From positions 1-32,895 of IMG/VR virus record IMGVR_UViG_3300042197_001709: 32,895 bases of DNA; one strand, given 5' to 3'. The translations under genes and the position numbers were made by a program. Positions 1-32,895 of the stretch are shown here, one piece after another (the stretch's first letter is position 1; the number at the start of each line of letters is the position of its first letter). Under the pieces are notes generated by a model. The model searched no databases, had not been told where the DNA came from, and saw nothing but the letters and a program-made list of their open reading frames with translations. Source of the stretch: a virus.

Positions 1-526
1 AAAATCCTTCCTTATCTGCACCAATACTATCTAAAATCATAGTAGGTTTTTTAATCTCAACTGAAGGGAGTAAATTATTTAAAACGACGGTCTGCGTAAG
101 TCCTTGTTGGATTGGAAGAATTATTGATAGATATATCTGTTGTGTTCTTTCATCTTGTGTGTCATAAAAATCAAGTTTGAAAAAAGACTTGGTAAAAGGT
201 TTTGAATAGTAATAAACTTCTTGAGTTGAGAACCCTTCATTCAAATATGAACTACTCCAATTGCCAACGGTATTTGCGGTTATGGGTTGTGAATCATCAT
301 AAAAGTTAAATTCATAAGTGATTGCCGTGTCGAGGTTTTGAAATACGTTGTGTGAGAACCTCGCAACCTCAAAATCCACAGCAATTCCAGTCACTTCTTT
401 GATGGCCTTTGCTTCATACTCAGAAATGCTATCATCACGCCCCATGAAGTCCCACTGCATGTTGATAGGAATATTCAAATACTTGTTAGTATCATCTTTT
501 ACTATTTTTACTCTACTCGCATTCAT
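1..526 (-). CDS. Unknown tail/baseplate-region protein, 3' end cut by window edge
   Basis: The frame is open from an ATG at 524-526 to the left edge of the window (175 codons with no stop), so the C-terminus lies outside. The protein begins MNASRVKIVKDDTNKYLNIP. The ATG lies inside the last codons of the 599-aa gene upstream, an overlap of 14 bases in a different frame, which suggests translational coupling and the same transcript. The composition (many Asn, Tyr, Phe, Ser; no membrane segment or signal peptide) resembles the structural genes beside it. I do not recognise a family. Its position after gp25, gp6 and two large structural genes makes a virion or baseplate role likely, but that is inferred from context only. 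Confidence 0.75.
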   Translation of the reverse strand, partial: MNASRVKIVKDDTNKYLNIPINMQWDFMGRDDSISEYEAKAIKEVTGIAVDFEVARFSHNVFQNLDTAITYEFNFYDDSQPITANTVGNWSSSYLNEGFSTQEVYYYSKPFTKSFFKLDFYDTQDERTQQIYLSIILPIQQGLTQTVVLNNLLPSVEIKKPTMILDSIGADKEGF

Positions 527-2312
527 CTACGGTTGGTTCAGGTATTGTTGTTGTGTTTATAGGTATGGATCCCACTTGAGCGTAATCACTTGGTATATTA
601 TAGTTTTCAGGTGTTATTTTAAAAATTGTATTCAAAAATGGGTAATGAGCGTCATTTAAATATGGATAATCTACACCAACACCATCAGTATCAACAAATC
701 CATATGGATATAAATCTCTCCATCTAAAAAGTGCGTTTGTTGTTGAGTAATAAGCATAATCAGGTATTCCAACAACATTAATCGAACTACCTTCTTCTAT
801 GTAATCAGAAAACGCCCTTATTTGTATTGTTCTATGAGGTTGGTAAAAGTATCCATATTGATTTGTTGTCGGTAATGTATTATCCAACTTAAACCAATTC
901 TCGTTATATGTAATTTTGTGTTGGTAGGTCGAAATAACTCTTTCGAATTGTTCAAAGTTATTCCACTCACAATAATCTCCGTCGATAGTATCGCCAGACG
1001 TTAGTAAATCATTATAAACAAATGGTCCATTACCGAGTAGTGAATTATACTGACTTTGGTTTATCAAAGTGCTTGAGTCCGGATTATTTTGATTCCACCA
1101 TATTTGAGGATTACCTTTATCTAAAAAAGTATTGAACTTCCACCCTTGTTTTAATTTTTGCGTCCAACCAAAATAACCTCTCCATACCGTTGTTATAAAC
1201 AATTCACTAACGGGTCTTGTTTGATTATCCCTCAAATTCAAAGTATTTACGTCACAATTAAATGATAGATTGTAAGATCTGGCACCTTCTTTTATTGAAT
1301 TTCTTTTTCTTTGATTTGGGGTGAGTGATTTTATCTCACATTTTTGTTTAACATTATATACGTTTTGCTCATATCCCGCATTTGTTAAAACCGCACAATT
1401 TGAGTCGGTAAGTATTTTGTGTTTTCTAACATAATACTCACTAATAGTATCAGCAGAATTCGCGGGATTTATAACTCTTTTGAATGTTCCTTGATTTAAT
1501 GTTTGAAATGTTGATCCTGTATATCCAACATTTTGAATGTTAAAAATATAGTTTTCAGATCCCGATCCTCCATCCCCCAAACTTGAGACTTGGAAAAAAG
1601 AGTTACCGTTATAGTTTGTCGATAGTAAAACAAATTCCCCAACACTAAGACCGTGAACTACAGGACACCGAAAACTAATAACCCTTGTTAGTATGTTGGT
1701 TCCAACTTCAATAATATAAGGTAATCCGTCACCTGATGTCCAATTCCATGAAAAATTTGTATTAGGTTGGACCGCATACATTTGTTTGTTATAATCATTC
1801 GAAGAGGCGTAACTTATGTAGTGAGACCAATTATATGTCGTGGCGCTAACCGATTTGAAATTTAAATGATTATTGGGTGGAATAGTATATCCTTGAACGT
1901 CATTGTCCGTTCTTATAAAATCGAACTCAGAATATTGTGGAAAACCATCCCAAGGTATATTTGAATTAATTGGTAATGGTGGAACTGAAGGAACATTTCC
2001 TGAAGGATAGTATGAAGCCGCATTTGAAACCGCATTTGTATAATATAGATTATCTCTAAACGGAGGGTATGTTGTTGATCCTGTGTAAGCATTTTCAAAT
2101 ACTAACATAAACTTTGTAACAGGTCTAAAAGTAAAAGAAAGTTGTCTTTCTTCATCGAAGACTGTTGGTAAACTTAAATCAACACTTCTGTCGAACTCGA
2201 CAAGTTCTTTCTGAGTCTGTACTAAAGGAATACTAAGTTGTTGATCCTGTTTAGGAGCACCTTTGTATCTTTGTGTCGATTCAATTATTCTTGTTGTTGG
2301 ATCAATTATCAT
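513..2312 (-). CDS. Unknown tail/baseplate structural protein (599 aa)
   Basis: A 599-aa frame starting at ATG 2310-2312, in a TAATG junction with the stop of the 1785-aa gene (one shared base), so the two are almost certainly co-translated. The sequence is rich in Tyr, Asn, Ser, Thr and Pro, with many short aromatic-Gly/Asn turns, the composition typical of beta-rich phage tail and fibre proteins. There is no signal peptide, membrane helix or recognisable enzyme motif. Only a few scattered cysteines occur, around residues 310-360 and at the extreme C-terminus (VDECE). The last codons overlap the start of the next gene by 14 bases. Its place at the end of the gp25-gp6-1785 aa series suggests a baseplate or fibre-attachment component. 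The family is not recognised. Confidence 0.8.
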   Translation of the reverse strand: MIIDPTTRIIESTQRYKGAPKQDQQLSIPLVQTQKELVEFDRSVDLSLPTVFDEERQLSFTFRPVTKFMLVFENAYTGSTTYPPFRDNLYYTNAVSNAASYYPSGNVPSVPPLPINSNIPWDGFPQYSEFDFIRTDNDVQGYTIPPNNHLNFKSVSATTYNWSHYISYASSNDYNKQMYAVQPNTNFSWNWTSGDGLPYIIEVGTNILTRVISFRCPVVHGLSVGEFVLLSTNYNGNSFFQVSSLGDGGSGSENYIFNIQNVGYTGSTFQTLNQGTFKRVINPANSADTISEYYVRKHKILTDSNCAVLTNAGYEQNVYNVKQKCEIKSLTPNQRKRNSIKEGARSYNLSFNCDVNTLNLRDNQTRPVSELFITTVWRGYFGWTQKLKQGWKFNTFLDKGNPQIWWNQNNPDSSTLINQSQYNSLLGNGPFVYNDLLTSGDTIDGDYCEWNNFEQFERVISTYQHKITYNENWFKLDNTLPTTNQYGYFYQPHRTIQIRAFSDYIEEGSSINVVGIPDYAYYSTTNALFRWRDLYPYGFVDTDGVGVDYPYLNDAHYPFLNTIFKITPENYNIPSDYAQVGSIPINTTTIPEPTVDECE

Positions 2313-5300
2313 TATTCTTCTTCGGCTGGAACGTAAAGTTTATAAAATCTATTAAGAGCGGTTTTTCCACTGTTTAGTCCAAAATAAAAGTGATATGGTG
2401 CACCAACAACGGTAACAGAAGATGTCGTTATTGTCGGGCTTGGTTCTCCTTGTAAAATGTTTGCCAAAGGAGTTATAGGTAATGGATCACCGTTATTATC
2501 GAAACTTGTTAAATACCCAAATTTGGTTAAGTTTGTTTGATATTTACCAGGAACACTTGTAAAGTCCAAATCTTGATATCTTTTTTGATAGAACCCTGAA
2601 TTGGAACTAGCGTTTGTAAACCAATTATTATCTTCAGATCCAAATATATTTGGTGTTCCCACTACATCTTGGGGAGTTGTAATTGCCCACCTATAGTGAG
2701 GGACCACTTGTGATTTTGGATATCCAAATGACTCTTCAATTAACGGTGTAAAACTATAAGTTTCAATACCTGGTGACATAATTTTTCTATATCTCAGTTC
2801 ATCGGTATTTGCGGTGAAAAATAGTCCCATTATAGGTCTTATTTTTTTTGGTGGAAGTGCGTTTGGTATTCCATTTTGATTATCTCCGAAATAGATATAA
2901 GTATTGTTTGGAATGTTTTCTGTAATAAATGGTAAAACTTTCCACTCAGAGTTTATCGATAACATTTGAGCAAAATCCCCATCAATTCTATCACCACCTC
3001 TATTACTGTTAAAAAATTGTATAATTCCTACTCCTTCTCCATTAGTTTGCCCAATACTTACTGGTCCAATTCTACTTCTTGTTCCTTCATTAGTTAATCT
3101 TGATAAAAACCCTAATTGTATAATATCTGAGTTGTCTTGATATGATGTTGTTTTTATTTGATCAACGTAGTATGAACCAGCGGTTTGTGATTGATTAGAC
3201 GAGCAACAAATCTCATTTGTAAATGAATCTCTTGGCCCTAAATCAACGATTGTTGTTGGGAATTGAATTTGTTTTTGATTAAATCCTGGAGACAAGATTG
3301 TGTTTTGAGAAGGTATTGGCGCGTCTTTTCCAATAAAATTAGATCCGTCCCATGGTGATGACCTATAATAAAAAATATTTGTAAGTGAATTAAATATAAT
3401 TACATCATCGCAATATTTGTAATCTGAATTTCCTGTTAAGCTAAATGTAGTTCTTTTGTTAAAACTATACATATATAAAACTCCATTAATCCAATTGTTT
3501 TGAAACACTTGAGCAAATACTCCACGACAAGCGGCAAAGTTCATCATAAATCTAACTTTCCATTCCAAAAACAATCTTATATCATCGAAAATTTGTGAAA
3601 TGTATGGTCTATTAATTAGACAATAACAACCATTTATCATTCTGTCTTGTGGAATATTACATTGTCCTGCAGGTAATACACCAACACTATTTCCTGATCC
3701 ACTATAACAAGCCAAAGGAACCATACCTTCACATGTCAAAGTAGATGTCAATCCTGAAATCACGTCATTAGAGTCTTGAGATTCTCCCGAAGCTGGATCA
3801 CCGCCAGCGTATATTGACGGTGCTGATACAATTCCATTACTTGTAAAAATCGCGAAGTTGTTATTTTGGTGTAAAGCGTATCCTGTTCTATTTCCCGCAC
3901 CATTTTCAATACCTGTTGAGGTTGGTAGTCGGTCACTCCTCATTATGATTTTGGACGAGTCTGAAAAACTTATTGGTGATAAAGAGAACCTATAATATAC
4001 AGATGAATATGAAGAACTTAGAACACCACCAGCACTATTCGATCCAAAGTTATTACTTGTGCTTTGTGATTTGTAATACTCACTAATCTGACATAAATTA
4101 TTACAAGAACCGCCGCTGTCGGTTTCTAAAGAATAATTGAATGAGAGGTTGTTCGACCATCCGGCAAATGATCCACCACCAACATAATCAGATTGGAATT
4201 TTGGTTGTGTATATGAATTCACTTGTAAAAACCCTGTTGGTAAAATTAAAGAACCGGCATTTTGCCAATTCAAAAAAGGTGCTGGAATGTAAGATGTTGA
4301 GATGGCGTCGTCGGTGCTAAGATAATAATAAGGTAGGTTTGATGTAAACGCCGTGTAGTTAGAAGGACTAATATTAAAACTATAAGATGGGAAATATAAA
4401 TGAGTGTCCGTATTCGAAACAGAATTGTGACTTCTTGGTTTATTTCCCGAAGGGTATGCTTGTATTGGAACATTCAAATAATAACTTCCCTCTATTTCCA
4501 CATTTCCGTTGGTTGTATATCCAAATATCGATGAAAGGTCATATCGTATAGTTTGTTTTGGTGTGTGGGGATCTACACCTCTTGTAAAAATACACACCTC
4601 AAATGTCTCATAACCAGGAAGTAATCTAACCACATCAGTAATTGACCAAGCACTAAATGTATTTATATAATTAACAACATCACAACTAGGAACCGCGATT
4701 TGAACATTGTGAAACAAATACGCCGAATTATATGATCCTGAAGTCCCCAATGAACTATTTTCAAAGTCAGAAACTGTCATTCCTGTAATTAATTGGAAAT
4801 ATTCCATGTCGGTTGCAAATTTCAAGTAATCTTGTTCGACTAAGGTATTTCCTGTGACGGGTAGTTGTGAAACTTGTGGAACATCAATTATAATATTCGC
4901 TTGTGAGTTAGTTTGTCCGTTAGGGTCTGTTGGGTTTGCATAATCCACGAAAACATTTGTTTGACCCGTTACTGTTGTTCCTGTAATGGCGTTGTTGTTA
5001 AATTGGTTGGAGGTTCCTCCTGTCAAATTAAAAAGTCTATTTGTTGATCCCGAATCAGTATAATTTGGGTCTTGGAATGTGCATAGATTTCCTACACCAA
5101 TAGAACTTGTTGCCCCTGCATTCATAAGAACAACGACTACTTGGTCATTAAATGTGGCACTTGCCTGATTTGTGTTAATTGACGGATTAACCCATGTTGA
5201 TATTCTATTTTTACCCGTAAAATACTTATCTCGAGTATTAAATTCATTTAGTTTTTGAGGAAAAGTGTCAGTTAAAGGATATGCGAAATATCTTCTATCT

Positions 5301-7669
5301 GCGGCGGCTCCCTTTTTTTCCGCTGCCCACAAGAAAGGTTGTGGTGCGTGTAATAAATAAAACTCATTATTAAAAAGTCTATTTGGGTTATTGGAAGACA
5401 ATACGTCATAACCCGATATGGTTCTTTTTAAATCTAAACTAGCCTGAACAACCACATCCAAAGATATATCGTTATTATTTAGTAATGTTTCAAAAGATTC
5501 ATAATTTCCATTATATCCAAATCCACAATCATATGGTTCGCTTCCATCGGCGAGTTTTAATAAATTGGGGTGTGTAATGTTATAAAGGTTTGCACTATTA
5601 ACAGGTGCAATTGAAGTATTCACCGTAGTCAAAGTAACCGTATAGGGTAAATCGCCAGCGCCATTATTGTAATCAGTTGCTGCCTGTATTTGATTTCCCG
5701 TGTCTTGATCTTCATTGATCCCGCAATCACATTCACAACTTGTGCAATCGGGATATGCAATCATCGGTAATCCAATTCTTGGGAAACCTGGAATATCAGG
5801 TTTGTCAATGTTAAAGATGCTTCTGATTACATCTATTATAGTTTTAATCAATTGCCATATTGCTGCCACAATGTGAATCACAAATATCAAAGCCATTATT
5901 GGGAATGCCAAAATATTTAATAAAAGATTTACAACAAAGAATATAAAATCAAAATTTCTTATTATATCATTAACAGGAAAAGTATTTACCGTCGATTTAC
6001 AACTTCTATTATCAATTTCTTTAATTCCCAAGTGTCTTGCTCTACTTATCCCTTTTTTATACCTATCTAAAAACATCGCCGTTGTATAGACTTTATTGAA
6101 ACTAAATTCATAAAAAGTATCTTCACAATCGATTGCGTCTTGGACATTCACATAATCGTCCCAATCGGTGCTAAAAGCGTAAGACTTATATACGTCAAAC
6201 AACTGAGCCGGTATTTGTGTAAATGTAATATCTTGTGGTTGTGTTGGGTCCAGTGGAGTTGCAATAATTTGTATAGTGTCCCCAATATTTAAGTTTATCG
6301 AATTTAATGATCCAATATAGACGGAACCATTAATAAGAATTTGAAATGACTCTACGTTGGTTGCTTGTGGATTCGATAATCCTTCTTGAGTTAAAAACAC
6401 TACGGTGTTTCCTGTTGTTGATCCAACGGGTAATTGATAGTTATAACTTCCGATTAGTGAAGGATCAAAGGGGTCGTTTGATGAGTTGGTCCAACCATAT
6501 TCTTTGACGTTTGGAACCAAAAAATCGGCCTTCATAAAACTATTTTGTAATCCTTGTTCGTTTTGCCATCTAAACTTGAATCTGTATTTTGCTTTAGTTG
6601 GAACTCCAACTTTTGGGTCGTTAGAAATTGCCAACTGACCGAATTCGTTAGTAAATACAAAATCTAAGTTCATTGGAACGTTTAACACAAATGTCCCGTC
6701 ACCATCAATAACTTTTCCATCTTCATCAATTTTGTACCTTTCCAAAATTGGTAATCCGTTTGTGTCCAAAAAAATAGTTTGTCTAATTGCTTGTATTTCA
6801 CCTGGACCTGCAACTATTTCGCATAGATTTCCTGTATTATTTTTGGGTTTACAAGAAACTTTTAATGCATCATCATCGGTTGTTGAGATAATAGAACCTA
6901 TAAATATTGCGGTCGGTTCTATTGTTAAATTGGCTTGTTTGGTTAGATCAAAATCTACTCTTGTAATTCCAACTTGACATAAATCACTATCACCCCAAAA
7001 AGGTCTAACATCAACATCAAAAATTAAGTTTTTTATTTGTGGTAGTTCTTGTAGGTTTGTAGATGACTTGAATCTCGCACCATTTACTTGAGTTTCAGTT
7101 GCAAGTCCTTGTCTAATTAAATCTTGTGGTGAAAGAGAAAAACAACCAATGTCGGATAAATCCACATCCATAACGATTGTTTGTGTTCCTATTGGAACTC
7201 CAAAAATCATAAAATCGCCACTTTCATTTGTTGTAACGGTGAATCTATAGTACTTGTCGAATACTTCGATATATGACCCATCCATTAAAACATCTCCCTT
7301 GTTCGGAAACGACCCTGTTGAGACGTGTCCGTTGTAGGACGGTAATTTAGGAAGTAGATTATATCTATATCCATCTTCATTTGTGTCCGTAATTGTTTTA
7401 AAAGGATAAAGTTCTGTTATGACAGGGTCCAACTCATCAGCGGGTTCCAAAGGAATAAACACCGATACTTTGGCATTTGGTAAACCAAACCCATTATTTA
7501 CAAAGACTCTACCTGTTACAACTCCATAATCGGCGCAAAATCTTGTATAAACGTCGTTTGCCAAGATCTTCAAAGAAAGTATTTCTAACTGCTCCCAATC
7601 TTGTTCTAAATTGACGTTTATATATTTATCAACCCCAATTTGGGTTCTTATTCTATATGATTTGGGCAT
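2312..7669 (-). CDS. Giant baseplate/tail protein with carboxypeptidase-regulatory-like domain and internal membrane segment (1785 aa)
   Basis: A 1785-aa protein starting at ATG 7667-7669. Residues about 50-180 show the pattern of a carboxypeptidase-regulatory-like beta-sandwich: VTGRVFVNNGFGLPNAKVSV, then TNEDGYRY, then TNESGDFMIFGVP. The middle is unusual. Residues about 572-610 are strongly hydrophobic (FFVVNLLLNILAFPIMALIF and onward through HIVAAIW), enough for one long or two hairpin membrane helices, and are followed near residue 640 by a cysteine cluster, CTSCECDC. The remaining 1100 residues are Ser/Asn/Tyr-rich, beta-type sequence. It lies between gp6 and the 599-aa gene, with 77 bases before it and a one-base overlap after it, which places it in the baseplate module. 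I infer a peripheral baseplate or host-contact protein. The role of the membrane segment is unknown. Confidence 0.85.
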   Translation of the reverse strand: MPKSYRIRTQIGVDKYINVNLEQDWEQLEILSLKILANDVYTRFCADYGVVTGRVFVNNGFGLPNAKVSVFIPLEPADELDPVITELYPFKTITDTNEDGYRYNLLPKLPSYNGHVSTGSFPNKGDVLMDGSYIEVFDKYYRFTVTTNESGDFMIFGVPIGTQTIVMDVDLSDIGCFSLSPQDLIRQGLATETQVNGARFKSSTNLQELPQIKNLIFDVDVRPFWGDSDLCQVGITRVDFDLTKQANLTIEPTAIFIGSIISTTDDDALKVSCKPKNNTGNLCEIVAGPGEIQAIRQTIFLDTNGLPILERYKIDEDGKVIDGDGTFVLNVPMNLDFVFTNEFGQLAISNDPKVGVPTKAKYRFKFRWQNEQGLQNSFMKADFLVPNVKEYGWTNSSNDPFDPSLIGSYNYQLPVGSTTGNTVVFLTQEGLSNPQATNVESFQILINGSVYIGSLNSINLNIGDTIQIIATPLDPTQPQDITFTQIPAQLFDVYKSYAFSTDWDDYVNVQDAIDCEDTFYEFSFNKVYTTAMFLDRYKKGISRARHLGIKEIDNRSCKSTVNTFPVNDIIRNFDFIFFVVNLLLNILAFPIMALIFVIHIVAAIWQLIKTIIDVIRSIFNIDKPDIPGFPRIGLPMIAYPDCTSCECDCGINEDQDTGNQIQAATDYNNGAGDLPYTVTLTTVNTSIAPVNSANLYNITHPNLLKLADGSEPYDCGFGYNGNYESFETLLNNNDISLDVVVQASLDLKRTISGYDVLSSNNPNRLFNNEFYLLHAPQPFLWAAEKKGAAADRRYFAYPLTDTFPQKLNEFNTRDKYFTGKNRISTWVNPSINTNQASATFNDQVVVVLMNAGATSSIGVGNLCTFQDPNYTDSGSTNRLFNLTGGTSNQFNNNAITGTTVTGQTNVFVDYANPTDPNGQTNSQANIIIDVPQVSQLPVTGNTLVEQDYLKFATDMEYFQLITGMTVSDFENSSLGTSGSYNSAYLFHNVQIAVPSCDVVNYINTFSAWSITDVVRLLPGYETFEVCIFTRGVDPHTPKQTIRYDLSSIFGYTTNGNVEIEGSYYLNVPIQAYPSGNKPRSHNSVSNTDTHLYFPSYSFNISPSNYTAFTSNLPYYYLSTDDAISTSYIPAPFLNWQNAGSLILPTGFLQVNSYTQPKFQSDYVGGGSFAGWSNNLSFNYSLETDSGGSCNNLCQISEYYKSQSTSNNFGSNSAGGVLSSSYSSVYYRFSLSPISFSDSSKIIMRSDRLPTSTGIENGAGNRTGYALHQNNNFAIFTSNGIVSAPSIYAGGDPASGESQDSNDVISGLTSTLTCEGMVPLACYSGSGNSVGVLPAGQCNIPQDRMINGCYCLINRPYISQIFDDIRLFLEWKVRFMMNFAACRGVFAQVFQNNWINGVLYMYSFNKRTTFSLTGNSDYKYCDDVIIFNSLTNIFYYRSSPWDGSNFIGKDAPIPSQNTILSPGFNQKQIQFPTTIVDLGPRDSFTNEICCSSNQSQTAGSYYVDQIKTTSYQDNSDIIQLGFLSRLTNEGTRSRIGPVSIGQTNGEGVGIIQFFNSNRGGDRIDGDFAQMLSINSEWKVLPFITENIPNNTYIYFGDNQNGIPNALPPKKIRPIMGLFFTANTDELRYRKIMSPGIETYSFTPLIEESFGYPKSQVVPHYRWAITTPQDVVGTPNIFGSEDNNWFTNASSNSGFYQKRYQDLDFTSVPGKYQTNLTKFGYLTSFDNNGDPLPITPLANILQGEPSPTITTSSVTVVGAPYHFYFGLNSGKTALNRFYKLYVPAEEE

Positions 7670-7746
7670 CTAATTCGGTTTTTTTCATAAATAGTTTATT
7701 TCCCATTTTCATAGAAAAATACACTTGATTACAAAAAAATAAATCA

Positions 7747-9588
7747 CTAAGAGAAATTAACCGATGTTAGATTAAGAACTCTAACATTTATATCCTTATT
7801 TGGGTATCTAATCTGATATATTTGTGTTGGCGTTGCAAAAATAGTATCGGCGGTTGGTTTAATTTGTCTTGTTAGAGGATCTGAATATGCCATCGATGTT
7901 TGTGATGATGAGTATTGCCCTCCAACTTGGTTGAAGAATGAAATGTCGGAAATGCTAACGATTCCGTTTTCAGCCTGAATTAGTCTTCTCAACTCTGAAA
8001 TATTAACGTTTTGACCAAGTTCTCTAACGAGAGGATTGAAGAAGTCTCCAATAATTTGAATTGTTTTTGCAACTATCGCCCCTTGGTTTTGACTATTATC
8101 TAACACCACATCAACAATAACAGAAAGATCAATTGTTTCTGCGGCCTCAACTGAAATATAATCATTTATCATTCTATAATTTGATAAGTAATTGGCCACG
8201 TTTTGTTTTAAAGTATTAGATACGACATTTGTTAAAGTTCCGTTTGCATCATAGGACAACATTTTAATTCGTATTTTATTATTTTCTTCCGTAATTGCAA
8301 CTTTTGCTGGAGCCCCAAATTGAGCAGGCATCGTTCTCAAAATTGAATTGTAGTCATTAACGGTTACCGCTCTGTTTTGTGCCGCAAAATTAAACGACAC
8401 CAAATTTCTAACATCTTCGGTTGTCGGTGGGTTCGCTCCTCCAATTGCTGCGGTTACGTTATTACATTGTAAACTATTGATTACACTTCTATTTGCGGTT
8501 TCTGATGGTCCATTAACGGCAAATGAGACAGTCCCAATTTGGTTAATTGTATTGATTCCAATGTTACTCGCTAAACCACCACCAATTCTGTATTGAATGA
8601 ATAATGTTGTGTTAGGAGTAAGTGCCGCCCCTAATGCATAATTATTTGTGTATCTACTTAAATCGAATCCTTTACCGTCACGAGCAAATTCTCGTAATTG
8701 TTCTTCGGCCGATATATTTCCACCACCAAATGTCAATTTACAATAACTTTCAGGTGTGAATTCAGAAATGAATTTATTTGATGTTGTTATATATCTTCCT
8801 ACTTTGATTCCTGGTTGGTCTGAAACTTTGGTTGGATCCTCGATAAATACTCTATCTTGAACTAAAGCATCTACCTCATACCATCTTTCAGGTCCGATTG
8901 TTAAAAAGTCTTGGGGATTTGGAATTGTTGAGTATTGAGTTCCTGGTTTTAAAAGAACACTTGTGATTCCCAATACATTTTTTTCAGGTAAAAATAATTC
9001 AAAATATGGTTTCACGTCATTTGGTGTGATCGTTCTTTTGAATACTTTTGTTATTCCATTGACAACAACTTCTCGTTTGACGATTGTATAATTTAATAGT
9101 TTTCCACTCGAATCAAAGTTTGGTATTTTAACTCTGTTTGGTGATCCTTCAGCGTTTATTGGTGAGGCGAAATCAATATCATATACCGTTTCAAAAGGTT
9201 GTCCTCCACCATTAACTTGAGAACCTCTCCTTAACACTCCACAATATCTTAAATCCTCTCGGTCACCAAAGGCAGGAACCGTAATTGAAAAATCAATCAA
9301 AGCGACAGATGGTCTTTGACCAGGCACTTTTAGACCGTAAGTTCTTGCAATATTATATATAGAATTTTTTTGTTGAGCAAATTGTAATACGGTTTCTTGG
9401 ATACTTCTATCTATTTGATAATTGAGGTTATCCGTGACAGCAGCATTCAAATCCATCATCACTGAAAAAATTCCAGCGTCGTTAAAATTTTGAACTAAGT
9501 CTGGATAGTATGTTCTTGTAAAATTGATAAGTTCAGTTCTAACTCCCTGAAAGTCTCTTACCGTATAGGATATTTTTTTTTCTGCCAT
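7747..9588 (-). CDS. 6: Baseplate wedge protein, T4 gp6 / baseplate J family
   Basis: A 613-aa protein close to T4 gp6 in length (about 660 aa). The N-terminus (TVRDFQGVRTELINFTRTYYPD, then DAGIFSVMMDLNAAVTDNLNYQIDRS) is the usual start of gp6-like wedge proteins. Residues around 395-440 hold the well-conserved core TEDVRNLVSFNFAAQNRAVT followed by NDYNSILRTMPAQFG. In T4, gp6 forms dimers that tie the six wedges into the baseplate ring, and here it should do the same. The start ATG at 9586-9588 is six bases after the gp25 stop, the gp25-gp6 order typical of T4-like and other contractile systems. The leader is A/T-rich without a Shine-Dalgarno sequence. Confidence 0.95.
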   Translation of the reverse strand: MAEKKISYTVRDFQGVRTELINFTRTYYPDLVQNFNDAGIFSVMMDLNAAVTDNLNYQIDRSIQETVLQFAQQKNSIYNIARTYGLKVPGQRPSVALIDFSITVPAFGDREDLRYCGVLRRGSQVNGGGQPFETVYDIDFASPINAEGSPNRVKIPNFDSSGKLLNYTIVKREVVVNGITKVFKRTITPNDVKPYFELFLPEKNVLGITSVLLKPGTQYSTIPNPQDFLTIGPERWYEVDALVQDRVFIEDPTKVSDQPGIKVGRYITTSNKFISEFTPESYCKLTFGGGNISAEEQLREFARDGKGFDLSRYTNNYALGAALTPNTTLFIQYRIGGGLASNIGINTINQIGTVSFAVNGPSETANRSVINSLQCNNVTAAIGGANPPTTEDVRNLVSFNFAAQNRAVTVNDYNSILRTMPAQFGAPAKVAITEENNKIRIKMLSYDANGTLTNVVSNTLKQNVANYLSNYRMINDYISVEAAETIDLSVIVDVVLDNSQNQGAIVAKTIQIIGDFFNPLVRELGQNVNISELRRLIQAENGIVSISDISFFNQVGGQYSSSQTSMAYSDPLTRQIKPTADTIFATPTQIYQIRYPNKDINVRVLNLTSVNFS

Positions 9589-9594
9589 ATAACT

Positions 9595-10053
9595 TTAAAT
9601 ATTGATTATGACAAAATCTTGTGACTCAAAAGCCGAGTCTGTAATTCTGTAATCTATTTTTATTTTTGCGGTATGTTCCAAGTTTGCTATGTTGGTTACC
9701 CTAAATTCCCTTTCACCATATTGATTGATGGTATCTCCTTTATTTTCTAAACCTGCGGAAGCCGGTTCTACGGTGATATTTGTAACTTGTAGATTTGGCA
9801 TATAAGTTCTAATCGAATCTTGTATTTCGGATTCGATGTCTGAGAAAGTTGGTCCGTCCAAAGGTTCGAATATATACTCATATAACCTTGATCCAAAATC
9901 AGGTAAAAAATATCTACTTCCCTTTCTTGTTAAAAGTAAATGAACTAAGTTTGCCCTTATTTCCGCTTCGGTTGAGTTTGTAACATCCAAATACCTTCCA
10001 GTAAAAGAATCAACAAAGGGAAAAGAAATTCCATAAGTAATACCATTTGCCAT
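9595..10053 (-). CDS. 25: Baseplate wedge protein, T4 gp25 / GpW-gp25 family
   Basis: I place the start at ATG 10051-10053, giving 152 aa (MANGITYGISFPFVDSFTGR...). The frame is open farther upstream, but that extension would run through the terminator hairpin at 10096-10115 and encodes nothing gp25-like, so it is rejected. The protein shows the family pattern: an N-terminal F-x-D segment, a helix EAEIRANLVHLLLTRKGSR, F-L-P-D-F-G-S-R-L, and FEPLDGPTFSDIESEI, which corresponds to the conserved EPR-type core. The C-terminal beta part carries the predicted strands. T4 gp25 (132 aa) sits at the centre of the wedge and seeds sheath assembly. The gene follows a terminator by fewer than 40 bases and precedes gp6 by six bases. 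Confidence 0.93.
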   Translation of the reverse strand: MANGITYGISFPFVDSFTGRYLDVTNSTEAEIRANLVHLLLTRKGSRYFLPDFGSRLYEYIFEPLDGPTFSDIESEIQDSIRTYMPNLQVTNITVEPASAGLENKGDTINQYGEREFRVTNIANLEHTAKIKIDYRITDSAFESQDFVIINI

Positions 10054-10061
10054 ATCACATA

Positions 10062-10069
10062 TAAATATA
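10062..10069 (-). promoter_or_regulatory. Putative -10/-7 element TATATTTA before gp25
   Basis: Minus-strand TATATTTA sits eight bases before the gp25 ATG and just after the terminator of the preceding gene, so a promoter is needed about here unless readthrough drives gp25-gp6. It fits TAnnTTT of Bacteroidota promoters and repeats before three other genes, but no clear -33 TTTG is visible. A transcript from it would have almost no leader. Confidence 0.3.
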
Positions 10070-10082
10070 AGTTCAGTTTTTT

Positions 10083-10115
10083 TTAAGTAAAAAAAAATCC
10101 ACCTTATGGTGGATT
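10083..10115 (-). terminator. Rho-independent terminator after the 144-aa gene
   Basis: On the minus strand AATCCACC - ATAA - GGTGGATT forms a perfect 8-bp stem with a 4-base loop (10096-10115), followed directly by a run of T (plus-strand A at 10089-10097). It lies 24 bases after the stop of the isolated 144-aa gene and just before the gp25 leader. Confidence 0.9.
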
Positions 10116-10138
10116 CTACAAAATATATTTTTTTACAA

Positions 10139-10648
10139 TTATTTTTGAGCCGGTATAAGCGATTTAACATAAGAAACAGCGGCTTTATAGACGTCTGGAA
10201 TATCCGAACCCTGAACTCTATTTATTACTATGTTAGAATAAGATGTATCGTAGGTATAGTTTTTACCGATATTATTAACTAAGAAGTTTTGTAAAGTTCT
10301 GTCTGATGCCATAAATTGGTATTTATCTTTACCAATTGCGCGGCCAGTTGTAATGCTAGAATCACCAAGTTTTACGCTGTAAATACTTTGAGTTTGAGTT
10401 TTATATAAATCTATCGTTTCAGATGCAATATTTTCTCCTTTCCAATTTGTGATCTGAACAACAACCACCCTACTAGGATCAAATATTTCTTTTCCACTAC
10501 TATTAGTCGTCATTGGGACAGTCACTTTTACCTCAACCCAATATTTTTTACCAGTAAAATCATCTTCCATCAAATATCGTCTTTCATTAATAACTCTTCT
10601 TACAATACGAGTTAGATCTGATTCGGTTAATCTTATAATTCTTTTAAT
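10139..10648 (-). CDS. Unknown protein; coding extends upstream to a probable ATT start (170 aa)
   Basis: The first conventional start is ATG 10568-10570 (143 aa, MEDDFTGKKYWVEV...). The frame stays open 26 codons upstream of it and encodes IKRIIRLTESDLTRIVRRVI followed by NERRYL. This reads as a real, charged amphipathic N-terminal helix, not random upstream sequence. The stop before it is at 10664-10666, and the only plausible initiators are ATT codons at 10646-10648 and 10649-10651. I therefore propose ATT as the start, with lower confidence in the exact codon; TTG 10571-10573 and ATG 10570 are the fallbacks. The rest is a mixed alpha/beta protein of unknown family. The gene is alone between two terminators. 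Function unknown; it may be a virion or morphogenesis factor given the baseplate genes downstream. Confidence 0.7.
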   Translation of the reverse strand: MKRIIRLTESDLTRIVRRVINERRYLMEDDFTGKKYWVEVKVTVPMTTNSSGKEIFDPSRVVVVQITNWKGENIASETIDLYKTQTQSIYSVKLGDSSITTGRAIGKDKYQFMASDRTLQNFLVNNIGKNYTYDTSYSNIVINRVQGSDIPDVYKAAVSYVKSLIPAQK

Positions 10649-10666
10649 AATTTTTTTATTTAATTA

Positions 10667-10674
10667 TAAATATA
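10667..10674 (-). promoter_or_regulatory. Putative -10/-7 element TATATTTA before the isolated 170-aa gene
   Basis: Minus-strand TATATTTA lies between the nrdA terminator and the proposed ATT start, about 18 bases before it. Because the gene lies between two terminators it needs its own promoter. The match is to the TAnnTTT pattern only, and no -33 element is evident. Confidence 0.35.
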
Positions 10675-10681
10675 TCGATAT

Positions 10682-10710
10682 AAAAAAAATCACCGATTTC
10701 TCGGTGATTT
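10682..10710 (-). terminator. Rho-independent terminator after nrdA
   Basis: On the minus strand AAATCACCGA - GAAA - TCGGTGATTT forms a perfect 10-bp stem with a GNRA-type GAAA loop (10687-10710), followed by an unbroken T run (plus-strand A at 10682-10689). It begins eight bases after the nrdA stop and closes the replication/nucleotide block. Confidence 0.93.
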
Positions 10711-10718
10711 CTAATTTT

Positions 10719-13142
10719 CTATGAAGAACATCCAAAACATTCAAAATCCGAATCAGTTGGTCTTGTAGGTAAAACACCTTCTTTTAATATTCTGTCAGGT
10801 GGTGGTGGAGGTGGAGTTTGTTTTTTTGACATATCTAATGCCAAGTGTTTTGCCCCTGTTGATATTGCCTTTGTTCTAACATAATAACAAAGTGTCTTCA
10901 AACCACTTTCCCATGAATGAAAATGTGATGATGTAATCTTTGATAATGTTGGGTTTGCCATATAGATATTCATCGATTGTGATTGATCAATAAATGGTGC
11001 TCTATCTGCAGCCATATCAATAAGTTGTTTTTGTGAAATCTCCCAAATAGTTTTATACTTAGGAATTAAGTGTTCAATACGTCTAACTTTCTTATTGTAA
11101 TTTTTATCTTCAGAATCTAAGTAGTTATTAAAATTAATATTTTGAATAGACCCTTCATTGATGATAATTTCATTTTTCAAGTCTTCACACCAAATTCCAA
11201 TTTTTTCAAAATCATTAATCAGGTATTTGTTTACTATAATAATTTCACCCCCAACAACTCGTCTATTAAATAATGCCGAATGTGCTGGTTCTGTCATTTC
11301 AAATGAACCCGTGATCTTAGCTGAAGATGCCACCGGCATTTGTGCCGTAAATAAAGAATTACAAACACCATATTCAGAAACACTATTTTTTAATTTACTC
11401 CAATCCCACATTCCTGATAATTGTGTTTCATCAATACCCCACATATCAAATTGAAATACTCCTTTTGACATCGGTGATCCTTTGAAAAACTTATATGGTT
11501 CATATTTTCCATTCATACACAACTGATTACTTTCGTAAATCGCCGCGTAATAAATTGTTTCAAAAATATCTTTGTTTAATTTTTTTGCCTCATCAGATGT
11601 AAAGATGTAATCCATTAAATAGAATACGTCAGCCAAACCTTGTGTTCCAATTGCAATAGCTCTTTGTTCTAAACCACCTTTTAAACCTTTTTGTGTTGAG
11701 TAGTTATTAATGTCAATCACTTTATTGAGTGATTTAACAACTTTTCTAACTTCAGTAAATAACAATTCAAAATCGAACTTTCCTCCTTGAATAAAGTTTT
11801 TCAAAACCATAGACGATAATGTGCAAATAGCCGTAGTTTCTTCGTCGGTAAATTGATAAATCTCATTACAAAGATTTGATTGTTTAATTACCCCAATATT
11901 TTGATGGTTAGTTTTTTTATTAGCATTATCCTTAGAACACAAATAAGGAACTCCTGTCTCTACTTGTGATTCGATTATTTTACTCCAAATGTCTTGAGCT
12001 TTAACTTTTTTACCTAACCCCATCTGAACCGCTTGGTTATACGTTTGTTCGTATTCATCACCATAACTTTCTTGAAGTGCCTTTAATCCCGCCTTTTTAA
12101 TATCATTAGGACAGAACAAATACCAATCACCATTGTTTTTAACGGCTCTCATAAAATTATCAGGAATCCAAAGTGATGTGAATAAATCACGAGCCCTTAA
12201 CTCTTCTGCTCCGGTATTCTTTTTAATGTCCAAAAGATCAATAATATCTTTATGCCATGGTTCAAGATAAATTGCTGCAGATCCTGGTCTTCGACCTTGT
12301 TGATTAAAGAATCTAAGCGACTCATTTACAATTTTAAGATATTTTAATAAACCGCCAGCATATCCACCTGAAGTGGTAATTCGACTTTCTTTACTACGAA
12401 TGTTAGACATTGAAAGTCCAATACCGGCAGCATCAGATGAGAATGTTGAAATGTCGTTTAATGTATCCAATAACCCTTGTCTCGAATCTGAGTTATTATA
12501 GTGTAGAACACAAGACGCTAATTGAGGAACCTTAGTTCCCGAATTAATCATAATTGGTGTTGCTTTTGATATTAACTGATTTGATAATGATTTATAATAC
12601 TCTAACGCATCTGTCAAGTTATCAGTAACCCATAAAGCAACTCTCATATACATATGTTGAGGTCTTTCAATTACTTGTCCGTTTGGTCTTTTTAACAAAT
12701 ACATTTCTTGTAGTGATCTCCAAGCAAAATAATCAAAGTTGTAATCATTTTCGTGGTTGATCGCCTCATCAATCGTATCTTCACCATATTCTTTAATGGT
12801 TTCGATTAATTTTTCATTAACAATTCCATCCTCATACAATAACATCATAGTTTGTGAAAAACTATCGTTAGTTTCTTTGTGATAAGATGATATTGCAACA
12901 AAAGCAGCCAACTTAGAATAATCATAATGACTTCCTGTGTATGAAGCGGCAATTTCATAAACTAATTTATCTAATTCTTTAGTTGTAATCTCCCCTTCTG
13001 TTGGAACTGACGTAATAACTTTAATGAAGATTTCATCTGAATTTACGTTTAATCCCTTAGCGGCTCTTTTAACTCTATGATAAATTTTCTGTGGGTTAAA
13101 TGAGACCGACTCTCCGTTTCTTTTTAATATTTTTAATGACAT
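10719..13142 (-). CDS. nrdA: Class Ia ribonucleoside-diphosphate reductase, large subunit
   Basis: An 807-aa R1 subunit that reduces NDPs to dNDPs together with NrdB. Residues 1-90 are an ATP-cone (LKRNGESVSFNPQKIYHRVK), so allosteric activity control is likely kept. The active site is complete: the redox cysteine pair C211 (QLASCVLHY) and C440 (AICTLSS), and the catalytic N423/C425/E427 in SNLCNEI. The C-terminus carries the mobile CxxC, C802/C805 (FECFGCSS), that is re-reduced by thioredoxin or glutaredoxin, after a flexible linker with six prolines. Length and motifs follow the eukaryotic-type NrdA group. ATG 13140-13142 starts 10 bases after the nrdB stop, and a terminator follows. The gene looks fully functional. 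Confidence 0.97.
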   Translation of the reverse strand: MSLKILKRNGESVSFNPQKIYHRVKRAAKGLNVNSDEIFIKVITSVPTEGEITTKELDKLVYEIAASYTGSHYDYSKLAAFVAISSYHKETNDSFSQTMMLLYEDGIVNEKLIETIKEYGEDTIDEAINHENDYNFDYFAWRSLQEMYLLKRPNGQVIERPQHMYMRVALWVTDNLTDALEYYKSLSNQLISKATPIMINSGTKVPQLASCVLHYNNSDSRQGLLDTLNDISTFSSDAAGIGLSMSNIRSKESRITTSGGYAGGLLKYLKIVNESLRFFNQQGRRPGSAAIYLEPWHKDIIDLLDIKKNTGAEELRARDLFTSLWIPDNFMRAVKNNGDWYLFCPNDIKKAGLKALQESYGDEYEQTYNQAVQMGLGKKVKAQDIWSKIIESQVETGVPYLCSKDNANKKTNHQNIGVIKQSNLCNEIYQFTDEETTAICTLSSMVLKNFIQGGKFDFELLFTEVRKVVKSLNKVIDINNYSTQKGLKGGLEQRAIAIGTQGLADVFYLMDYIFTSDEAKKLNKDIFETIYYAAIYESNQLCMNGKYEPYKFFKGSPMSKGVFQFDMWGIDETQLSGMWDWSKLKNSVSEYGVCNSLFTAQMPVASSAKITGSFEMTEPAHSALFNRRVVGGEIIIVNKYLINDFEKIGIWCEDLKNEIIINEGSIQNINFNNYLDSEDKNYNKKVRRIEHLIPKYKTIWEISQKQLIDMAADRAPFIDQSQSMNIYMANPTLSKITSSHFHSWESGLKTLCYYVRTKAISTGAKHLALDMSKKQTPPPPPPDRILKEGVLPTRPTDSDFECFGCSS

Positions 13143-13152
13143 AATATATAAT

Positions 13153-14100
13153 TTAAAAATCGTCTGTAAAACTTATTGTTTCATTCAATTTGGCCTTTTG
13201 GTATTCCATTGTTCGAGATTCAAAGAAATTACCCTTCGTTTCCATGGCAATTTGTTCCATAAACTTAAAAGGTTGATCTACGTTGAATTCTTTTGAACAA
13301 CCCATCTTTACTAATAATCCATCAACTACGAACTCTAAATATTGTTTCATTAGATTAGAATTCATACCGATTAATGAAACTGGAAGTGATTCTGTAATAA
13401 ACTCCTTTTCAATTTCAAGTGCCGATAATAAAATTTCTTTAATTCGTTTTTCGGATGGTCTATTTTCTAAATGGTTGTTTAATAAATGAATTGCAAAGTC
13501 ACAATGTAAGTTTTCATCTTTAAAGATCAATGAATTAGCGTTACACAATCCTTGCATAATTCCTCTTGATTTCAACCAAAAGATAGAACAAAAAGAACCT
13601 GAGAAAAATATACCTTCAACCGCCGCGAAGGCAACTAAACGTTCTGCAAATGATGCTTTTTCAATCCAGTCCAAAGCCCATTTAGCCTTCTTTTGAACCG
13701 CTGGTAATCTATCAATTGCGTTAAAACATTCGTCTTTTTCTTTTGGGTTGTTGATATACGTATCAATTAATAATGAATACATTAACGAATGAATGTTTTC
13801 CATTGCCAACTGAAATCCGTAGAAAAATTTTGCTTCAGGATATTGGACTTCTCTGTAAAAGTTTTCTGCTAAATTTTCATTTACAATACCATCCGATGCT
13901 GCGAAGAAGGATAAAACGTTTTTAACGAAATATTGTTCGTTTTCTGTTAATTTTTCCCAATCTCTAATATCATTGGTTAAATCGACTTCTTCTGCCGTCC
14001 AAAATGCCGCCTGATGTTGTTTATAAAACTCCCAAATATCGTTGTGTTCTATAGGAAAGATCACAAATCTATTAGGATTTTCTACTAATATTTTTTCCAT
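13153..14100 (-). CDS. nrdB: Class Ia ribonucleoside-diphosphate reductase, small (radical) subunit
   Basis: A 315-aa R2 subunit that houses the di-iron centre and tyrosyl radical. All ligands are visible: D40 (AEEVDLTND), E101 and H104 ([10 protein letters not shown]), E162 ([10 protein letters not shown]), E196 and H199 (KDENLHCDF). The radical tyrosine is Y108, four residues after H104. Segments such as [17 protein letters not shown] and [15 protein letters not shown] closely follow the eukaryotic-type R2 family. The C-terminus ISFTDDF matches the short acidic-aromatic tail by which R2 docks on R1. The gene sits 21 bases after the helicase stop and 10 bases before nrdA, so R2 and R1 are made from one transcript. 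Confidence 0.97.
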
Positions 14101-14121
14101 GTTTATAATTTAATTATTTTA

Positions 14122-15504
14122 TTAATTTGTTTGTGTTTCTTTTTGTTTTCTTTTTTCAAGAAGTTCCCTAACTCGTTGTCTTTGTCTTTCTTCTTTTTGT
14201 TCTTCAAGACCAAGGAAAGTCATAGAGCTTTCAGTATCAATTTCAATCATAGCATTGTCGAATTTACAATTTTCAAATACAACACCATCGTCACCAATAC
14301 GAGACTTTGTTATCGCGATAGTTGCCAACTTAAGTTCCTTTTGTTGTAAGGTTTTAGCCACCGATATAATAACGTGTCCCACTTGTGCCTTTTTGATGGA
14401 TCCCCCCATTTGATCGGTTGTTACCACTTCTGAAGATATTGATGATCGGTTACCTTGTGTTGCAGTCCAACCAACAATATTCATTTCGTGACACATCGCT
14501 TCAAATGCCCTCATAACTGACCCTTCACTTTTCCATTCGTCACCCAAATTTTTATCGGGAACTACACAATCAATATAGTCTAAAACTACCATATCAATTT
14601 TAACCCCGTCAGAGACCATTTTTCTAATTTGATTTTTAATTTGTAACATCGTCAAAGTATCGGATGGTAACTTTTTTAAAATCAACTTATTTGGCATCGA
14701 CTCCTCAATTTCTTTCACTTTAGACATAACCTCATCCTTTTTTTCTGACAAATCGTCAGGATGGATTTTAGTCCATAGTGTGAAATGTTTTCTCTGTATT
14801 ACTTTGGGATTATCTTCAAAAAAGATCTGCAATACATTAAATCCGAGTCCAAATGCGTGGTTTGCCATCTTTGTTAGAATGGTTGATTTACCAACACCCG
14901 TAGGGGCTAAGATAACACCAATTTCCCCTTTTGCCAAACCACCCTTTAACAATCTGTCGATTCCTGGAATTCCCATTGGAATTGGGTGTCTGTAGTCCTC
15001 TTCAAGAACTTGGTCAAGGTTTGAGAATACATCTAACATCGACGTATCTTTTGATCCGACCTGAAGGGCCGTCTTTACCATCTCTTCGAGGGTGTCGTAG
15101 TTTTCAAACTCACCCCCGTCAATGATCTTTTGTGCTTTTCCCATTACCTTTTGAAGTTCTTGTTGTTTACAGAACTTAAGAGCTTTTTCTTGGACGAAAC
15201 CTACGCCATCAATAGGTGCATCCTTAATTTTCTTGATTGTATCCAAGACAATTTTGGATGCTGTTGCCTGTTGTAGTTCAGATTTGGTTATTTGATCAAG
15301 TGTTTCAAATGAGGGTGTGTGATCGTATTTTAGATAATACTCTTTTACCATTTGAATGATTATTTTAAAATACTTGTTTTCAAAATAGTTGTTTTCAATA
15401 ACATCAAGAATGGAGTGTGAAAAGTCTTTATCTACAATAATTTGATTTAATAATTGTAACTGAAATGTGTTTCCTAAATACTCAAAATTTTTACTAGTCG
15501 CCAT
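14122..15504 (-). CDS. 41: Replicative DNA helicase, DnaB / T4 gp41 family
   Basis: A 460-aa RecA-fold helicase. Residues 1-150 are the helical N-terminal domain seen in DnaB-type helicases. Residues 160-435 are the ATPase core: Walker A APTGVGKST (200-208), Walker B IDMVVLDYID (303-312), and TATQGNRSS (347-355) in the position of motif H4, whose Gln senses the gamma-phosphate or DNA. The C-terminus is a charged tail (KEERQRQRVRELLEKRKQKE). In T4 the gp41 hexamer moves 5'-3' on the lagging strand and recruits the gp61 primase; no primase gene is in this window. The start ATG at 15502-15504 follows a 33-base gap after the 149-aa gene. The short purine stretch AAAGAG before it is the nearest thing to a Shine-Dalgarno site in this block. 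Confidence 0.95.
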   Translation of the reverse strand: MATSKNFEYLGNTFQLQLLNQIIVDKDFSHSILDVIENNYFENKYFKIIIQMVKEYYLKYDHTPSFETLDQITKSELQQATASKIVLDTIKKIKDAPIDGVGFVQEKALKFCKQQELQKVMGKAQKIIDGGEFENYDTLEEMVKTALQVGSKDTSMLDVFSNLDQVLEEDYRHPIPMGIPGIDRLLKGGLAKGEIGVILAPTGVGKSTILTKMANHAFGLGFNVLQIFFEDNPKVIQRKHFTLWTKIHPDDLSEKKDEVMSKVKEIEESMPNKLILKKLPSDTLTMLQIKNQIRKMVSDGVKIDMVVLDYIDCVVPDKNLGDEWKSEGSVMRAFEAMCHEMNIVGWTATQGNRSSISSEVVTTDQMGGSIKKAQVGHVIISVAKTLQQKELKLATIAITKSRIGDDGVVFENCKFDNAMIEIDTESSMTFLGLEEQKEERQRQRVRELLEKRKQKETQTN

Positions 15505-15537
15505 ATGTTTTTTCTCTTTTAGTAAAGATAAATAGTA

Positions 15538-15987
15538 TTAGTTTTTGATAAAGTTGGGATAAAAATAATTAAAATTTTTAGCTGAAAAAATGTCAGTTAG
15601 CTCGGCCATGATTGATTTTAACTTTGGGCGTAGGTCTACGGTGTATCTGACCTTCGGAGGGTATACTTTAGCATCGAACTGCCTATGACAAATTGTCAGG
15701 TCTCCCACCTTAATAATTAAGTTAAAATTTTCTGGACCCTCTGTAATTGAGGTGTTTAGAATTTCAGGGTTTTCAGTAATATCATATTGGTTGTCTAATA
15801 AATAAACTACCGATCTCATTTTCAAATCGTATTTTAAACCACGGCAGAGTCCCTCAATGTGGTTATAAAACTCTTCAGATTTGTGAGCGTTTTTGTTGAA
15901 TCCCCTTACATTGAAAAATCTTTGAACTACAATGTTGTCATTACACATTAACAAGAATTCTACTTTGGTTATGTCCTGTTCTTTCAT
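15538..15987 (-). CDS. Unknown protein in replication operon (149 aa)
   Basis: A 149-aa protein starting MKEQDITKVEFLLMCNDNIV. It begins eight bases after the exonuclease stop and ends 33 bases before the helicase gene, so it is very probably in the same operon. It is an alternating alpha/beta sequence, with a central VVYLLDNQYDI strand-turn, a basic segment RGLKYDLKMRS near residue 50, and a C-terminal helix (LKSIMAELTDIFSAKNF). There is no signal peptide, membrane helix, zinc site or nucleotide-binding loop. I do not recognise the family. A replication or recombination accessory role is suggested only by its neighbours. Confidence 0.75.
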   Translation of the reverse strand: MKEQDITKVEFLLMCNDNIVVQRFFNVRGFNKNAHKSEEFYNHIEGLCRGLKYDLKMRSVVYLLDNQYDITENPEILNTSITEGPENFNLIIKVGDLTICHRQFDAKVYPPKVRYTVDLRPKLKSIMAELTDIFSAKNFNYFYPNFIKN

Positions 15988-15995
15988 TTGTTTTT

Positions 15996-17006
15996 TTACT
16001 TTTTTTTGTTTCTAAATTTTTGTTTTTCTTTTCTTGTCAATTTGAGAAATGGTTTTAAAAAACTCACCCAAGCGTCGTCACCCTTCGGTAAGTATTTAAA
16101 AAACCCGTCCTCCATCATCATTCGAATTAGATTTCTATGTCCTCTTCCGTCGGGATCCATCGACTCTGAGTAATATAGTCCAACTAATTCTTTTTCCTCT
16201 TGATTTAAAAGGGGGTTATCCAAATTAACAAGTTTTTCGTTAATTACATAAAACTCATCTCCGAAAATACCCTCTTTTGTTTTCCCACTAAGTAGGTTCT
16301 GAATAGCAACGTTTCCTTTTTCTTCTTTTAAAAGTTCTTCACTCTTTTGTAAAATATATGCTAATTCAACACGTTGTTCAAGTAACTCAGGAAACATTTT
16401 AACTAAAGTTTTCTCACCAAGATAGAATATACCATCAATGTTGTCGGAACTATCACCGGTGAGAATTTTTACTGTTTTAACATTATAGTGGGGAACCTCA
16501 ATATCATGAAGCTTTATTTTGTCTCCCAACTTATAATATTGTTTTGTGGATGGTGAATAAATCGAAACTTTTTCTCCAATCAGTTGAGATAAATCTCTGT
16601 CACTAGAAAATATTGTTTTTTCTTCGTCTAAGGAAACTTTACAATACTCGGCTATTAAGTCATCAGCTTCAGCATGTTCTGTCTCTATTTGTCTTACAAA
16701 CATCTCCTCAAGGTATTGTTTAACTCTTTGTTTTTGTTCTAAAAAAGATTCTTCTTTCGATTCAGTTTCAGATGATTTTCGATTTAACTTGTACTTGGGA
16801 TAAATTAACCTCCTCTGAGCCGAGGAAGTTTTAGAGTCCCAAAGAACTAAAACTTTATTATAGTTGTGTTCTTCAAGGAATTTACGAAGAGTGTTTAGAA
16901 AGTGCCATACTCCGCCAACATGTTTTCCATTATGATAGAAATCTCTAACACCATGAAAACCAATTTTTAATAAATTATTTCCATCGACAAGTAATGTCTT
17001 ATTCAT
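15996..17006 (-). CDS. rnh: 5'-3' exonuclease, FEN/PIN family (T4 RNase H type)
   Basis: A 336-aa protein with the metal-binding acidic residues of the FEN/5'-nuclease family in order: D8 (LLVDGNNLL), D57 (LVLWDSK), E113/D115/D116 (HAEADDLIAE), D136/D138 (FSSDRDLSQL), and D185/D188 (LTGDSSDNIDGI), the last within the helix-hairpin-helix DNA-binding region. T4 RNase H (305 aa) removes RNA primers and adjacent DNA from Okazaki fragments, which fits the position near uvsX and the helicase. The C-terminus is strongly basic (LTRKEKQKFRNKKK). The ATG at 17004-17006 lies inside the last codons of the HNH gene, an 8-base overlap, so the homing cassette ends exactly at this gene's start. Confidence 0.92.
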   Translation of the reverse strand: MNKTLLVDGNNLLKIGFHGVRDFYHNGKHVGGVWHFLNTLRKFLEEHNYNKVLVLWDSKTSSAQRRLIYPKYKLNRKSSETESKEESFLEQKQRVKQYLEEMFVRQIETEHAEADDLIAEYCKVSLDEEKTIFSSDRDLSQLIGEKVSIYSPSTKQYYKLGDKIKLHDIEVPHYNVKTVKILTGDSSDNIDGIFYLGEKTLVKMFPELLEQRVELAYILQKSEELLKEEKGNVAIQNLLSGKTKEGIFGDEFYVINEKLVNLDNPLLNQEEKELVGLYYSESMDPDGRGHRNLIRMMMEDGFFKYLPKGDDAWVSFLKPFLKLTRKEKQKFRNKKK

Positions 17007-17595
17007 TTATTATACCATTAGATGGTTCAACAATTTTGTTTCCTTTTTTCATATTTTCAACAGCCCACAGAGGTTGTAAATTAGTATAATGACATAACTT
17101 GTAAAGTTCTTCTTCTGTCTTTGCCGATGACAAAGGAATTATATGATCTATATGCCACTCTACTCTGTTTTCCCAAGTCATACCGTTACTAAATTGTTTT
17201 TCTAAATGTTCTTTAAGTTCTTGAGGTGTACATCCAACAATATCTAAAGTTCTGTTTTTTTTTGTAATATTATTAATAGTTAAATACTTCCATATTCTAC
17301 ATCTGACTCTGTTAACTAAATTAAAAATAACATCACTATTTCGTCGTTCTTTTCTTTGTTCATGCTTTCTATTTTTGTAATTTTTACGGTATTCTTGTCT
17401 TTTTTCGGGATTCTTTTCATAAAACTTTTTCAATTTTTCTTTTGTAAGTGTTGGGTTGGTAAACCTTATATTTTCTTCATATTGTTTTGAACATGTTTTA
17501 CAACTAGATCTTAATCCATCTTTCTTCGTTCTATCATTCCGAAACTCTGTTTTGTTTTGTTCAAGATTACATTTACTACAAATTTTTGTTTCCAT
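16999..17595 (-). CDS. HNH homing-type endonuclease with zinc-binding N-terminus
   Basis: A 198-aa free-standing HNH endonuclease. The N-terminus has a four-cysteine zinc motif, C6-x2-C9 and C32-x2-C35 (CSKCNLEQNKTEFRNDRTKK, then SSCKTC). The middle (residues 45-100) is a very basic helical linker likely to contact DNA. The HNH/His-Me finger is at 145-187: EWHIDHIIPLSSA (H148, D150, H151), then CHYTNLQPLWAVENMKKGNK with N172 and N181. The fold is expected to make a site-specific nick or break that drives spread into related phages. It overlaps the RHH gene upstream by 20 bases and the exonuclease downstream by 8 bases, and interrupts the otherwise functional uvsX-exonuclease series, as expected for a mobile gene. 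All catalytic residues are present. Confidence 0.93.
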   Translation of the reverse strand: METKICSKCNLEQNKTEFRNDRTKKDGLRSSCKTCSKQYEENIRFTNPTLTKEKLKKFYEKNPEKRQEYRKNYKNRKHEQRKERRNSDVIFNLVNRVRCRIWKYLTINNITKKNRTLDIVGCTPQELKEHLEKQFSNGMTWENRVEWHIDHIIPLSSAKTEEELYKLCHYTNLQPLWAVENMKKGNKIVEPSNGIINE

Positions 17596-17737
17596 TTTTT
17601 ACGTAGTCTTTTAATAATTTATTAACAAGTGAAGAAATATTTATTGATCTGTCTTTAAAGTATTTTGGTAAATCAGGATCAACAGATACACCAATTTTTA
17701 CTTTTTTTTCATGATCTTCAATTTTTTTTCTTCCCAT
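17576..17737 (-). CDS. Small ribbon-helix-helix DNA-binding protein (53 aa)
   Basis: A short gene from ATG 17735-17737 to TAG 17576-17578. It encodes MGRKKIEDHEKKVKIGVSVD, then PDLPKYFKDRS, then INISSLVNKLLKDYVKNG and a short basic tail. This is the Arc/CopG-like ribbon-helix-helix layout: a basic N-terminus, one strand with alternating residues (VKIGVSV), and two helices with the N-x-S-x-L-V-N-x-L-L core. Such proteins bind operators as dimers and often repress their own operon. It overlaps the HNH gene by 20 bases in another frame, so the pair is one cassette and the RHH protein probably controls the endonuclease; that role is inferred. The gap upstream to the uvsX stop is 44 bases. Confidence 0.82.
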   Translation of the reverse strand: MGRKKIEDHEKKVKIGVSVDPDLPKYFKDRSINISSLVNKLLKDYVKNGNKNL

Positions 17738-17781
17738 ATACTAATAAATATCTATAAAAGTGGAATTATTATAATTTATAA

Positions 17782-18786
17782 TTAAATTTCTTCTTTTTCT
17801 TCCTTTAAATCAAAATCACCATCAACACCTATAATATCTTTCCAGTAGTCGGCATATTCTTTTTTATACTTTTCAATATTTGTTTTTTCCTCTGCACTAT
17901 CTTTACCCGCAATAAAACCATGTGGTGTGACAATTATTTTCCCATCATCATATCCAAGACCATTAATGTGGTTTTTCATAACTGATACTTTTGTTCTTGA
18001 TGCAAATTTAATAGTTCTCTTATCTTTTGTTGCCGTAATTTTTGTTGTTCCAGCACCTTTTTGATTACCAAATAAGAACACCAAAGAGGAATTCAACCAA
18101 ATAGCCTCCCCTCCTTTTGCCTTAATTTTTGGTTGACCAAAAGGATTATCGGGTAACTCCACCCATGGTTGGTTGACCACAATCAAAGTATTTTCGTGTT
18201 TAGCATCTGATTTACGAGATCCTGAAATTCTTTGATTAATACCCATGCCAATTTTGTCGGCTAATGCAGCTGCATTGTGTTGTTTTCCACCTCGGCCCTC
18301 ATAAGTCATTTTACATGGAACTGATCCAACTGAATCCCACATTATACAAAGTGAGTAATCTAATTCACCTTTTTCTTGTGCGTCCAATAATTCGTTAATG
18401 TAATCCGTAATTTGTTCAATGTATTCAAAGTTATTATTAAAAAGGAAAAAACCGTCCCATGTCAATTCACCTGTTTCAGTATCAACCACTTCTTCACATT
18501 CAAACCCCATAAGTTTAGCGTGATCAAAAGACCATTTCTGTTCTGTAATAATAAATACGGGTAAAATACCTTTCTTTTGGGCGTCTACTGCGGTTTTAAC
18601 AAGAGCGGTCGTTTTTCCTGTGTCTGAATGCCCCAAATACATATTAAGGTGTCCAATCGCAGGACCGGGTAAACCAACCGCATCTAAAAAATCAGGACCA
18701 AGATCAAAAAATCTTTGTGGTTTGTATTTCGCGTCTGAAGAGAATTTTTTCTTCAGAGCACTAAAGTCATTTTTCTTAATCGCCAT
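17782..18786 (-). CDS. uvsX: RecA-like recombinase, UvsX
   Basis: A 334-aa RecA/UvsX recombinase that forms filaments on ssDNA and carries out strand exchange for recombination-dependent replication. Visible motifs are Walker A GHSDTGKTT (52-60), the TE pair at 81-82 in the place of the catalytic glutamate, Walker B SLCIMWDS (145-152), and the NQPW and GGEAIWLNSSLVFLF segments around residues 205-245 that correspond to the motif near DNA-binding loop L2. The C-terminus is acidic (DFDLKEEKEEI), as in RecA. The length is slightly below T4 UvsX (about 390 aa). The start overlaps the stop of the 73-aa gene in a TAATG junction. No UvsY gene is visible in the window. Confidence 0.95.
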   Translation of the reverse strand: MAIKKNDFSALKKKFSSDAKYKPQRFFDLGPDFLDAVGLPGPAIGHLNMYLGHSDTGKTTALVKTAVDAQKKGILPVFIITEQKWSFDHAKLMGFECEEVVDTETGELTWDGFFLFNNNFEYIEQITDYINELLDAQEKGELDYSLCIMWDSVGSVPCKMTYEGRGGKQHNAAALADKIGMGINQRISGSRKSDAKHENTLIVVNQPWVELPDNPFGQPKIKAKGGEAIWLNSSLVFLFGNQKGAGTTKITATKDKRTIKFASRTKVSVMKNHINGLGYDDGKIIVTPHGFIAGKDSAEEKTNIEKYKKEYADYWKDIIGVDGDFDLKEEKEEI

Positions 18787-19007
18787 TATATATCGTATAT
18801 TTTAAAGTTGTTAATTGTTTCCAACTTATCTTTTGCATTTGTAAGTTGTTCAACCAAATTATCCATTTCTTCGGTATGTTGTGGATGTTCTCCAATACCT
18901 ACTGGATTTGTAAAATAAACATAAAGTCTTGCTTCAGCGTCAGCGATTTCGGACTCGTATTTTTTAACAAGAGCTTCTTTTAATTTTTCAGCAATAAATG
19001 TATTCAT
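18786..19007 (-). CDS. Small conserved-looking coiled-coil protein upstream of uvsX (73 aa)
   Basis: A 73-aa protein made of two charged heptad-like helices separated by the turn NPVGIGEHPQHTEEMD. Helix 1 is EKLKEALVKKYESEIADAEA and helix 2 is LVEQLTNAKDKLETIN, so a helical hairpin or coiled-coil dimer is likely. The NPVGIGEHP turn looks like a family signature that I believe occurs in small proteins of other T4-like phages, but I cannot give a function. It is coupled to uvsX by a one-base TAATG overlap and follows the glycosyltransferase by 36 bases. Confidence 0.8.
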   Translation of the reverse strand: MNTFIAEKLKEALVKKYESEIADAEARLYVYFTNPVGIGEHPQHTEEMDNLVEQLTNAKDKLETINNFKIYDI

Positions 19008-19043
19008 ATTGTTTTTATTAAAGTATAAGCATTATTATTGAAC

Positions 19044-19733
19044 TTATAAAGGGGTTTTTTCAAGTATTTGTTGATAATAATTGTTTAAAAATTTTGGTTG
19101 AAGTTCAAGGTTTCCGGTGCTGTGCCTTGTCATGGTATCAACCTTTTCGTACATAAGTTTAGTGTCTATGTTTCCCATTCCTGACACATGGTATGTTGAC
19201 ATGCCCCACCTATATATCATTGTGATTTTATCATTACTTTCAAATATTTTGGCACTTGTTTTATATGTGATATCAAAATCTTCACCAAATGAACTATCCG
19301 GAAATGTTATTCTATTTATGTATTTTTTTGAATATACATTTCCATTATTAACATTACCACTTATTTTTTCAAATTTGTTATGTAAAAAGAAATAATGTGT
19401 TTTTGGTCTGTAGATTTCAAATCCAGGATTTTCCAAAATAAATTTTTCTGAAATATCCAAAGCGTCAGGACCTAAAAGATCATCATCATCTAATCGATAT
19501 ATGTAATCATATTTACATTGTCTAAACCCAAACTCTAATTTTTTAGATATACTTGAAAATCTTTCTTTGATGTTAAAAACTTTTACCTGTGGGTGATCAA
19601 AAACATAATGACTATTTGGGCTATCGTTTATGATAACCATTTCACTATTTTTTTTATTTTGAAGAAGAAATGATTGTATGGCTTCTTCTAAAATATGTGG
19701 TCTTTGGTACGTTAATGTTAATACTGATATCAT
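19044..19733 (-). CDS. GT-A fold glycosyltransferase, family 2-like
   Basis: A 229-aa glycosyltransferase. The N-terminus ISVLTLTYQRPHILEEAIQS is the classic GT2 nucleotide-binding start. IINDSP (34-39) carries the first conserved Asp, and YRLDDDDLLGPDAL (79-92) has the DxD-type metal-binding motif as four aspartates. FGEDFD (149-154) is in place of the catalytic ED, and TYHVSGMGN (180-188) supplies the late His. It would transfer a sugar from a nucleotide-sugar donor; the acceptor cannot be read from sequence and could be phage DNA bases, a virion protein or a host glycan. The ATG at 19731-19733 is only about ten bases beyond the hairpin of the gp32 terminator, so expression must depend on readthrough or a promoter within gp32. 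It has no membrane anchor. Confidence 0.87.
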   Translation of the reverse strand: MISVLTLTYQRPHILEEAIQSFLLQNKKNSEMVIINDSPNSHYVFDHPQVKVFNIKERFSSISKKLEFGFRQCKYDYIYRLDDDDLLGPDALDISEKFILENPGFEIYRPKTHYFFLHNKFEKISGNVNNGNVYSKKYINRITFPDSSFGEDFDITYKTSAKIFESNDKITMIYRWGMSTYHVSGMGNIDTKLMYEKVDTMTRHSTGNLELQPKFLNNYYQQILEKTPL

Positions 19734-19739
19734 GATATT

Positions 19740-19763
19740 AAAAACCCCAGCCTAAACTGGGGT
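19740..19763 (-). terminator. Rho-independent terminator between gp32 and the glycosyltransferase
   Basis: On the minus strand ACCCCAG - TTTAGG - CTGGGGT (19744-19763) is a 7-bp, GC-rich perfect stem with a 6-base loop, followed by TTTT. It lies 22 bases after the gp32 stop. The next gene's ATG follows the T run by seven bases, so this may act as an attenuator rather than a full stop. Confidence 0.85.
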
Positions 19764-19785
19764 GTTTTTATTGTTTAACAATATA

Positions 19786-20652
19786 TTAGAATGGTAATTC
19801 TTCGTCTACCTCGTCGTTATCCTGTGGGTCAACAACTTTAGTTTCAGTTTTTGTTTTAGTTCCACCCATAGAAATTTCGGCTTCAGATGAATCTCCGTAA
19901 ACATATTTACCAGCGTCAGAATCCCACTTCGGTGTTTCACCTCGTGCGATAGCTTCAAGGTACTCGGTTGGTTTTTTAGAATAAACGTCTTCCCATGTTA
20001 ATTCATCATTTACCCACTCATTCATTTGATCTTTATCTGAAGACACCGGTGTTGGGTCATCATACATAACAGTTTGAATAACTGTATAGAATGCTCCTTT
20101 TGGAGTTTTTGCTTTGGTAAGTTCCAAAATCAAATCACGTCCTTTGTCAGCATCAGCAATATCACCTTTTGCTTTGTAGATTGGAATGATTTTATCAAAA
20201 ATACCTTCTTGTTTGTAGTTGTGTTTGAATCTCCAGAACTTAACTCCGTCTTGTTCGTTATCACGATCAATAACTTTAACAATATAAAACTTACGTGGTT
20301 TGTATTGTTTTGCCAATTCTTTATCTGACTCTCTACCTGTTGACATCAATTCTTCATAAACCTCATTTAAAGGTGAACGTTCGTTGTCATTTTTAGCTGG
20401 ATCATAAAATTTTTGCCATTTTCCATCTACCAAAATTTCGTGAAACCATACTTCTTTAAATGGTGATGAACCATCGGTTGTAGGTAAAATTCTGATTTTT
20501 CGTTGTGCTTGTTTTTCGCTGTCTTTCAAAATAGCTGCGAAATATTTTTTCATTCTTTCTTCTTGTGACATTTTTGAAGTGGAAGAAGAACCACTTTGTT
20601 TTGAACTTTCGTACTGAGCCAAAACTGCATCTAAAACATTGTTTGTCGCCAT
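19786..20652 (-). CDS. 32: Single-stranded DNA-binding protein, T4 gp32-like, zinc-free with SSB-like tip
   Basis: A 288-aa protein close to T4 gp32 in length (301 aa). The basic/Ser-rich N-terminus (LAQYESSKQSGSSSTSK, then EERMKKYFAAILKD) is followed by an OB-fold core with KIRILPTTD, EVWFHEILVDGKWQKF and KFYIVKVIDRDN, and KFWRFKHNYKQEGIFDKI; this matches the gp32 core pattern. The protein has no cysteine, so the His-Cys3 zinc site of T4 gp32 is absent; H71 alone may remain. The C-terminus is acidic and ends DEVDEELPF, like the protein-binding tip of bacterial SSB. It would coat ssDNA during replication and recombination. The gene has its own promoter and a terminator on each side, which fits the high and separately controlled level expected for a stoichiometric protein. 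Confidence 0.9.
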   Translation of the reverse strand: MATNNVLDAVLAQYESSKQSGSSSTSKMSQEERMKKYFAAILKDSEKQAQRKIRILPTTDGSSPFKEVWFHEILVDGKWQKFYDPAKNDNERSPLNEVYEELMSTGRESDKELAKQYKPRKFYIVKVIDRDNEQDGVKFWRFKHNYKQEGIFDKIIPIYKAKGDIADADKGRDLILELTKAKTPKGAFYTVIQTVMYDDPTPVSSDKDQMNEWVNDELTWEDVYSKKPTEYLEAIARGETPKWDSDAGKYVYGDSSEAEISMGGTKTKTETKVVDPQDNDEVDEELPF

Positions 20653-20681
20653 GTGTAATTAAAAATTAAAAGTTTATTTGT

Positions 20682-20713
20682 TAAATATAAGTGTATAAGT
20701 AGGTATTGTCAAA
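20682..20713 (-). promoter_or_regulatory. Promoter of the gp32-like gene
   Basis: On the minus strand TTGACA (20707-20712) is followed after 17 bases by TATATT (20684-20689), a good sigma70-type match. The same bases read as TTTG (20710-20713), 20 bases, TATATTTA (20682-20689), which fits the Bacteroidota -33/-7 pattern. It lies between the terminator at 20723-20755 and the ATG at 20650-20652, leaving a leader of roughly 25 bases. Confidence 0.65.
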
Positions 20714-20722
20714 TAGTATTGT

Positions 20723-20755
20723 AAAAAAAAATAAGGTCTCAATTTGAGACCTTAT
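20723..20755 (-). terminator. Rho-independent terminator after the 223-aa gene
   Basis: On the minus strand ATAAGGTCTC - AAATT - GAGACCTTAT (20731-20755) is a perfect 10-bp stem with a 5-base loop, followed by a run of nine T. It starts three bases past the stop at 20759-20761 and closes the first structural block just before the gp32 promoter. Confidence 0.93.
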
Positions 20756-20758
20756 ATA

Positions 20759-21430
20759 TTAAAATTGTACTTCTTCAGTGTCTTCGTCGTCATAATCGTT
20801 AAAAGAAGATTTGATTTGATCTGGTTGGTATTCTTCAACGTCAGTACTTGTTAGCACATATTCATTTTTCCCAGATTGTTTCATTTCTTCCTGTTTATCA
20901 ACAAAAAAGTCAGAAAGTTTTTGTTTAAAAGGTCCCGAATCTAAACTTCTTAATTCAAGTTTTTCTTCTGGGGTTTTAGGTCTGAATTGATCAAATTTTG
21001 CCTCCAAGTCATTAATCTTGTTAACTAATTGATCCATTTCGCCGAGTTTTTGTTCTAGGTTGGATAGTTGTGAAAATAAATTATTAAAGTACTCATCTTG
21101 TTTGTCTCCCATAGATTTTTGACTATCAACTAGATCAGTAATATCAAGTTCTTCTTCACCTCCTTCATCACCTTCTTCAGATCCGATAACTTCAACATCG
21201 TCGTCTTTTTCAACATCAACTTCGGTTGTACCTGTTGGTGGTGCTGGAGCTCCTGGTGCTGGTGGTGCTCCAGCATCTACTGGTGGCGGTCCTCCTGGGA
21301 CTGGTTCTCCAACCGGAGCGTCTCCTTCAGGTGGTGGAGGTAGTTCTCCTTGTTCCATAATATACTTATTGATGGAATTGTATCTTTTGATCTCTTCTAA
21401 TATTTTTTTATCAATATTCATTTTACCCAT
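20759..21430 (-). CDS. Unknown Pro-rich, acidic coiled-coil protein (223 aa)
   Basis: A 223-aa protein with three parts. Residues 1-27 are a charged helix (NIDKKILEEIKRYNSINKYI). Residues 28-70 are almost only Pro, Gly, Ala and acidic residues (QGELPPPPEGDAPVGEP, then PPAPGAPAPP). Residues 70-100 are strongly acidic, followed by a coiled-coil-like stretch (FSQLSNLEQKLGEMDQLVNK) and an acidic tail. ATG 21428-21430 overlaps the 75-aa gene by eight bases; ATG 21419-21421, three codons later, is an equally good start. I do not recognise the family. The layout of a helix, a disordered spacer and a coiled coil suggests an assembly or scaffold-type protein, which is inference. Confidence 0.75.
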   Translation of the reverse strand: MGKMNIDKKILEEIKRYNSINKYIMEQGELPPPPEGDAPVGEPVPGGPPPVDAGAPPAPGAPAPPTGTTEVDVEKDDDVEVIGSEEGDEGGEEELDITDLVDSQKSMGDKQDEYFNNLFSQLSNLEQKLGEMDQLVNKINDLEAKFDQFRPKTPEEKLELRSLDSGPFKQKLSDFFVDKQEEMKQSGKNEYVLTSTDVEEYQPDQIKSSFNDYDDEDTEEVQF

Positions 21431-21650
21431 TTAATAATGTTTTTATACCAGATTTGGTTTCTACTTGGATCTTTTTAAAGGTTTTCATTGTGTTGTCAAC
21501 TCTTTCAATTAATCCGTCTCTCATTCTAACTGTATAACAATCTCCAGTATCAAGGTCACAAACTTCTTTAGTTCCATTACCCATGTCTTTTTCGGATACT
21601 CTTGTATTTTTTCCAAGATAATTATCCAATATCATTTTAGTATTACTCAT
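21423..21650 (-). CDS. Unknown small protein (75 aa)
   Basis: A 75-aa protein, MSNTKMILDNYLGKNTRVSE onward. It has one central beta-hairpin-like segment with two cysteines (KEVCDLDTGDCYTVRMRDG) and a basic C-terminus (FKKIQVETKSGIK). It lacks a signal peptide or membrane helix. It is separated from the hub gene by 38 bases and overlaps the 223-aa gene by eight bases, so it is translated with the latter. The ATG at 21648-21650 follows an A-rich leader. Family not recognised; possibly a small virion or assembly protein. Confidence 0.72.
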   Translation of the reverse strand: MSNTKMILDNYLGKNTRVSEKDMGNGTKEVCDLDTGDCYTVRMRDGLIERVDNTMKTFKKIQVETKSGIKTLLNG

Positions 21651-21664
21651 GTGTTTTTTTTTAA

Positions 21665-21672
21665 TAAATATA
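21665..21672 (-). promoter_or_regulatory. Putative -10/-7 element TATATTTA before the 75-aa gene
   Basis: Minus-strand TATATTTA lies 14 bases before the ATG of the 75-aa gene, in the only gap of note downstream of the hub gene. It equals the octamer in the gp32 promoter. No -33 element is clear, so a separate promoter for the 75-aa/223-aa pair is only suggested. Confidence 0.3.
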
Positions 21673-21688
21673 CCGTAATGAATAAAAA

Positions 21689-24600
21689 TTAATTATTTTT
21701 ATACTTTGATACGTAATATCCCATAGCAATATTTAATTTTTCTTCTATTTTTTTCTTATCAGGGTCAAGTAGGTCATTCCATATTTTATCTTCCAACGTA
21801 GTTGGCCATAAAAGAACATTTGCCCTTGCTAATTTTTCTTTGTATGAACCGTCATCATATTTGTAAAATTGTACTGCAATTATCTTACCACTTAATTTTG
21901 ATATAAAGAATTCAATAAACTTTTCAAACGAATCGAAAGATGCATATGGAACATTTTTTTTCTGTCCATAATCGGCACAAAAGTATTTTTTATTCATATA
22001 GGTTTGTGATCCACCCCACGGATTTATATCCAGTGTTACACCACCGTAGTTGTGGTCGTACCCTTTGAATGATGTTCCGTTTGCCGATTCAATTGATAAT
22101 GTTGACACAATAAAATCAAACATTTTTGCCTTGTTTGCAGTCCCTATATTTTGTTTATCAACTTGTTTTGTTATTTCATCAAAAGCTTTATCAAAAGTAA
22201 TTGTTGTTTGTTGTGGAGTTGTATTTGTAAAAGTTTCAAAAGTTTTATTTAAATTACTTGAACAATTTTGGTTATTTGTTGGTTGTATAGTGTTAGAGTT
22301 TGCTCTGTTGATAACCGCCGACTTTTGTGCTAATACATTGTTTTGTTTTTCGATTTCTTTATCTTGTTCTTCAAGTCGCTCTTTAATTGAATCTAATATT
22401 TTTGTAGTCAATGATTGTAATAGTGTGTCAATTGCCGGTATACTATAAAAGGGTTGTCTTTGACCTTCAATTGTTGTATCAAATCCGTTTTCACTAATTC
22501 TATGGCTAACATGTGTAATCATATAAGGACCGCTAAACATGGGTACATTTCTTAAATTAAAATACATGGTTGGTTGCATTAGTGCATTTCCCATCATGTC
22601 TATTGTACATTTATAACTTCTATTTTTATAAACATTGTATAGTGACGCACTTTGTGATGCTCCGGATCTATTCCTGTAAAGGTTGGCCATTTGTGTTAGC
22701 ATTTGTTCAGATTCGGCGGTTGGTTTACCCGGATCTTGAGCGATATCTAAACTTTTAAATATTTGTTGGTTTTGAGGTCCGAAGTCCACGTTGAACCCTA
22801 CGACTTTATTTGACTTATCCCAATTATTTTTTCCTTCTTGATTTTCTAAAAGTGGATTATCTGATGCTCTTCTTAAGTCAAATGCATCATCTCTATATCT
22901 GTAATCTACATTTTCATTCATGGCCAGGTGTGTACTAGGCACATAAGAATAAATTGCCAGATACTTTGCGGTTGTTTCTCTATAATCAACATTTAAAAAA
23001 GTACCAAAAAGATTATTCGCAAAATCTAGAGTACCTTCTGGTCTTGGTGTTGGGTTTTTTGAGACCTCTTGTACGTTATAAAAATTTGCATATGATGGTA
23101 ATATGAATGATGTAAATCTATTGTCTCTGAATATTGTTTCGATAATTCCTAACATTGTATTTCCATAATCCATATATTCGATAAGATCTTTCATTTTGAA
23201 TATGTCCACATATATTTTTTGTCCTATATCTCTACTTGCTCTATCAACTAAAAGCACATCTTCGAATAATGTTTTAGTTTTGAAATCTCCCCCAGATATC
23301 CATTTATCATTCATTGCCTTAAATGTTTCCCATATTTCGAGTCTGGTTTGTTCACCTTCAAACTCCGCATATTTCACACCTGTATTTTCATTTGTTACAT
23401 TTACATTACCAAGTTTAGCCCTGACTTTAGTTAGAATGTCGTTCAATAAAAGATTTACATACTTATCACTTGAGTCAATATATGTATTCATACTAGAGTA
23501 AAATTTGGTTTGATTTAATGATGAATCACTTAATTTACTTTGGGCGTATAATTTTATTATTGGTGAAAATCTTTTGATATTATCCACGGTAAATGCCATA
23601 TTCATATCAACAAAAAAATCAGTAATGTAAGACCCGTTATCGGTATATTTTAATTGGGGTATTTCAGAAAAACCAACATAAGTTTCCAACGATGCCCATG
23701 TTTGAGGATATTGTGTTTTTGATGCCAATAATGTTATTGATCCTCCACTCGTTGGTAAAGCGTTAGGGGTGTCTTGTTTATATGTGGTCCAAGAATATTT
23801 ATCTGTTAAGTCTTTAGTCGAAAATGAATAAAATAACTTTTTATCAAAGTTTGATGGGTTACCAATTTTAAGGGTAACTTTATAATTCATAAACTCATCT
23901 ATTAGTTTTTGAATATTATTTTTTTGGTCTTCGGTTATTTTATTAATTAATGTTGTCCCTGACAAGTTTATTGGTTTTTGTACCAAAAACATTTCTCTCA
24001 TAAGTCCTTGAAAATTTTCATTTCTTGTGACAATTTTGTCGTCTTGTGTTTTAGATGGTAGTATAGTTTCGAAATCGTAAATTGATTTACTAAAATTTAA
24101 AAAATGAATTTCAAACATATCCAAAACTTCTGGGCTTAATGCGGTAAAAAGTTCATCTATTTTTGAATACTTCGATGAATCCCCGTGTAAAGAAAAATTT
24201 TCTTGTAATTCAGTGTTATTTAATATTTGTTTAGTATATTCATCAGGTTTTGGTTTGGACAGTAGATTTACATCAAAATATCCGTATTGTGGTGCTTTCC
24301 AAAATAATCTTCCAGACCCATTATGAAGTGCTGGGTTATTTTTTAAATTTATAGTTTGATTACCTATCACATTAAAACATTCTTGATTTGCCTGATTAAT
24401 ACTAGATCCAAATGATGGCATTGCATAAACTGATTGATTGTCATTGGTGACAACAAAACAACTCCATGGATATACGGTAAGATTTCTCAAAGGATTTAAT
24501 AGATCAAAACCGAACGGTTTGGATATAAGACCTTGATTACTCAAAACCATTTTAAAATTTTTGTTTAGTTCATTTTGTATGTTTGAACTTGTAATTCCAC

Positions 24601-27600
24601 CAACCTGTTTATTAGTCACAATAAAATTAAATGTTTGTGAATTGTTACTTGTTTGTATTGGTGTTGTGGTATAAAGTCCTGGCCCATTTGTTGTTCCAGA
24701 TATTTGACTTACAATTGTTGTGTTGATACTCAAATTAGAACCAGATAGTATAGTACCCGGTGTTATTTGATTTGATGACGTTGTAACAATTTGAACTTTA
24801 TCCCCTGTAACAAAATAAGTTCCTACTATACTTGAACTTTGTTTAAACACATTTTGTCCTTGAAAAAAGAAATTAAAGTCGTTGATTAGTTTTGGATAAA
24901 ATCCTGTATTAATTTGATTTAAAGTCGATAATAATATGTTTGTGTCTTTATCTAATACAATGTCATAATTTTGTCCGTCAACATTCACCTGATATGTGGT
25001 CGTAGTTGATGAAAATCCTGGATCATAATTTTGAATATAATCGGTGTTTTTCCATATCTCGTCTAAAAAATCAACTCCTGTAGATTTATATGATTTATAT
25101 CTATTCCATATAGATCCGTATTTTAAAACCCATGCATATGGTAAATTATGTATTGCCCCAAACTTTTTAAGTGATGGTAAAATATAACTTAAGTTGTTTA
25201 TAGAATTGTCAGGATTTAATTTTTTATATTTTTCTTTTAATGTTGCAAGAGGTAAGCTATTCAAAAAAAGATAAGCTGCAGCCCTGTATGGCGATTTTTC
25301 GGCTAAATTATACCTGAAGTTTGAAACTCCTTTTTGAATTGCGTTTGTAAAAAATGGTGTATTAAATATCGATGTAGTTTGTTCATTTGAAACATTTCCG
25401 CTATAATTTGTGTAATAAATAGACCCTTCTGTTGTGTATTGATCTTCGATACTTCTAGTATTATAAAACGTCGATAAGTTTTGTAAATTTAAAACTTGAT
25501 CGAATGTTTTTGTTTTATAATTGAAACTAGAGATTGGTGATATATCATCTTTATTACTTATTACTTTATTGTCAGTTCGATATTTTAAAGTGTCGCTGGT
25601 TTTAAATACATCAATTTTTGATTGTAATGAATTTCCATTTGCTAAATAATTTTTACACCAAGTTAAATCTGTAAGTGGATATAAATCTGAAAAATCAAAT
25701 TCTTCGTTTATTATATCACCACCAAAAAAAGATTCTACTGGTTGTGTTTTTTCTAATCCAAGTTTTGGTACCGTAATGTTGTCTTGTAAAAGTTCATATT
25801 TGAATAGTCCGTATGGAACAGTGGTGTCATTTTTTATGTATGGAGTGTTAATTATTCCTCTAATAAAGTTATTCCAAAGTTGACCTTCACCTGAATTTGA
25901 CATTGTTTTCAAATTCGATAAGTAATTTTGTGAGTCCAAATTAAACTCTTTTAATTTTTTTGATAAAAATGGGTTATCAGTACCAAGAGCCTCAAGTAGG
26001 TTATCAGTTTCTGATTCAATCACATAAGTTTGGATATTATTGGGTGGTATGGATGATCTATTAAATTTGGAATAATATGAATTCAATATTAATCTTTCGT
26101 ATATTTCATAAAAAAATTTTACTTCTTCTTTATTAGAAAACACATCATTTCCTATTGGAAATTCTATTGCATTAAAACTAAATCGTCTTGGTTGATTTTC
26201 ATCATTGTTTCCGTCACCGAAATCAAATGCCGGGCTTTGTCTTTCAACATAACCACGTAGAAATTCTTCAACAAATTGTACTTCGGGCCAGATTTCAGGG
26301 ACAAAAGCGTTTATTCTGTTTGCAAAAATATAATCTCCGGGATATTTTAATTCATATTTTTCTTTACCGTCAATTTGATTCTCAACTATTAATTGGGGCC
26401 AAGGATAAATTATTTGTTTAGTTTCGTTTGGTTTGTAGTCAACACTTTTTACGGTTGATGTTGAATCGAAAACGGCCTTGATTCTGTCTCTATTTTCTCT
26501 TTGCGACCAAGCCAATGAGTGAACATCATCCATAAGTCGATAAAAAGCTTCCCCTTGGGCAAAGAAAATTGCCAAAACATTTCTAATTGTTGGTTCAAAT
26601 CCTAAACCGTTATTTTTGTCTTTAAATTGTTGAATGATTTGATCAGTAAGATTTTGTTCAATTTCTTGTTTTTTTGTGATGAACTTTTCATCATTTTTTT
26701 TGATTATGTCTTGAAATGAATTTGTTCCTGTAAAATATACTAGTCCGGGATAATTTGTTAACTTATTTGATGTAAGTATTTCTTGTTGTAAAGTTTGTCT
26801 CGATGTATTATATTCTTTTGTACCGGTTTCTAATTGTTTTCCGGTTCTTTTGTATAAAGTTTCACCAATATTTATATCGGATATCGTGACCTTTTTAAAA
26901 AAAGTTTGTACTGTGACTGGTACATCTCCCAAATCTTTACCTACCGCCTTGTTTGATTTTAGTTCTGTTAAATATTTTTTAATGATTCCTTCTAATTCGG
27001 TAATAGCCTCATTTTGTTTTTGAATGTCACTAAATTCTGTTTTGAATTTATAAAGAATTGTTTTTTCTTCATTTCCTTGAATAAATATATTTTCATAGTC
27101 TAACCATTTTCGTGACCATATATTTGATGATGACGCCAAATAAATGTCCTTCGAAAACTCACCTAATTTTTCGGAGTATAGTTTTAGGTCGTTTAAAACA
27201 TCTAAATTTTTTTTTCTAAATGTGTTTTCTATATTAGTAATAAGTTGACCTAATCTTTTTTTTAATTCAAGTATTGTTATTTCTGGGAATGTCTCATCAA
27301 TTAATCCTTTAGCTTTATATTCTGAATAAAGTTCTTTCATTTTTTGATAACCTCCACTGGTATATCTTACTGACGTATTTGTTTTGTTGTTTACAGGACT
27401 ATTGTTTTTTGTTTGAGCTTCATCAATTTTTATTCTATACATTTGTGGTACAGCCATAATTTGACCCCAAGTAAGGTCGGCCATAACAGTGTATTTGTAT
27501 GTGTAAAATTTACATTGTATTCTAAAATTATGTGTGGATTGGTCAAAACTAGCATTGAATGTTTGTAACATTAATGGTATTCTAATCGCCTTTCCTAAAT

Positions 27601-28195
27601 ACCCTTTAATTGTAAGATAAAAAACCGGATAAGGTAAATTAAAAAAGGCGGCGTAAGGCGAATCGTTTCCTCCTTCAAATAAAGCCCTTCCTTTAACATC
27701 TTCCATTGTGATGTTTATTTCAGGTAAAAATTCGGTTCCATAACTTATGTTAATTTGATTTATACCTAAAAGACCATTATCTACAGTTCCTGGAAGTCCA
27801 TTTGAGTTTAATGTTTGATTTATAAAGTAATCTTCGCTTTTCTGACCATAAGAGACTCTATCTAGTCTTGGTTGATTTACTCCTTTACCTTGAATTGTAT
27901 TTTTTCCTGTAATTTCATCGGTATCGTTACTATCTAAAAAATCTTTAAATCCTGGATTTAAAAAATTAATTTTTCCAACCGATATTGTTTGTATTTGATT
28001 ATTTTGTGGGACACCTAAAGCTAACTTTGTTCTTGGTGTTACTGAACATTCCAAGTTAGCATAAAACACTAAATCCTCTTGATTTATTAATCGTTCTTTA
28101 ATAGTTCCATCTTCAGCAATTACTTTATTTGGATCAATTACTGAAATGTTTTGATAGTCAAATTCTACTAATATATTTTCAGAGTTATTTACCAT
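21689..28195 (-). CDS. Giant baseplate hub protein with C-terminal glucosaminidase-like domain (2168 aa)
   Basis: A 2168-aa protein. Residues about 1855-1920 (MQPTMYFNLRNVPMFSGPYM, then ITHVSHRISENGFDTTIEGQ) resemble the final domain of gp27/gpD-type tail hub proteins, whose usual form is 'f.GpY.I..v.H.i...gf.T...g.r'. A short coiled coil (KERLEEQDKEIEKQNN) and an Asn/Thr-rich linker follow. The last 200 residues look like a peptidoglycan hydrolase of the glucosaminidase/lysozyme superfamily: STLSIESANG with candidate catalytic E2026, KGYDHNYGGVTL, and YASFDSFEKFIEFFISKLSG. In T4, hub gp27 and tail lysozyme gp5 are separate; here hub and hydrolase appear fused. The first 1850 residues have no motif I recognise. 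Its start overlaps the gp53 stop by 11 bases. It should pierce and digest cell wall during infection. Confidence 0.85.
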   Translation of the reverse strand: MVNNSENILVEFDYQNISVIDPNKVIAEDGTIKERLINQEDLVFYANLECSVTPRTKLALGVPQNNQIQTISVGKINFLNPGFKDFLDSNDTDEITGKNTIQGKGVNQPRLDRVSYGQKSEDYFINQTLNSNGLPGTVDNGLLGINQINISYGTEFLPEINITMEDVKGRALFEGGNDSPYAAFFNLPYPVFYLTIKGYLGKAIRIPLMLQTFNASFDQSTHNFRIQCKFYTYKYTVMADLTWGQIMAVPQMYRIKIDEAQTKNNSPVNNKTNTSVRYTSGGYQKMKELYSEYKAKGLIDETFPEITILELKKRLGQLITNIENTFRKKNLDVLNDLKLYSEKLGEFSKDIYLASSSNIWSRKWLDYENIFIQGNEEKTILYKFKTEFSDIQKQNEAITELEGIIKKYLTELKSNKAVGKDLGDVPVTVQTFFKKVTISDINIGETLYKRTGKQLETGTKEYNTSRQTLQQEILTSNKLTNYPGLVYFTGTNSFQDIIKKNDEKFITKKQEIEQNLTDQIIQQFKDKNNGLGFEPTIRNVLAIFFAQGEAFYRLMDDVHSLAWSQRENRDRIKAVFDSTSTVKSVDYKPNETKQIIYPWPQLIVENQIDGKEKYELKYPGDYIFANRINAFVPEIWPEVQFVEEFLRGYVERQSPAFDFGDGNNDENQPRRFSFNAIEFPIGNDVFSNKEEVKFFYEIYERLILNSYYSKFNRSSIPPNNIQTYVIESETDNLLEALGTDNPFLSKKLKEFNLDSQNYLSNLKTMSNSGEGQLWNNFIRGIINTPYIKNDTTVPYGLFKYELLQDNITVPKLGLEKTQPVESFFGGDIINEEFDFSDLYPLTDLTWCKNYLANGNSLQSKIDVFKTSDTLKYRTDNKVISNKDDISPISSFNYKTKTFDQVLNLQNLSTFYNTRSIEDQYTTEGSIYYTNYSGNVSNEQTTSIFNTPFFTNAIQKGVSNFRYNLAEKSPYRAAAYLFLNSLPLATLKEKYKKLNPDNSINNLSYILPSLKKFGAIHNLPYAWVLKYGSIWNRYKSYKSTGVDFLDEIWKNTDYIQNYDPGFSSTTTTYQVNVDGQNYDIVLDKDTNILLSTLNQINTGFYPKLINDFNFFFQGQNVFKQSSSIVGTYFVTGDKVQIVTTSSNQITPGTILSGSNLSINTTIVSQISGTTNGPGLYTTTPIQTSNNSQTFNFIVTNKQVGGITSSNIQNELNKNFKMVLSNQGLISKPFGFDLLNPLRNLTVYPWSCFVVTNDNQSVYAMPSFGSSINQANQECFNVIGNQTINLKNNPALHNGSGRLFWKAPQYGYFDVNLLSKPKPDEYTKQILNNTELQENFSLHGDSSKYSKIDELFTALSPEVLDMFEIHFLNFSKSIYDFETILPSKTQDDKIVTRNENFQGLMREMFLVQKPINLSGTTLINKITEDQKNNIQKLIDEFMNYKVTLKIGNPSNFDKKLFYSFSTKDLTDKYSWTTYKQDTPNALPTSGGSITLLASKTQYPQTWASLETYVGFSEIPQLKYTDNGSYITDFFVDMNMAFTVDNIKRFSPIIKLYAQSKLSDSSLNQTKFYSSMNTYIDSSDKYVNLLLNDILTKVRAKLGNVNVTNENTGVKYAEFEGEQTRLEIWETFKAMNDKWISGGDFKTKTLFEDVLLVDRASRDIGQKIYVDIFKMKDLIEYMDYGNTMLGIIETIFRDNRFTSFILPSYANFYNVQEVSKNPTPRPEGTLDFANNLFGTFLNVDYRETTAKYLAIYSYVPSTHLAMNENVDYRYRDDAFDLRRASDNPLLENQEGKNNWDKSNKVVGFNVDFGPQNQQIFKSLDIAQDPGKPTAESEQMLTQMANLYRNRSGASQSASLYNVYKNRSYKCTIDMMGNALMQPTMYFNLRNVPMFSGPYMITHVSHRISENGFDTTIEGQRQPFYSIPAIDTLLQSLTTKILDSIKERLEEQDKEIEKQNNVLAQKSAVINRANSNTIQPTNNQNCSSNLNKTFETFTNTTPQQTTITFDKAFDEITKQVDKQNIGTANKAKMFDFIVSTLSIESANGTSFKGYDHNYGGVTLDINPWGGSQTYMNKKYFCADYGQKKNVPYASFDSFEKFIEFFISKLSGKIIAVQFYKYDDGSYKEKLARANVLLWPTTLEDKIWNDLLDPDKKKIEEKLNIAMGYYVSKYKNN

Positions 28196-28508
28196 AGTAT
28201 AAGAAATGATTTTCCAGGGTGCCTTTATAGTCTTGTAATGAACTTACAAGAGGAAATGGAATTGTCAAGACTGCCCCGTCAGGTATGTTTGCTTCAAGTC
28301 CTGTGTAACCAGGATTTGCCTGTAAAATTAACCAACCAAAAAAAGGACTACCATAGTATTGTTGTGAAACTTTGTCCAGTCTTGATTGTCCAAATCTAAA
28401 TATATATTTTTTGTCTGAAGGTTTAGCCGGTAAGCTAATGTATGGAACAACTTGTTGTATCCCGTTTTCAAGAAACATACCATATCTATTATAATATTGA
28501 AGTGCCAT
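28185..28508 (-). CDS. 53: Small baseplate protein with LysM-like fold, gp53-type
   Basis: A 107-aa protein. The central part DKVSQQYYGSPFFGWLILQA followed by NP, then IPDGAVLTIPFP, is the LysM-like pattern of T4 gp53 and of the small LysM tail proteins of contractile systems (D-x-I/V-A-x-x-Y-Y-G-x-x-x-x-W-x-I-x-x-A-N-P). T4 gp53 (196 aa) clamps the wedge to the hub; this is a shorter form that is almost only the LysM-like core. It starts at ATG 28506-28508, five bases after the stop of the large OmpA-domain gene, and overlaps the hub gene by 11 bases, so the three are one translational unit. Confidence 0.85.
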   Translation of the reverse strand: MALQYYNRYGMFLENGIQQVVPYISLPAKPSDKKYIFRFGQSRLDKVSQQYYGSPFFGWLILQANPGYTGLEANIPDGAVLTIPFPLVSSLQDYKGTLENHFLYYGK

Positions 28509-28513
28509 ATATT

Positions 28514-31500
28514 TTATAAAAATGTTACTTTACCATTAAAGGTTTTTTTATTGTTGTTTGTATTAAATGTCGAATAAGTCTTTTTCAATAGTTTTCTATT
28601 ATCTTTCGTAGTACTATTTTCTTCGGTTGTATAATATAATTTAGAGTCAAACGTTTCATTTTTATATTTTTTGAATTTTTCGTACTCTGGTGTTTTTTCA
28701 TACTTATCAAAAATTTCTTTTTCTAATTTATATTCTCTGTTAAAATTAATTTTCAATTGTTCGCAAGTTGCTTTAATTAAGTTAACAAGATCTGTATTTC
28801 CTTCAACTTTTTCAGTTAATAACTTATCCACAAAAGAATTATATTTATCATCGTTTGTAAATGTTTGTGACATTGTCATAAAAAATCTTCTTGATGGGTC
28901 ATCTTGATAAAATAAAGTTGTTTGAGGCTGGAATGAAATCCCTTGATCTAATAAAATATCAGGATACAATATTTTATTTTCCAATATACTTTTATTATAT
29001 AGTGTTATAGCGCTTGCGGTTTCTCCTGGGTATATTCTTATCATGTTTTCAAAAACATTTGTTGATCCAGGAATGAGTTCCAAATTATAAACAACATATT
29101 CACCAGTTTCTTTCTTATAACCATCAACTTTATTTATAACCAAATCCAATTCTTTAAATGTTTGTATATAATCTTCTTGATATTTTACCATTTCATTTAT
29201 TGGTCCAGTAACCGCCTGATCTATTTCAGATTCTTGATTTAAAATTATATCAAACAATACGTTTTGGACATCACGTTTTGTAGATTTTGACCATTCATTA
29301 TTACTATTTTCAATTGCCTTTATTATTGGATTGTCTTTGTTTGTTACGTCCTTTAAAGCTTCTTTAAATAATTTTCTTATACTTCCTTGATAATCGTCTG
29401 GTTTTCCAATAATTTCTATTTTATCAGCGTTAGTTTGATTATCATTAAGTTCTCCATCTTTATAGTTTCTTTTATCAAGAACCAATTGAGTCATTGGGTA
29501 ATTAGTAACCTCATACAATTTTTTAATTTGATTAAACATTGTTGTGAAATAATTGTTTGTCTTTGTTGAAAGTTCTTCAAATATTCCATTAAATTCTGTT
29601 TCTCCGGTTAATATTTTACCATCATCATAATACTCCGTTGTTAAAATGTTACCAATTGTTGATCCTCCTTTTTCTCCAGCTTCTTGGTTGTTTATTGGTG
29701 CCGGGTTTGATATACCATTATTTGTTTTACCAAACAATTTAGATACCATTTCTTCATCTCTTTCTTTTGTACTTTCAGTTGCAACCGCTCTTTCGTCGTA
29801 AATTTCTGTATTTGCGTAGTAGTTAAATGACAATGCATTTTGGAGTTGTGATACGGGTCCTGCTAAACCATGACCACCTATAAAATCAAAACCTAATGTA
29901 ATTTTTGCCAACATTGGTTGGACTCCAATTCCTTCTGGATTAATATCATATAATAAAGGCTCATAACTTATAGATAACTGATTTGGTACTATTTTAGTAT
30001 GATAAAAGTCGCCAACTCTTAAAACAAGAATTGGTGGTGTACCAAATGATGTATTTCTAGCGTCATTATATTTTGGTTTACCATCAACGCCAATTACTGG
30101 TATTGTTTGCCCTGGCCTAACACATTGATTCAAAAATGTTAGTCTTGCGTTTAATCCTTCTGGTGTTATTGAATGGAAAGTTGGGTTAAAATATTTAACT
30201 TTATCTTTAATACTTGCATAAACAGTTGGGTTCGTTTCTTTTATAACTTCAAAATAATCACATTCAGAAAAAAGTTTTCGTAGTATTTTTTTTGATATTC
30301 CTTCTTTAATTGTTTTTTTTATATCAATTACCGGATCTGGATCTGGATCTGGATTTGGTTCTGGGGAACAACCAGCGTCAATACAGGCCTGTTCTGTGTC
30401 AAATGTACCTTTTGCAGACTGTTGGCATTTACCGTCAATACACTCATACTTGGTGGATATCTGTCCACAATTTTTATCACACTCCTCTTGAGTGGTATAA
30501 TCACCAGTTCCGTCAGCAACTTTTTGACATTGACCTGGAGTTACACATTTGAAATTTTTTAATTGTTCGTTTCTTTTACACCCTCCTTGTTCTGGTGGTG
30601 CGTTTTCGCATTCACTTTTACTTTTAAAAGTTCCATTTTTGCTATCCTGAACACACTTACCATCATTATTATCACCACATTTCCATTTTGGTTCTTTAGC
30701 ATTTGATAGTCTAATTTTTGCAAATGCAACTCTTCTACATGCCATTGCTGGTATACTATACCATTGCGAATTATTTGTTACTTTATTTAATTTCACATCA
30801 ACAATGTCTTTAGTGCATTCAATCGGGCTAGACAAACTGTAATTTTGATCTACTGATTCGACTTGAGTATTTCCTTCTGAAGAAACTAAATCTCCATATT
30901 TTGGTATAACGGCCTTCTCACCATCCGCTCTGAATGTGATAATAAGTTTAGCTTCATCTCTCCATTGTTTGACAGTTTTATCACCAATTTTTTGTGTATT
31001 CAACCAATTTTCTACAGTGCTATTTCTTCTTTTAGATAAGTTTACGTTGTAATTTACTTTTGCCGGTGCAGACGCAGAACCTATCATTTCAAGTGTGACT
31101 GTGGCTTCTAAATCGACAAGAGCCTTTTTAAGTACTTTAGGTATAAAATCATTTTGTATTGTTACAAAATTACCAATGATAACATCATCAAAAAATTCGC
31201 TAATACCGTCACTTGTAAATTTTTCATTACCAACGGCAACTTCAAGAGGTGCGGCAGTGCTTTCATATATCGACCTTCTACCGAGATATTGCGAATACCA
31301 TTCTGTAAATGGACTTGGTACCGACGTTAAATTCGAAGATTCGCCAATTGGATAGTCGTTATCAAAATAAAATCCAAAACCAATATATGAATTTAATTCA
31401 CCTTCTAATGACGTAATACTTAAATCAGACTCATTTGTAGTGTTATTACCTTGGTTTCCTGATCCATTTCCATTTCCATTACCTGTATTTGAGTTATTTT

Positions 31501-32895
31501 CTGTTGTGTTTGCTCCACCTTGTGATGGTGTTTGAAAAACTCCTAGGTCATTTAAAATTGCCGAAGTTTCTTCTTGTGATAAATTTGGATTTTGTAAAAG
31601 TTCTTGATAGGTGTAAAGTTCGCTTTGAGATAACTGATTATATTTTAATCCCAAGGTATATAAGTCATACTTAATACATCCCGCAAAAAATGAGTCCATA
31701 ATTGAGTCAACTTGTTCTTGAGACATATTTGCCAATTGTTTTTCTATGATTGTATTCATAGCCGCAGGATGGTCAACGACAACAGTCCAATTTAAACTTC
31801 CGGATCTATTTGTGTTTTTATATGTAAAAATTGGTTCAGGTCTTCCAAGAAAAGAAGTTGAATTCCAAGAAGCTGTTGATGAATCACTAAACTTTAAATC
31901 ATATGGTGGAAACCACATAATTCTACCTCCATTTGGTCCTTTTTCACATGCCGGTAAATCATCATACGTATATCCTGGTTCACTAGACGTTCTCCAAGCA
32001 AGATTTTCTAATGAAAACATATATTTTTTTACTTTCCCATCAATAATATTAGTTGATCCTGGGTTTCTTAAGGGTGCAATATTTAAATTGTATGTATTAT
32101 CAAAAATAGAATAACTAAACTTCCTACCTGATGTTGTTATTCCATCCGTTTTTTGTAAATCAGCATATGTTAGGTAAGGTGTGTCTTTTTGAAAAACTCT
32201 ACAATATTCCGCACCTACTTCAGTTCCATCAATACTCATTGTTTCAGAGTTTGTAATACTGTCGTAATATGCAACTACTCTGGATCCTTTTGTTAGTTCT
32301 TTATATCCGTCGTTGAAAACTTTGGAGACTTGATTAATTGCATTTCCAACATGTTGTAGTCGTTTTGCTCCTGTTACATTATCCGCAGATTGAATTAATC
32401 TTTGTGTGTTGTCCAATATTGACCCACCTTTGAACTCAAATTGCGTTGAGTCTGTATCTTCGTTAAACTCTCCTGAAACAACATCGTATTCGGCATCTTG
32501 TGGTTTTACAATATCTCCACCTGGCTTAACTTTGAATCCTAAATTATCTTTATACTTTGGTGACAACCATACAAATTGTCCGGCAATTCCACCTAAATTT
32601 GTGTAAGATTTACCCGCCAGACCAAATTTGATTTTGTCAATATTTCCTTCGTAAAGTTGAGCAAGTTCATTTGGACCATAGACAGGTGATGGTTGTTGTT
32701 TACCAAATCTATCAACAGGTATTTGATTGTCTGGAGTGTTGATTGTCGATGGTTCAGATTGATCACTACCTACATAGTAACCACCACCTTGCGTTGTATT
32801 GTTACCAAGTAAATTATTGATTGCTGTTGTTACACCTAACAATAATCCTTTTTCATATTTAGGACGATAAACATTATAATCTAAACTTTTAAATA
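28514..32895 (-). CDS. Giant baseplate/tail protein with OmpA-like domain and Cys-rich repeats, 5' end cut by window edge
   Basis: The frame is open to the right edge. The codons before the first possible start (TTG 32840-32842) read FKSLDYNVYRPKYEKGLL without a stop, so the true start is outside the window. Residues below are counted from that TTG. Residues 280-360 hold FLGRPEPIFTYKNTNRSGSL, NWTVVVDHP, as in other large T4-like baseplate proteins. Residues 437-475 are an Asn/Gly-rich linker. Residues 487-712 resemble the OmpA C-terminal domain: FYFDND, LEMIGSASAP, YNVNLSKRRNSTVENWL, ACRRVAFAKI. Residues 721-825 are three cysteine-rich repeats, then a Pro-Asp linker. The rest includes LRVGDFYHTKIVPNQLSISY and FDFIGGHGLAGPVSQLQNAL, like tube- or hub-binding proteins of contractile systems. 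It precedes gp53 by five bases. Role inferred: baseplate protein that engages the host cell wall. Confidence 0.87.
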   Translation of the reverse strand, partial: FKSLDYNVYRPKYEKGLLLGVTTAINNLLGNNTTQGGGYYVGSDQSEPSTINTPDNQIPVDRFGKQQPSPVYGPNELAQLYEGNIDKIKFGLAGKSYTNLGGIAGQFVWLSPKYKDNLGFKVKPGGDIVKPQDAEYDVVSGEFNEDTDSTQFEFKGGSILDNTQRLIQSADNVTGAKRLQHVGNAINQVSKVFNDGYKELTKGSRVVAYYDSITNSETMSIDGTEVGAEYCRVFQKDTPYLTYADLQKTDGITTSGRKFSYSIFDNTYNLNIAPLRNPGSTNIIDGKVKKYMFSLENLAWRTSSEPGYTYDDLPACEKGPNGGRIMWFPPYDLKFSDSSTASWNSTSFLGRPEPIFTYKNTNRSGSLNWTVVVDHPAAMNTIIEKQLANMSQEQVDSIMDSFFAGCIKYDLYTLGLKYNQLSQSELYTYQELLQNPNLSQEETSAILNDLGVFQTPSQGGANTTENNSNTGNGNGNGSGNQGNNTTNESDLSITSLEGELNSYIGFGFYFDNDYPIGESSNLTSVPSPFTEWYSQYLGRRSIYESTAAPLEVAVGNEKFTSDGISEFFDDVIIGNFVTIQNDFIPKVLKKALVDLEATVTLEMIGSASAPAKVNYNVNLSKRRNSTVENWLNTQKIGDKTVKQWRDEAKLIITFRADGEKAVIPKYGDLVSSEGNTQVESVDQNYSLSSPIECTKDIVDVKLNKVTNNSQWYSIPAMACRRVAFAKIRLSNAKEPKWKCGDNNDGKCVQDSKNGTFKSKSECENAPPEQGGCKRNEQLKNFKCVTPGQCQKVADGTGDYTTQEECDKNCGQISTKYECIDGKCQQSAKGTFDTEQACIDAGCSPEPNPDPDPDPVIDIKKTIKEGISKKILRKLFSECDYFEVIKETNPTVYASIKDKVKYFNPTFHSITPEGLNARLTFLNQCVRPGQTIPVIGVDGKPKYNDARNTSFGTPPILVLRVGDFYHTKIVPNQLSISYEPLLYDINPEGIGVQPMLAKITLGFDFIGGHGLAGPVSQLQNALSFNYYANTEIYDERAVATESTKERDEEMVSKLFGKTNNGISNPAPINNQEAGEKGGSTIGNILTTEYYDDGKILTGETEFNGIFEELSTKTNNYFTTMFNQIKKLYEVTNYPMTQLVLDKRNYKDGELNDNQTNADKIEIIGKPDDYQGSIRKLFKEALKDVTNKDNPIIKAIENSNNEWSKSTKRDVQNVLFDIILNQESEIDQAVTGPINEMVKYQEDYIQTFKELDLVINKVDGYKKETGEYVVYNLELIPGSTNVFENMIRIYPGETASAITLYNKSILENKILYPDILLDQGISFQPQTTLFYQDDPSRRFFMTMSQTFTNDDKYNSFVDKLLTEKVEGNTDLVNLIKATCEQLKINFNREYKLEKEIFDKYEKTPEYEKFKKYKNETFDSKLYYTTEENSTTKDNRKLLKKTYSTFNTNNNKKTFNGKVTFL
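30333..30356. repeat. Hexamer tandem repeat (GGATCT x3 + GGATTT) encoding a Pro-Asp linker
   Basis: Four tandem copies of a hexamer, the last with one change, inside the large OmpA-domain gene. On the coding strand they encode alternating Asp and Pro within PEPNPDPDPDPVID, a stiff spacer between the cysteine-rich repeats and the C-terminal part. Such repeats can change length by slippage in whole-codon steps. Confidence 0.85.
30368..30682 (-). repeat. Three tandem cysteine-rich protein repeats inside the large baseplate gene
   Basis: Residues 721-825 (counted from TTG 32842) contain three degenerate repeats of 27-36 residues, each with four cysteines: C722/C730/C745/C755, C766/C772/C788/C792 and C801/C806/C820/C825. 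The pattern is C-x(4-7)-C-x(13-15)-C-x(3-9)-C with a G-[TD]-[FY]-x-[ST/K] step before the third cysteine (NGTFKSKSEC, TGDYTTQEEC, KGTFDTEQAC). The even number of cysteines suggests small disulfide-bonded knots. Confidence 0.8.

Follow-up and report, generated by a model that had tools for sequence, protein, structure and literature searches.

The baseplate centrepiece of Milano and of pyocin joins the tube to the hub and has a helical 'glue' domain that lies between the wedges; the moving tube of pyocin carries it out of the baseplate (PMC10811340). The LysM domains of T4 gp53, A-1(L) gp16 and Milano gp25 are packed within the baseplate (PMC10966104, PMC10811340): in A-1(L) the domain is encircled by the wedge, the sheath initiators and the tube initiator (PMC10966104), and in Milano and PVC it is carried by the centrepiece itself (PMC10811340). 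Since LysM is packed inside solved baseplates, a wall-binding fold in this position can be purely structural.

The TagL/TssL anchors of type VI systems likewise put an OmpA-like domain to the service of a contractile machine. The diaminopimelate pocket of TagL consists of Asp486, Asn494, Leu497 and Arg501 (PMC8253398) and that of A. baumannii OmpA includes D271 and R286 (PMC6572160); in each protein it is the Asp that contacts diaminopimelate. The pocket Asn, Leu and Arg are also conserved in the domain described here. TagL, however, keeps the Asp and is a protein of its own in the inner membrane, whereas the present domain forms part of the phage particle.

The window, that is, the whole stretch of DNA analysed, comprises 32,895 nt (positions 1 to 32,895 of IMG/VR record IMGVR_UViG_3300042197_001709). 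A word search of open-access text found no published description of a phage baseplate with an OmpA-like domain, although phage proteins annotated OmpA-like do exist.

Gene neighbourhood

The gene of interest (Table 1) has an open 5′ end, and comparison with full-length homologues of 1,600–1,790 aa places ∼330 N-terminal residues of its product outside the window. Residues are numbered here along the 1459-aa frame; the range 487–712 given in the preliminary description was counted from a TTG at 32842, 17 residues later.

Table 1. Features of the window discussed in the text.
Feature	Coordinates	Strand	Basis
Baseplate centrepiece-like protein, 5′-truncated (1459 of about 1,790 aa)	28514..32893	-	Frame; full-length homologues
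First half of the insert's host domain, residues 310-437	31583..31966	-	hhalign E 3e-9
OmpA-like domain, residues 495-738	30680..31411	-	PF00691; homologue profile vs PDB; AlphaFold2 model; structure alignment
FYFDND, residues 508-513, first strand of the OmpA-like fold	31355..31372	-	
GSAS, residues 605-608; Ser608 (31070-31072) at the place of the diaminopimelate-binding Asp	31070..31081	-	Ungapped alignment to OmpA-family chains
YNVNLSKRR, residues 615-623; Asn616, Leu619, Ser620, Arg623 spaced as TagL Asn494, Leu497, Ser498, Arg501	31025..31051	-	Alignment; PMC8253398
Two-cysteine stretch: Cys693 (30815-30817), Cys719 (30737-30739)	30737..30817	-	
Cys-rich repeat block, residues 736-850, from OmpA-like domain to conserved C-terminal part	30344..30688	-	Sequence
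Probable second half of host domain, residues 935-1035	29789..30091	-	hhalign P 0.012
LysM / gp53-like baseplate protein, 107 aa	28185..28508	-	Phage_tail_X 0.0013 (below cut-off); PHROG 7145 baseplate wedge 3.6e-5
Probable baseplate hub protein, 2168 aa	21689..28195	-	Position
gp25-like baseplate wedge protein	9595..10170	-	PHROG 261, 3e-17
gp6-like baseplate wedge protein	7747..9588	-	PHROG 219, 1.9e-19

In the homologous locus L003 (genes named from sequence and synteny), sheath and tube, each followed by an unknown gene, precede the probable tape measure, after which come the OmpA-carrying protein, the LysM protein and a 2165-aa protein. The arrangement is strongly kept: the LysM ORF lies directly downstream of the OmpA-carrying gene in all 254 assessable loci and, where there is enough sequence, tube and sheath genes lie upstream (52 and 48 of 54 loci, respectively). 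The baseplate context next to gp53 that had been proposed from the window is supported. The same description had called the 2168-aa neighbour a 'hub hydrolase', a label behind which we found no meaningful Pfam or PHROG match. In Flavobacterium phage immuto a 938-aa protein annotated as a carboxypeptidase occupies the corresponding place.

Lying between tape measure and LysM/hub genes, the OmpA-carrying protein holds the place of a baseplate centrepiece. Like the centrepieces of Milano, pyocin and eCIS with their LysM (BW4) partner, it follows the tape measure, adjoins LysM and precedes the hub (PMC10811340). The likeness shown here is one of gene order rather than of sequence. The present protein is far larger (∼1,790 aa) and has the OmpA-like insert and variable linkers, and its LysM partner is a separate ORF rather than a C-terminal domain as in Milano and PVC (PMC10811340). 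We infer from gene order, together with half a domain (see below), that the protein is the centrepiece.

The window also encodes a ribonucleotide reductase pair, a DnaB-like helicase, a UvsX-like recombinase and a single-strand-binding protein. An HNH/endonuclease VII-like ORF (16999–17595, minus strand) overlaps the start of an exonuclease gene and is a possible homing endonuclease. Between the uvsX-like and single-strand-binding-protein genes, a 229-aa protein without a PHROG match (19044–19733, minus strand) reads like a family 2 glycosyltransferase.

An OmpA-like domain

All four motifs on which the preliminary description had based an OmpA C-terminal domain were found, and in the expected order: FYFDND from residue 508, LEMIGSASAP from 601, YNVNLSKRRNSTV from 615 and ACRRVAF from 718. 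For the lone window sequence the Pfam evidence falls under the cut-offs: hmmscan of the whole protein gave no OmpA match, the isolated domain reached 0.041 against PF00691 (under the gathering score), and the match at 30971–31096 has an E-value of 2.8e-4 for the window record (under the curated cut-off). Among 31 diverse homologues, 27 match Pfam OmpA (best 1e-5). OmpA-family chains head the list (6e-6) when a profile of the 31 domains is compared with the PDB, and every chain below 1e-3 is of the OmpA/Pal/YfiB type.

Structure prediction, which had been named as a check, agrees. The AlphaFold2 model of the domain (pLDDT 88.5, pTM 0.87) has the beta-alpha-beta-alpha-beta-beta fold of OmpA, and VIA-align 2 aligns it best to OmpA-like structures, with Z-scores of 8.4 for both PorE (136 residues, 3.5 Å) and Pal (118 residues, 2.7 Å) and a match list that is of the OmpA/Pal/MotB type throughout. 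Foldseek searches of the PDB returned weak E-values (0.05 at best), yet the top matches are OmpA-like; two long insertions in the domain are perhaps responsible for the weakness.

The sub-threshold Pfam scores of the window sequence and the weak Foldseek E-values are what would be seen if the likeness were a chance or convergent motif in a domain unrelated to OmpA. That reading is hardly credible: it is opposed by the matches in 27 of 31 homologues, by the OmpA-family chains that fill the top of the PDB list and by the OmpA/Pal/MotB-type rows of the structure alignment. Residues 495–738 are an OmpA-like domain, with similarity beyond chance, and the fold claimed for this baseplate protein stands.

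With the PF00691 domains of OmpA, Pal, MotB, TagL and PorE it shares the fold, the order of strands and helices, the YN-x2-LS-x2-R signature with TagL spacing and the closing RRV. It differs from them in a Ser at the pocket Asp, two fixed cysteines, an extra ∼45 residues that separate the first strand from the first helix, a long insertion before the last strand, and its placement in a phage baseplate protein.

PHROG 7897, to which no function is assigned there, matches 24 of the 31 domains (best 2.7e-5); a check of records showed that it also matches in ordinary bacterial genomes, so that it is probably a general OmpA-like family. BFVD contains one clear match, the uncharacterised uncultured-phage protein A0A6J5L6C4_2 (E 1.9e-6), and phage proteins there that are annotated OmpA, for example that of Cellulophaga phi17:2, match weakly. 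A search of plasmids returned nothing besides a weak Acinetobacter OmpA (E 8).

A changed diaminopimelate pocket

The GxTD loop and the helix align with OmpA-family chains without an intervening gap, which places Ser608 at the position of the Asp and identifies Asn616, Leu619 and Arg623 as the other pocket residues; their spacing from Ser608 (+8, +11 and +15) is that of TagL. An ASPEG loop that has this Ser may occur in some Bacteroidota OmpA proteins; searching the PDB with a peptide of that kind gave mostly OmpA-family matches, and the top alignments listed have Asp.

The change extends to most of the family. Across 167 distinct homologues the Asp position is Ser in 150, Asn in three and Asp in two, and the pocket motif, kept in 155, is missing from 12. 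Among Ser-type members Asn616, Leu619, Ser620 and Arg623 are nearly fixed; Asn616, Arg623, Cys693 and Cys719 are present in 150/150, the fixation of Asn and Arg being partly by construction, as both belong to the pattern that defines the set. Two details read from the window alone, GSAS in place of the usual GxTD and retention of the Arg of LS-x2-R, are borne out. Judged by the features that mark peptidoglycan binding in OmpA/Pal/MotB, the pocket Asn, Leu and Arg are present and the diaminopimelate-contacting Asp is absent.

The history of the pocket was read from a FastTree phylogeny built on the conserved flanks of the domain. The two Asp-type members (L154 and L164, both GQTD) form one clade on a long branch, with weak support for its placement near the root. 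Loss of the pocket motif requires four changes, three of them forced by well-supported branches. All 12 motif-less members keep the insert; the domain profile still matches seven of them at E <1e-7 and does not match the other five. In L202 the stretch NPTSNSSLSKRRIESVK occurs twice in tandem near the YN-LS-RR motif, a local duplication of the pocket helix.

These observations bear on the proposal that the baseplate docks on peptidoglycan by way of this domain. Binding through a changed pocket, either as the baseplate settles or once the centrepiece has been expelled together with the tube, would help to anchor or orient the tail. The OmpA-like fold speaks for such binding, as do the retention of the pocket Asn, Leu and Arg with the spacing seen in TagL (PMC8253398), the near fixation of Asn, Leu, Ser and Arg, and the GQTD of the Asp-type pair; moreover, the pyocin tube extrudes its centrepiece (PMC10811340), which could bring a domain of this kind to the cell wall. 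Against it are the Ser that replaces the amine-contacting Asp in 150 of 167 homologues, the roughly four independent losses of the motif with the insert retained, and the structural precedent of a peptidoglycan-type LysM fold packed inside solved baseplates (PMC10966104). Given the changed Asp and the pocket losses, peptidoglycan docking is not well supported, and we consider it unlikely. A variant, in which the insert is a wall-contact device freed with the tube on the centrepiece, its Ser-type pocket fitting some form of peptidoglycan and signalling arrival of the tail at the wall or holding it there, seems to us quite unlikely.

Probable insertion into a core domain

Flavobacterium phage immuto and Microcystis phage Mel-JY01 share the gene order sheath, tube-type protein, tape measure, large protein (716 aa, immuto35A_235, in immuto; 2255 aa, WWT39329.1, in Mel-JY01) and small protein, and the small protein of immuto matches the same baseplate-wedge PHROG as the LysM/gp53-like protein of the window. 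The large proteins resemble ours in syntenic position and in a homologous 54-residue stretch: the family profile matches a short stretch in each (hhalign E 3e-9), corresponding to window residues ∼333–386. The huge phage LR756508, also uncultured, encodes a relative of this stretch as well, and there too a small protein (102 aa) comes next. The immuto and Mel-JY01 proteins differ from ours in that no OmpA domain was detected in either; the loop at the OmpA site is probably short there, about 10–20 residues.

The part beyond this loop shows a weak alignment (P 0.012; two of 150 column shuffles score as high), in the register expected, to the conserved stretch on the C-terminal side of the OmpA insert. 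Most likely, then, the OmpA domain has been inserted into a loop of a single core domain, a reading with good support on one side of the insert and no more than suggestive evidence on the other. Searches of the PDB, Pfam and PHROG with the core domain of the cultured relatives gave nothing significant. Profile comparison of the core domain with tube proteins gave no signal above shuffles. In a model of residues 1–1130 together, the flanks remain below pLDDT 50. The weak match of the second half and the missing sequence similarity to tube proteins weaken the reading of the protein as a centrepiece, and with the flanks modelled so poorly the model gives no view of the domain's position in the baseplate.

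Linkers and cysteines

Cys719 stands just ahead of the closing RRV, and a disulphide Cys693–Cys719 is possible in Ser-type domains; the Milano baseplate provides a precedent for such bonds. After the OmpA-like domain the window protein has repeats of the form YxCxxGxCxxxxxGxFxTxxxCxxxC. The longer Cys-rich linker is confined to the window and its closest relatives (L002–L006), other members having Pro- or Thr-rich linkers of different lengths.

The strong variation of this adjoining linker, in length and content, is compatible with a receptor- or envelope-sensing module in which the domain would attach to a protein of the host envelope, much as Pal binds TolB and YfiB binds YfiR. OmpA-like domains do bind proteins as well, and TolB/Pal and YfiB/YfiR entries are among the matches. 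The ligand pocket and buried strands are, however, among the most conserved residues, and the gene order is that of a baseplate core, not of fibres; we hold envelope-protein docking to be quite unlikely.

Distribution and host

None of the 167 distinct homologues examined lacks the insert: the interval from position 440 to position 860 holds at least 231 residues in each. Each of four scans of IMG/VR gave at least 480–600 confirmed stretches, some on contigs of up to 308 kb. By contrast, tblastn with the whole protein and with the domain found no relative among the 50,697 phage records of INPHARED, and two short-pattern scans of GTDB genomes, which do not amount to proof of absence, also found none. 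The phages carrying this domain are a widespread, uncultured, contractile-tailed group.

Judged by the recombinase, Flavobacterium phages (42% identity) are the closest relatives in culture, so that a Bacteroidota host is plausible, while the wedge protein stands equally close to a phage of Microcystis. Of the earlier assignment to Bacteroidota, what stands is that a Flavobacterium phage is among the distant cultured relatives, the affiliation itself being drawn from such likeness.

Discussion

We favor the view, with a probability of roughly 0.57, that the protein is a centrepiece whose OmpA-like loop insert serves, within the baseplate, for docking or as glue. The domain, inserted into a loop of the conserved core domain of this tube-to-hub connector, would fasten the centrepiece to the wedge, by analogy with the LysM domain and the helical 'ripcord' domain of solved baseplates. 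Since the pocket is otherwise fixed, its common form probably still binds something: where diaminopimelate would offer a free amine and a carboxylate, the altered pocket may instead accept a carboxylate from a partner protein next to it in the baseplate. The near fixation of Asn616, Leu619, Ser620 and Arg623 also points to a conserved ligand and not to a passive scaffold, and to that extent weighs against a structural role. Taken together, a structural or protein-docking role is likelier than plain peptidoglycan docking.

LysM is the wall-binding fold known to be reused in contractile baseplates; the OmpA-like domain would add another such fold, this one set into the machine's core. With one pocket residue changed and the rest fixed, what a Ser-type OmpA domain binds is directly testable. 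If the domain did prove to bind peptidoglycan, phage tails would have a wall anchor of their own, as type VI systems do.
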